Positions 1 through 64,000 of a DNA stretch of 64,000 nt are shown here, in pieces. Under the pieces are notes generated by a model that worked only from the letters and a program-made list of their open reading frames with translations, did not search any database and was not told the DNA's origin. How positions within the stretch are numbered: position 1 is the first letter of the stretch; the number at the start of each line of letters is the position of its first letter. The stretch is taken from the NCBI GenBank assembly GCA_003194525.1, contig NBIV01000040.1:329213-393212 (forward strand), written 5' to 3'. This DNA is from Gracilariopsis chorda (lineage: Eukaryota > Rhodophyta > Florideophyceae > Gracilariales > Gracilariaceae). Made by a program: the position numbers and the translations under genes.

Positions 1-926
1 ATTTGAAGAAATGCAAGTTCTTTACGAATTCTGTGAAATACCTTGGACATATCATTCGTCCTGGTCAGCTCTCTGCGGATGAAGTTCGAGTTAAATCGCT
101 TAAGACTGCAACGCATCCGGTAACGCAGAGGGAACTAAGATCCTTCCTTGGATTGTGTAACGTATACTGACGTTTCATACCTGGTTCTCCGGAAATCGCA
201 GCTTCTCTTAGCAGGCTCCTGACCAAAAGGCAACCGGTGTACTTGGCACCTTTTGATGACATGGAATCTACTGCTTTCTCAAAGCTTGTGGATGCTGTTA
301 CCTCACCACCAATCTTGGCCCTTCCCGAACTTGGGCTCCCCTATGAAGTGGAAACTGATGCCAGTGATAACCAGGTTGGTTGTGCACTGTTTCATATCAC
401 AGAAGATGGTGTAGGAATTCCTATCGGATTCTGGTCGAGAAGTTTAAACGTGCACAAATGTAACTACTCGGTTCCTGCGAAAGAGTGTCTTGTCGTTGTA
501 TGGGCATTGACAACGCTCTGTCCTTACCTTATGGGTACTTACTTTAAGGAATATACAGATCACGCGTGTCTCCGTTGGCTTATGGAGATCACCGAACTCT
601 CCGGTCGCTTGATGCGTTGGAGCTTACGCCTATTGGAGTTCAATTTCGATTTTTTACACAAGAAAGGATCCTCTAATGATCAAGCCGATGCTATATCCCG
701 ACTGGGAACTAATGTAAAAGCAGAACCGACAACGGATCTGGATATACCATGCTTCATGGTTGAAGACCTATATGGAAGTTCTGAAATCCTTTCGGATGAT
801 GTATGTGACGACATACTGTCTATGGAAAGCTCAAATCTCCCTGCTGGTTCATTTGCACCTATTGCTCTGGACGAGATGATCCGTGAACCACACTTGGATT
901 CGTTCTGCACGCAGATTCGAGTATGA
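1..926 (+). pseudogene. Ty3/gypsy pol fragment: end of RT plus RNase H
   Basis: The first 200 bases match the end of the RT domain of element B (about 58230-58420: a KYLGHI-like stretch followed by RSFLGL), but the frame is broken. From 237 an open frame of about 229 codons carries the tethered RNase H domain: an ETDASDNQVGCALF-type motif, KECLVVVWAL, then YTDHACLRWLM and an Asp-containing ADAISRL end. In element B the same motifs lie at 58560-58940. The reported start at 237 is simply the first Met after a break. In the complete element this region would be an internal part of a gag-pol polyprotein. Confidence 0.8.
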
Positions 927-1134
927 CTCAACGGAGTAGATCTAATACCGTTCGTGGTGAGTGATTAAAAATATCTGGTTAGATTGGTCGAATCAACACC
1001 ACAAATTGTGGTATCGCACTCATTTCAATAGCGAGCGTTACATATATCCCACTATGTGAAGTTAAGAGCTCACCCTAGAGCTCAAAAGTTATTCCCATCC
1101 CTCAGAATAAGTTTCTACTGACCCGCTATGGCAT

Positions 1135-1800
1135 TTGACTGCTATGTAGTTCGCTGTTCTTGTACGGAGTGTGCTGAGAACAACTTGAAGCTACGTAAGT
1201 ACTCTAGGAAGCTAACGTTATTCCCAGGTCGGGCTCCACTGGAATTCGTCGCCATCGATGTACTTGGAGAGCTTATTTGAAGACCTCGAGGACACAAGTT
1301 CTTCCTTGCCATAGCCGATCGGTTTTCTAAACTGATACAGACAGTGCCATTGAAACGGATTGCTGTTAGTGCAGTGGCGCAAGCTTTTGTCAGTCAGTTG
1401 GTCTTCTTTTCCGGCCACCCGTTAATTTACTCTCAGATAATGGAGGCCAGTTCACTTCTAAGTCTTTCTAGGATGTCTGTCGAATCTTGGCGATCAAGGA
1501 ATTGTTCAAAACGACAGATCCCCTCTAAAGAAATGGACAGGTACAACGATTTAATCGTACAATGCTTAATGCATTAAGATCCTATGTGGTGGATCACCCC
1601 AAGGAATGGGACTTATACACTGATGATATAACGTATTCCTACAATACCCATGTTCATCGGGTTACTTCGCTTTCACCTTTTGAGTTAATCGTGTCCCGTA
1701 TCCCACCACACGTGCTATCGAGGTACAACCGACTCTCTCAAAGAAGTCCTCGCCAGGTTTATACCGTGTATCGTGGAAACGATGGCTCACAAAAATAGTA
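1135..1800 (+). pseudogene. Ty3/gypsy integrase remnant
   Basis: Broken integrase core. A frame around 1225-1280 reads PGRAPLEFVAIDVLG, containing the first catalytic Asp, and corresponds to 59490-59530 of element B. It continues past a TGA with HKFFLAIADRFSKLIQTVPL. A second frame (1562-1798) reads like the post-catalytic segment, with DHPKEWDLYTDDITYSYNTHVHR followed by SPFELI. The stretch carrying the second Asp and the Glu is scrambled by indels, so no active enzyme is possible. Confidence 0.75.
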
Positions 1801-2847
1801 CCAATGGCTCGGAAAGCCATGGTGAAAGCTCAGGACGCCTAAAAGCGTAATTCCAATAGCAACGTTCATACACGTCTTCCAAAGGTTGCTACAAATGACT
1901 TTGTATTCGTATGCCAAGATTACTATTATCCTGGGAAGGAACATCGTCAAAAGCTCTTCCCAAATTGTGGATGAACCCTATCGAGTGGCATCTACTGATG
2001 CGAACACTGTTGTGTTGGATATTAACAATCAACAACCCGTTTAGCCTCGTGGTACTCAACGAAATCATCTGCAAGTACTCACTCGAGTAACACCCCCACC
2101 TGAGGTTCTTTCCGCTCCCACAGCTCTGGCTAAAGAGGGGCAGAGTGCTGGTAAAATCGCTGTCCATGTATCGCCGTCACTGGGAACTCCGCTCGCTGCA
2201 TCCCGTCGCAACGCTGCATTGGCTCCAGAGGGAGGAACTTCTTCTAAGGAACCGAACCTTCGAGGTATAAGAGACGCTACGCTTCAATGCGAAGAGAGTA
2301 CCGTCACTAAGGATCAGACTACCCCATTGCGAAAAGACACTACTGGTAACACCAATGCTGTGGTTGAACCGTCATCTTCAACGAAGAAGGACAATCGCAC
2401 TCGCGAAGTTGGAGAATCCACCGATAAGATGGTCTCCGCAGACGTATATGGGATTTTGTAAGGCGATTGCAACCTTAGTTGGTCGATCTCGTAGTGTAGA
2501 GAAGAAAGAAGCTCCATGAAATTACTGAAGTCATTTCCGAGAACTTCTTGGCACAAGTCATACCGTCATTGGTGAAATTGGACGAACAGGTCTACGCTGT
2601 GATACCCTTTCTGTTGGCAAATACGAAGAACCGGGTTACAGTGCCAGAGCATGCCGACGCTTGTGCACACGCCCTGTGGTGACCGTTCGAAATTGCAACA
2701 CTATTTGGTGACGCACAGTACTTTTGTGGCTCTCGTGGGCTCGACCAAAACCAACCAGATGGTGGCAAAGGCACAGTGCTTGGTGAACCGCCACCCTGGC
2801 GCAGTGATTGCAGTGTTTTAGTGACTCCGTAGCAACGGTACATCCGT

Positions 2848-3338
2848 ATGGATGAGGAGAACTTCTCGAATCTCGGAGGCCACCGTTCCGCGCTACGCGT
2901 CATGGTGATGGATAACACAGAATTGTATTCACAGGAGTTCGTCGTGGAACGTATGGTGCGTCATGAAACTAGCAAGAGAGTAATGCAGTTTCTCATCCGT
3001 TGGTATGGATATTCACCCGAGGAGGATACATGGGAAACCATCGAGAACCTCCCAAGGTCCAAGATTATATCTTATCACCCTAGGACCCGGTCGCCTCTCC
3101 CATCCACCTTGGATAATGCGCAAGTTGGATAACCACACTTGTTGGAATTGCGCAGGGCGTTGATACTACCGCCACGCAGTATGTGAAAGAAATCGAGGAG
3201 AGTGATAAGTTGAGAACTCTGATAGGGATGGAGGTTCCAGGAATATTTCCCTTTACTCATCAAATTGACGGTTTCACCGAATTAACGGTTTATGAAGATA
3301 TGCCTCATGTTTATGAAGTATACGACGAAGAAGTGTAA
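2848..3338 (+). pseudogene. Chromodomain and C-terminal tail of element A pol
   Basis: The frame 2848-3132 contains a chromodomain: EFVVERMVRHE, then FLIRWYGYSPEEDTWE and ENLPRSKIISYH. This matches element B at 61780-61945, where the core is VRWYGYDPSGDTWEPIEHLP. After a frame change, a second coding-like stretch of about 70 codons runs to a TAA near 3338. It is acidic and has no recognised domain. Chromodomains on gypsy integrases are known to direct insertion to particular chromatin; that role is inferred here from the family. The 1800-2850 stretch upstream is a linker without a recognisable domain. Confidence 0.8.
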
Positions 3339-3571
3339 AGCAAGAAGTGAGAAGAAAAAGTATAAAGGAAAAAGTTTGTTTACTCTGTGTTCAGAAAATC
3401 TACCATGAGGTGATCGAGTACAGCTAGGTTGCTACACTCCCAATGAGGGACCGGCATTACCTTTGTTTGACGCTCCTTGCGTATGCTGCGCTGCAAACGC
3501 TAGCAGCTGGCTTACGTCTTTCATACCAGGCAGAACTGCGATACCCAGACTCAACAGGTTAGCTCGTGTTT

Positions 3572-5116
3572 TCACGATTTCTGCGGATACTGCAGTTGGG
3601 GTCGAGCACTCTGCAGAGTTCCCAAATTCCAACCGGATGGTGCCGCAGCTCCTGTAGCGTACATTTCGGCAACGCAGTCACCCGAAGAGTTCACAATGGC
3701 CATGAGATCGGCGCCACCAAGCGCGTTCGCTTCATCATCCAACATCGGATCTTTGAGGTCAACCGGAGCATCATTGAAGACGAACCCTGTAAGGTGATCC
3801 TCAGGAATCAAGCGTGGGACGTTGTTTAACAATAACGCTTGAGCACGTGACGTGTCACACCTTTTGTACGGGTCGTAATAGATGAAATCCTCAGCTCCTG
3901 GATGCTGACGACCCAGAGACCGGTCATAGGAAGAACGGTTACCCATTGCAAGATTACCGTACGACAAGGTGTTCCAGTTAACCTGATCAACCACATCTAG
4001 GATGTAATTCAGTTCATCCACGTTCTCTTCGGAACCGAGAAATGTGTGAAGATTCAGTGCTTGCATTACCTTTCGGAGGTACGGAGGTAGGCACCAAACC
4101 CTACAATGGTCATACGCTTCTCAAAGGGTGAAAACCGCAATGCGGGTAGCCCAACTGGCGAGTAATAACGACAAGTATCTAGACCTCGGATTGATGAGTA
4201 TGCGGGACGCCCTGTACGTAAGACACGGAGGGAGTTCCAGGTAACACCCTTTGGGTACTTCAATACGAGACCACCAAGTTGGCAAGGGTACAAAACGCCC
4301 GTCGAAAGCCTGTGGCTGGTATCGTTCTGTTTCGATGTTCACGTATGGGATCAAGTATCGGTGACGGTATCGTGCTTTCCGCTCGAACTGGATATAACAG
4401 GCCAGCCTGCAGAGTGTAATGACTTGCCGTATGTATCTGAACTCTGCTCGAAAAAGGGGCTGTGCCCAGCAGAGCATATCTGGTTCGATACGAACGATAC
4501 TCCTGTTAAACACCGCAGGGTCGAATGCAGCCAGTTGGTCTCCGTACGAGATTTTACCGTAGGTTCGGTATCTTGATAGGTCGAATCTATACAGGTACGG
4601 TACTGGGCTCGCATTCCGCGCATGGCTTAACCATTTGTACGCAAGGTTCGTCATCTCTTCACAGTCCTTGTAAAAGGCTTCACGTTTGTGGTCATGGATC
4701 CTCAACAGATGCGGGTCGATCGCTATGCGACCTATCCAATCGGAGGATATGAATATGTCAATAGGTGACCCATCGGGTAAGAGGCCACTAGTAAGGTACG
4801 AAGAGATCAACGCGTGATTTTGAACCACTTCGGGGTGAAACCACGGTGCTCTTGAGAAGAGATAACTATCCGGCAGGGGATTGCGTATGGGGAGCGTATC
4901 CTTTGATACCCATCCAGAAGTACAGGTCGTCACCGGCATTGATTCTTCTGAATTCCAGGGCACGGCCAAGGGATCCAATGTGGGACCCGTCGGGTGTTGC
5001 GGCAACAGAGCCGAGGGAAAACCAGTCATTTGGTGTACGCTCGCCGGTAGAGGTTCAGAAGTACCAGCAGAGCTGGAGGCACCCCGGAGAGGGTTGGACG
5101 GAAAGTGCATTGGCAT
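3572..5116 (-). pseudogene. Antisense accessory ORF of element A (unrecognised protein)
   Basis: A single minus-strand frame of about 514 codons runs from ATG 5116 to 3572. It is interrupted by one TGA (4123-4121), after which the same frame continues through Met 4066. Open sequence extends upstream to 5146 without an earlier ATG. The protein matches the minus strand of element B at 63690-62420 over nearly its full length. Shared short motifs include PWFHP, RAEFRY, IPY.N.E, CY.ELPP.LTY, DFIY.DP and PEDH. No known domain, signal peptide or membrane segment was recognised; aromatic and Arg residues are frequent. It lies between pol and the 3' LTR and would need its own antisense promoter. It could be a regulator, a nucleocapsid-like protein or something else; the function is unknown. 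Confidence 0.7.
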
Positions 5117-5506
5117 CCTTAGAGGAGTTTGTAGTTCGTATTCCAAAGTTATTACTCGAGTTCGAGTTTAGCGCTTCGGATATCTGGAGTGTATCGCCTG
5201 ATTTGCGAGGAACCGGAATTTCGGAGGAACTCACGATGAGTCTGTTACTTAAGCAATTTGCCGCCTGCGAGTTCCTCTCAAAGAGTGCGGGAGCACTCGG
5301 CTAAGGAGGTGAAGATGTGGGGCAACGCGAAAAACGGGTAAATCGCGATGATGGTACTAATAGGGGTGTGACGCGGTTACCTTGACCGCTCTACCGTAGA
5401 TGAGATGGACCAGTACGAGTTGATGCCAATGGGATTGTTTACTGTATGAACTTTCACCTGAGAAGGTAGGAATCTAGAATGGAGTGCAGTATGAGTGGAT
5501 GTGTGT

Positions 5507-5553
5507 GCACGTGTGCGTGTGTGCGTGTGTGCGTGTGTGGGCGTGTGCGACAG
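5507..5553 (+). repeat. GTGTGCGT-type microsatellite in the LTR
   Basis: About 47 bp of alternating GT/GC (GTGTGCGTGTGTGCGT pattern). The inverted LTR copy near 7825-7845 has only a short version, so the array expanded in one copy. Confidence 0.85.
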
Positions 5554-6664
5554 CACCATGCTGTAGTGTTATGTTTTTCTTGGGTTGACCCCTCAGCGTG
5601 CCTGACACTGGCCTGGCTACCTTTGTGGACCTGAGGAGGTGTGGACTATTGTAGTTAATTATTATAGTTTATTTCGTAGTGTACCTACTTATGTGAGCGC
5701 GACCTGATCATCGAGAGCACTAAGTAAAGTTAACCCGAGATATTGGTCATTCATAACTGTTCAGTCTGACCTGAGGTATCCGGCTCTGGATTGTGGCGTC
5801 ATTGCGCCATGTACTACTCCTCACATAGGGTCATCTCATTTGGTTGGCTCAATTCAACGGCTTGATAAGCATACAGATACTCTGTGTTATAATTGTCGTG
5901 TGACACTTATCTACCGTGTGGTACTGGTAATGCCCCTGTATTTGGTAATTTGTCCGCTATATCCCATGCATGTGCTCAGTCCGTCGGATCTGTTTCCGTT
6001 CCCGCACGACCTGCCGGGTGGGTTTTCTCCGTCCTTGGAAGGAACTCTTCACCGGGTATATTCTAAACCGCCGCATCGTGTGGCACACGGGTCTCTGGTT
6101 GTACCGTCTTTCTGGCTCCAGTTCACCTTTCTTCGTCCACCTCTGTGGTCAATCCGAAATACCTTCGGAGCTACGCTCGTATTAGAGGTATACAGAGGGC
6201 TGTGTCGCTGAGTCTGACTCCACAGGGAGCAAGGCCGCGGACAACTTGAGTGTGATACCCAACCTTCGAGTTTTGCACTAGATTTAGTCAGATACATTGT
6301 TCGATATCACAACCGACTCATTATTAGAATTTTCTACAGGACGCAGAAGTCCTTGTCATGCAACCGTTTGTAGTGCAAAACTCGGGAATGGGTGACACTC
6401 AAGGATGTCCGACTCTCTGCCCTCTTGCGAGGTAGGCTCAGTGGCTGAGCACTCCGTCTACCCAGGTGTCGGGTGTAAGACTGACGGTAGTTCGGAAATA
6501 CCACGGAGGTAAAGAGGAACGGTAAAACCGGGAAACGGTGGAACACGCGTACAGTGGACCAGTGCGAACCCCGAAAAGGGGGCTATCCAAAGACAGAACG
6601 GAACCACCCGACGGGTCGTGCGGACACCGGGAACAGACCCGACGGTGGGTGCAAAAGCAACAAA

Positions 6665-7445
6665 ACACAACGAAAGAATACCCAATACAGGGTCGATGTC
6701 TGTAACTGTGGTTTTCCAATAATGCCTGTAAGGGCCTCGGTAGTGGGGTGGAAAGCCACAAACGAACCACGAATGTGGGTGTTACCTTGCTGGCAACGGG
6801 GCTAGAAGATCAGTGCCAAGGTGGGAGCACCATCAGTACGAATGTCACGTGTGTGAATAGCGTATCCGAGAGCGGAGAGTCAGCGTAGCCAAAAGATAAG
6901 AGTATCAGACGGTCCTGTGGCCAACACAACAATATCAATAAACAAAAGAGCAAAACGAGAACAGTCAGCTGTAAAACACGTGAGGATATGCTCGGAACAA
7001 AGAGCTATAGCTCAGAAACGATTAAGTACTGTTACTATAGGTGCCCCTATGTCGTAAACGACTTAGGAGTCCTGACGGTCTGACCAAAGGGTGAAGATCA
7101 GAGGGTGTTGGTTGGCATTCGCCTCTCTCACCTGGGCAGGTCGCCCTTTTCTAGGCTGCGAAGCCACTCAGTAGTCTGAATGCAAGGTCTAAATGTGTGG
7201 CTCTCCACTAACTACAGTAATAAAATATAAGAAAATAAAATAAATAATTAGTGGAGGCCTACTACAGTACCATGCACAGCAGTGCAGTGCCAAATGACCA
7301 TTCGTAGTCCACATTCCTCCATAAAGGGGTTCCCTTCATAGTCCTCGCTGGACAGCCAGGTACTGTAGCCGAAAGCAATGAATGTCGTCCTCGACTTAAC
7401 TCATCATTCGGTGATCCGATACCAATGCATCTCGAATGCTACAGA
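6665..7445. other. Unmatched insert in the right LTR arm
   Basis: This stretch has no counterpart in the left arm of the LTR inverted repeat. It contains an AT-rich block (7215-7255) that resembles the AT-rich core of these LTRs in reverse orientation, so it may be part of a third, older LTR fragment. No coding frame is supported. Confidence 0.4.
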
Positions 7446-8023
7446 AACACAGAGAAAACAGAAGTCACACGACAATTAGTGAACACAGTATATCTGTAGT
7501 CCTACCGAGCGGGTAGATAGTACAAACCGATTGCGGTGACCCTCCGGGTGGAGTAGTGCACGTACAACGGCATTTCAATCTAGAGCCGGATTCTTCAGGT
7601 CAAACTGAACACTTATGTGCGACCGAAGACTCGGGTTGACTTTACTTAGTGCCCGCGACAGTGAGGTCGCGCTCATCTAAGTAGGTACACTACAGAAATA
7701 AATAGTAATAATTAACTAAAATAATGCACCCCTCCTCAGGTCCACACACGTGGCTAGACCAGTGTCAGACACCCTGAGTGGTCGTCCCAAGTTAAACATA
7801 ACATCACAGCATGGCGCTGTAGCACACGCGCACACGCGTCCATCATCCTGCAATCCACTCCAGATTCCTACCTTCCTAGGTGAACTTGCTCACACTAAAC
7901 TATCTACTTGGTGCCACTCCACGTGAGTCCAACTAATATACCGTAGAGCCATTGCAGCGACTATGTCTCACTCTTATGAGTTGCATCTGCGCGTATATTA
8001 CGCAAACGCGTTGCTCCACACCT

Positions 8024-9272
8024 TTATGAGTTGGTCATTGCAGCCACATCGTTATACTGGATATTACAAATTCCACTCTCAGACAACGGATCATGCAAGA
8101 TCTCTGCGTCTTTTGAGATGTACCGTTTCTTCCAAAAGCAGAGAAATAATGGAGAGTTTGAGTCATTAAATCCAGCTCTGAGTTCCTCACAAAGCAAATC
8201 CAAAGCATTCTGACAATTTGATAGCGGAGTAATTTTGTTCTGAAACTCTTTCGTTGTCAAATTAATCTGACTTAGTTGCTAGCAGTACCTCAGGAATTTG
8301 TTCTTTAAAGCCTGACTTCCGTACAAAATCAAGTGGGAACGGTCATCCTGACTTAATTCAATCAGCTCATTTAATATACGTATAAAAACCGTTCCAACAT
8401 GTACCACTTCCCAAACCACAGCGTCTGATTTTGCAACACAGGACGTAGATAAACCACTTCACGCAGCAGCGCAGCGTTCCGCAGACGCTGCTTGCATTGC
8501 AACATTGTGATATGAACAGAATTAATAGTAATATCCAAATCAGACGTCATACGGACCATTTAGTTGACCTATAGATTCAATACATGTCTTTTGCATGCGA
8601 CGTGCGGTATACGAAGTAATGTTACCACCTTCTTGTTGACCGTAGAGTTGTCTGAAATTTGACATACTGCCCATGAAAGCACGTTGATGTCGTAGAAGTC
8701 AAACATTGACTTAAAATGCATAGCGTGAGTGTTGGCACAAAATATAGCAGCCTATTCAAAATCGAGCTTGAAATCATCATTGTTGCGGTCATTTTATTCA
8801 ATGTTAGCCATTGATAAACATGACAACATTGCTAGCTTCACGGCTTTGCAAGATGTTGTTCCAGGGTCAGGGGCACTATTTATTACTTCCAAAATGTATG
8901 AAGGGTACAGTCCAACATAATGAACGCCACCGCAACTCTAGCGTTCGTAAAGAATCGCACCTTTGTTAGCTTGTTTCAATGCCTTAGCAATTTATCGTTC
9001 TAAACGTTTGGTGAATTTGAGAATGACGTTGCAAACGTTTTTCGAAGAGACGCGGTCACTACCCTCGGAAAAGCTTCTTATGTTTCTATTCTCCACTGTA
9101 GATATCGGCATTTTGTTAAAGGCAACAAGTCGTATGTAGTTGTGAAGTGCGTTTTATCTCGGTGTGACCTTACGAAAGAATGATGAGCATTTGCCTTGCT
9201 CAGGGTGTAACGCTCGTCGTTTGATAACATCGTAGTACATTTGCGGGAACGTTTCTGGTTGTACTTCTGCAA
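8024..9272 (-). pseudogene. Decayed hAT-type transposase
   Basis: Reading the minus strand in one frame from about 8940 to 8371 gives a continuous protein with several internal stops. It includes GVHYVGLYPSYI, then a stretch ending ISDNSTVNKKV, then IPHVACKRH followed by LNL-VN-MV, VHITMLQCK and MLERF. The S/GDN.. VN.. (A).. GIPHVGC..H(K/R)LNL pattern is typical of hAT-superfamily transposases with an RNase H-like fold, as seen in oomycetes and algae. The C-terminal part continues after a frame break at 8260-8024 (LDLLCEELRA). The N-terminal side is eroded; the frame at 9734-9351 may belong to it. Terminal inverted repeats were not located. Confidence 0.7.
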
Positions 9273-10055
9273 AACAAGCTCTGAGGTGCCTTGCCGGGTT
9301 TTTAAAGCCTTTTTTCTTTTGGAATTAAATTTTGCACTCTTTTCTTTGCACTACAAATTTTGACATTGAAATACTAAGTGGTCTCGTTGGATATTCTCAT
9401 ATATTTTGCATTTGATATGCCTTTTTTCTGTGCAAACGTACTTGCTAGTGCGTACAGAACTTGTTTTGAGGTTGGAGGTTAAAGTAGGGTGCTCATCTTG
9501 ATATCTTTGGTTAGAATGACGAAGAGCAAAAGGATGTGTTATTGGTATCAGTTTCCTTGTCTTAAGTCGCTTGGACACATGAGCCTTGCGCTCAATGTAC
9601 TCGTATGTGGCCGTTTTAAAAACATGGTTTGAACGGCTTGGAAGTTTTTGAAACTGTGAGTTTCGAGTGGTAACGACTACTTGCTGCAATATTGGAATGC
9701 AATCTGATGGAGAGATTACCGTTTGCACTGCCATCAGATTTCAATAGCGCCAAGAGATTGCAAGCTCTGATTGCAATCTCTCGATTGCAATTAATTGGAA
9801 CGCATCCCTGGAGCTACTGTCGCCTAAAGCTAAGGCATAGCGTTGAGAATACCGTTGATCACTTTGCCATGAGGTGTAGAAAATGCCCCAAGTCTAGGTG
9901 AGACACGTTCTCATATGCAAGAGAAAGACAAGGACTTGGAGTATTAAAAATAGTGAAGAAATGGCCGGAAGGGTTGTTGGAATTCTTGCGGAGAGGATTC
10001 TTCATCAAGAGTCCCTACCACGCTGTCGGAAGTTGTGGCGTGCGCGCGTAAATGT

Positions 10056-10083
10056 ACATGCGTACATACATACATACATACAA
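10056..10083 (+). repeat. TACA microsatellite
   Basis: Short (TACA)n array, starting imperfectly and then about four clean units, directly before the long hairpin at 10119. Confidence 0.8.
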
Positions 10084-10118
10084 AGAGTTACTAGGTATAG
10101 GGTTACAAGGCTTAATGG

Positions 10119-10235
10119 ATTCAGAAATCGAAATCACTTTGTTGTTGTTCCTCATAAGCCGTGGCATCATCATCATCGTCATCATGATGCCATCGCTTAT
10201 GAGGAACAACAACAAAGTGATTTCGATTTCTGAAT
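10119..10235. repeat. Long near-perfect hairpin (117 bp)
   Basis: 10119-10159 is the exact reverse complement of 10195-10235 (41 bp). After one mismatch (10160/10194), pairing continues for ten more base pairs (10161-10170 with 10184-10193, one G:U). The loop is about 13 nt. It lies 37 bp upstream of element C. It could be a foldback MITE or the precursor of a small RNA; no target-site duplication was evident. Confidence 0.9.
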
Positions 10236-10272
10236 GATCATACTAAGGTAGGATCTATCATTCCATCTTCTA

Positions 10273-10690
10273 TGAGGATAAAGCTCCGCTCACCGTCCTT
10301 GTCAGACGGTGAGGAAAAAGGAGATGGAATGGACCATCTCACCATCCTTGGGGATGGTGAGAAAGCGTCCTGCCTTCTCACCATCCCCGAGGATGGTGTG
10401 ATGGCTGCTTACAATGCCGCATTCATGCGAGCATGTTAGGACTCTAACTACCGAGAAAGACAACTAGCATCTTTCTCTCTGAGTATAAAAGGAGGGAACA
10501 GAGCTCGGCCTTCGCCTCTCGTCTGTTCCCCAACCCATTACTATCATCAACTCTACCTCTCTAAGCAAAGGAATCATCCTTTTTGGGCTGCCCCTAGCTA
10601 CCACTACAGGCCGCCCCTAGCTACCACTACAGGCCGCCCCTAGCTACCACTACAGGCCGCCCCTTTATTTTCACGTATTATTTCACGACA
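10273..10690 (+). repeat. 5' LTR of element C
   Basis: 418 bp, TG...CA. It contains a TATA box (TATAAAA, 10484-10490). Upstream are several imperfect copies of a CTCACCATCC / GGATGGTGAG motif in both orientations (10290-10400), which can fold on one another. The 3' part has three tandem 23-bp units (AGGCCGCCCCTAGCTACCACTAC type, about 10597-10665). The 3' LTR has only one unit, accounting for nearly all of the 48-bp length difference. Confidence 0.92.
10484..10490 (+). promoter_or_regulatory. TATA box of element C 5' LTR
   Basis: TATAAAA followed by GGAGG, conserved in both LTRs. Transcription would start roughly 25-35 bp downstream and include the repeated region and leader. Confidence 0.7.
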
Positions 10691-10734
10691 TTCGGAATTA
10701 TCCGTGGATAATCGTCGATTTTTACAGTTTACAA

Positions 10735-10854
10735 GTAAGTCATTCGACATCTAAAGAATTGAAAAATTCTGTTGGTACTGATTACGCGTTGTTAACCAAT
10801 ACGTATAAGACGTAATTACTAACCACACATTTTTTCTAATCTATATTCTTTTAG
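10735..10854 (+). other. Leader intron of element C that assembles a start codon
   Basis: Donor ACAA|GTAAGT at 10735; branch site TACTAAC at 10817-10823; pyrimidine-rich tract; acceptor TTTTAG ending 10854. Length is 120 bp, like the host introns in this window. Exon 1 ends in A and exon 2 begins TGTCT, so splicing creates ATG TCT AAT, the start of ORF1. Unspliced RNA has only GTG there. A second TACTAAC at 11521-11527 with possible acceptors (TTAG at 11565 or 11620) could allow an alternative splice that skips ORF1 and exposes gag. Confidence 0.75.
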
Positions 10855-11405
10855 TGTCTAATCAGCATATAAACACAGTGGCTCGTAGAAAGCCAGGCAC
10901 TGTTTTTAATAACAATTCAATCTATCCTACGGTAACCGTAGAGCACCCAGCCTCCCCGCATCGTCAGCACATTGCTGTACTACCAGCGCCACCAGCCAAT
11001 CAGCAACGACCGAACATATTGGACCATCTGACCCCTTCTGAATTGGACAGTGAATCAGAACCAAGCCACCACTCAACTACATCCAACCGCAATCTGCCAA
11101 GTGTCTTTGACCTTGAAGCCGAAAAGGTACCCGTGCCCCGCCGCCGCCAACACACACAAGTGCCAGTGCAGCCGAGCACCAGTGGCATACAGAAGCTCCG
11201 CAGAAAGAAGGCCAAGTGTTTGGCTGACCAATTGCAACCAAAGACGAAGACCACGCGTGTGGCTCGTGCCAAACGCTTCTGCACGTTGTGCAAAATACAG
11301 TGCAACAGTGCAAAAACCTTCTTTGACCACTGTCAATCTAAAACACAACGCAACCGCGTGCAGTGTAAGCGTACTCCGCCTTACTGTGCTATTTGTAAGC
11401 GCTAA
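10855..11405 (+). CDS. ORF1 of element C: spliced zinc-finger accessory protein
   Basis: The start codon is A|TG across the leader intron (exon 1 supplies the A). About 183 codons run to a TAA at 11403-11405. The N-terminal part is Pro/Gln/His-rich, the middle is basic (RRKKAKCL, KTKTTRVARAK), and the end has two C2H2-like units. The first is FCTLCKIQC...FFDHC with the last His position replaced by Gln. The second, YCAICKR, is cut by the TAA. Reading on gives FELHHHLNRHKNGKAH to a TAA near 11488, so a single codon change (GAA to TAA is the simplest) truncated it. Copia elements normally start with gag, so this is an added gene. Nucleic-acid binding is inferred from the fingers only. Confidence 0.65.
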
Positions 11406-11626
11406 TTTGAGTTGCATCATCATTTGAACCGCCACAAAAACGGCAAAGCACACTTCAAAGTGCTCTACAATCAAAATTTAAATAAATAAAAAGTTTTGCT
11501 TTTGCGTGTTACTCTACGATTACTAACCAATACTAATAGGCTAATTGTGTACGAGTAAAGCTTAGTTAAACACAGTACTCTATTACATTAGCATACATAA
11601 CACTGTAGTAATTTGTTTAGTTCATC

Positions 11627-13231
11627 ATGCCGCCACGTAACGGAAACTTTAGTACCAATGTTATGTATGCAAATCAGCAACAAAGACAACTTATCGAATT
11701 TATTAAGAATATTCAGGAAAACAATACCCAAGCAGAGCCTGCTCAAGTAATCGAACTTCTGAGAACTGAATACCCTCCAGATAAGCTACTCACTTTTACA
11801 ATTATAAGTAATGGATTGCTTATGCGGAAGTTTGCAAAGTTCTTAGAAGATCGTGGAATTAGTCTCGCAGAACATGAAAGCGGTCACCTCTTAAAAAGAA
11901 TTGCCAAAACAATTTTTGAGGAGTCTCATTTAGAAGATGCTTTCACTGCTATAGATTTATTCGAGCAAACGCCGGCACCTGCTCCGCCTACCCGACAACA
12001 ACCACAGAGATTTGGAGACGTCGAAGAAGAAACTGAGGTTGAGCAACAACGGGAGCTCTCACCTCCAAAACGCGTGAATGAGCAAAATGGCCGACGCCAG
12101 CCATGGCGTGCTCACAACCTTTCCAATGAGCCACAAACGAACATTGGAGACAGCCGAGAAATGATAGCTCACTATATTGCGTCTCGTTTCAAAGATGAAC
12201 CGTCTAAATTATCAGGAGCCCTTGGTGAATGTTGGGAGGAGTTTCTGAGCGACTATAAGTATGCCGCTCTAGATTACAATCTATCCAACCATCAAAGACT
12301 CCAATACTTACACCACCTTTTGCGTGGAAACGCGAAACGTTTTTACGTACAAAACGTTGATGGCAGAGTGCGAAGTTTCAGGGAAGCTTCAGCAGTAATG
12401 GAAAAGGAGTATAATTCTCTTTCCCGTCAGAACCGCATTGCTGCCTATTTACGTAACTTACGAATCCAAAAATTTGTTTCAAAGAGCTCTTCATTAAGCG
12501 ACGCTTTGGAGAAATTCCACGAAGAAATTTCGAAGTTGTCCCCACAAGGCCCTATGCACTGCCGATCCGAGCGCAACAGAATCGAATATTTACAGAATGC
12601 TGTAATTGGTAATTCCTGGGTGCGAGATGCCTGCAGCAAGGCCAATGCGGGACTGATTAGTTATCATGAACTTTACGGTCACTTGGAAGCTGCAATTCAA
12701 CTGGATCAAGAAGAGAAAATCGGTGGCATGCGAGATCATAAGACTCTTCAGTTGGACTCACTTTCCACCGGCGATTGTCAGAACTGTGACACGAGTGAAG
12801 CGTTCTATGCTGGCCAATCCCGATACGTACGTCACCCGCATCCCACAAACAGGGTAAACTTTCGTCAATCCAGGAACAAACGAAACGTTCAATGTTAAAA
12901 TTGTGGAAAACCCGGACATGTAATTGCCGATTGCAGGCAACGCAAGGAACTCACCAATAATGCTGCCAGCCGTGTGCAATATTTGCATCGCAATGGCTAT
13001 AAGGTCCAGAACAAGGCTTTGAAACGCGTCCTGTGCGAAATCTGTCAACAACTCGAGGAGTCCAGTGATGACGATGAATTTGAAAGCACGGAAACCTTCT
13101 TTGCTTGCAATGAAACGGCAGACAATATTGCAAATGACGAAAAGTCTCATCCTTCCCAACAATTCTTTGCATCTAATTTTGGAACGCAGAGTAGCGAAAC
13201 TTCCCTCTCGAATTGCCTTGAGGATTTTTAA
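11627..13231 (+). pseudogene. gag of element C (capsid plus zinc knuckle)
   Basis: ATG 11627 opens a 423-codon frame ending at TAA 12896-12898. The same frame continues to TAA 13229-13231. The first part is helical and Gln/Glu-rich. The middle resembles a copia-type capsid domain, with a WEEFLSDYKYAALDYNLS stretch followed by LHHLLRGNAKRFY. The TAA sits inside a CCHC zinc knuckle: Cys, stop, then NCGKPGHVIADC, where an aromatic codon is expected after the first Cys. The knuckle is therefore lost from the short product. The role in particle assembly and RNA packaging is inferred from the family. Confidence 0.8.
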
Positions 13232-16200
13232 CTGGGAGTACTAACGATTTCTGCCGTAGTGCTCCTCCCAAGCAGCAGAATAAGAAAGGACCAGACAAGT
13301 CCTCCAATGGCTCACCTCGAATCATTCGTTTTTGTACACGAAATCAAGCACGATGCAGTTCACGAACACCTCGTTGGAACCTTGTTGATATTCACAACGT
13401 GAAGACAAGATCATTCGAGAGAAACCGACGCGAATTTCAAGGCGCATGTCTGGATTCTGGCGCACAACAATCTGTAGTACGAAAACAACAAGCCCAAGCG
13501 TACTGTAAACTTGTAGGCATTCCATTTAAGCTGAATCACTCCAACAAAGCTTTTGAATTTGGAGATGGCATATACTTCAGCCGTGGAACCATGCAAGTAC
13601 GCATTCTAATCCCTGGCAACACTTTTCTTCCACTTGAGATTGACGTCGTCGACGCCTCTGCACCTCTTCTTATTGGACTCGACATCTTGGACTTACACGC
13701 TCTTGTACCTGACAACGTGGACAACATGTTACTCAGCAAGAAGTTCAATTGGTCGATACCAATCACGCGGATATTCGGTCATATGTACTTAGAATGGGAC
13801 TTCTCTGAGATTCTTTACACAAAGAGTGAACTCCGAAAAATGCATATGCACTTCTACAACCCAAGCGCAAACAAGCTTTGCAACTTGATCTCCCGAGCTA
13901 AGCCAGAAAATGCCACGGTTGAGACCAGGAAACTCATCAAGCATATCTCAAAATCATGTGCCATGTGCCAACGTTTTACACCCCGGCCACAGTCCTTCCA
14001 AGTATCCATTCCAGGCAAAATAATATTCAACAGTGAAATTGCTTTGGATCTTATGTTCTTGGACAAAATGCCAGTTCTACACGTTGTCGACACACAAACG
14101 CACTTCAGCTCTGCAGTTTTTCTCAAGAGTCAGACCACTGAAGCAATCTGGTACGCATTTATCGGTTGTTGGGCCACGTTATACACCGGCTATCCAGACA
14201 AGATGAGACTGGGTAAAGCCAGACAATTCACATCCGCTCGATGGAAAGAACTGACAAGCATGGCTGGAATCACCTTACAGTTCTCAGGCGTTGAAAGTCA
14301 TAATTCCCTTAGAACCGGTGAACGGTACCATGAACCCTTACGTCGTATCTAGCAAAAGATTCGATACAGCGAGCCCGATGTCCCCATCGCCTTAGCCCTT
14401 CCACTTGCTGTCAAGTGTATGAACGATACAATGAACCCCGAAGGACTAGTACCTTCGCTACTCGTATTTGGAGTTCTTCCCCGCTTCCCGCCCTATAGCA
14501 CAGAACTTCCAAATCATGAAGAGCGAATGAGAGCTCTTCAAATTGCGCGCACTGAGATGGAAACCATCACTTCGGAGCTTCGTTTGCGCCGTGCAATCGT
14601 CGCTCGCATTCCATCTGCCGCATCGACAGCCTTGAGGATTGGACAAGGAGTTCTTGTTTATCGGGAGGACTTGAAGCCAATAAAGTGGACTGGACGCTTC
14701 AGAATTGTGAAAATTGATGACAAGCAGGTCTTCATTAACCGCAATGGAGAAACAGTCCAACAATCTATTGCGCAAGTCAAACCCTTCCATCGTGACGAAC
14801 TAATGAACAATCTTCATACTTGTCTCCAACCAATACTTCCTGGTGATTTTGAACTCTATGATGTTCAAATCACTGAAGTGTTAGGTCCTTTCGATCACTG
14901 TCGGAACCTACCAGCATTCAGTGAAGCTAAACGAAAAGAGCTGGCAGGATTAATATTGTGCGGAACGTGGAAAGTCATTAGACAAGACGAAGTGTCAGAA
15001 GACGCCAATATTCTTACTGGAAGATTTCTGCTCGCCATCAAAAACCCAGAAGCTGATGAGGAAATATTCAAAGCCAGAGTTGTCGCCCAAGGGCACAAAG
15101 ATCCAGAAAAAGCTCTTCTTGTACACAATTAACCTAATCTAAGACAATACTCAACACGAATTCTCATTACCATTGCCGCTTTTCTTGGATATAGAGTATG
15201 GAACACACATGTTCGCCAAGCAATCCGCACAGAAACTCATTCGTAAAGTATACTTCAAGCGTCCAATAGAATTGGACCTTCCAGCAGACATGTTGTTGGA
15301 ACTTCTCCGCCCTCTCTATGGACTCTCGGACTCTGGAGACCATTGGTACAGAACTATAACAACTCATTTGAAAGAAGACCTAGGAATGAAGCCGACAAAC
15401 GGAGATTTTTCACTATTTATGAAACACGAAAAGTCAAAGTTAACTGGATTAACGGGTGTTTACGTAGATGACCTTCTTCAATGCGGAACCGATCAATTCC
15501 TGCAACAGGCAACCCTCACCATTCAGAAATTTGCATCAAAAGACTTGGAAATGGATTCCGCTTTATTTGCAGGCGTAAGAATACGCACAACCATTAACGG
15601 ATTTTCACTAAGTCAGGAACATTATGCCAAAAGATTGCGAATTCTTCCGAAAGATTGCAACTTTTCTGATTTCCGTTCATTGAGACACAAACTTGCTTGG
15701 TTGACTCACACGCGACAAGACATTTGCTGTGCTGTCAAAATGGCTGCTCAAGTTACGAAACAATCTTTCTCAAGCGAAGATGTGAAGAACATCAACAAAG
15801 TCGTAAAAAATATTCAGCAAAGTCAAAATGTAAATCTGAAATATGTGAAACTTGATATCAATTCACTCCGCCTCAAGGTATATTCCGATTCATCATTTGC
15901 CAACAATGCAGACAATTCATACCAGATCGGATTCATTATTCTTCTCGTGGAAAAGTTTGATAACTGCAATATTCTTCATTTCTCAAGTCATAAAAGCCGG
16001 CGCGTTACCAGATCCGTTTTAGGAGGAGAGCTACACGCATTTGCAGATATATTCGATATAGCTTATGTTATTAAACATGACTTAGAGTCAATAATTGGAA
16101 AACAAATTCCAGTCACTATGCTTACTGACTCAAAACGTTTATTCGACTTAAAAACAAAAAGCTCATCGACATCTAAAAAACCACTAATGATCGACATTTC

Positions 16201-16309
16201 TGCATTTCTTGAAGCCTACTTGAACCACGAAATTTCTGATGCTGGGTATATCACCTCCGATAACAATCTGCCGATTGTTTTACCAGAGTTAAGAACTGCG
16301 ATGCTTTGA
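13222..16309 (+). pseudogene. pol of element C: protease, integrase, RT, RNase H
   Basis: The frame opens after TGA 13219-13221 and overlaps the gag end by 10 nt in the -1 frame. The protease has CLDSGA (13447). The integrase has an HH-CC zinc site (HMHFYNP, later CAMC), then LDLMFLD, DKMRLGKARQF and SHNSLRTGERY. A TAG at 14350-14352 interrupts the integrase end in the same frame. The RT begins with FKARVVAQGHKDPEK. A TAA at 15130-15132 and a frameshift near 15215 break it, and it continues from 15216 with LRPLYGLSDSGD and the YVDD active site (15462). RNase H (15880-16200) has VYSDSSFANN and SHKSRRVTRSVLGGE. Domain order and motifs are copia-type. At least three disruptions make this copy non-autonomous. 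Confidence 0.88.
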
Positions 16310-16393
16310 ACTAAATATTGAATACTTTCAAATGCGTTTTAGATATTGATTAACTATTTATACGTGATGTTATGCGAAATTTGTAAACCATAC

Positions 16394-16408
16394 GAAAAGA
16401 AAGGGGAA
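16394..16408 (+). other. Polypurine tract of element C
   Basis: GAAAAGAAAGGGGA immediately upstream of the 3' LTR, the expected primer for plus-strand DNA synthesis. Confidence 0.75.
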
Positions 16409-16410
16409 TA

Positions 16411-16780
16411 TGAGGATAAAGCTCCGCTCACCATCCTTGTCAGACGGTGAGGAAAAAGGAGATGGAATGGACCATCTCACCAGACTTGGGGATGGTGAGA
16501 AAGCTTCCTGCCTTCTCACCATCCCCGAGGATGGTGTGATGGCTGCTTACAATGCCGCATTCATGCGAGCATGTTAGGACTCTAACTACCGAGAAAGACA
16601 ACTAGCATCTTTCTCTCTGAGTATAAAAGGAGGAAACAGAGCTCGGCCTTTGCCTCTTGTGTGTTCCCCAACCCATTATTATCATCAACCCTACCTCTCT
16701 AAGCAAAGGAATCATTCTTTAGGGCCGTTTCTAGGTACCACTACAGGCCGCCCTTTTTTTTAACGTATTATTTCACGACA
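16411..16780 (+). repeat. 3' LTR of element C
   Basis: 370 bp, beginning TGAGGATAAAGC directly after a purine-rich tract and ending TTTCACGACA. It keeps the CACCATCC repeats and the TATAAAA box (about 16622) of the 5' LTR, but only one of the three 23-bp units. Confidence 0.92.
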
Positions 16781-19608
16781 CCTTTGATCTTGAAATCTAG
16801 TTTGGTTCGGCTATTTACAACAGCAGGATAGGATATGCCTGCTTCACTTTCCCAGACGAGATATCGGCGGACAAGACGTTTACTGCATACCCTTGTACAC
16901 TTGGTAATTTACCAACCGTTTGTAACCCACCAACAACGGTACGAGTTACGTTTGTGCCGTTGGTAGCAACGGTAACCCTTACCAAGGGTTCCAGGCCATG
17001 AAAAAATTGAAAACCATGAGTTAGATTGCTAGCGAAGACAGCATAGAAGGACGAAGGGGCGTTCGACTTAAACAACTCGTTTCCTCCTCAAATTCCCAAC
17101 TTCCAGAGATATTTTTAGGCACTCGCGAGTCGTCTATTTATTCGGATTCACGTCTGCAAAAAGCAGAACACACCATGTATAGAAAGGGTAATGGACTCAT
17201 AAGATATCCGCTGGCTCGTGCTCTTTCCCGCCTTAGGTTCAGTCCAACATCAAGCGAGTATGTATCGCAATATGAGAGCTCCTGTTGCTTCGAACTCCTT
17301 CCCTGCCTTTTCGTACTATTGCTTACATATCTTTAAGAGCGTAGGTACAGATCTTCATTCCTTATGAAAGAGGATTTCTTCACTGAATGTAGCCCTGCCT
17401 TGACATCAGAATAAGCAACCCCTCAATTAACAATACAATACAAAACTATACAGAATATGAAAGTTTGGGAGACGATAGAGCAAAAGAAGACACAATCTAT
17501 CTCTCATTTGAGAGAGAAAAGTTTATGCGTATAAGAGCCCAGCATTCTTCTGCAATACACCCGGTTAATTCTCGCTTCGCACCAAATTTCTGATGTGCAA
17601 GTTAGTATAACCTTACATTGTTTTGGGACTGTATTGTGGGCTTGTAGATTTAATCTACTTTCTTGACACACTTTAGATGTCAGAACGCTACATCGAACGG
17701 CTCGAGCCCTTATCGTTATCTGAGGATGACACAGCTATAATTAGGAACTGACCAGCGAGGTTTTCGGACCACAAGATAACAGAGAAGGCAAGTCCTGCCA
17801 AACATAGTGTTTAGGTACCAACGGTACAATGATACCTCCAAAAACCCACACCCGCGCAAACATACGTATATCGCTGGCCAGTGCTACGTGGTAAGAGTGC
17901 TAAAAGGTTAGCAGTTATCCTGAATGATCACACAAACAAGAATTTTGATAACTTGTAACTCCTAATCTTGTTTAGAAGCGTGAATAACAGGGATTGGAGA
18001 GATACAGAGAAATTTGAAGAGGCGTTTCGGCCATAAGGCTTCGAGCATACTGTAACCTATACCAATTACAATACTGCTACCAGCCTGGTAGCAGTATTGT
18101 AATTGGTATAGGTAGTACCAGGGTTGTCCTTTGCACTTCTGTTTGCGATACTCTCTGAACCTTGCTAGCAGGCTTGTTGTTTCCTTGGGGTAGAGGTTAC
18201 ATAGAATTCCTGACTATCGAACAAGCTACATACAACTAGTGCTTCTTTCCATACCTTTACCCCCAATCTTATGCTTGAGATACAAGGCATTCTAGAGGAA
18301 GTACGTGAAGAATCAGAAATTCGGTGGTGCAATAAACATGCGTCAACTTTGTCAGCCTTCCCGGTTTTGTACCGTTGTCCATAATAAGAAAAAGCGAAAC
18401 AAATCTAGCTAGAGCTGAAGCTCTTCAGGGAGTAGCCATCGTTTGTGGGTCTGGTGCTGGACCTATGGACCCACCACTGTCAATAGGACTACTGCCCCTG
18501 GCACATGCCAATGGTGTCTTGTTTTGGGGTTGGGCCAATCAGTGGCCGGTGTTCCTTCTAACAGCACAGTATGTTCATTGGGAGGAAGCGGCTGCAAACT
18601 CGGCTGTCTCTGCTGACAGCCGAGATGGACTCACCTAGGGTAAAAAAGGAGGGTACAATTATTGTATGACAATACCCCTGCAGGAGTTAGATTGCTACCA
18701 CTAACGGTAGCTTTACCTTCTAACCCTTTACCACAGATGCAAAAAGCATCTATTAGACAGTTTTGACACGAACGTATACACGGTAAGAGAGCTAGAAGGG
18801 TACGGACTTCTGCGGTATAACAGTAAACGGAAGTGGAGCCGGTCTTTAACCCTTATTATTTCAATGCCTTGAGACTGGTACCTGTTGACGATGATTCTGA
18901 GGTTGGGGCTGCTGGCAGAATGGTAGGTGAGAGCCGAGATATCCTAGCACACTTCTTGTCAGCGCCCTGATATTGTTGCTTTTTCTTCAGTAAGCATTGG
19001 ACCTCTGCCACACAGAAGCAAATTGTGAGAGCGCATATCACACAAATGGGTGGTGGAATTGCTCGTGGGAATGAGAGAGATGGGTACCTGATTAAGATGT
19101 ATAATGTTAGGGGATGAGGGCGGGGATTTTACCCTAGCTAGAGAGACATGGCCCATCATGAGAACGAAACGTTTCTGGACGCCTGGAATTCAGGAGTGCC
19201 GTGTACATCTTTTCAAGTATCTCGGGACTGCAGTGTCACGATACTCACCCTGAGTATCGCCACTGACAGCTGCGACATACCATACGGCAGAGCCACGCTT
19301 TTGTCGGTTTCTCATCATGAGCGTTGCAGAATTTTTGTACCAGATACCCACCCCGATAGAGCCGATACAGACAGCAGCAAATATTGCCTCGGGGACCAAC
19401 ATAAAACTATTTCACGTTTGTCCGCCACCTTGTCCCAGGATTAGAAGACACTCTTCTATACTGGGCCCAATCACCAAGCGCACCCATATATTGATACAAG
19501 TACACCTTTTGTGTATATCGTCTATGTTGAAAGTACTTACCACTCGTATTGCTGTTCACAATAAGCCCGAGTTCAAGTCATTGCCATCGGATTTGTTCGT
19601 TTTCGAGA
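16781..19608. other. Gene-poor interval between element C and the sulfotransferase gene
   Basis: No supported gene. It holds small inverted repeats, including AACCCTT-ACC-AAGGGTT near 16974-16990, which resembles the micro-hairpins of element B and may be an old LTR relic. Also present are the 59-bp palindrome at 18055 and a 10-bp stem hairpin (CTCGGCTGTC / GACAGCCGAG) near 18600-18625. A small frame at 18375-18638 has no recognisable content. Confidence 0.5.
18055..18113. repeat. Perfect 59-bp palindrome
   Basis: 18055-18083 is the exact reverse complement of 18085-18113, with a single central base (C at 18084). It is AT-rich with a CCTATACCAATTACAATACT start. A palindrome without spacer would extrude as a cruciform, or be the joined ends of an element. 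Confidence 0.95.
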
Positions 19609-21393
19609 ATGGGATATCGCTTTTATTCGCAACAGATGATGCGCCCTCGACGAAGCGCCACACCTTTTTTCGGGCTTCGTCCCACACACATGAGACAAAA
19701 AGGTCTGGCGAGACTAAGGCTTTCTCCTCTTTTCTCTATTCGAAACATCGTTTTCACGTTTGCGGTTTTCATGTCCGCGCTTCTATGGTCAAGACAATAT
19801 GGATTAGTCTCGTCGTTCGATATATCTGCTACACAGATGACAACAAACTTTGCACAAGCGTCTAAATTACCATCCGTTGATTCTTCTGACACAGCAAATG
19901 CACAACACGAACAAACCCATGCTCAATCCGAACAAAATACTAGTCTACAGAAGGATGCTACGGAAAGTGGCTCAAAGACAGTGCTCGAAGAGCAATCAGG
20001 TTCAGATGGCAATTCTGATCATGCCAACAAAACAGATGAAAGACATGAACATGCAGAAAGCGTCAGAGATGAACAAGGGTCATACCAGAGCCACGAAGAA
20101 CACAATATCAATTCTCAGAAGTACACTGCCGCAGCGGCGAACACTGCGGATAGAGCGAAAGTACAAGCAGAATCGAACGAGTCCGAGGATGTCAGTCATT
20201 TGAAGAAGGAGAATAATCAACAGCATGGGACTTCACAAGTCTACACCGCTAGAATTGATGACGTGTCAGGAACAAAGGCAAAGCTCCTATCAAGCGAGGA
20301 AAAGGCAGACAAAAGTGTGCCACATGAGGAAGGTAGTGCCGGCTCTGAGTCCGATGTGTCCGAATCACGAAAAGGAACGAATGTTGCGCCTGCAGCCGCA
20401 ATAGCGAGTCCACCACTACAAGAACCGGAAAAAACTCTAGCTGAGGTGCTCAACTTCACGCCGGCTACGGCCATCAATTTCATGCATTTCCATAAGACTG
20501 GCGGCGTTAGCTTCAAAACCTCTCTCCACAAGTTCTACTACGAGAAGTATAAAAAGAACGGAGAGAAAGTACGCGTACGGGATGCATGTTACTCTAGAAA
20601 GAACTCTAACGCTGATCCTTCAACTCCTTCCTTTATGATGTGGCGTTGCGATTGGGATCCAATTCGGGAGATGAGCGAATCGGAAAGAAACAAACTTGAC
20701 TTCACTTTCGGGCATCAATTTTGGGGTAATGGAGTCGGTACTTTGCTCAACAAGCGTGATGTTCGCTCGTTTACAATAATGAGGCATCCATTTGATAGAA
20801 AAGTTTCTTTTTTCTACCATTTCTTTGTCAGAGAAGTAGGCAGGAGAGAAGAAGATATCACTTTTGAAGAAATCCGTGACTTTTTGTTGTACGACAAACT
20901 CGCTATTAATGCTGATCTCGGACGAGACCTTGGACCAAACTACATGGCAGGTCGCCTACTCTCAGACGGTGTACAAGGGTATGTTGGCAACAATTCATTC
21001 AGGTATTATGACGTGGAGCCCCACAGAAAGCGCGAAGTTGCAGAGGAAGCACTGAAGCTGGTCCGGGACTATGTGTTTGTCGGACTACAGGTTGAATCTG
21101 GGGCTGCGAAATGTATGCTGAAGAAAGTGGTGGAGCAGTATAACAATGTGAACGACGTGGACAATTCCAACTTAGAACTTATTGATGATGGCGCAGAAAA
21201 ACTGAACAGTGGATCGTATTCACTGGGGGCCAAACGAATTTGGGGTATGTTCTCGGACGAAGAGCGGACCCTTTTCGACCGTAAAGAAAAAGTCGACCTT
21301 CTGATTTATGAGGAGGGAGAGCGGTTATTCAAGAAGCATGTGAAGTTGTTTGGATGCAGTGATCGGATTGTGGCAGAAAAGTACATGTCATAA
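19609..21393 (+). CDS. Golgi-type carbohydrate sulfotransferase
   Basis: 594 aa from ATG 19609; the frame opens upstream at 19549, but only with TTG. It has type II membrane topology: a basic N-terminus, one membrane segment at about residues 42-60 (IVFTFAVFMSALLW), then a long polar Glu/Ser/Lys-rich stem to about residue 280 and a lumenal catalytic domain. The 5'-phosphosulfate site is HFHKTGGVSFKTSL (about 292-305). The 3'-phosphate site is IMRHPFDRKVSFFYHF (about 389-404). This spacing and the KTGG form match the Sulfotransfer_2-type family (heparan 2-O-, uronyl-, chondroitin-type). The enzyme would transfer sulfate from PAPS to a polysaccharide. In a red alga sulfated galactans are plausible substrates, but substrate is inference. 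Single exon. Confidence 0.85.
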   Translation: MGYRFYSQQMMRPRRSATPFFGLRPTHMRQKGLARLRLSPLFSIRNIVFTFAVFMSALLWSRQYGLVSSFDISATQMTTNFAQASKLPSVDSSDTANAQHEQTHAQSEQNTSLQKDATESGSKTVLEEQSGSDGNSDHANKTDERHEHAESVRDEQGSYQSHEEHNINSQKYTAAAANTADRAKVQAESNESEDVSHLKKENNQQHGTSQVYTARIDDVSGTKAKLLSSEEKADKSVPHEEGSAGSESDVSESRKGTNVAPAAAIASPPLQEPEKTLAEVLNFTPATAINFMHFHKTGGVSFKTSLHKFYYEKYKKNGEKVRVRDACYSRKNSNADPSTPSFMMWRCDWDPIREMSESERNKLDFTFGHQFWGNGVGTLLNKRDVRSFTIMRHPFDRKVSFFYHFFVREVGRREEDITFEEIRDFLLYDKLAINADLGRDLGPNYMAGRLLSDGVQGYVGNNSFRYYDVEPHRKREVAEEALKLVRDYVFVGLQVESGAAKCMLKKVVEQYNNVNDVDNSNLELIDDGAEKLNSGSYSLGAKRIWGMFSDEERTLFDRKEKVDLLIYEEGERLFKKHVKLFGCSDRIVAEKYMS

Positions 21394-22935
21394 GTCGTTG
21401 CCTTTTGACCATATCCATCCAGAGAAGTCCGTGTTGTAACTCTAGTCCTTGAGGTGAGCGATGAGTTGGCTGGATTCGAATATTTTTGGTGATCAAGCAG
21501 TCGCTCCTTTTGTAACAGGGTGTTATGCCCAGCTTCCGTAGATTTCAAGATGGGGGTATCGAGCAACTTAACGATCGTAATGGTCATTTGTGCGATCTTG
21601 ACGTCGGCGGAAACGAGATCTTTGCCTACTGTCGGGGCATTTTAGGTATTTTGTGTGTTTTTCTAACTTGAGACCCTTGTCTCCTGCAATTAGTTCTTTC
21701 TTTCTTAACTCATCTGTAGTGCAATGTGCATTTCTTCCCAATTGGCACTTAAGTTGCCTATAATATTGCGGAAGAAGCATGAAGTCTTTCGCGAAGCCGT
21801 TCTTTGTACTACTGCATCGCGCGTCTTCCACCATCCACAACAGATAGCCACACTTGGAACGGATTCGCTAGTGAACGGGAATACTACCACGCTTTCAGTG
21901 ATCGACGTATATTATTAACGAGAAAATCGTCAAACTGCACGAATCCCGTGTGCACGATAGAGCCTTATTGCCGATGGATGTCTGTGTTCTCGGACCTGAA
22001 CGAATTTGCTAACGGTCACTGTCAAGTTTAACAGCGACAAAGCAACGTTAGTCGAAAATTCTTCCACAAATCGGCTCCTAAAGGGTCATGGCGGGCTCGT
22101 AGTAGTGCTGCTTTGAGGAGTGCCTCCCTCTGCTTCGTGCCACCCCATACCACGTGGTACACTTTTAGGGAGGGATTTCAAGAGCGACCGACGCTTCCTC
22201 ACTGCTAGCTAGAGCAAGGGAGGTCTGGCGCACTTTGCTGCTCATTGATTTCATTCTACGCAACTGAGTGGACCATTGTGGTAACACCCAATCCAAATCG
22301 ATCCACAGCGCCAAATCCCTATTACCAAGCTTTTGTAAAGGAATATGATGCTTTTCATCAAAGCTTTCGATGCGTCTTTCAGTACTGCCCCACTCTAAAT
22401 CGTGCCCATTGTTGTCGTCTGGTACGAAGGGTTACCAACGGGAAAGGGTGGCACTATTGCGGATAGAATCTTAGCGATCCACCGCTACTCACCTGTTTCT
22501 ACTTGATTACCTGTGGAGTAAGTATTATAGGTTGCCGGGGTTCTTAGCAAACCCCCGCGCTACGAGGATTTAATGTATGCGTGTTCGTAAAAGAGAGAGA
22601 GAGAGATTACCTGTGGTATGTAGCTAGAGCCCTCAATGATATGTATTCTCAGCTTGGGATGCCGTTTTGATTTTTCCTATTACAACGGAAAGAAAAGAGA
22701 ACTCAAATAACCTGGCGAATAGAGCTATTCGTATTCAATAGACACTGTAGTTCTGAGTGTTTTTTTTATGTGCCACGATTCCCACGTGGGCTGTTCATCG
22801 GCCGCCGTCGACGTCCATGTCCTCTCTGTTGACGATTACTTCAGGCAGACGGTGGCTTCTCCGCAATTTCATCTCAGGCGCCATCCCCAGCAGGCCCATC
22901 CACTTTTTCCTGCGTGGTCAATCTTCCGTAAAGAA
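21394..22935. other. Intergenic interval, sulfotransferase to RPL35
   Basis: No supported gene. It contains a dispersed repeat at 22515-22599 and a GA microsatellite (about 22592-22605). The last 150 bases are the promoter and leader of RPL35. Confidence 0.5.
22515..22599 (+). repeat. Dispersed repeat, copy 1
   Basis: About 85 bp that recurs inverted at 50191-50276 with few differences. Landmarks are TATTATAGGTTGC, TTCTTAGCAAACCCCCGCG, and TGTATGCGTGTTC followed by a GA-rich end. Sequence outside this stretch differs between copies. Confidence 0.85.
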
Positions 22936-23313
22936 ATGGCGCGCGAGTCAACCAAGACTAGCGATCTTCGCACCAAGACAAAGGCAGATCTGGAGAAGGA
23001 GGCCGAAGATCTGCGCATCGAACTTGGCCAACTTCGGGTTGCCAAGGTGACTGGAGGACCGGCTTCCAAGCTTTCCAAAATCCGCGAGGTCCGCAAGTCT
23101 ATTGCGCGCGTTTTGACTGTGCTCACAGCCCAAAAGAGGGAGGCTCTGAAGGACCACTACAAGGGCAAGAAATTCAAGCCGCTGGATCTCCGTCCGAAGA
23201 AAACTCGTGCTATTCGTCGACGACTAACCAAGGAGCAATTGGCGAAGAAGACATACAAAGCACAAAAGATGGCGAAAGCTTTCCCTATGCGCAAGTACGC
23301 TGTGAGAGCATAG
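22936..23313 (+). CDS. RPL35: Cytosolic 60S ribosomal protein L35 (uL29)
   Basis: 125 aa, close to the usual 123 aa. ATG 22936 was chosen because the family begins a few residues before the LR.K...L helix. The frame continues upstream to 22768 but that part is not L35-like. Family signatures are [52 protein letters not shown] and the C-terminus [10 protein letters not shown]. It is a component of the large ribosomal subunit near the peptide exit tunnel, where signal recognition particle docks. Pyrimidine-rich sequence precedes the start. An intron just before the coding start (acceptor CTCAG near 22873) is possible but unproven. Convergent with the aminotransferase gene. Confidence 0.97.
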
Positions 23314-23635
23314 CTCGTTTGGCGTTCGCGAATCGCCAGCTCGAATGTCATTTAGTTTGGAACTTGCATCGAAGTGCACTATCTCTACTTGCGGAAGACG
23401 TTTCTCGCGGTGATCACGACTGCGTTTCGCCGAGTTTCACACCAACCTGCAGTTTGCAACGTAGCGATCAACGTAAAAAGTCATCTATGTTTTACACGAG
23501 CCCAGCATACTTTTTCTTTGCATAGTACCTGATAGCCATTCGAGCAATACTAACACAAGAAGTGCTAGGTGGTACTAAGCTGATTATAGGTGTTACACTG
23601 TGTGATATACAGACAGATATTGCTCTCAAGATTCA

Positions 23636-25086
23636 TTACCGAAGCCGCCTTGATGCTTCTTTCAGCACGTGATCAGGATGACAGAACGCAAAGCGAATGA
23701 AGTCCTTTGACAAGGCACTTTCGCCCACGAGTTCTGGCTTCACGAAAGCTGATATAGGAATTGTCGTAACTCCCTTTTGCACAACTAATCTGCGCGAAAT
23801 GTTGTAATCTGATCGATCTACAGTTCCCGGATCGATTTGAAGCTTTCCTTCCTTCACAAGTTCCTGAACTTTTTCAGGCACACCAGTCTTTTCCTTAAGT
23901 GGATGGCCGTCGGGTACCCTCGCGCATATATAGAAAGCTCCTTGCGGCACAATCGGCTCTAATCCAGCAGCACGAATCACTTCCACCAAAAAGTCTCGCT
24001 TCTTGCGATACACGTCACATATCCAGTCAAAGTAAGTACTGAAATTGTCGTACGGAGCTTGAGAGAGCTCTAATGCTTCAGCCGCTGCAGCTTGACCCAT
24101 GTGATTCGTGCAGAACACGACAAACTGTTGAGCTATTTGTAAGTCTCTGATGAGATTGTGAGGTCCAACAACCCAGCCAATTTTTGTACCGGTCGAACTG
24201 AAAGTCTTTCCAAAACTGTATATGCTAAGCGTTCTGTCGAACGCATTCTCAGACACCGATGCAAATGGAACATGTTCTCCCTCGAAAACCAAATGCTCGT
24301 ACACTTCATCAGACATAACTATGCACGACGGCGCTTTCCTATCGAGTACATCGGCAATCTCTATGAGCTCGTCGCGGGAGAACACCTTGCCCAAAGGATT
24401 GTGCGGGGTGTTCAAAACGAACATTCGAGTTTTCTCTGTCACAGCGTTTTCTAAATCCTCAAGATCAACACACAAATCATTGGCCGTTGCAATCGCTCCG
24501 TTTGACCGGGAGCGAAATGGAATGTAGACCGGTGTAGCACCTGCCATTTGTACCGCAGCCGTATACATATCAAAGGCAGGTTCGATGAGGATCGCCTCAT
24601 CACCTTCTTGAAGCAGTGCTGTACATGCAAGGCTAATTGCTTGTGACGCGCCCACGGTAACGACAATTTCAGTGGCCGGATCGATCTTGCGAGATTTCAT
24701 TGTGGAAGGCAGAACCTTGGGTGCATACTGACGAGCAATTTGCTCTACTAAAACGGGGGCACCGGCGGAACGAGCGTACTGGCAATACGAATCGTCCTGA
24801 CACGCTTTCACCAAAGCCTTCTTCACAAACGGAGGGGATGCCCAGCCTGGAGCTCCTTGACCTGCATTGAGGAATAAGTTTTTGAGTTGAAGAAAGGGTT
24901 AGAGTGATGACGCCAGCTCCACATGCAGACGTGAATGTTTTCAATTCGTGGCGGTGTGTTTGAAAACCTACCAAGGTTGACCGAGGAGGTTAGCTTAGAC
25001 AGAGGTGTAAACTCCAACCAAACTGAAGGACCTGCGAACGGACGCATTCGCAAAGCGCGTGGTGGCTGACGAAAGCCTCCTGCCAT
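23636..25086 (-). CDS. Class I PLP aminotransferase, kynurenine/glutamine aminotransferase type
   Basis: Two exons: 25086-24972 and 24861-23636, 446 aa. The 110-bp intron (24971-24862; donor G|GTAGGT, acceptor GCAG) splits the conserved NLGQG motif; joining restores VNLGQGAPGWASPPFVKKA. The first ATG in frame is 25086; the frame upstream to 25149 starts only with TTG. Signatures are VTVGASQAIS, NTPHNPLGKVF, DEVYEHL, and the PLP lysine in SFGKTFSSTGTKIGW (about Lys257). These match kynurenine aminotransferase/cysteine-S-conjugate beta-lyase/glutamine transaminase K enzymes. The exact substrate cannot be told from sequence. No clear organelle targeting peptide, though the N-terminus is somewhat basic. 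Confidence 0.92.
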
Positions 25087-26117
25087 TGCGACACAGAAGT
25101 TGCGTCGAGAATAAGATGTATCTGATATCTGCGTATGATCTGGAAACAAGGCTCTATATATGTTTGGCTACATGCGGGACGGCTTGTGTGGAAGCCAAGA
25201 CTGGCAGTATCTCACGACGTCTTGACGTGTGATACTTGGGACTCCAAGTTGGGAGCTTGCCGCCAGTTGCTATAAAATAGTACGCTCCGTGTCTACGCAG
25301 TGGAAGTTTCGTTCATCGCTCAGCTGGAGGGATTCTTGTCGGTGCGAGACAGAGCAGGTGGCGGCATTCGGATTTCTGTCACTGTGTCACGGGCGGAGAG
25401 TTCGGGTGAAGGGGTGACGTACGTGACCCAGGTTCGGTTCGAAACGTGACCTGCGAAGATGGTCCATTGTACATGGTTACGGGGTTACCGTCAGTAACCC
25501 TTTCCGGTTGTTAATAGCCCTTACAATGGCAGTAACCTTGGGAATACAAATGTTTGTCCAATGTTCGAGAAACATACGATATTAGTTTCTAGTTTCATTA
25601 GAAGGTATAGGAAGAAGTTCATCAAGGTGGGCGCTTAGATATTTGATGAAAAGGATACCATTTTCATGATAGTCCACAGTCTTGGCCTCCCTTCCTCTCT
25701 TTCCGCACGATAGACTTCCACCCTTGGTAGTATTTTCGTCAGTTTTGTTTGAACACGTTGCTGCTAACAACGGTGTGCAACATTTGCACTCCACCTAATG
25801 ATGAGTCACAAAACTGGCAAGGACCCACAGAATTCGTTGCATATTTCGGATAAACCAATAGGATTCGAATGCAACGTGTCAGTGACGTGTATGTGTACAC
25901 GATGCGGATTCTGCCGGGCTCACCGTAGACCCACGGTTCCAGATGGAACTTTGCTAGTTGTGCCTTACACCATATGCGTCCAAAGACATGCTGAAAGATG
26001 CATGACAATCTTGCGCAGGCGATGTCTTTCCGTCGGAATGCCAACAGTTGCGGCTACAACCCTGTTTGCATCGGTAGGCGAAGAAATCACGTTTTTGTCG
26101 TTTCATGTACCCGCATC
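25087..26117. other. Divergent intergenic interval
   Basis: Shared upstream region of the aminotransferase (-) and the membrane protein (+). No gene recognised. Around 25470-25540 are GGTTAC/GTAACC inverted motifs that may be an old LTR relic. Confidence 0.4.
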
Positions 26118-26687
26118 ATGGATGGCAGATTGCGATCTCGCATCAAGGCTGTGGTTAGCCGCCTCACGTCCGCTGTTAACATCGCATACGGCATTATTCT
26201 CACACTAGTAGTACTCATTTCGTTAGCCTTGTCGTTCCTTCTTTATCACATCTATGCTCCACTCATTTTCGTCGCCCTTTTTATCGCCGTCCTCACAGTA
26301 CTCTACGCAAAGACCAAGAAGGAGCTTGCGGACGATGTCCTCGAACAAGTCGATGCGGCCGTGACCCCTCGTAAAGAGGATGACGGGGAAAGAACTCCGG
26401 ATCAGGAAAAGACCATTCTTCACCGTGTTCTTTACAAGGGCGTCGATGCCGTTCTATCAGCCGCCGCGGATTCGTTCATGATAGTCCCGGGCGTCATCGC
26501 GATGGCTGGCGTTATACTGCTCGTTATAGGGTATTATCCTGCTGGAGTGCTGGTTCTGTTTATCGCTGCATGCTTTCTGGCAGTTACTGGATGTTGCTGC
26601 TCTGTCGCCAAACGTATAGCCTACGCCTGGGTGGATAGCTGGTTGAACTCATCCAGCCCCGATGAGACTGCACCGCTGGTCTCTTAG
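26118..26687 (+). CDS. Small multi-pass membrane protein, unrecognised
   Basis: 189 aa from ATG 26118. An in-frame ATG at 25998 would add 40 residues that look non-conserved. There are four hydrophobic segments in two pairs: roughly residues 20-40 and 44-62, then 118-138 and 142-165. They are separated by a charged loop with KTKKELADDVLEQVD and EDDGERTPDQEK. The Cys-rich stretch GCCCS follows the last segment and could be acylated. The tail ends in acidic/polar residues and APLVS. The paired-hairpin arrangement is reticulon- or PRA1-like in outline, but no family signature was recognised. Confidence 0.6.
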   Translation: MDGRLRSRIKAVVSRLTSAVNIAYGIILTLVVLISLALSFLLYHIYAPLIFVALFIAVLTVLYAKTKKELADDVLEQVDAAVTPRKEDDGERTPDQEKTILHRVLYKGVDAVLSAAADSFMIVPGVIAMAGVILLVIGYYPAGVLVLFIAACFLAVTGCCCSVAKRIAYAWVDSWLNSSSPDETAPLVS

Positions 26688-27221
26688 AACTTCTAAGAGC
26701 GCTAGAATATCTTCATCATGTCGAATCCTGAAATGCTAGTCGAAATGCATCCGTAAGCACCGATACAATTCAACGCTTCAATAACGTCATAGAATGGTTA
26801 CCTGCTTTCTGGGATAGAGAGGAGGACATTTGATCGTGACGGTCACTGGTAACAGAAGTAACCCCGCTAAAGGGTACCCTTCGAGTCCCTAGTACCGGTT
26901 CATAGTCGCCTTGATGGAACAGCAATAGCGCAGTGCGTGATACGGTTCTAGCGCGAAGGCTGAGTCACGTATAGTGGGAGGGTATAGAAACCGCGGAGCA
27001 TCGAAGAAGCGCTGCGTCCCATGCTTAGGGCATACCGCATTCTGTCGCCTGTACAAATGTTTCGAATTCTGCGTTGTCTTTTAAAGACGAGTGGATTAGC
27101 AAGCGAGTCCGCATCTGAATCAGTAGCTTGAAACAGTAGCCATTGGAGGTAGAGGTTTACTCCAAAAATTCATACGTTCAAGTAGAAACGGCGGGACGGT
27201 TTCGATGAGGTTTTATAGCGG
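26688..27221. other. Intergenic interval
   Basis: Nothing supported. ACCCC...GGGT-type inverted motifs near 26860-26890 resemble the micro-hairpins of element B. Confidence 0.4.
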
Positions 27222-27638
27222 TCACTGGGAAACGTAAGAGACTGCAAGAACCCGGATGAATACTCCCACAACGAAAGCCACCAGCTTTTGTTTGTAGAAG
27301 CGTGAAGGAATCGAGTCTATGTTGTGAACTGCACGTATGGGTCCACCTAGCTCGATGTGAAGTTCAGAACGATTCACGGAAAGTGTGGCGTGAAGGATAC
27401 GAGGCACACCAGATGAACCCATTTCCTCTTCAAGTCCTGTTCCAAATCCCGCAACCCCACCATCTCGAAACATAAGTATCTGCAATTGTCACGGACACAG
27501 GTAATTCGAAGAAGAGTGCGTAGGAAACGCGCACGTTGCGAAGCCCACAATTTTATTAGACTTGCTACTACGTTAACTTACAAGGAAGACATCAAAGACA
27601 CAACAATATACACATAAAGCCGGGGCTACAACTGCCAT
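27222..27638 (-). CDS. Possible two-exon gene, 104-aa membrane-associated protein
   Basis: Proposed exons 27638-27582 and 27479-27222, joined by a 102-bp intron (donor CTT|GTAAGT, acceptor GCAG, CTAAT-like branch site). Splicing joins two frames in phase 0. Exon 1 encodes a hydrophobic, Cys-containing start (MAVVAPALCVYCCVFDVFL) that looks like a signal anchor. Exon 2 has a Gly-rich acidic stretch and ends with a hydrophobic segment (KLVAFVVGVFIRVLAV). The intron matches the size and signals of the proven host introns. No family was recognised, so this rests on splice signals and frame only. Confidence 0.45.
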
Positions 27639-28217
27639 TTTCGGAAGCGTCAGCATAACCCTCTGTTTTCAACATTCCGATTTGCGGTCAACTTCCCGTA
27701 CAGAGAGCAGTTCTTGCTCGCAACAGGTTCAGGGGTACATATAGCGCAACGCGGTAATCGTAGAAGCGTTCTACATTTAGGTCCGGACATACGAACACCA
27801 TATTCCGCGACGTGAGTTCGAACCACAAAAGCGCACCAGAGGCGAAAAAGGCGTGTATGGAGAGAACTGTGCGGAAAGAGATACAAAGCTGAAGGAATGC
27901 TACATGAGAAAGCTGTTTTCATGCCGCCCGCATTCTCCACATACCCTCCCACGCACTTCAAAAAGCTGTTAATACTATAATTCATTCACATGTTTCTCGA
28001 CTGGGCCAGATGTCGAAAAGCGATCCATGTCAACGAAGGAAAACGAGCGTGTTGAAATTACTAGGATACAAAAAGAAATAGATGCACACACATGAAGATG
28101 TCCACAACATGCCACGGTCTTGTTGTAAAATAACAAACAATTCATGGAAGGTCCATGTAGGAATAACCTTACGTTCCAAGTCCACGAAATCATTACATCT
28201 TGGTGGACCGATTCCAT
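27639..28217. other. Intergenic interval
   Basis: Nothing clearly coding; a minus-strand frame of 111 codons (27985-27650) has no recognisable content. Confidence 0.4.
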
Positions 28218-30902
28218 TCATCGAGCCATCATGAACACCCTTCCCATCGCCTGAATTCCGTGTGCCCTCTCACTCAAGACCTGATGTCTCGAGATTGCTG
28301 CCTCACCATGAGCGAGTGGAGGAAGAGGCCGGACCAATTGCGCTTCGATGCGCTCCTGATCTCGAAGTCTGTCACTCTTTTCGCGACCTTCTCTGCTGAG
28401 ATATGATCCAATCCTCCTTCGATACTTGTGTTTATCGGGCAATGGGACGTCTGAAGCGAGCGGAGGGGAGAAGATGTCACTCTCTGCCACGAGATCGCGA
28501 CCAGAAAGCACAATCAGCAACACGTCTTCCAGAGTGGTTTCTATATCAATAATGGAGATCTTCCACATCATATCAATGGCATTCTCAGCCATTTCCACAG
28601 CAATTTTCTTCGCCTCTTCCTCCGAGATAAACCTGTGATCTCTTCCAGATCGCATCACACGATCATGCAGTTTCTTCTGTTTATCCATCACACGACTGGC
28701 AGCACTCATAGCCTTATGATGTGATGCGAACTTGTGAGAGCGCATGGAGGCCTTGCGCATGACTGCCGAGATATTAAAAGGACGACTTTTGTCCAACAAA
28801 TGTGTCGAGTGTTGCACGTATACATTGCCAACAGTTTGAAGCAAGTGGGGCCCGAAACTGGCTTCTCGCAACTTGTGCATCATGTGATGTGTATTGCTGA
28901 GAAAGCCTTTCTTATCGCCATCGACCCACGGTTTGAGGAACTTGACCATCTCTAAGGCGAGCTTTCCGACCCGAGAGCGCTGAATACTGCTGAGTACGTC
29001 TTCAGTGGGTGTATTGCCGGTATCGTCCACGTTGCAGGCGAGACTTGCGACTTGCAGCTCACCAATGAGATGAACAAATTGATCAGAGCCGAATACCATA
29101 GCAAACAAAGTAGAGTGGTCAATATTACTCACACTGTTCTTCACCAAACCTCGGTCTCCATAGCGATCGTACACAGCGCGCGACTCCGGGTCAGACAAAA
29201 CGCGATAAGCCTCTGCAAGTTTCTGAAACTTGTAGGTAGCCTGTTCATCTCCTGCATTCTTGTCCGGGTGGTACTTTCTAGCCAATTGATAATAACTCTT
29301 CTTGATCATAGCTTCTGTGGCATCTCGCGGAACCTGCAAAAGCTCGTATAATTCCTTTCGACTCGTGAGAGATGAGCTTGAGGCGTCGGTATGATTGGAA
29401 TTGAAAGCATCATTAGAAGAAGAGGGTATACCATTACTCTCCGCCTTGGTAGAAGCGGAAGCGGAGGCGGAAGCGGAGGCGGAAGCGGAGGCTGCAGCGG
29501 ATGCAGAAGCGGATGCCGAAGCGGATGCAGAAGCGGATGCGAACGAATTAGACTTGACAAAGGCTCCCGTGGGACCCATTGAAGCGGCCCGTTGGTCAAA
29601 GCCTGAGAGTGAAGCAGCCAGATGACTGAAGGATGCGGTCTCAGCGGTAGGATTGGTACTGATGCGTTCCGAGGTAGCGCTCCTAGATGAATTTCTGGAG
29701 AAGCGCAAACCGGTCATGGAGCGCGAGTCATCTGAACGGTGTGCACCGGGACGGTTTGCAGAGCGATTTCTGGAGGATAAGCGGCTGATATTTCTGGAGA
29801 TGCGCGATCTCGGTTGGGGGAGGTTGGAGAGTTGGGGAGGGGGAGGGGGCGTTTGTTCCAACTGAGAGGGGGATTGAAACGAGGTAGAGGTGGGGGGTTC
29901 AGAATCGGACTCGGCTCCCTCCTGGTCAATAACGTATTGAGAATCTCTGACGGCGTCGATGAGGGCTTTGGCGCGGGGACAATAATTGAGGCCGCGTTCA
30001 AAAGTGGCTTTCGCACGGGCTGGGCATGCATTTTGTAGGTGGGCGTTTCCGAGGGTGAACCATGCGAGCTCGGATTGGGGCTGGAGTTCGACGGCTTGAC
30101 GGGCATCGGTAATTGCGGCATCGAAGGATGGGCGCTGGTCGGACTCGATGGCGTGGGCGAGGTGAGCTTGGCTTCTCGCGATGAGGGCGCGGAGATGGAT
30201 GTGGGAGGGGGCGGGGGGATGTGCTTGAATGACGGAGGTGCAATGTTGTACAGCGCGTTGGTACTGTGCCACTTGTAGGGCTTCGGCGGCGAGGATGAGA
30301 GTTTGCTCGAAGGGGTTTTCAGAGGGTGAGGTGGGGGAGTGGGAGCGAGTGGTGGTGGATTTGGCGTTGGTCGTTGCGGTTGCGGATGCGTCGTGGGCGG
30401 GGATAGTGGAGGGGGAGGAGGAGGAGGAGGTGGTGGTGGTTTGAGGGGAAGTGGGGCGATTTAGACTGTGAGCATGGTGAACTTGTACATTTTGTGAGGG
30501 GGTTTGGGGAGACGGGGAGGAGGGAGCAGGTGGTTCTGCGAGAATGGCTTCGGCGACAAGGCGAAGGGCGGCGTCGAAGGGGCACTGCGCAAGGGCTTGG
30601 TGCAAAATTCGGGTGGCGGCTTGCATGTCTGCGGAGGCGTGGTACGCTGAGAAGAGGGCGAGCCAGACGGCGGGGAGTTGCGGAGCGGCACTGACGGCGC
30701 TGGCGGCGTCGCGAAGAGCGTGGGCTAAATGCTGTGAGGAGGAGCGGTTGCCGTGGGTGGAGAGTTGGTGCTGACGCATGTGAAGGGAGTGACGTTGTAA
30801 CAAGTGGAACACTTGGGCGGGATGAGCGGGTGGTAAACTGGAGATAAGGGAATCGAGTTGACGGATTTGAGCGCGGGGGGAGGAGGGGGCGGGCGTTGCC
30901 AT
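28218..30902 (-). CDS. TPR + J-domain + DnaJ-X co-chaperone
   Basis: 894 aa from ATG 30902; the frame upstream to 31073 begins with GTG and is low-complexity. The N-terminal third (to about 330) has TPR-like helical repeats (WLALFSAYHASADMQAA, AWFTLGNAHLQNACPARA). A Ser/Pro-rich linker contains an Ala-Ser dipeptide run (about residues 458-490, 29530-29450). The J domain (about 516-585) starts ELYELLQVPRDAT and carries the HPD motif (ARKYHPDKNAG), so it can stimulate Hsp70 ATPase. The last 300 residues resemble the DnaJ-X domain found after J domains in plant and fungal proteins (Caj1/Djp1 type). Location is unknown; no membrane segment or signal is visible. Confidence 0.85.
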   Translation of the reverse strand: MATPAPSSPRAQIRQLDSLISSLPPAHPAQVFHLLQRHSLHMRQHQLSTHGNRSSSQHLAHALRDAASAVSAAPQLPAVWLALFSAYHASADMQAATRILHQALAQCPFDAALRLVAEAILAEPPAPSSPSPQTPSQNVQVHHAHSLNRPTSPQTTTTSSSSSPSTIPAHDASATATTNAKSTTTRSHSPTSPSENPFEQTLILAAEALQVAQYQRAVQHCTSVIQAHPPAPSHIHLRALIARSQAHLAHAIESDQRPSFDAAITDARQAVELQPQSELAWFTLGNAHLQNACPARAKATFERGLNYCPRAKALIDAVRDSQYVIDQEGAESDSEPPTSTSFQSPSQLEQTPPPPPQLSNLPQPRSRISRNISRLSSRNRSANRPGAHRSDDSRSMTGLRFSRNSSRSATSERISTNPTAETASFSHLAASLSGFDQRAASMGPTGAFVKSNSFASASASASASASASAAASASASASASASASTKAESNGIPSSSNDAFNSNHTDASSSSLTSRKELYELLQVPRDATEAMIKKSYYQLARKYHPDKNAGDEQATYKFQKLAEAYRVLSDPESRAVYDRYGDRGLVKNSVSNIDHSTLFAMVFGSDQFVHLIGELQVASLACNVDDTGNTPTEDVLSSIQRSRVGKLALEMVKFLKPWVDGDKKGFLSNTHHMMHKLREASFGPHLLQTVGNVYVQHSTHLLDKSRPFNISAVMRKASMRSHKFASHHKAMSAASRVMDKQKKLHDRVMRSGRDHRFISEEEAKKIAVEMAENAIDMMWKISIIDIETTLEDVLLIVLSGRDLVAESDIFSPPLASDVPLPDKHKYRRRIGSYLSREGREKSDRLRDQERIEAQLVRPLPPLAHGEAAISRHQVLSERAHGIQAMGRVFMMAR

Positions 30903-32919
30903 GGTGGGATGACTTGTGGGGGAGGGGGGGGGGGGGGGGGGGGTGGGGGGCGGAGGGGTGAGGGGATCGATAGTGGGGCAGGGAGTTGGGGGCGAGCCGA
31001 CAGGGCGGCGAGATGTGAAGACGTGGTGCACAGCGAGGGTTTGCAGAGAAGGCAGCGCGCGGGCGCGAAGCACGCGACGGGCGGTGGTGAATGGCGCGGC
31101 GCGACGAAGGTGTGTTTGTGGGGGGGGGGGGGGGGCGCGGCGAAACGAAAGGGGTGCGCAATGTGCGGTGCCGCACGCGCCGTTGGCACGAGTGAGAGCT
31201 GTGATGAGTGTAGCGATGTATCAGCCGCCGCCGCAACTTACAGCTGGCCGCGCCGCTGCCGCGCGGTCTGAGCCGCAACTGGCGCGGCCGCATTACACTG
31301 TTGGTGGCCGTCTCTGTTGGGGGCGCGCGTCGACAGCCACGCGGCGCCGTCTGCCGTGCCGCGCGGCGTGTAGACTTATATACATATCTATGTAAAGTTA
31401 CTGTATAAGTATAGGTATGAGCAGCGTACCGTTGTACAACTTGTACCTTGATGCGATTTACACTTGTTGTGAGTGTGTGCGAGTTGCTCATGCACACTCC
31501 TGTCCGCGAGCGCCCTCACGTAGCGGCTATGCGCCGTAAACCCCTATCTATGATATACCGCCGTCGCTGTCGCCGTTGCTGCGCACGCCGCACGTCTCCG
31601 TAAATCGCCTGCCCGCCGTTTATTCCGCGTCGTTTATAAACACAGGTAACTTTAACCTAATTTACGTGCACATTCCGTCTCTCCTGTCGACTTGCGTCTG
31701 TGCTCATTACCAAGCGCACCTGCTCGTCCTCTACTGCCGCACCCGTACAAGTCACAACACAAAAAGTCCCCACTTTTCTCTTCCCCGTTCTCTCTTGCGA
31801 AAAAAGCTCAAACAGCTACAGCCCCGTACTGTACCGCGCGCCCAACCCTCCCGCATGCACACAACGCTCGTGCATGTCATCCGTCAATCAATGCACCGTT
31901 CCGCGCGGACCATCCGCACTGGTCCTCGCTGCGGACGCTCCCTGTCTTGTAACTTACGCTACTTTGCATCCAAATTCCAACACCCCAACTGTCCCGCCAC
32001 CCCGCTTCCCCGCACATTCCATCATCCCCCTCGCCGCCCAACTACGTCATCATCACTTTGCATTATGATCACTTCAACACCTCTTTCAACGACCATTAGC
32101 TTTACCATCATCGTGCTCCACCCCACCGCCTCACCTTGATACATTTTACTGTACAACTTCTCGTGTTCGCTTCGCCTTTCTCCGCCGAGAAAAGAAAGAA
32201 AAAAAAAAAAAACTGCCCTATGGCCATTCCCGAAACTGCACCCACAAATAATATCCCGCAGCCCTGCACCAATTATATCCCGCAGCTCAAAAGCGCCAAT
32301 CTACACCCACTCACCTACCCTGCTACGTGTAGCTGGCAGCTACTAGCTGCATGCTGCACCCTTGTACTTTGTTCATCTCCACACTAACATCCTTCTTCGA
32401 GCTGCAATCAACACCACCAGTTAGAACCGTAACCAATCTCTACAATCCTCGTCCAGTCCCGCCAAACCGCTGTGCCAATACCGCCGGTACTACTACTGCG
32501 CCCCACGCAGTTTGTGCCCGCCTGCAAAAAGCCCAGCATCATCGCCGTCCCCGTGTTCAAAACATATTGCCACTAAACTGAACCGGCTGGGCCCAATGCT
32601 GCATCTTTATCCACATAATCCCAAACTTCCCCACACACAATCTCTACGCCAGCACTTTTTTGCTCAATAACGCCCGCTTTGGCCTAGAATAACCATTACC
32701 AACGCTTCTGTTTACACCGTATTCGCCCTTTTACAATCGCAGTCCTTGTTATTCGTATTGTACGCACTACGCATAGAAAACAAAACCACGCACGCCACGC
32801 CCTTACACCCACCATCAATCACTCACAACCTTTCTCCATCCAACTGCTTAACGCCCTCAATTCGCACTGCCATCTACATCCCAACTGCCCCCTCGCCAGC
32901 CTAACCCTCGCCTTTCTAA
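30903..32919. promoter_or_regulatory. Divergent promoter region with strong strand asymmetry
   Basis: This is the shared upstream region of the TPR/DnaJ gene (-) and GFAT (+). Left of about 31370 the + strand is very G-rich, with runs of 20 G (30924-30943) and 16 G (31120-31135). Right of it, to 32919, the + strand is C/A-rich and G-poor. Each gene therefore has a C-rich sense-strand leader, and the switch lies near a TATATACATA stretch (31377-31390), the likely core promoter area. Long frames here are low-complexity and not supported as genes. Confidence 0.5.
30924..31135 (+). repeat. Poly-G tracts
   Basis: G20 at 30924-30943 and G16 at 31120-31135, with many shorter G runs between. They are in the 5' leader side of the TPR/DnaJ gene (poly-C in its RNA). 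They are able to form G-quadruplexes on the + strand, and sequencing length may be unreliable. Confidence 0.85.
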
Positions 32920-35134
32920 ATGTGCGGAATATTCGGATATGCCAATTACGGGCTCTGCTCCGATACCCACAAGGTCCTCGACATCCTCGTTAATGGCCTT
33001 CGTCGTCTGGAGTACCGAGGCTATGACTCCGCGGGTCTGGCAATCAACGGAACCTCCCCGGCCGACGTCGTCATCGTAAAAGCAGTCGGATCCGTAGACA
33101 ATCTTGAATCATCCGTCAACAAACTGCAGCAAACACGATTTGAACAGCCTGTACAACTTCCGTATCACGTCGGTGTTGCCCATACAAGGTGGGCTACTCA
33201 TGGTGCTCCGAGTGTATTCAACTCGCATCCGCACACTTCGGATTCTTCTGGTCAGTTTGTTGTCGTGCACAATGGCATCATCACTAACTTTAAACCCATC
33301 AAGGAAATGCTCACGTCCAAACACTTCGAATTCGACAGTGACACTGATACCGAGGTAATTGCAAAGCTACTCAAGTATCTGTACGACACTGTTCGTGAAA
33401 ATGGTGAGAAGCTCACTTTTCCTAGACTGGTCATGCATTTGGTGCATGCCATCGATGGAGCTTACGCACTGTTGATTCGTTCTACTGTTTATCCAAATGA
33501 GCTTGTTGCTTGTAAGGTTGGCTCTCCCCTTGTGCTCGGTCTCAAGCCGGCCGAACGAGAGCATATCTCTGTCATTCGCAGCTCTGCTCGTGACAGTCAC
33601 TTGGGCAAGAAGACACCGGCTCGCATTCCGTCAGCGGAGGAGCTCTCCATTGATGGCTTTGACGGCGTTGAGTATTTTCTCAGTTCGGATGCTAGCGCTC
33701 TCATCGAGCACACTGACAAGGTTGTGTACTTTGAGGACGATGATCTTGTCCACATTCGCAGCGATGGTCACCTTCGAATGTACAACACTGGCGATTCTGA
33801 AACCACCCGAGGAATCGCTTCCAACAGAACGATTGCCACGCTTGACATGGAACTGGAGCAAATCATGAAGGGTTCGTATCCACATTTCATGCTCAAAGAG
33901 ATTTACGAACAACCCGAGTCGCTATTGCAGACCATGCGAGGCCGCGTGCTTATTAACTCGCAATCGGAAAACAAGACAAATGCCTTGCAGATCAAGTCCG
34001 ACGTTCATTTGGGAGGAATCTCTCAACGACTGTCCGATTTTAAACGCTCCTCACGGATTATATTTGTAGCTTGTGGAACTTCCTTCCATTCGTGCATTGC
34101 TGCTAGACAGGTCATGGAGGAGCTGACCGAACTTCCGGTTACCATTGAGCTTGCATCGGACTTCATTGACCGAAGGACACCTCTCTTTCGGTCTGACGTT
34201 TGCGTGTTTGTTTCGCAATCGGGAGAAACCGCTGACACTTTGGAGGCGTTGCGGTATGCAAAGAAATGTCAGGCTTTGACCGTTGGCGTTGTGAATGTTG
34301 TCGGAAGCAGTATTGCACGAATCACCGATTGCGGAGTACATCTTAACGCTGGTGCTGAAATCGGTGTAGCCTCAACCAAGGCCTACACATCTCAGATTAT
34401 CACAATTGTTATTTTCGCACTTCAGCTCAGTCTCGATTCTAGATCCAAGCAGGTGAGACGAAAGGAGATTCACGACGCGTTACTAGCGCTACCTGCACTT
34501 GTGAAGAAGACGCTGACGGACCTTGACGAACATATGAAGGCAATCGCACAAAGGCTTCGAGACAATACGTCAATCTTGCTGTTTGGAAGAGGCTATCAGT
34601 ATGCTACTTGCCTTGAAGGGGCGCTGAAAATCAAAGAATTGAGTTACATTCACACCGAGGGAATCCATGCTGGCGAGCTGAAGCATGGTCCACTTGCCCT
34701 GATCGACGAAAACATGCCAGTCATTCTGTTTGCAAGTCAGGATGCCTGTGCAAACAAGGTACAGAACGCGTTACATCAGCTAATGGCTCGGGGTGGAATT
34801 TCGAACATGATCATTATTGGTACTGAAGGTGATAGCAACCTTGAAGCGTTCCGAGACAAGGCGCAACTTGTTTTGGTACCACAAACTGTTGACTGTCTTC
34901 AATGTGTTTTGAGCATTATTCCAATGCAGTTGTTAAGCTATCATCTTACTGTTGCCAGAGGCTTGAATGTCGATCAACCAAGGTAAGTTGAACTTGTTTC
35001 AGAGCGTGAGCCTGATTTGGTAGCGCGTACTCCGTGACACTATCTGCTTTAAGTGAGAATTTGCTTTTCTAACCATCCGTATGTTCATACCCGTACTACA
35101 CAGATCTTTGGCAAAGAGTGTCACTGTCGAATGA
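32920..35134 (+). CDS. GFAT: Glutamine:fructose-6-phosphate amidotransferase (isomerizing)
   Basis: Two exons: 32920-34982 and 35104-35134, 697 aa. ATG 32920 is followed by TGC, giving the catalytic N-terminal Cys (MCGIFGY). The glutaminase domain has RLEYRGYDSAG, HTRWATHG and HNGI. Two SIS sugar-isomerase domains follow (CGTSFHSCIAAR, SQSGETADTLEAL, ASTKAYTSQ, GRGYQY, KELSYIHTEG, ELKHGPLAL). It makes glucosamine-6-phosphate, the first committed step to UDP-GlcNAc. Reading straight through would end GLNVDQPR at an intronic TAA. Splicing the 121-bp intron (AG|GTAAGT...CTAAC...ACACAG) restores the family C-terminus QPRSLAKSVTVE. Eukaryotic-type length. Confidence 0.97.
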
Positions 35135-35392
35135 GAGCCAGAGACGTCTTGCTCTATATTGTGATTTACAGTTCAAAGCAGAAGAACATGTGCGACAGAA
35201 AGGCCATTACGTTCTTCGCCTACTTGATATATAACTTGGAAATGACTACGGACGGATGCATCTCCGTTCACTAATCGTAATGCAGCTCTGCTCATGCAGT
35301 GCCCCTCTTCAAATTATTATATGGCTTTATGCGTCCTTTCAGTTGATATTAGAGAGAAGCAAAAATTCCGTCGCGCTCAGCCATCGGCGCCT

Positions 35393-36467
35393 TCACGTAG
35401 CCCAGAACGTAGCCCCATAAACGATGATGCCGAGAATTATTGCTGCGGCGCTTGTTCCAATGAGATTGAAATATCGCCATGGACGAGGTAATCTAGATGA
35501 TTCAGAAATCCACGTTGAGACCGTACTCAAGGAGCCTCCAAGACCTGAGATAAGCGCCATCAAAACGAACTGCGTTTTCTGCGACACATTGGAGTCAACA
35601 TGCGTGCGTAGTGCAGCTACAATTGCGAGATCAAGAATCATGGCAGCCATGTTGGCGGCCAATGTCCCGAGGAAAAAGTTTTCTTTAACGGAATTAAAGC
35701 GCGACAACCACCATCGAAACCACGCTCCGCAAGGCGCAAAGGCTCCGCATATCCACAAAAACCCACGGTCCCTTGTGGAGAAGTTGTCATTGTCAATCAC
35801 TGCGCCGACTATCACTGCAGAATATATGTCGACGAAAACAAACAATAGCACCAAGAAAGTCAAGACAACCGCCGAATTAGGTACAGAAGCTTCTGCATTT
35901 GGTATTCCGCTTCGCTGTGCGATGTTTTCAGAGGATGAACTTCGTTTTCTGTCTATCACATAAACGATGAAGTCTCCGATATCCTTGCCGAGCACTAAGG
36001 CACAAAACGCTACACAAATACCAAGAAACACGGATACAAATGCTTCAAGTCTCTGTCCTTCTACAAACATCCTAACAACTTGGAGATGCCAAGAAGCAAA
36101 GGCTGATTTGAATTGCAAGGAAGAGTGGTCGTAGTGTACAAGAGGTCAGAAACAGCGTCAGACAAAAAGGGGTTTCATGGAAGTCGTTCAACTTGATTCA
36201 CTTACTTGTCACGGAACCAGCAAGTCCTGTTGAGATGGATATGCTGAGCCAATCCGGATATGAGAACCTTTGCTTCCATGATTCGTGAGCACCAAGAATC
36301 ATGCAACCCAAGACATTCGCGGGCATGTCGATGAATAGCGCATCTCGTGATGAAGTGATATCCGCTAAGTCTTCATCAAACAATCTGTTCACAAGGAGTC
36401 GAAGTACTACTCCGACAATGGCGGCAATGCCAATGCCAAGGACTTTGGACGCGATTTGAAGTTTCAT
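35393..36467 (-). CDS. FEX: Eukaryotic dual-domain fluoride exporter (FEX, CrcB/Fluc family)
   Basis: Exons 36467-36206 and 36102-35393 give 323 aa. The frame opens with GTG at 36485, so ATG 36467 is the start. Two homologous CrcB-like halves of about four membrane segments each are joined by a linking segment, as in FEX proteins. The first-half signature spans the 103-bp intron (donor A|GTAAGT, acceptor ATCAG): joining gives TGLAGSVTTFASW. The second-half signature is SGLGGSLSTVSTW (about 35500-35470). These motifs line the Na+ site and fluoride pathway in the family. The predicted role is export of toxic fluoride across the plasma membrane, relevant to a marine organism. Convergent with GFAT. 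Confidence 0.93.
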
Positions 36468-38021
36468 CCGTTCTTCAGAGGGCACTTTTTACGTTACAAT
36501 TCTTTGAACCGAAGAAGGACTAGTTGGTCATCGTGTCTCTTTCACATCGTTATGGTGCAAACATTGTGAAACCCCTGTTCAGACCGTTGTACTTTGTTGA
36601 GGCTATAAGGTGTCCCAATGCCCTTCGAGATCGAGAGCACGCGATGTGGAGATATAAATGACTACGAGAGAGAGAGGGGGGAGCAATAAACCAATCTTTG
36701 TTACATGTGCGGACAAGCTGGCACGGCATGTGACGATCGGATGTGTTGGAGAAAGGATGGCGGTTTGAGTGGCTTCACCTCCATAAAAAATCCTACAGAA
36801 GGAATACAAGGGTAGAAGGACAACCCTTCATAGACTACCGACCCGTAGAGAACAACCAAACGCCGCCAAAGTTGGGCAACTGGAACAGCAATGCATGGCG
36901 CTTGAAGGATTGATGAGTAGCAAGTCCCATCGTGAACAAGGTCCTAACGGACTACGAGACTCAATCTCGAGGATGCTCGCTGTTACTCGGAGGTGTCAAA
37001 GGTGTCGTGGCCCATCTAAAGTGCGGGATAAGCTTTGCGCTTGTATTAATAGTACGGCGGTAAGGGGTCACGGGGGAACCACATGTACTATTCCACCTGT
37101 CAAGGTGTGCCGAGTCGGCACTGCCGAACGTAGCCTACAAAGCTCCTGAACCCACGGAGCCTAACCTACTAGAGCTAGAAGTCGGAATGAGCGCTCATAC
37201 AGTAATAAGCAACAACTAGCACCACCAACTAGAGGGCTCGCACTGCAATCATTGCGGCAGGAAGTAATCGTGAGTGAAACCTCATTCTTTCCTCTGGTCG
37301 CTGCAACAGAGTGGCTGCTACTTTGGGACAAAATGTTAGAAGGATAGAAAGACTAACATTATACTGATAGTAGCCTTATTACGTTCTACCTTTGGTGTGT
37401 TATGGCATTCCTAAGCTTTCCTTCGAAGGAAAGGGCAGTGATTGTGAGCTGTATACAAAATGGACAGACGAGTCTCTGGACAAGATCGGAGTTATACAAT
37501 CAGTAATCAAGTGTGCCGGCTGTTTTCTGTAAAGTTTGGCGCCTGCCTTTTGAAGGAAGAAGTCGTACCTGTCCACCTCGCTTCACAAAGATGGAAAAAT
37601 GGCGACGCTTTTTGCTATTGCCCCCCAACACAGGCAGCTCCTTCCGAACTTCAAGTTGGAGTCTCTAAACAACAGATTCTCCGATGGGGGTCAGCAGCTC
37701 TATGCGCAAGGTGTAAGCAATGGTGGTTCCTTGCGATGCCATCTAATCATACATCCCCGGCATTCTCCTCTACAGTGACCTGGTGAACGTGAGGAAGATG
37801 AAGTGCACCTTGAGGAGAGCACTTGAAGCAGGTGATTGTTTCGAAATACGGAGAGAACGCAGGAGATAACAAGGCACGATGCAATTACGAGACGGGATTG
37901 TTGAACACAGAAACAAGGCATACGAGCGCGTTCAACCTGCAGTGGCGTTTCCATCAGTGTGAAGGTTGACATTCATTGAATTCGAGATCATCGCTGACAA
38001 GAAGCAACGTGTGCAAATTAG
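36468..38021. other. Intergenic interval
   Basis: About 1.55 kb with no supported gene. A GA-rich microsatellite sits at 36660-36677. Confidence 0.4.
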
Positions 38022-40418
38022 CTAACCTTTCGGTAACGCTAGAGCATGCCCCCATACACAACGCCTAAGGGAACTTGGGTCTGAATGGACAGGACCGATA
38101 CACTTCATGGGAGCGAGGTGGCACTTTTGTCGGCCTGAAGTGTCTCTTTCTGTGGATATGTTTTGGTGTCCATTTTGCAAAGGGCCCCAGTTCCTTCCTG
38201 TAGGTGTCACCGCCCTTGGAACAAGCTTCCATCCTGCCATCATGATCTCCCGTGTCGTAGGTAGCCATTCCACTATTTCCGCCCCGGGTTGTTTTCTATT
38301 TTTGTTCCCCCAGACACAGTCATGTCCTGGCCTAGATGTTGGCCCCATTATACTGAACCAACTCGACGATATATACAAGGCTCGTGCTATCTCGTCATCT
38401 GTAGCATCCCTTAGCGCTTCAGGGGCAGCTTTGGCTCCCACTAGAGCCGTTACTGCCTCAAAGCAAACTTGCGTGTCTTCGGAGTCCGTGGCCGTTTCTT
38501 CTTGCGCTACTTCTAGTCCCGGCTCCTTTGATATACTGGCACCAAGACTTCGCACAAATGTCAAAACGGACGTGGCGACGACCATTCGGCCCTTTTTGCA
38601 TCGGAGAACCTCACATTTGGAATGAACCTTTCTCCAACTAAACCAGAGATCTGATGTCGACAGTCTGACAGCAAATTCCTTCCTCCACGATGCAATAGTT
38701 TTTCGGCTCGGAGAACAGTTCTCGCCACTTAGCTCAGTAACCACTTTGGTCAAAGATCGGGGTCCGGCAACTTCTACAGGTCCTATGTCGTGGACAGTCC
38801 CTCTGACGATTCCCCTTCCAGCAAGCCATGGTCCGTCTACATGCAGACGAGCCATGTCAGAACCGGTCTTTGACTGAAAAGACGCTATCCGTCTGACATA
38901 TCCTTTATAGTCGACGTATGCATCGGCTCCCATGAACCTCACGCCTAAACAAATAGGGCTCCCTGGTACGTTGGCAGATATGGCATACGTCGGTAACTCT
39001 GACGTTTCTTCACAGTCGAGTAAACAATTCTTGATTTTGCCAGTTATGACACCATCTAGTACTTGATGAAAATCGGCGTATGTGATTGCTGCTCTGTCGT
39101 CGAGTTGTTCGAAATCTTCCCATGTTGTTCTGGTTACGAGCTGACTGAAAACGGCTTGGACCTCAAGAACGTTTGCAGCCTCAAAGTCCTGCGCTTCTGA
39201 CATTCCCAATTTCAGAAAAAGTGTTTTGAGCTCTTTGAAAGCTCTTATACCATCGTACAGACTTGAAGATGATTCATTCGTTTTGAGATGCTCTTCATCG
39301 CACTTGTGCAGCTCGATTTGAGCTGATTTACCACTGGCATCGCGCCCTGTTACTGCGATAATGAGATCCAGTTTCCAGCCATCGAAAAAGGGCACGACGG
39401 CGGTCAAAACATGTTTCATAGAGTTTTTTCTTTGCATCTCGAGAGATGAAAAGTTGAGCCTTGTTTCAAGAGACTGTTGGGCTGTGGCTCTGCGTCGGAC
39501 CTTTTCTTCGAAGTGGCTAAGGTAGTTGCGTGCAGCAATATGGAATTCCGGTCTATGTGCAACGGCTAAATAAGCGCCAAGTTGGTTTGTAGGATCCATA
39601 TGATGGCCATCGTTAGAGGTTTGCGAAAGCAGCTCGGTGGCACGCCTCAAGTCCTTTGCCATGTCATCACTCCCCGTCTGCAGCAGAAGAGCAAGGATAA
39701 TCAAGGTGTCGACATCTTCAGCTTCGCTTATGGAACGTTCGAACAATTCCACAGCACGCTGACTGTCTCCTTCGACGCCTTCGGCACCGTCTGCAAGCAG
39801 AGCGCCAAGGTTAAGCATGGCTTCTGCATGCACCTGTTCATTGATAACAAGGGTGAACAGATCGGCGGCATGCTTTTCGTCCTTTACCACGCCAGCCGCC
39901 CCGCGTAAGAGCAGACGGCCAAGACGAAACATGGCGTTGACATTCTGTCCTTCTTCAATGGCACGTTCGTATAGCGCCTTGGCACGCACTGCGTCTTGCG
40001 GTACGCCTTCCGCGCCTCGTTCAAGCAGAACGCCAAGTCTGTACATGGCGCTGACATTCGTGCCTTTCTCAATGGCACGTTCGTATAGCGCCTTGGCACG
40101 CACTGCGTCTTGCGGTACGCCTTCCGCTCCCCGCTCAAGCAGAAACCCAAGTCTGAACATGGCGATGGTATCTCCGTCTTTCCTAATGGCAAGCTCGTGC
40201 TGCGCCATAGTACCCAGTGGGTTGCGCTGTTTGCTTCCGCCGCCCTGCTTGAAGGACGGCGGAAGCTGAGAACGTGGTATGTTGTTAATAGCATAGACAT
40301 CAACATCTATACTTAATCGACCAGCACGAGCTGCAGGTGGATCATTGGTGGACATAGCTGCCTTTCGCGTGGATTTAGCACGACGAGCACGGGTTCCAGG
40401 TGAATCATCGGTGGACAT
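38022..40418 (-). CDS. Sel1-like repeat protein
   Basis: 798 aa from ATG 40418. After a basic, Ser/Thr-rich start, residues about 75-265 contain five Sel1-like repeats of 36-38 residues (A..RLG.LLERGAEGVPQDAVRAKALYERAI), which form alpha-solenoids for protein-protein contacts. Two adjacent units are nearly identical in DNA (114-bp period, 39956-40180), showing recent duplication. The C-terminal 500 residues contain no recognised domain; they include WEDFEQLDDRAAITYADF and a WFSIMGPTSRPGHDCVW stretch near the end. Sel1 proteins act in ER quality control and signalling in other organisms; nothing here decides which. No signal peptide or membrane segment seen. Confidence 0.75.
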   Translation of the reverse strand: MSTDDSPGTRARRAKSTRKAAMSTNDPPAARAGRLSIDVDVYAINNIPRSQLPPSFKQGGGSKQRNPLGTMAQHELAIRKDGDTIAMFRLGFLLERGAEGVPQDAVRAKALYERAIEKGTNVSAMYRLGVLLERGAEGVPQDAVRAKALYERAIEEGQNVNAMFRLGRLLLRGAAGVVKDEKHAADLFTLVINEQVHAEAMLNLGALLADGAEGVEGDSQRAVELFERSISEAEDVDTLIILALLLQTGSDDMAKDLRRATELLSQTSNDGHHMDPTNQLGAYLAVAHRPEFHIAARNYLSHFEEKVRRRATAQQSLETRLNFSSLEMQRKNSMKHVLTAVVPFFDGWKLDLIIAVTGRDASGKSAQIELHKCDEEHLKTNESSSSLYDGIRAFKELKTLFLKLGMSEAQDFEAANVLEVQAVFSQLVTRTTWEDFEQLDDRAAITYADFHQVLDGVITGKIKNCLLDCEETSELPTYAISANVPGSPICLGVRFMGADAYVDYKGYVRRIASFQSKTGSDMARLHVDGPWLAGRGIVRGTVHDIGPVEVAGPRSLTKVVTELSGENCSPSRKTIASWRKEFAVRLSTSDLWFSWRKVHSKCEVLRCKKGRMVVATSVLTFVRSLGASISKEPGLEVAQEETATDSEDTQVCFEAVTALVGAKAAPEALRDATDDEIARALYISSSWFSIMGPTSRPGHDCVWGNKNRKQPGAEIVEWLPTTREIMMAGWKLVPRAVTPTGRNWGPLQNGHQNISTERDTSGRQKCHLAPMKCIGPVHSDPSSLRRCVWGHALALPKG

Positions 40419-41072
40419 GGCTGCGTTTAGTGGAGATTTGGCAGTGAAGCGTATGGTAACTCGTTGACTGTAGCTTGGTGGCTACCGTGAAGTTGAACGG
40501 TTCAGGGGTGGAGGTGGGGCTTTTCACGCTCACGATGCGCGCCGTTAAAAGTGCACAGCGTCAAGGGTTTACCTCAAGCAACAAAGGCAGTTGGCATTAG
40601 AGCGTTGGGCTCGTGACACGTCGCTACAATTACGAAGGGTGCATAGCGGCGCCGGCGCCAGAATAAAGCACCTGTCTCTAGCAATTCCAGGAATGGCCCA
40701 GTTAGGGAAGACATGGGCATCTTCGTACGCGGGAAGACAATTACGAAGGGTATGCTAAGCACGTCTGCTTCGTGCTTGCAGATGAATGCGTTGATGCTAT
40801 TGTCCGGAGCTGATTGGCGTTTGTTCTGTAATATAGCCGGCTTGCATGGTAGGTCACCGAAAGTGAATAATATTCACTTTCTGTTACCATGCAAGCCGGC
40901 TATATTCATATTATGAAAGACACTGTAAATATTTGTGAAGAATTTAAAAGTTTCTAACTTTGGCCAAACGTAGCGTGATGACCAAAAAGCCAATTGGAAT
41001 CCATTGATTATTGATTGGATGCGGAGTGGGTTCGCCAAATGAGAAATTCATTCTTGTGAGTTACAAGAGTAG
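40419..41072. other. Intergenic interval with hairpin
   Basis: No gene supported. It contains the 77-bp hairpin at 40830-40906; the AT content rises to the right towards the MITE. Confidence 0.5.
40830..40906. repeat. 77-bp hairpin
   Basis: 40830-40851 is the exact reverse complement of 40885-40906 (22 bp; AATATAGCCGGCTTGCATGG start). Inside it, 40859-40868 pairs with 40872-40881 (GAAAGTGAAT/ATTCACTTTC). Together they form a nearly continuous foldback with two small asymmetric bulges. No element ends or duplication recognised. Confidence 0.9.
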
Positions 41073-41074
41073 AC

Positions 41075-41448
41075 TAGTGTCTATCCGCCCGGACGAAATG
41101 TTGCCAAATGATTATTTTTTGAAGGTTTCGAACCTTTCATAAACGCGTCAAAAACGGTGTTTTTGAATCAAAAGTACGTTTTTGATATCAAAAAAGCCGG
41201 TTTTCTAAAGCTTTGTAGTAAATTAGACACATTTTACGAGCACATCTCTATTAAACCATCTGCTTGTCTTATGTTTCGGCTTCTCACCTAGCATAAACAA
41301 CAGAAGCTCAGAATTTTTGCAATACAAAAACAAGTTGCATAACTTATACAGACTACAAACGGCGAAAAAATCCGATCAAAATAACTAAAATTAAAGGTTA
41401 AGTTGATTGTTTTGACCTCATATGAGGTCAGCGGTCGGATAGACACTA
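41075..41448. mobile_element. MITE with perfect terminal inverted repeats
   Basis: ACTAGTGTCTATCCG (41073-41087) is perfectly inverted at 41436-41450. Read as TA + GTGTCTATCCG ... CGGATAGACAC + TA, this fits a Tc1/mariner-type element of about 370 bp (41077-41446) with TA duplications. The interior is AT-rich, non-coding and has runs of T/A-rich direct repeats (for example TTTTTGA-type) plus a TGACCTCATATGAGGTCA palindrome near the right end. The family is inferred from ends only. Confidence 0.8.
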
Positions 41449-41554
41449 GTAAGTTAGATAGCGTCATTCCGCGTGAGAAAGTTGGATGATCAAGGCGAAC
41501 GCTAATTCTAGATATAGCGCAACTTCTGGCTAAGGCGATGCACGAATTATCTCA

Positions 41555-42259
41555 ATGTCAACTATGATGTCAACAGCAGCGCCGGCGCTGACGGCAGCCG
41601 AGAAGGCAGAGCTTCGCCGTCAGAAGATTCTGGCGAAGAAAAAAGCACGCATGGCATATGCCGCCGGGAAGCGAAAAGAACTCCCGAGTGCGGCGCCGCC
41701 AGAACCGCAAGATGAAGTAAGGCCGCATACGACCATTGCTCCCTCAACCACTACCGTGAACGATGACGCACATCCTCAAGCCCAACGTAATTCACATGTA
41801 CCAAATGTGTTGCGCGACCATTCGTCACTGTTTGACCCTTTTATGAGAGCACCTTTAGAAAGATCACTACAACAGCAAGGCAAGCGTAATCCCTTGGAAA
41901 GCGCACTGGCAGTTTTGAATGAAGGTTTGGTTCGACTGATTCTTCTAAGTCTGTTAGCGGCAAGCTATTCAGGCGCTGTAACATACAACTACATTACACG
42001 GTGGCGAGTATCTGCTGTTGAGCTTTTTGTTTCTGCTGAGCTGTGTTTGTTAGTACCCGAAATTGTTGGGGCTTTCAGAGTCAGGTCAAAAGGCCGCATG
42101 ACCGGAGATGATCAACGCGAAGCATTTCCGTTCACTGTGTTACGTCTTCTGTCAAACATTCAGGACAGCGTGCTGCTGATTCGTAAGGTACTGAATGATT
42201 TCTGCATATTCATGTTTGCTTTTCTATGCACCTGGTATTTGTTTGAACTTTTACCTTGA
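41555..42259 (+). CDS. GET2: GET2/CAML-like receptor subunit for tail-anchored protein insertion
   Basis: 234 aa. The N-terminus has a basic cytosolic motif (EKAELRRQKILAKKKARM followed by AAGKRKE) of the kind used by Get2/CAML to bind the Get3/TRC40 ATPase. A polar linker follows. The C-terminal 120 residues hold three membrane segments (about 122-142, 150-172, 208-230). That arrangement - basic N-terminal motif, long linker, three C-terminal membrane spans - is the Get2/CAMLG layout. Overall similarity in this family is low, so the call rests on architecture and motif. It would act in the ER membrane. The 3' end lies 74 bp from the convergent neighbour. Confidence 0.6.
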   Translation: MSTMMSTAAPALTAAEKAELRRQKILAKKKARMAYAAGKRKELPSAAPPEPQDEVRPHTTIAPSTTTVNDDAHPQAQRNSHVPNVLRDHSSLFDPFMRAPLERSLQQQGKRNPLESALAVLNEGLVRLILLSLLAASYSGAVTYNYITRWRVSAVELFVSAELCLLVPEIVGAFRVRSKGRMTGDDQREAFPFTVLRLLSNIQDSVLLIRKVLNDFCIFMFAFLCTWYLFELLP

Positions 42260-42332
42260 GCGCACACATGCCTATATACACAAACCAGACTAACACGTAA
42301 ACGCCACGAGATGAATGAAGAAGGAAACTTGT

Positions 42333-43115
42333 TCACGAGTCTTTGGTTTCTGCACTAGTATTCTTCTTCCTTGCCTCAGCTCTTTCTTCCTTTTTCCTTT
42401 TCTCCTTGGCCTCTTTTTCCTTCATCTTCTTCTCAATGCGACGTTGCTCGCGATTCAGTCCCGTTGTTTTAGAAGAACCGCTTCTCGAAGGAAACTCAGT
42501 ATCGATTTCAGGCGACCATTGGGTCGGAGGATATGGCAAACCCTTAACCCTTTTCCTGACCCAGTCCGATTCTCGCGCGTCGTTTCGCCTAATCAATATG
42601 TTATCAATGGTGAGAATGATTGCTCCGACCGATACGTATACCAGAAGCACGAGGGTGATAATACCCAGTACGCGACCCAGAGTGGAATCACCAGACGTAT
42701 TCTGTACTACTTCCGCGGGATCGATCGTAGAATCGTCTTCTGCAAGGGTGGGTAAGGCGCCTGTGAGAAGCAACGGAACTAGCGCATAAACGGCGTAACT
42801 TAGACGATGTCGAATTGATGTAGTTGATTCACGAAGCGAATAATGCAGGCAGTTAACGATTGCTTTGAATGGCATTGATTTCGTTTCACCTGACTTGTGA
42901 TGGGCGTCAGGGGTGTGTGCCATACGGGGCGAAGGGCTGTTTGGTGACTGTGGTTGGAGCAGTTGTGTTCGTGCGATACGATGGTTAGGTGGCGAATACA
43001 ATGTCCGTTTGACTGGGGTATTGGTTCGATATGTCCTCTGTCGAAGACAATTCAGTGGATTGTATGTCGTTGACAGCGGAGAAACTTGAACAAAGAGGAC
43101 GGAATCCATGGCCAT
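42333..43115 (-). CDS. Probable plastid-targeted membrane protein, unrecognised
   Basis: 260 aa from ATG 43115. The first 100 residues are rich in Ser, Thr, Pro, Arg and His with few acids, like a plastid transit peptide. A hydrophobic stretch ending in a small-residue site (LVPLLLTGALPTLA|EDD, about residues 110-126) resembles a thylakoid lumen-targeting cleavage region. A membrane span follows (LGIITLVLLVYVSVGAIILTI, about 148-168). The tail is highly charged, with ESDWVRKRVKGLPYPPTQW and a long Lys/Glu helix (EKKMKEKEAKEKRKKEERAE). No family recognised. Location is inferred from composition alone. Confidence 0.6.
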   Translation of the reverse strand: MAMDSVLFVQVSPLSTTYNPLNCLRQRTYRTNTPVKRTLYSPPNHRIARTQLLQPQSPNSPSPRMAHTPDAHHKSGETKSMPFKAIVNCLHYSLRESTTSIRHRLSYAVYALVPLLLTGALPTLAEDDSTIDPAEVVQNTSGDSTLGRVLGIITLVLLVYVSVGAIILTIDNILIRRNDARESDWVRKRVKGLPYPPTQWSPEIDTEFPSRSGSSKTTGLNREQRRIEKKMKEKEAKEKRKKEERAEARKKNTSAETKDS

Positions 43116-43887
43116 TGGAGAGATTGTGTCCTGACGAAGTGTCCGAAGAGAGCGCGGTTAAGAAGAAAGCTGTGAGACAGAAGTGGGTGCTTTAAGCTCT
43201 TCAAAATGTGGTGCGCAGTCGAAAAAGAGCGCGATCCGGTTGGATGCATGAACGGGACGTCGCAAAGGAAATGGGGTGGATGCCGTCAGCAGGAGTATCG
43301 CTGGCCGACTCCGGACTTCGGATGCTGAGTGAGATCATGCAGGTCGGTCAGTTCCGTCGCTGTCAACGTGGACAGCGCATGCGTCGGGCTGCCGGCAAGA
43401 ACGGTTCAACTGATCTGATCCGAACAGATCTGATGAAACGTGAAATCACACGCCGCGCCGAATCGATGACCCGGTGAGCAACTCGTAAACGGTCCACAAA
43501 CGAGGCCGCCAAGTGGCCCACTTACGCGAACGAGAATCTCTGACAAGCGCTCTGAGAGAGTGCCCAAAAAGCAGCGCCTCGCACACTGCTCTGAGCGCTT
43601 GACGCGTCACAGCCTGTGACTCGCAGCTATCTACCACTTCGCGCCATTTTTGAACGTTTCCGCAGTCACAAGCGCGCCATTTTGCGCTGCCCCTCCGTAC
43701 CGTTCACTTGGCTTTCTCGAACGTAGCGCCGTGTGCCAGCGCGCCCGCCATCCCCCCCCATCCCCGCCCACTACTTCAACAAACACCATCTCAAGCTTGA
43801 ACATAAATCCTGCATCACCAACGGCACTGCTTCCCCTAACCCCCCTTTTTCTTGGTCAGCCCGATTGTTGATAACACCAGCTCCACG
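43116..43887. promoter_or_regulatory. Divergent intergenic region with repeated GCGCCATTTT motifs
   Basis: Lies between the plastid protein (-) and SUN gene (+). GCGCCATTTT occurs at about 43644 and 43674, both on the + strand 210-245 bp before the SUN start codon. The core resembles an E2F-type site (inverse of AAAATGGCGC). A pyrimidine-rich leader follows to 43887. Confidence 0.4.
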
Positions 43888-45435
43888 ATGAGCAACGCGC
43901 GTCGTTCTGAGCGTCTTCGCCGAAAGCGTCAGAGTACACCCGGGTTAACTCGCGCGGGCAATTACAGTCTGCATGGTACAGGCTATGTCGTAGAATCCGA
44001 AGCTTCCTTCCTGCCACCGGAGGAACGACGCCCTACGAGAGAATCGCGTCGCGTGCGTTATAAAGATTCTCCGCACAAATTCATCGCGGACTCACCCGCC
44101 CCGGCTGTTCCAACACGTCAGCCATCCACCCCGAAACGAATTGCCGATCGTGTTCGAGTCTCGCTGTTTGACATACTGGGATCCGCCGCCAAGAAACCTG
44201 CAGCCAACTCATGGGGCGCTCCTCGAAGTCGTCTTCAAGAAGATGAGGTCGTCGACCATGACGAAGATGAAGACGAGGACGCCGGCGACGAACAGCTAGA
44301 AGCCCAATCAACTGCCAACCGCGCATTCCCTCCCCGCATTGCCGCCGCAGTACCTCGTCAACTTCGCCAATCTGTGCTTACCTTCTTCAATCGTCACCGC
44401 CGATCATTACCATTAGCTCTTATATCACTCCTCTTCATAAATGGCATGTTCCTTCTTCTGGTCTTGGAAGCCCGTCACAGTCGAACAACAGGAATCAAGC
44501 CTGCCTATCTTCGTCTGCGCGACGCTTGTACCCCGCGATGGGGTCTCGTAGACATCCCCGTCCCCCCTCTACTCAAAGCGCTTACATCCGTCTTATACGA
44601 TGCAATTCTCACCACTTTCAGGACAATATTCTCATTTATAAGTCATTTACCACGGATTTTGTTCCGCTCTGCATTAAGAGCGCCGCCGCCCACGTCCATT
44701 GGAGATTTCGTAACCCGCGCTGAGCTGGAAGAGGACATTCTGCCACGGGTGCTGAGTGAAGCGAAGAAGGCCGCGCAATTAGACGCGGCTCGTCTAACAG
44801 CTGATCTACCTCTTGCCGTTCGGAGAGAAGCCGCTCGCATGCGCGACGAGTTTGCAGGTTTCGCAGAACGATATGCTGCAGACAAGGATTTGCCGCCGGA
44901 CTTTGCTCTCGCTTCTGTGGGCGGAAGGATCACGTGGACAAAACCGAGCATGTTGAGACTTTACGCGCGCTTTGCTCGAGAATATGCCAAGTCGATGTTT
45001 GGCGATAGTATGCCCTCCCCTTACTTCCCAGTGAGAGCTTCCACCATATTGGAGCCGGATATTCTTCCTGGTCGGTGCTGGTCTTTTGATGGAGATAAGG
45101 CGGAGGTCATGATTCAGTTGCCTAGTTTGGTTAAGGTGACCAGTGTGACTATGGAGCATACTCCCAGGACGAGCGTTTTCTCCATTCGTAGTGCACCGCG
45201 CCGGTTTAAGGTTACGGGTATTACGATAAATGGTGAGACGGTACCTGGAGGAGAGTTTGTTTTTGACATGGAAGACGAGAGGAAGGGCCACCTTCAACGC
45301 TTTTATGTGCCCGGTGAGCACTCATTTCGTGCAGTTCTTCTGGAAGTGTTAAGCAATCATGGTGCGAACTTCACTTCCTTATATCGGTTCAGAGTGCATG
45401 GTGATCGAGCACAACCGAACCAGAAGAGTGAATGA
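43888..45435 (+). CDS. SUN: SUN-domain inner nuclear membrane protein
   Basis: 515 aa. The frame opens at 43852 only with TTG, so ATG 43888 (MSNARRSERLRRKRQ) is chosen. The N-terminus is basic and Ser/Arg-rich (nucleoplasmic), with an acidic cluster at about 125-140 (DHDEDEDEDAGDE). One membrane segment lies at about 174-194 (LALISLLFINGMFLLLVL). A lumenal helical region (ELEEDILPRVLSEAKKAAQ) leads to the SUN domain from about 333 to the end: FALASVGGRI, EPDILPGRCWSFDG, VTSVTMEHTPR, SAPRRFKVTG, LEVLSNHGANFTSLYRFRVHG. SUN proteins trimerise and bind KASH proteins across the nuclear envelope (LINC complex). Mid-SUN-type plant-like features are absent. Single exon. Confidence 0.93.
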   Translation: MSNARRSERLRRKRQSTPGLTRAGNYSLHGTGYVVESEASFLPPEERRPTRESRRVRYKDSPHKFIADSPAPAVPTRQPSTPKRIADRVRVSLFDILGSAAKKPAANSWGAPRSRLQEDEVVDHDEDEDEDAGDEQLEAQSTANRAFPPRIAAAVPRQLRQSVLTFFNRHRRSLPLALISLLFINGMFLLLVLEARHSRTTGIKPAYLRLRDACTPRWGLVDIPVPPLLKALTSVLYDAILTTFRTIFSFISHLPRILFRSALRAPPPTSIGDFVTRAELEEDILPRVLSEAKKAAQLDAARLTADLPLAVRREAARMRDEFAGFAERYAADKDLPPDFALASVGGRITWTKPSMLRLYARFAREYAKSMFGDSMPSPYFPVRASTILEPDILPGRCWSFDGDKAEVMIQLPSLVKVTSVTMEHTPRTSVFSIRSAPRRFKVTGITINGETVPGGEFVFDMEDERKGHLQRFYVPGEHSFRAVLLEVLSNHGANFTSLYRFRVHGDRAQPNQKSE

Positions 45436-45610
45436 TGGGGCTAGCACGTGGCGCATGCATCAAGGCTCAGTATGTTTGACAACTTGAGTATGCCATGACA
45501 AACGTTCATTCCAAGCTCTTCGTAAACTGAAGAGGCGTACAGCCTTGTGCAGCATTTTGGGCGCTGTTGTTTTCCAGGGGCTAGCAGTCTAACCGTATCA
45601 AGTCCAGTAT

Positions 45611-45644
45611 GATTTCTGATTTCTGATTTCTGATTTCTGATTTT
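45611..45644 (+). repeat. TTTCTGA minisatellite
   Basis: About 4.7 perfect tandem copies of a 7-bp unit. Confidence 0.92.
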
Positions 45645-45941
45645 GCAGTCTCTCTGAACAGAGCAGTTACCCAGGTAAGAAGCAAGAAGCATGTGTTCTC
45701 GACCAACTGGAACATGAACACAGGGCTTGTTGCAGTGCACGAAATTGGACGATGTAAATATCATAGTCCGTACTCCATTTCTTCATAAAGAAGACAGGTC
45801 TGGGAAGAATATGCTTGTACATCTTTAGACTGCTGTTGTTGCCATGTCGATACATCGTTTTTGGGTTTGCGGTGTGCGAGATACGAATAAAGGCTTTGTG
45901 AAAGTGCATCATCGATGATACCCAATGCGCTTAATGTTTCC

Positions 45942-46160
45942 CTAGGAGTACTGCTCCATCAGCAACTCAACGATTCCGCTTTGTGAGAGGTATGATGGTA
46001 CACGAATCGCACAACAGTCTTCAACCGCAATCCCAAAACGCTTAATGTTGCTATAGGTTAGTGCTCCATCAACAAATCGACGACCGTAACGCTTCACTTT
46101 TGTAAGACGTAAACCTTCATCATGATGGAATTCGAATCGTGCAACGGTGGTAAACGGCAA
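45942..46160 (-). pseudogene. Decayed tandem-repeat coding fragment
   Basis: Two imperfect units of about 120-130 bp. Shared islands on the + strand are GCGCTTAATGTT/ACGCTTAATGTT, GCTCCATCA.CAA, ATGATGG.A, GAATCG..CAAC.GT and AAC.GCAAT. The minus frame gives a repeated protein pattern (ARFEFHHDEGLRLTKVKRYG then CAIRVPSYLSQSGI, each followed by an N-IKR-G turn). It looks like a fragment of a repeat-containing gene; no family recognised. Confidence 0.4.
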
Positions 46161-46431
46161 TGCTCCTCAATACTTCGAAGAGCAAGTTGGAGCTCTCCAT
46201 TTTTCTGTAAACCGGTACGGAAAACGATCACTGAGCTGAGTAGTCCTTTTCAAATATTTTTAAATATTTCTTTGAACGACGAGCGCACATGTGGTGGCAC
46301 ACGTGGACAGCATCGCGTTTCAATATAAACACCCATGCTCAACGACAGGCCGCACGTGACGGCTGGCCGATCAACAACCCGCTGCAGACTTTCTTCATCA
46401 AGGAACCGTAATCACCGCGAATGTAGCCGTA

Positions 46432-47992
46432 ATGGGGCGGTCCGCCGCCATTCTCTTCACTCAAGCGTTCACGGACTCTCTCATATCCTTGTTTACTTTC
46501 TTTTTCACACGTCGCTGCGGAGCTTTGTTCTACAAGCGCTTCCTCTCGCGTGAGAATGTGATCAACCAGTAAGTTACTGAACTTTCAGCTCTGTCCCCTC
46601 GCCCTGGTCCAGGACAGATCCCCCATCATAGAAACTCACCGCAATTCATCGTTACGAACTCCTGCTCCGCATAGTGCAAGTGTCCAGCGTCTTTTCGAAT
46701 GGACTTTTTCGCTCTCTCTTTCTATAATTATGCTCATATTCTTCGACGCCATAGGCGTGATGCACACGGCCACTCGACGATTGAACTGGCTTTTTGATAT
46801 TTATGCCTTGGTCATAACTCTCATACTAATTCTACCCACAGCTCAAGTTTACCACATACTTTACGACAGTGGCTGGCATCCAGGCGAGGCAATACGCGCC
46901 TCCCTGCTTTGCGAACTCGTATTTGTTTACCTCTTTTGGCGTATTGGTGATAGATTTCCGCTGATGCCACATGAATATTCCCCATTGTACCCACAATTGC
47001 TTTCAACGCTTTCGATTGAGGCCGCCATGAGCCGCATTCTTGTCGTGGGCACCACCATGCTTGCAGTGCTATCCGGATTTACCGCCGTTTATTTGCCATA
47101 TAGCTACCTCATCTCGTTTATCCATCCAATCAAGGAGAAGCAAGTCATTGCCCTAGGTGAAAGACTGGTCTCTTCCCTCGAACGGTTATCGCGAAAGAAG
47201 CGACAGTTGCTAATGTCTGAGATGCAACACATTGTGTCTGCCCGCAGTTTGGAGAATTCTAGCAGCATGTCAGCGCGAAGCCGAGTACTATCCTCCCTGC
47301 CACCCGATATACAACAAGCTGATAAGGATCTCTCCTCCCTATTTCATGAATACAATGATGCAGCCTCTGCCTGGCATGATGTAGTCTTTGCGCGTACAAA
47401 GATGGGGAGACTGTTCACGGCACTCGGGGCTCTAATGTTGCTGCTTTGTGCGATCCGCGTTCTCGCTGCAGTGTACAATATCTGGGCGCATCTTCGCGGA
47501 AACCGAGTAGGATCGACTGGAGCTGCAGTGGCCATTTCGGATCGTCTTCACAGCGTTTTGATTCGGGCGGGTGTACATGTAGATGTGAACGTGATCTACC
47601 AATACGCTACTCTTGGTTTTACATCTATTCTGATGTTCTTGAATCTTAGAGCGGTTCTGGTTAGAATGACCTCTGTGTTTGCGTTTGTATCAGGAAATCG
47701 TGCTGTGAATAGTTCGGCAGCTATCTTTATAGCTCATCTAATGGGAACGTACGTAATCTCCTCGACAGTTCTTGTTCGGAGTTTCCTACCGCCAGGTTCG
47801 AGAGTTCTTATTGCGGATGTGCTCGGAAGAGTGGAGTTCCGATACTTTCAGAGATGGTTTGATGTTCTGTTCATCTCGAGTGCGATTTTAGGATCTGTGT
47901 TTCTCGCATACCAGTCCGGGTATTTGTTGGGGAGATCTGGCACCATACCTGGAGCACCGCGGAGAAGGAGAAAGCACAGTAGACAACTGTAA
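46432..47992 (+). CDS. GPHR: Golgi pH regulator (GPHR/GPR89/GTG) family membrane protein
   Basis: Two exons: 46432-46568 and 46675-47992, 484 aa. Exon 1 begins MGRSAAILFTQAFTDSL. The 106-bp intron (CA|GTAAGT...GCATAG) joins it in frame to ASVQRLFEWTFSLSLSIIMLIFFDAIGV, which aligns with the first two membrane spans of animal GPHR. Later signatures are RLNWLFDIYALVITLILILP, VFVYLFWRIGD.FP, a Ser/Lys-rich loop with a coiled segment (ALGERLVSSLERLSRKKRQ) and four more spans to the basic C-terminus. Family members are anion channels that acidify the Golgi; plant GTGs were proposed as receptors. The open frame alone (from ATG 46730) would miss the first two spans. Confidence 0.92.
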
Positions 47993-48586
47993 AATTCGAC
48001 CAAAGCTGCAACGCACACGTGAAGGTAAACAGAGTGATACCTCTACATACCTCTGTCTGGGGTTTTGAAGGATTGTATTCATGAAGGCAATGCCAAGGCT
48101 GGGAAGTGTCTGCTTATCGATGATGGGCGCTAGATCGGCAGGTGTTTTACATATTTAGTTTGAAAGAGACTAGGTGCGCTATAGAATGCTAGTTAGGTGA
48201 ATTGTACAGAGAGCGAGTGGCTACTCTTCGAGTGAACGTTACTGGACATTGAAGTGAATGCATAATAGCATTATGGATGCATATATGCGTACGTGCCGTG
48301 AAAGTGCGTCAATGTTATCAAGCTCTCGCTGGTGTGTATAGTCTAACAGAAACTCGACAGTACCGACTCAAACGCAATTTGTACGAGTTATGTACACGGT
48401 CTCGACCAGCCGAGACAGCCGGGCGTCGGTACGGTTTGAAGCAATGAATAAGCTGAAAAGCGCTGAGCAGCAGCGACAGGGTACAAGGGGCACGATGCAC
48501 CCATCCGCAAGGAATAAGGGTTACTCATGTACACGCAGCGTAAAATGTACCCCGGTATCCTCAGAAACACGGCAAAAGTGCCGGGA
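47993..48586. other. Convergent intergenic interval
   Basis: 3' regions of GPHR (+) and the RING-RAWUL gene (-); nothing else seen. Confidence 0.5.
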
Positions 48587-49348
48587 TTAGTTGTCGGTGT
48601 CAGATGGGATTTCGTAGTCAAGAACCATGTGCCCTTCCGAAGATGGCCACACATAGGTGACAAGATCACCAAGAGTCATTGCGTCAGTAAGCTCCTCATC
48701 ACAACATTTGACGATTACCCTTTGCGCCGGTGAAAGTTCAAGTCTCTCGCGGATATATCGAACCAACAAAGTAACCGGCAACTTCCCCGTCGTTCGTAAT
48801 GCTGCTCGCTGAATCTTCGGGGCCGAACCCAAAGGCCTTAACTCACACCGAACTTCGTCAAATGCCGAGGGCGCATGCACCTGTTGCATGCCACAAGAAG
48901 CGTTTGAGGCGTGCGCCCGTTCGGGTTCGGAGTGGTTGCTCTTCGGAGCCTGAGTCCTTCTTAGCTTAAGCGGAGGTTCGACATTGTCACTATCGGGGGT
49001 TGTCGAGCGGTCCGGTGGGGAAGAACGTTCAGGCTCCAGTTCTGGACTTTGTGAGGACTCAGCTCGCGGAGCAGGACCGATTTCGGGGGTGTTAGAAATT
49101 GCGGTGTGGACGGCGCGGTCCTGGAGTTTGGGTGCGTTTTCGATGGCGCGTTCGGGATGGGGATCGGAGGGACGACGGGCGCGTTGAAGGAGACGACCCG
49201 TTGTGATGCGACGGCGCTTGGTGCCTCCAACGTCGGTGCAAACCAGACAAGAGCTCTGGGAGACTCCGCACGCGCGGCACACCGAATGGTTGCACTTGAA
49301 CACGCCCACGTCGCGAGCCTCGCCCAGACATACGTCGCAGCTCGGCAT
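48587..49348 (-). CDS. RING + RAWUL protein, Polycomb PRC1 PCGF/RING1-like
   Basis: 253 aa from ATG 49348. The frame extends upstream to GTG 49546 through an Ala run encoded by GCN repeats, but no ATG is there. Residues about 4-33 are a compact RING with all eight ligands in order: CDVC, then C.H..C..C, then CLVC. A disordered Ser/Pro/Glu linker with basic patches (TKRRR) follows. Residues about 185-248 match the RAWUL ubiquitin-like fold of PRC1 subunits: LPVTLLVRYIRERLEL, VIVKCCDEELTDAMTLGDL, LDYEI. RING plus RAWUL is the PCGF/RING1 architecture, a histone H2A ubiquitin ligase module. The RING is shorter than in animal proteins and lacks the usual N-terminal extension, so function is inferred. 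Confidence 0.75.
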   Translation of the reverse strand: MPSCDVCLGEARDVGVFKCNHSVCRACGVSQSSCLVCTDVGGTKRRRITTGRLLQRARRPSDPHPERAIENAPKLQDRAVHTAISNTPEIGPAPRAESSQSPELEPERSSPPDRSTTPDSDNVEPPLKLRRTQAPKSNHSEPERAHASNASCGMQQVHAPSAFDEVRCELRPLGSAPKIQRAALRTTGKLPVTLLVRYIRERLELSPAQRVIVKCCDEELTDAMTLGDLVTYVWPSSEGHMVLDYEIPSDTDN

Positions 49349-50190
49349 GACGGCTGCGGCGGCGGCGGCGGCGGCGAGCGCACACGCTGCCTGCGGCCCC
49401 CTCGCCGACTGTGGACTCCACAGTGTGGAGTGCCGTGTGCCCCAACGGCCGCGTGCAGCACGCGGCGCGTACGGTACCGCACCCTCTCCCCCCACTCCCC
49501 TACGCGCATATGCGAGCGGTCGGCCCCCTTTTCTATACTGACCCACTTCGCCACCATGACGCCCAATCAGAACTCATTTGTGGGCCAAGGCTCGCTCCCA
49601 ATTGGCCGTTCTTCCGCCTCGAGCCGCACTGTTTGCGTTCTGCCGGTCTTGGTGAACACGCCTGATGACAACGTACCGTCAATAACTTATGCCCCGCGGC
49701 GTGTCCCCTACTAATACCAATAAGATACCATGCTGCTGCAAGAAAAGCAGCCACTGTGCCCAACCCTGGCTACGTATCCCGCGCTTCCACCGCCTGAACC
49801 TCACTTGCTTTGACTGAAATCCCGAAAATGTTCCGACGGTACTCAACATGTCACAGATAGTCTGCGTGTACCTTATCCCTCCAGAAACTGGTCGTGTATA
49901 ATTCTTTCCACTAATGTAGAACGCCAGAAAGCCCTGATGGCTCACAAGAAGGTGCGATTGGTTCTATTTCAGAAATTAAAGTTAGGCACACTTTGCTCTT
50001 CCATGTTCCATGTTTTAGTTGTTGCACTCCCTCTATGATTCGGTTTACATCCTTTGGGGTGGGCGATCCGAAAACTGGCATACGAGCCACAGTACACAGT
50101 CTATCTAAAGCCTAGTCGCCGTGCTTGTACTCTTCTAGGGGACCTCGTTTCTCTACTTTCCAGAAGTGCAGTCATATCCAGAACAGCTAT

Positions 50191-50276
50191 TCTCTCTCTT
50201 TGAAGAACACGCATACATTAATTCCTCGTAGCGCGGGGGTTTGCTAAGAACCCCAGCAACCTATAATAGTTACTCC
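50191..50276 (-). repeat. Dispersed repeat, copy 2
   Basis: Reverse complement of 22515-22599 with few differences, including TTCTTAGCAAACCCCCGCG and the GA-rich end. Both copies stop matching at similar points, which suggests a defined unit such as the end of an element. Confidence 0.85.
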
Positions 50277-52418
50277 TACGCCGTAGCCACGAACTACAGA
50301 CCAGCAGCCGTGCTACACTCACTGGGCTACATATGATACGAAGAAAGTATTAGGTCCCGTAGGTGTCTTCAAGCGCTGAAGCGTTTCGTTTCCGACGACT
50401 ATCGCCTTCTCCTCTGCACCTCTTCATTAACCCTCTAGAGATTGTCGGTTAAGGTGCTCACCACGACAAGGCGCTTCGCATGTGCCACGTTGGCCTCCAT
50501 AGAAACCATTGACGACGTTCTTTCGCCCAATCCTCATATCATCGGCGAGATCAGACAAAAGAAGCGGCGCGTATCTTGCATCATCATCCGACCCAAGCGT
50601 AGTCCTCCGAGAAAACCCTGGAAAACCCTCCGTCCAGGGGCTCCTTTGGAGCTCTTCCTTGGAGGGAAAAAAATCAGGGAAACAGCGGTTGGATCTTCTT
50701 CTGACAACAGGCTCGTGACCGACTGCGTACGTGCACTTAGACGGGGGCCTTTTCACGACTTTCCACCCAGGTCCACGACCGGCAAGCTCACCGATCGCTA
50801 GGACGAGTTTAACGACCTCCCGGGTCAGAGCTATTCTCTATTTAGTGAAAACTAGTTGTCGCAGTGGCCCTTATCCGAGACTTATTCCGCATCGCCCTGA
50901 GTAGAAGAAGATCAGTAGAAATGTGGGAAAACCATGGCACTGGGATTAATGCTGTAGTACTGAACCAGTCATAGTTTTTGCTGTCCAAGTTCATTACGGA
51001 TAAGTTGCGTGTAATCCGCTTGTTTTGAAGCCGATATCTATTTCATTATGTATCCTCTTAGAGACGTAGTTTTCTTCTCGACAAGCATCAATAGAAAGTT
51101 CAGAACGTAGTGGGGACGGGAATAACCATGCTTTGCCGCAGCTGCCGCAATCTATTCTCGAGTGATCTCCAACCGCCACTCTGATATGCCTATCGACGCG
51201 ACGGGTCATATTCGGAGAGCTATATCTTCATATCATCAAAAGTTTCGGAAAACATCCACCATGGACATAACCAGTCGGCACTACCACGCGTTCTAAGATG
51301 ACGTGACGTCATTGAAATGATCAACCACAAAAAAATCTTACAGAGAACATAATGCCGCAGAGCACGCGTATTCCATTCACGACACAAAACTGTTTGCATC
51401 GCACTTGTCGCAATCAAAGAGTGCAGTCCCTTTGGTCGAAACGCTCCATCCTATGCTTTGCCAAGGTAGAGCGAGCCACAGCCATATAACCCACAGAATG
51501 CACAATCGTTTGTTTAGGTCAGACGCATTGCTTTCAAAGTTTGCTCTTCTGAATAAGCTTTCACTACTAGACAGTCGAATTGTCCAACCGTGTTTAGCCT
51601 TTGCCGCATGATATTGCTAACAGCGTGAAGCTTTCACACTAGTAGTGCAAGTTTCCAACCGGTGGGCATGCTTTACGTGATGCTCTTTATGTTATGGCAG
51701 TGCTGCATCTTGGCGTGTCTTATCCATTCTTCCACAAGCGTTGCAATATGTACATTGGTAAGGTTCATAAATGTGTTTGGCCTCTTCCAAGGATCTCTTG
51801 CAAACTTGCTCTGTCGCCACACCAAGCCAAGCAAGGTGACGGACGCGGAGTTTATTCGACAAAAAGAATGCTTCGAATTTAACTGAAATACTATGGTTGT
51901 GCTTCTGATCCCTCGCCTTACAACACAACAACACGACAACCCCCAAAGATATCTTACGCTCGGCCCGACACACGAGACGATGAATAAGGCTGGAACGGAC
52001 AGCAATTTCGCCTGCATGTGGCGTAGATGACCTTCATACTGATTATCTATTCGAGAATGCTGTGGCAGCAAGTTTAGTACCTTTGTAGACGGAGCTTCTT
52101 TCACGGAAGCAGACATTGGATCAATCTGCAAATGCTAACCCATTGACTTCTTCTCTATTGTGGTCAACAGCTTTCTATTACTAAGCTGAAGGAGAGCTTT
52201 CAGTAAAAGCTTTCTCTCTTCTGGAAGGCCAAGAACTTCTGTGGCTCATGTCGAATAAACTGTTGCATACTTTCCTTACACTTCTTTCATCCGTCCTTGG
52301 CCTCCGTTGAAGATCCGTCTGCGTTCTTATTTCTCTCTGCCCCGGTGAAAAGGGATCGGAGTCAGGCACACCACGTGAAGGCGAGATGCACGTGCCCAAC
52401 CCATTGACCATGTAGAGA

Positions 52419-52488
52419 CGCTTGCGAAGCCTGTGCCGTACATCATTATTATACGGTACAGCATTGTGCGTCACAGACTTCGCAAGCG
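52419..52488. repeat. 70-bp foldback
   Basis: 52419-52435 (CGCTTGCGAAGCCTGTG) pairs with 52472-52488 with one mismatch. Inner CCGTA/TACGG pairing occurs near 52436-52457. Confidence 0.8.
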
Positions 52489-53312
52489 AAAGTCGCTGCG
52501 ACAGCCTATTGAAATGACTTGGCCGCAGAATTTGTCGCCACGTCAGACACAGGCAGCCTTGTCGCGCCTATTTGTTGTTGTTGTTTTTGGGAGGACGAAG
52601 CCCTCTTCCTACTTCGAGGTACCAACTCTCTAAGAAGCTAGTCTCTGCCGCGTAGGCCAAGTTCTGGAGACATACCTAGTTGCAGATCCATTTTGCTTCC
52701 TGTTGATTTGCGCTAACGGGAAGGTCGGCAGCCCACGACAGTCGGATGTATGGCTTGTGTCCAAAGCGGGGCCAATATCGATTTCCGTGTGATCGCTTAG
52801 CACAGTGCAAATCCAGCAAAAGCGACTTGGCACCGCAGCTCTGGTAGGGTGCGCTACCACAGCTTCGACTTCAACCCATTTCGCCTGGAAGAGTTTAATG
52901 ACATCCCCGGTCTGGTCACAGTCAGCTGTCAGACACTCCCCGATGTTTCACCCGGTAGCCACATACCTATAAGGGCAGAAGGCGTACAGTAGAAGGCTAC
53001 TCTTGCTCTGCATCCTGAATGTGCTCGATATGTCTACCGGAGGTAAGGGTTAGCGATCAGAAGGGCTTAACTTGAGAAAGGGCTTTACTTGAGACGGCCC
53101 TACTGTAAATGACGTAATCTCATATCTCCAAGCTTCCACTTTACCCTTTCTTGACATTCCCTCACCCTTGAACACCGCACTCAACCGGCCCCTTCTCCAC
53201 CCCAATACGCCATTCTCTACGCAATGCCTCTGTCAATGCGACGCCAAACCGCTAGAATAAAACGTCTAACACAGCGTAGAAGCGAAGAACAAGCAAACCG
53301 AATCCGCGCGGT

Positions 53313-54225
53313 ATGAAGTGCAACGCCCTCAGGGAGGGATTCTTGGTACTTGATTGTTTTCCCGATATTATCGGTTGTGTAGTGTGTATATGAACTACGC
53401 CCCACTACGGTGGGTATGGACACGTGGGACACGGTTTTGGGTCAATTGGCGGTTGGCCACAGTAGTGGATGTTGCCACGGAATGTGGAGTATTTTAGTTA
53501 ATTTTATTTATTATTTTCACACCCATTTCTGGGAAGCTAGTACTTAGTGCGACGGCGCACTGCCGTCGCACCAGTAAACCTTCCCCAACAAGGGACCCCA
53601 ACCTGGGGAATTGGCTCTGAGCTTTACCGCCTCCGCGTGTTCTCAACTCCTCCTTGGAGGGAAGCACCGTAGTGTACGGAAGTTCACCCCCCTTGCAAAT
53701 CTAAAGGAGACCCATCATTGAGAGTACTAATTGTTCCAATCATATTGGTGTTTCGCCCTGTATAGGGAGTCCTGTCCACCGGCATTGCCGTATCTACTCG
53801 TCGCTCTCGCGACCCACTCGTCCTTCCTCTTTCCCCTTTTTAGGGTAGCACCTCCCGCTATCCGCGGCCCTCGTGTGCGCATCCGCTCACACACCCCCAC
53901 TTACGTGGAAACATACCTCTACTGAGGATCACGCCCCGCTCACGCGGATACCGATTCTTCGCCTTCACCTCCCTGCGCGAGTCGCGACAGGTGTCCCTGG
54001 TCTTACAAACCGGCTTCGCCGTGACACCTCTGGGAGGGCTCTACCCAACTGGGTTCACCTCGTGAGAGGAAGATCCCGGACGTCTTTCGGTGTTTTTCCC
54101 CTTTGGGGCATTGCACCACAAAGTGGTCTCCTGACTTAGAATCGGTTTTTGCTTTCCCTCTTACGAGGTTTGTTTTCATTCACCGGAAGTTCCGTGATCG
54201 TTTCCCGTCGTAACGGTATTTTCTC
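53313..54225 (+). repeat. 5' LTR and leader of element B
   Basis: Non-coding and extremely hairpin-rich. Examples are GTGCGACGG/CCGTCGCAC (53547-53571, 9 bp), CCCT-GTAT-AGGG (53756), CCCC-TTT-GGGG (54098) and CCAC-AAA-GTGG (54116). The AT-rich TTAGTTAATTTTATTTATT core (53495-53513) matches the LTRs at 5650 and 7720. The LTR/leader boundary and primer-binding site were not resolved. Confidence 0.65.
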
Positions 54226-56400
54226 ATGTCGAGAAATCCCTCCGATGCGGAGCCAGTGGTTACGCGTAGTCGCTCCCGCGACAACGCGGACTCTTCCGAA
54301 GTTCGGTTCGTACCCCGTATCCCTATACGGACAAGTTCCAGCCGTGCTGGCGCCGCTTCATCGCGGAATGATACCCCCGACCGGGAACCCCGGAACCTCC
54401 TTTTGCCCTCTTTATCACCCCCGCAGGGGAATGCAGCATCGACTCCGGCTGTTGCCGCAGTGCCCCAGGCACCCCGGCCTGCTCCCGCTGTCGCGGCTTC
54501 AAGCCCCCGTGGAACGGGTGATAACACCCCCCAGGGAACTTCCCTGGAATCCCAGGTCCGCGCTCTGTGGACCGCCCATGACACCCTTGTAGGGGAACTA
54601 AAATCCCTCCAAGAGGTGGTCTCGGCAACCCCCGTAAAGGAGGTCGCCGAGGAGCTCCGTATTTTACGGTCTGACGTCAACTCCGTGTTGGAGAGTTTGG
54701 GACAACCCGCCGCCTTCATCGAAGGAGTTGAAGCCCGATTTGATCGGATTGGTGCCCGCCTGGAGACGCTGGAGCAGTTCGTCCTCATGGACAAACCATC
54801 CCCGGGTGATCCGGTAAACGAGGCATCGCACAACGACCAGCTTGCTGGGAAGAAGAAACGCCGTCACCGACGGAAACATCACCGAAAATATTCGGACTCC
54901 GATTCTTCGACATCGTCGGACTCACCCCGAAACCATTCGGTTAGCTCGAGCTCCTCGGACTCCGACTCGGAGGACGAGAAGCGAGGCTACTCCTCCCGCT
55001 CGAAGCGGTCATCGGCCACTGAAGGTGTGGTCCGAACCCGCCAGAAGGGGAGAAGACACCCCGGTCTCCGGGAATTGAAACCGACAAACCCGGATTATCG
55101 GAAGCTTTTATCATACCGGTACTACCGGCTTGAAGATTCGTCACTTGGACGTACGCCCCGTGGTACGGGAAAGGTGCGAGAATGCATTAAGCGAATGCAG
55201 CTCTCGCTCCGCAACCAGTATTTTACTGGAGAGGACCCAGTCCTAGTACTGGATTTCCTATCCTGCTTTGTAGCGGAGGCCGATATCCTCGGTATGAATG
55301 AGGGACAAGCCTATTTGGCTTTACCGTATTTCTTACGGGGAGTGGCGGAGGACCAATAAAACTCTGTCAGAGGATCTTCTCATGCCTCCGAGGGAGGGGT
55401 TACTTGCTGGCCGGAGGCTGTGCAGTATCTTCTGCGCTCCTATGCCACAAACACCGCTATTCAGCAGGCTATCCTCGCTTTGCGAGATACACGCCAGCGT
55501 GCTGGAGAGACCGAGACCGATTACTCGGTGCGCCTTAACAAGGCTTTCCACAGATGTGGTAACTTATACCCCGCTGGGGAGCGCAGTACCATGTTCATTG
55601 ATGGTCTTGACCCGGCAATCCGGAGTTTAGTTACCCGTTATCGGGAGGACAAGCGAAGGATCACCTACCTCGAGCTGGTCCAACACGCTCGAGCGGAAGG
55701 GGATGCACTTCGTGCAAGAACTCCGAACAATCGGTCTAAATCCGCCAAGGCGTTGTTGCTGGAAAGCGAAGCTTCCTCTCTCCCGCTCACCACGGATGGG
55801 AACCCTGGACAGGGATTTGATACCGTGCATTTAGCGCAGGGGGATGGTGTGTCGATACCCACCAGTGAGTTACCGTAAACGACGGAGATGACCCATGATA
55901 CGGGAACAGAAGATCCCGTTCTATACGGTGGTAACAGTCGGGTTCAACCCCAACGACTCCCGTTTTCAAACGGTCAATCCCGTTATCAACGGCCTGGATG
56001 GACTGACACCCGCCCTGTGGTTCGCTTCTCCGATACTCGGAATAATAATCCGCGTGTCGCGGTGCTGGCTCTCATTTGCCACCTGTGCTATGCCCATGGC
56101 CATACCTCTCCTCAGTGTATTTGTTCACTGAAGGATATGGCCAAGGTGGTGGCAAATTATGAGGCCCTCACTCCAGAGGAGAAACGTTCCGTCCCGACGG
56201 CTTCCTACCTCCGTGCTAAAACGGACTTTTCTCACGCCCTACCACAGACCCCGCGTGCGCGGCAAGCTTCATACACCCCGATTCGGGAGATCACGCAACC
56301 ATCCGTTGCAACCCCCGCTTATGCGGATAGAAACCCCCGTCAACGGGATGAAGCACTCGTTGTCGAGGAAACCAACCCACCGCCGAAGGCGGAAAACTAA
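54226..56400 (+). pseudogene. gag of element B
   Basis: One frame from ATG 54226 (MSRNPSDAEPVVTRSRSRDN) with in-frame TAA at 55357-55359 and 55876-55878, ending at TAA 56398-56400. The N-terminal half is Ser/Arg/Pro-rich, with a coiled stretch (EVAEELRILRSDVNSVLESL) and a basic KKKRRHRRKHHRK patch. The capsid-like region (about 55130-55690) has QYLLRSYATN, RDTRQRAGETETDYSVRL and MFIDGLDPAIRSLV, typical of retrotransposon gag. A CCHC knuckle, CHLCYAHGHTSPQC, lies at about 56077-56118. Protein roles are inferred from the family. Confidence 0.85.
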
Positions 56401-56404
56401 CTGA

Positions 56405-58200
56405 GGGAGTCTCCCCTTTGGGAGAGGCGTCCTCAAAACGAGGCTGTTGGCGCCCGAGGCGTCCTCGCCTCGCTCCCCGGTGAAAGTCCTCTCGAGGAAA
56501 GACACCGCTGACGCGGACTCTGCGCACCTCGGTGTGTTGCGTCGCCCGTGGATACGGAGTAAAAATCCCCGGATTCCCGGTAGAGTCTTGGTCTTGGCCA
56601 AGCGCAATTATAAGGTCTATGCCGACCTTGGCCTTGACCCCCAGTTTATGGTGAGGTTTCTCACCGTCCTGGATACAGGTGCAGGCCCCAACTTTGTCGT
56701 GGAATCATTGTTACCCCCGCTTGTGCGGTCGCGTATCCGCTCTGACGCGGTCCCCGACATTTCGGATGCGAACAACAATCCGTTACAAACGGTGGGTACA
56801 GTGGACCTCGTCGTGAGACTTGGTACATCTGTGGTGAAGTTGGACTTCATCATTTGCCGTTCACTGGCAGCACCAGTCATACTGGGATGTGATTACTGCG
56901 ACAGATTTGTCGACGCAATCAGGCCCCGCCTCAGGCGTGTAGAACTTGACGACGGATCGTCGGTTCCGATTGTTCGCCGCCCGCTAAAGCGGTCCTCTCG
57001 GAAACAAGTTCCGCTCCCTGCTGCGCAGGAACCACCGCCCGCGTCCCGCGAGTCCACCAAGCTCCGCGTCGCTGCCTCGGTTTCTATACCGGCGGAGTCC
57101 CAAGTCTGGGTACAGGTAAATTCCCGTCAACACGGTCTTCGGGTTATACAACCCCTCGCCTCGTTGTACGAGAAATCCCAGCTGGCGCTGGCTAATGGAA
57201 TTGTCTCCATTTCCCCGGATGTTCCTTTCCGGATATTGGTTGCCAACCTTGGCAAACACCCCCAGTATCTGGTCAAACACCAAGTAATTGGGAGTGTAAC
57301 CCCCCATCCTATGGGAATGCTGCCAACGAAGATGACAGCCGCCGATGTACTCGGAGTTACCACCTCTTCTGAGGAGTTCACCCCGCCGTCCGAAGACGTC
57401 AAGTCTAAGGAGGGGGAGGAAACCGCTACTTCAGCGTCGAACATACCGAGTAACTCGGAATTGCGAACCACACCTGTTCCACAGGACAATGCTCCATCGA
57501 GCAATGACCGGATTGATCCGGAAAAAGCACTTGAAGCGCTGGACTTCAGCCACGTGCCAGAGTCGCACCGCAACAAACTACGTACTATGTTACGGGAATT
57601 CACCACAATGTGGGATGGCTCGCTTGGCGAGATTGATGCAACGGAACACCGGATCGATTTAATCCCCGGTGCGCGACCGGTTGCACAACCCCCTTACAGG
57701 GCAGGTCCGAAAGCTCGGGAAGAGGAGCAGTCCCAGGTGGACAAGATGCTCCGCGCAGGTGTGATTGAGCCCGCTCAATCGCCCTGGGCATCCCCAGTTG
57801 TACTGGCTTTAAAGGCTGACGGAACCTGGAGGTTCTGTGTCGACTACCGCCGGCTCAATGCCGTGACTGTTAGGGACACGTACCCCATCCCTCGTATGGA
57901 CGAGTGCATTGACTCCCTTGGAGACGCCACCGTGTTCACGGCCCTTGATGCCAATTGGGGATATTGGCAAGTACCTGTCAGACAGGAGGATCGCGACAAA
58001 ACCGCATTCACCTGCCATGCAGGAACGTACCGCTTCAAGCGGATGCCATTTGGGTTAACCAACGCCCCCGCCACCTTTCAGCGTGCAGTAGATATTCTAC
58101 TCAACCGCTTTAAGTGGCGGAGTTGTCTGGTCTACCTTGATGATATTATCATCTTCTCCAACTCGTTGGAAGACCATCTCACTCACGTCCGAGACGTGCT
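56405..58200 (+). pseudogene. pol of element B, part 1: protease and reverse transcriptase
   Basis: This frame is +1 relative to gag and opens only after the gag stop, without an ATG; the first frame codon resembling a start is TTG 56447. The aspartic protease has FLTVLDTGAGPNFV (about 56655-56700). The RT has SPWASPVVLALKADGTWRF, VDYRRLNAVTVRDTYPIP, FTALDANWGYWQV, FKRMPFGLTNAPATFQR and the YLDD catalytic site (about 58132). After about 58200 the frame is lost by an indel and the domain continues in another frame. There is no overlap with gag, so how pol would be expressed in an intact relative is unclear. Confidence 0.88.
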
Positions 58201-60225
58201 GACCGTACTTCCGCGATGCGGGAATTACCATCAAGTTGAGGAAATGCGAGTTTTTCACAGATACTGTGAAGTATCTGGGTCACATTATCCGTCCTGGACG
58301 GTTAGCGATCGAGAAAGCTCGAGTCAAATCCCTCGTTGAGGCGAAAGAACCCCGTACTCAAACGGAACTGCGCTCCTTTCTGGGGCTGGTCAACGTCTAT
58401 CGAAGGTTTATCCCGAACTTTTCGGATACTGCAGCGCCCCTGAACGCGTTGTTGCGAAAGGGGAACCCCCAAAACTGGGAACATTTACGCCCGAGCAATC
58501 GGAAGCCTTTAACTCCTTGAAGGAGGCTGTCACATCAGCACCAATCCTACATCTCCCAAAACTTGGGTTGCCATACTCCGTAGATACGGACTCGAGCGAC
58601 TACCAAGTCGGGTGTGCTCTTTTTCAAACCACCCCCGAGGGGGAACGACACCCAATTGGTTATTGGTCGCGCTCGCTCAATGTCCATGAGCGGAACTACT
58701 CCGTATCGGAGAAAGAGTGCCTCGCCGTCGTATGGGCGATGACCACTCTGCGCCCCTACCTTATGGGAGTCCATTTCACCGTGTACACGGATCATTCCTC
58801 ACTGAGGTGGTTAATGAATATCTCCGACCCGTCGGGACGCCTCATGCGCTGGAGACTCCGCCTCGCGGAATATGACTTCCAAGTCATTTATAAAAAAGGG
58901 CGCGCAGAACACCCAAGCCGACGCTCTGTCGCGTTTACCCACAAGTGGGGAGGCACTCCCAACGGAGGATGATGAAGTCCCATGTTTCATGGCAATGGAC
59001 CCGGATGATCCGGAATGTGCCGTCGAGGCTGAGCCAGAAAACTGGGACGAAGATGCTGACTTCGACTACCTACTCGCATCGCGAGATGATTCTGAGAAAC
59101 CCATACCGGGAAATTATGTACCGGTTGAGACCGAGGAAATGATCCGAGAACAATTCGGGGACCCCTTCTGTACAAGGATACGTGCACGCCTCAACGGCGG
59201 AGAGAACCTCCCCTTCGGGGTGAACGACATTGGTTACCTCGTGAGGACCGTCGAGGCTACCCCACAAGTTGTGGTACCGCACACGCTACAGAAGCGGATA
59301 TTGCACCTTTCGCATTACCCGAAACTCGGGGGACACTCCGGTGGGAGGAAGCTTTATCTAACCCTTCGCAGGGATTTCTACTGGCCCGCCATGGCGGTTG
59401 ATTGCTACGCTACGGTGCGGTTTTTGCACGCAATGCGCGAAGAACCGGGTCAAACTCCGGAAGCACTCCAAACGGATGAAGCTATTCCCCGCCAGGGCGC
59501 CGCTCGAGTTTGTCGCAATTGACATTCTCGGACCATTGCTCTCTACCAGGAGAGGCAACAAGTTCCTACTCGTTATTACGGACAGGTTCTCGAAATTAGT
59601 TCGGACAGTCCCCTCTAAAGAGGATTACCGCCTACACGGTCGCTCACGCCTTTGTGCGGCATTGGGTGTTTGCCTACGGACCTCCTTTGGAGCTACTTTC
59701 CGACAACGGGAAACAGTTCGCATCGCAATTTTTCCAGGACGTCTGTCGGATACTGGACGTGAAGAATCTCTTCACGACCACGTATCATCCCCAGTCTAAT
59801 GGGCAGGTCGAGCGTTTCAACCGGACAATGCTCGCAGCTCTCCGTGCTTACACGGCTGACCACCCCAAGACTTGGGATATCTACACGGATGCCGTGACCT
59901 TTGCGTACAATACGCAGGTACACCGGACTACCGGAATATCCCCTTTCGAGTTGGTCCTTTCACGGACACCCCCGCCAATGGCGTTGGAATCCCAACCTAC
60001 GTTGGACGCGTTCCCTTCTGTGAAGGATTACCGCCAGAAGTGGAAAGCATGGCTGACCAAGCTGGTACCCGCAGCGCGGAAGGCGATGGACCACGCCCAA
60101 GCCGCCTACAAACGGAATTTCGATGCTCGCTTGCGAGGAGGCAAACCGGAACAGATCAACTCCGGGGACTTCGTATTCGTCCGCAAGGAGTACTACAACC
60201 CTGAAAGGGAGAAAGCACCATAAGC
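58200..60225 (+). pseudogene. pol of element B, part 2: RNase H and integrase across several frames
   Basis: RT connection 58230-58520 (KYLGHIIRPG, RSFLGLVNVYRRF); RNase H 58517-58950 (VDTDSSDYQVGCALFQ, KECLAVVWAMTTLRPY, YTDHSSLRWLM, then ADALSRLP in a shifted frame). Integrase zinc site at 59305-59440 (HLSHYPKLGGHSG...CTQCAKN, across a frameshift). Core: FVAIDILGPL at 59508, LLSDNGKQF at 59694 and SNGQVERFNRTM at 59797 carry the D, D and E residues. The integrase C-terminal region runs to 60223 and on in another frame. At least five frame changes occur, so the enzyme set is dead although each catalytic motif is intact. Confidence 0.85.
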
Positions 60226-61770
60226 TCTCGCCTGTGGCGGATGGTCCTTTCAAGGTTATCTCCGTCACGACGGACACAGTGGTTGTGGAAATGGGTGAAC
60301 GCGCATGAGCGGTTATCTCGCGATCGCATCGTGCTAGCTCCGCCACCCTCGACTGAGGCTGCACCAGCTACGCTGGACCCTACGCTGGAATATGGCTCTG
60401 CATCCGATACAATCGGTGGTGAGACGGCCTACCGTGCTACCAACACCCCTCCCGGGGACTCTCAGACCTACCGACCCTGTCGGACTCACCGGCTCAGCCG
60501 GGTAATTCGGGCCTCTCTGTGCCCGCCCTATGGCGCGAATCTACACCCGCCAGGCGGGGCATGTTATCCCTTATCCCGCCGCTCCGTCTCAGGAGGGGGA
60601 GGAGAACACTCGTTTTCGAGGAATGAGATCGCCGTCGCAACGGGAAACACGCCGTACCATACGGACAACTGACCGCGGAGCACGGAGTATCTCACGCGAC
60701 ACTAATCCCCCGTCCTCGGGCAGCGCTGTGCAACAGGAACCAGACGCGCAGGTCCCGCAAAGGCGGCAAATACACCGTGTTACACGGGAAGCTGAAACGC
60801 AGCTACCGCACACCCCTGTCAGGGAAGGATCCCCGAATACGGGAGTACGGCGACAATCGCCCTCAATCCCCTGGGCAGGGAGATGCCTCAAAGCCGCCAT
60901 TGGCGGAAGTCCCCGCGGAAGCGGTTCAATCAGGTCGCTCAGACCGCGCCCCGCGGAGAAGAGGCGCCCAGATACACCAGCGCCGCTGGGAAATACCCAC
61001 ACCCCTATCGGGGGGGTAGCCAAGCCGCATCCGAAGCTTCAGGCCCTGGCGCGCAGCGCTCGGAAACGCTCCCCGTCGCAGACGGAATCGAAGCCCCCGG
61101 GGAATAATGCGCCAACTACCGCAACGCTGCGGCGAAGAACCGAGGAACTCGGGAAAAACGCGCGCGCATCGCACGCTCGAAACGTACCGGACGCTGCTCC
61201 TCCATGGAGACGGTGCACCGCACTTAGCGGCCAGGCCCCTGAAAAGGGTGTCATCGGCACCTGCCCGGCACCCCCAAAGGGGAATTTTGACCAAAATACC
61301 GGTGTACCGGAGTTAGCCTTAGGCAACCCCCAGTAGCCGGGGACACCACGGCGCCGCCGGAACGTACGGTGCAGAGCGCTCGTGCGCCTGGCAGGGAGGC
61401 GGTTTGCCATCCAACCACCGTGCCGCACGGGACCCCCAGGGGATCGTGGAAACGCCGATTCCGCAGGAGCGGTCATCTTCCCGCAAACTCGCGGTTCGTG
61501 AGTTCAACCGCGAATGCGGAGTTCAAGTCCCCCGCCGGTTGGCGGTTCGCCTGGCCTACCGTGAAGACGGGAACAACGACACCCAATGGGGAATGACTTG
61601 CCGGGGAAAACCGTGACACCACATACCCTCTTGAGGGATATTTTCCCGCATGAGCAGCGGCCACTAGGACAGCGCACGGCAACGTCGGAGTTATCGCCGA
61701 ACACCCTGCTAAGGGACATTATACCGCACCGCGGACAACCCTCGCAAGGGAGTACAACCACCACCCGGCA
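60226..61770 (+). other. Low-complexity linker of element B pol
   Basis: About 1.5 kb between the integrase C-terminus and the chromodomain. It is GC-rich and Pro/Arg/Ser-rich in every frame, with dense micro-hairpins. It corresponds to the poorly conserved 1800-2850 stretch of element A. Confidence 0.5.
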
Positions 61771-62029
61771 CGGCCGGCAGGTCTACGAACGAGAGTTCGT
61801 AGTAGACCGACTTGTCGGACACACCTGGGACCAGGATGGTATTCTACAATACCGCGTCCGCTGGTACGGGTACGACCCCAGTGGGGATACGTGGGAGCCA
61901 ATTGAACACCTCCCACGGTCGCAGATCGTGCGATACCACCGTCAAACGGGAACTGCAGCCCAGCCACGCTGGTTAATGCCCAAGTTGGGTAACGTTGCCG
62001 CGCGAGCGGAGGGCAATGAGAAAGGATAG
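61771..62029 (+). pseudogene. Chromodomain at the end of element B pol
   Basis: The frame ends at TAG 62027-62029. YEREFVVDRLVGHTW, then YRVRWYGYDPSGDTWEPIEHL and PRSQIVRYH form a chromodomain with the aromatic positions (Y, W, Y) of the methyl-lysine cage region largely present. It is homologous to 2930-3090 in element A. In chromoviruses this module guides integration. Confidence 0.88.
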
Positions 62030-62419
62030 CAAGGGAAAGTCCGTCTAAGACGGGGAATGCTAATTGGAAATCACCGTTCTAAACGGGAAAGTTTATTCAG
62101 GGGAGCAGCTAGCTCCTCACGATACTACACTACACTAACTGGCATAGCCAGGGAAAGAATACCAGGAAAACTGGACAAAAGGAGCTCACTCTTCGCCGTT
62201 GCCCGGGGCGTAACCCCAGCAAGGCGGTAGGCCAACGCGTCCGCCATGGTGGTGATCCCCCGATACCTCGGCAGCGCTAAGACCGGCACCCCGGAGAAAA
62301 CGCGCGATGATCTCGTTTTCATTCGCCGTTACCCGCTGGGGATAGAAGGTCCGGCACTCGCCGCCGAAGGGTCAGCAGCCGGCTCGGCCGGAGGTACCCC
62401 CTGGGGAAGCTTCCGCGCT

Positions 62420-63690
62420 AGCGCCGGTGTCCTCTACGTCCATCTCCCCGGGCTCTTCCGGATCGTTATCGACCATTGGGTCATCCCGCCGTATGCGCGG
62501 TAGTAATCGTCAGAATCGACGTACCCCACGGGTGGTCTTCCGGCACATGCCGGGGCGCATCGCGAAGTTCGCGCGCCTCCTCGGAGGAAATTTCCCGGAA
62601 CTCCCAGGGGTCGAAGTAGATAAAATCACCGCAAGGGCGGTGTTTCTACCCAGTCCCGGGCCACCGGTGTTACCGCTGCCGCCATCCAGACGACCGCTTT
62701 GCTCCAGCGGGACCTCACTCCAGCTAACGCTGTCGATGTACCCAAGTAATTGGAGGACCTCTTCATTGTTGGCCTGGCCCCAAGGGGGATGCGAAGATCC
62801 AGGTTTCGGATCGCTGCCCGCACGCGCGGTTGAAGGAACCAGAGAGATACTGGTCGTACGCCTCGTTGAGGATATAAGCCGCATTGCGGGCCGCCCACTC
62901 CGTAACCACTACGGACCACAACCCCGACCGGGGATCCTGCATGAGCAGCGAACCGAGGTACGTAAGTACCGGCGGAAGTTCTACGTAGCACCCCCGGCAG
63001 GCTTCATGGAAGCGCCACCACTCGGGGAGTGCTACATACCGACCTAGTCGGTGAGGCGGCGCAATCCGCTCTATCTCCACGTTCTGATACGGGATAAAGT
63101 ACCCGAATCGGGATCGCCAACGCCGCTCGTAGCGGATGAAGTTTTGGAGAAAGTTGGACCGGTATTGCCGGGGAAGGTACCTGAACTCCGCCCGAATAAT
63201 CGGTCGCTCCCAGCAAAGGGCCTCTTGCCGCGCTGCGGGGAAATTCCTCCAAGCGAGGGTCTCGAGGCGGAACAGGTTCTCGCCGTACCCAATCTCCCCG
63301 CGAGTGCGGAAGTAGCTAATGTCGAAGCCAAACTCCGGTGGGACCGGTACATCGAATGGAGCCCGGCTCTGCCGTTGGTACGCCATCCGCGTCAGCGCGG
63401 TCTGCGCCGCAGCGACGGTCTCGCCCGAGTTTCTTCGGAGGTGGTGACGCGGAATCGCAATCCGGTGACGCCAATCCACGATGTGGTGACTGCTCTGGGC
63501 AGATCCCCCGGAAGGGTGTCTGAACCATCCGCATAAGCGGTGACCAACCCCTCATTGAGGACAGCGACCGGGTGAAACCACGGGGGAAGGCGCAGGCGCG
63601 ACGCGTGATTCCGATTCATCGGGTTGAGCCCCACCAGGGTGTTGTAAGTTGGCCAGTTGGACACCGGAGTGGTTCCGGAGGACACCACCG
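62420..63690 (-). pseudogene. Antisense accessory ORF of element B (unrecognised protein)
   Basis: Minus-strand coding sequence homologous to 5116-3572 of element A, split here by frameshifts. The segments are 63688-63470 (with PPWFHPVAVLNEGL), 63479-62765 (RAEFRYLPRQY, FGYFIPYQNVEIERI, CYVELPPVLTYLGSLL, EWAARNAAY), 62840-62770 (NNEEVLQLLGYIDSVSW), 62630-62500 (GDFIYFDPWEF, PRHVPEDHPWG) and 62495-62420 (DDPMVDNDPEEPG). All segments align in order with element A. The upstream part towards 63950 is unclear. No domain, signal or membrane span was recognised. Position is after pol and before the 3' LTR, transcribed towards pol. Confidence 0.7.
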
Positions 63691-64000
63691 AAGGTGGTAG
63701 TGCGAAGGGATGGTCGGCTTCAGCAGCCGTATTTCCCGGTTGTACCGGATTTCGATCGCCCTGAGGCAGGGGAACTGACCGGAAACCGGTGGTGTAGCCC
63801 GAGAAGTCTCGGAGGTTGGCTGTGGTTGTTGATGTTGTTGTCGTCGTTCATTTCTCCCTTGTCGAGGGTGGCTGTTGTTCGTTTGTGCACTTGAGGACTC
63901 TGGTGCAGAGGAATTTTACCGGAGAACCGGAGACAAGCACTTGCTTTTATCACCCATTTTCGTCTGGAATCCTCCGCGTCCGCGGTCGTTTTCCCGTCTT

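Follow-up and report, generated by a model that had tools for sequence, protein, structure and literature searches.

In plants, several LTR retrotransposons carry an aORF-3R, an ORF antisense to gag-pol that lies between pol and the 3' LTR, and the available text of two studies counts Grande gene23, RIRE2, PvRetro13, and Retand ORF4 (TRP28/PF04195) among them (PMC7264820, PMC11963269). According to the accessible portions of the same sources, Boty of Botrytis cinerea also has an aORF-3R (PMC7264820), HTLV carries an antisense promoter inside its 3' LTR (PMC7264820), HBZ of HTLV-1 is an antisense gene (PMC11963269), and what the antisense genes of LTR retrotransposons do is not yet established (PMC7264820, PMC11963269). 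The literature searched contained no account of antisense ORFs in the retrotransposons of red algae, most subscription papers lying outside that search.

The window considered here, a 64,000-nucleotide stretch of Gracilariopsis chorda DNA, belongs to contig C40 of an assembly of 91.3 Mb in 1081 contigs and holds two decayed element copies, A and B. A first-pass annotation of the window had proposed that both, as diverged chromodomain elements, encode a conserved protein antisense to pol that matches nothing recognized, and had noted that antisense ORFs are known in some plant gypsy lineages; the latter holds, and extends to the fungal element Boty in the available text of PMC7264820.

Layout of the antisense gene in the window and beyond

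As judged from its sequence, element A belongs to the Ty3/gypsy elements with a chromodomain and is an old copy, its age following from LTRs that are 85.0% identical (Table 1). The antisense frame from 5116 to 3572 is present where the first-pass annotation had placed it, but it is split: a single in-frame stop at 4123-4121 separates two minus-strand ORFs, 5146-4121 (341 aa, first ATG at 5116) and 4066-3572 (164 aa). The proposed length of about 500 residues also understates the original protein, given the C-terminal module that follows in another frame and the 643-aa frame of a related young family (family 1); a like module, recognized by eye, ends the proteins of L014, L016, L022, and P0001-P0003. 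In element B, the collinear protein predicted across frameshifts is borne out by one aligned part and by additional motifs in other frames. A short GTGTGC-type simple repeat lies within the 3' LTR of element A (window 5500-5550).

Table 1. Coordinates of features in elements A and B (window positions unless a contig or locus is given) and in the family-1 copy on contig C74.
Element	Feature	Coordinates	Strand	Remarks
A	5' LTR	C40:324175-325120 (= L035:1376-2321)		upstream of the window
A	RNase H domain of pol	237-926	+	PF17917, E 3.5e-27
A	RNase H and integrase region	369-2032	+	stop-broken; best piece 62% identical to family-1 pol
A	chromodomain	2929-3087	+	63% identical to family-1 domain
A	C-terminal module of antisense protein	~3489-3551	-	other frame, after frameshift
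A	antisense ORF from first ATG	3572-5116	-	one stop, 4121-4123
A	polypurine-tract-like AAGGAGG motif	5303-5315	+	adjoins 3' LTR
A	3' LTR	5316-6268	+	85.0% identical to 5' LTR over 956 columns
B	pol integrase region	58601-60494	+	broken, 6 pieces; strand opposite to antisense ORF
B	chromodomain	61787-61948	+	57% identical to family-1 domain
B	antisense protein, best-matching part	62523-63509	-	39% identical to family-1 protein
B	further antisense motifs, shifted frames	out to ~62420-63690	-	
C74 copy	LTRs	L029:4355-5275 and L014:3316-4238		99.57% identical over 923 bp
C74 copy	chromodomain	L014:6671-6510		PF00385, E 1.3e-11
C74 copy	antisense ORF	L014:4197-6125	+	

A family-1 copy on contig C74, read as two adjacent pieces (L029 and L014) with its sense strand on the minus strand, is bounded by TAGTG at both ends, a 5-bp target duplication; this copy and element A are the two for which the LTR pair was located. 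In sense order it holds a gag-position frame of 689 aa with a CCHC knuckle (seen by eye; without a Pfam match), then pol, whose domains run RVT_1, RT_RNaseH, Integrase_H2C2, and rve, and then the chromodomain; a DTG protease motif was also recognized by eye. The antisense ORF starts at the inner boundary of the 3' LTR, with its first ATG about 50 bp from that boundary, converges on pol, and stops short of the chromodomain.

The same arrangement recurs across the genome. Specifically, in 18 of 20 loci as well as in A and B, integrase lies past the 3' end of the antisense ORF on the opposite strand, the two exceptions being L015, where the contig ends, and L027, which has none at that position, while a chromodomain is present in all 18 loci searched (from the 20) and in A and B. 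In 10 of 14 copies (nine by the strict pattern, L016 by a looser one), a polypurine-tract-like motif occurs no more than 400 bp from where the open frame starts, and within that distance it is absent in L020, L021, L022, and B. Many copies show a conserved ORF antisense to gag-pol between pol and the 3' LTR, as in the aORF-3R definition. In L011, L013, and L014, stops intervene between the end of pol and the frame of the chromodomain, the chromodomain-bearing frame measuring 244-245 aa (L013:6655-5921 and L011:7458-6727, both on the minus strand), and its expression may need frameshifting, splicing, or a start of its own.

Copies, families, and relatives of the protein

The absence of the frame from other copies, which the first-pass annotation had named as a point that could count against it, is not what the genome shows: the antisense protein of element A has at least 120 matches in the 91.3-Mb assembly, a few copies contributing two pieces, and among the 120 matches listed the weakest has E 1.3e-12 and 78 contain no stop inside the match (hand count). 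Many of these matches belong to family 1, whose antisense protein is about 46% identical to that of A, whose compared copies share 97-99.7% DNA identity, and whose intact copies have an antisense frame of 643 aa from stop to stop. Long antisense frames are also found in other families (694 aa in L016, 664 in L022, 550 in L020, and 626 in L031), so that L014, L016, L020, and L022 span 550-694 aa. A chance ORF was rejected on the strength of the genome matches together with the protein-database relatives described below.

Two forms of family 1 seem to be present, distinguished by about 130 bp where pol ends (L014:7446-7456 versus L009, L010, L012, L024, L026, and L028), and open pol frames of 1490 aa and 1540 aa are each recurrent. 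At L019 (C15:283000-292000), a direct repeat of 99.6% identity over 2982 bp, containing integrase and an LTR-like piece, flanks one copy of the antisense ORF and suggests a tandem array or LTR-LTR recombination.

Database searches, which scored the 8000 candidates sharing most words, returned at least 13 relatives (P0001-P0013). Local identity with the family-1 protein is 34-54% for P0001-P0007 and P0009, P0008 is 30% identical over 35% of the query (E 6.9e-14), and P0010-P0013, reached via P0008, are 22-26% identical to P0001. P0003 is the G. chorda hypothetical protein BWQ96_10156, 44% identical to the family-1 protein and annotated under a name without any link to transposons; it has several genome matches at 97-99% identity and belongs to a repeated family. 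Its gene model omits a stretch that the sister copy L031 keeps open, and at L030 (C355, taken as the locus of BWQ96_10156) the two parts of the protein are in different frames; the annotated intron may be a prediction artefact that bridges a frameshift in a transposon copy.

By eye, the protein consists of a Pro/Ser-rich N-terminus, a core of about 350 residues rich in Arg, Trp, and Tyr, an acidic tail, and a short leucine-rich C-terminal module, and in L014 the core has a pI of 9.0 against 5.6 for the whole protein. Invariant residues in 12 aligned sequences include DWRxR, ExxY, ERxxRxR, RY, and E, and NLS-like strings are found in only four of the 10 proteins checked (L014, L016, P0005, and P0007).

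The first-pass remark that the protein matches nothing recognized agrees with every library searched. Pfam yields no family for six antisense-ORF sequences at E up to 10, a scan in which the HMMER filters discard most weak matches, and for 13 members it yields two families with one member each, at best E of 0.23 and 0.27, taken as chance; P0001-P0013 have no Pfam domain listed or significantly matched. NCBIfam, PHROGs, and PADLOC, each scanned with five proteins, give no significant match, nor do PDB sequences, where a profile search with a wide alignment returned five weak matches, none better than E 0.39 and all regarded as chance; among viral contigs none was found. A gag origin was rejected, as a profile comparison with the gag-position frame of the C74 copy gives no similarity (probability 0.05%). 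The family appears to be new, in that it is unmatched to anything described in the sources searched.

Selection on the antisense frame and co-inheritance with pol

Among nine recent family-1 copies, two of them identical, the antisense ORF has a dN/dS of 1.01 against 0.72-1.10 in control frames, and variable columns are evenly spread over codon positions (36/38/36). The pol of these copies, computed on seven of the nine after two short pieces were dropped, has a dN/dS of 0.72, and it is because this value falls within the control-frame spread of 0.67-1.19 that recent copies can judge neither gene. In separately compared recent pairs, the ORF has values of 0.64, 0.80, and 0.68, and integrase has values of 1.36 and 0.83. 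Recent copies hold mostly neutral changes, and the comparison has little power for the ORF or for pol.

Conversely, between families the antisense ORF is conserved at the level of its protein. For two diverged pairs compared by frame-blind nucleotide alignment with corrected values, dN/dS of the ORF is 0.21 in L019-L021 (dS 0.62; codon-position identity 0.85/0.88/0.68) and 0.20 in L014-L016 (dS 1.40, near saturation; 0.72/0.79/0.48), next to 0.15 and 0.14 for integrase, the latter at a dS of 2.42 that is also near saturation, and changes fall mainly on the third positions of minus-frame codons. Moreover, in 136 of 142 pairs the frame of the antisense ORF is the one among six where pN/pS is lowest; the pairs overlap in descent, are not independent, and were aligned under guidance of the ORF. 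These pairs derive from 22 of 33 loci, and of the 22 three had no motif frame and one spanned 24 aa, leaving 18; of their 153 pairs, 142 had at least 200 shared codons, and the pair L030-L031 is misaligned in this set (86% amino-acid identity at 99% DNA identity).

A constraint acting through a plus-strand frame, raised beforehand as a competing cause of the similarity, was rejected: in six representatives each plus-strand frame over the antisense ORF contains 9-31 stops, so that no sense protein explains the conservation, and the chromodomain of L014 lies outside the antisense ORF. Comparison of the families thus shows the antisense frame to be protein coding and under purifying selection, and it upholds the first-pass claim of a conserved protein in two diverged elements; a dN/dS near 1, which that annotation had regarded as contrary evidence, is seen among recent copies, where the pol comparison is weak as well, but gives way to about 0.2 between families.

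The history of the gene follows that of pol in most respects. Query-anchored trees were built for integrase and for the antisense protein from 13 loci plus A and B; both contain the groupings (L022,B), (L016,family 1), (L017,L018,L020), and (L019,(L021,L025)), while A and L023 are placed differently. Distances in the two proteins correlate at 0.82 over 105 pairs, with none of 9999 permutations as high, and at 0.42 when only nine representatives are kept; in these nine, the antisense protein is more diverged than integrase in 35 of 36 pairs, the exception being L014-L016. The tree of the antisense gene therefore largely agrees with that of integrase and, within these sequence data, demonstrates broad co-inheritance.

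Possible roles and comparison with known antisense genes

Coding capacity, purifying selection between families, position, orientation, and broad co-inheritance are established by the comparisons above, and the best explanation, at a probability of roughly 0.6, is a real minus-strand gene of a Ty3/gypsy chromodomain lineage that encodes an accessory protein translated from an antisense mRNA under LTR control, and that predates the separation of the families sampled in the genome and has since been passed on together with pol. The promoter most likely resides in the 3' LTR, because the antisense ORF opens at its inner edge; reading inward, it would produce an mRNA convergent with the sense transcript. 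As an accessory factor acting in trans, the protein would most likely bind nucleic acid or chromatin in the nucleus, the site where HBZ of HTLV-1 acts, and may tune the expression, silencing, or integration of the element. A nuclear regulatory or integration-related role is inferred from anatomy, composition, and analogy, and a similar one is proposed for the Grande and Retand antisense proteins of plants; its biochemistry is guesswork, because no library names any domain.

Regulatory antisense transcription is also proposed for plant elements (available text of PMC7264820), and the antisense RNA itself might be what matters, convergent transcription yielding double-stranded RNA that limits the element while the open frame is incidental. 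This is very improbable, as codon-position-specific conservation and a between-family dN/dS of 0.2 need selection on a protein, and long frames persist in several families. It is unlikely that the gene is host cargo carried as a passenger: the location beside integrase in 18 of 20 loci and the largely pol-congruent history speak against it, and BWQ96_10156, whose annotation as an ordinary hypothetical protein would suit a captured gene, is itself repeated and frame-disrupted at L030. Transduction is nevertheless a known route for additional ORFs in the available text of PMC7264820, and host capture could still be the ultimate origin.

A Gag-like or envelope-like protein with a structural or particle role, encoded in reverse orientation, would fit the size of 550-700 aa, the single conserved core, and the large copy number. 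For a membrane segment the customary cut-off of maximum 19-residue hydropathy is 1.6, and it is exceeded by P0004 (1.86) and P0007 (1.64), whereas the other eight of 10 proteins peak at 0.96-1.33; since the C74 copy already has a gag-position frame with a CCHC knuckle, and the profile comparison with that frame gives 0.05%, a structural protein in place of a regulator is quite unlikely. An enzyme on DNA or chromatin, such as a nuclease or a modifying enzyme, is suggested by the invariant charged and aromatic residues, but it is likewise quite improbable, no known-enzyme motif being recognized and family libraries and PDB sequences giving no significant match.

Beyond the accessory gene that is favored here, a bolder reading is offered tentatively, in which the protein would represent an undescribed superfamily with its own fold, a hallmark of an algal gypsy branch, expressed antisense from the 3' LTR and almost as necessary to the element as integrase (dN/dS 0.2 versus 0.15), perhaps for anti-silencing or for directing integration. 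In either case, the locus adds to the known antisense genes a protein family without a recognized relative, at the same position and under selection not far from that of integrase. With a 91-Mb genome and many near-identical copies, the question of what such genes do can be put to the test in a further system, and annotated hypothetical proteins of red algae can turn out to be pieces of transposons read in reverse.

The layout is already known from plants and a fungus, while the protein family itself is unmatched in sequence searches. The plant aORF-3R genes share with the present one their place between pol and the 3' LTR, their orientation antisense to gag-pol, their conservation across copies or related families, and the lack of an assigned function in the available text of the sources; Grande, RIRE2, and PvRetro13 are likened by layout alone. 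Retand belongs to a non-chromovirus lineage of flowering plants, as far as the accessible text of PMC11963269 goes, whereas the present elements carry a chromodomain and live in a red alga. Neither of its two marks, PF04195 and the lack of a chromodomain, is seen here: PF04195 (Transposase_28) was found neither in six antisense-ORF sequences at E up to 10 nor in the 13-member scan, and kinship with plant TRP28 was rejected by Pfam on this ground. Boty, likened by layout alone in the available text, is a non-plant element with an antisense ORF between pol and the 3' LTR, but its host is a fungus. HBZ of HTLV-1, likened by arrangement alone, shares the antisense orientation and, in the available text, the setting of an antisense promoter in the 3' LTR that is supposed for the present elements, but belongs to a retrovirus; should the bolder reading hold, the red-algal gene would mean that the layout of HBZ and gene23 had arisen independently once more.
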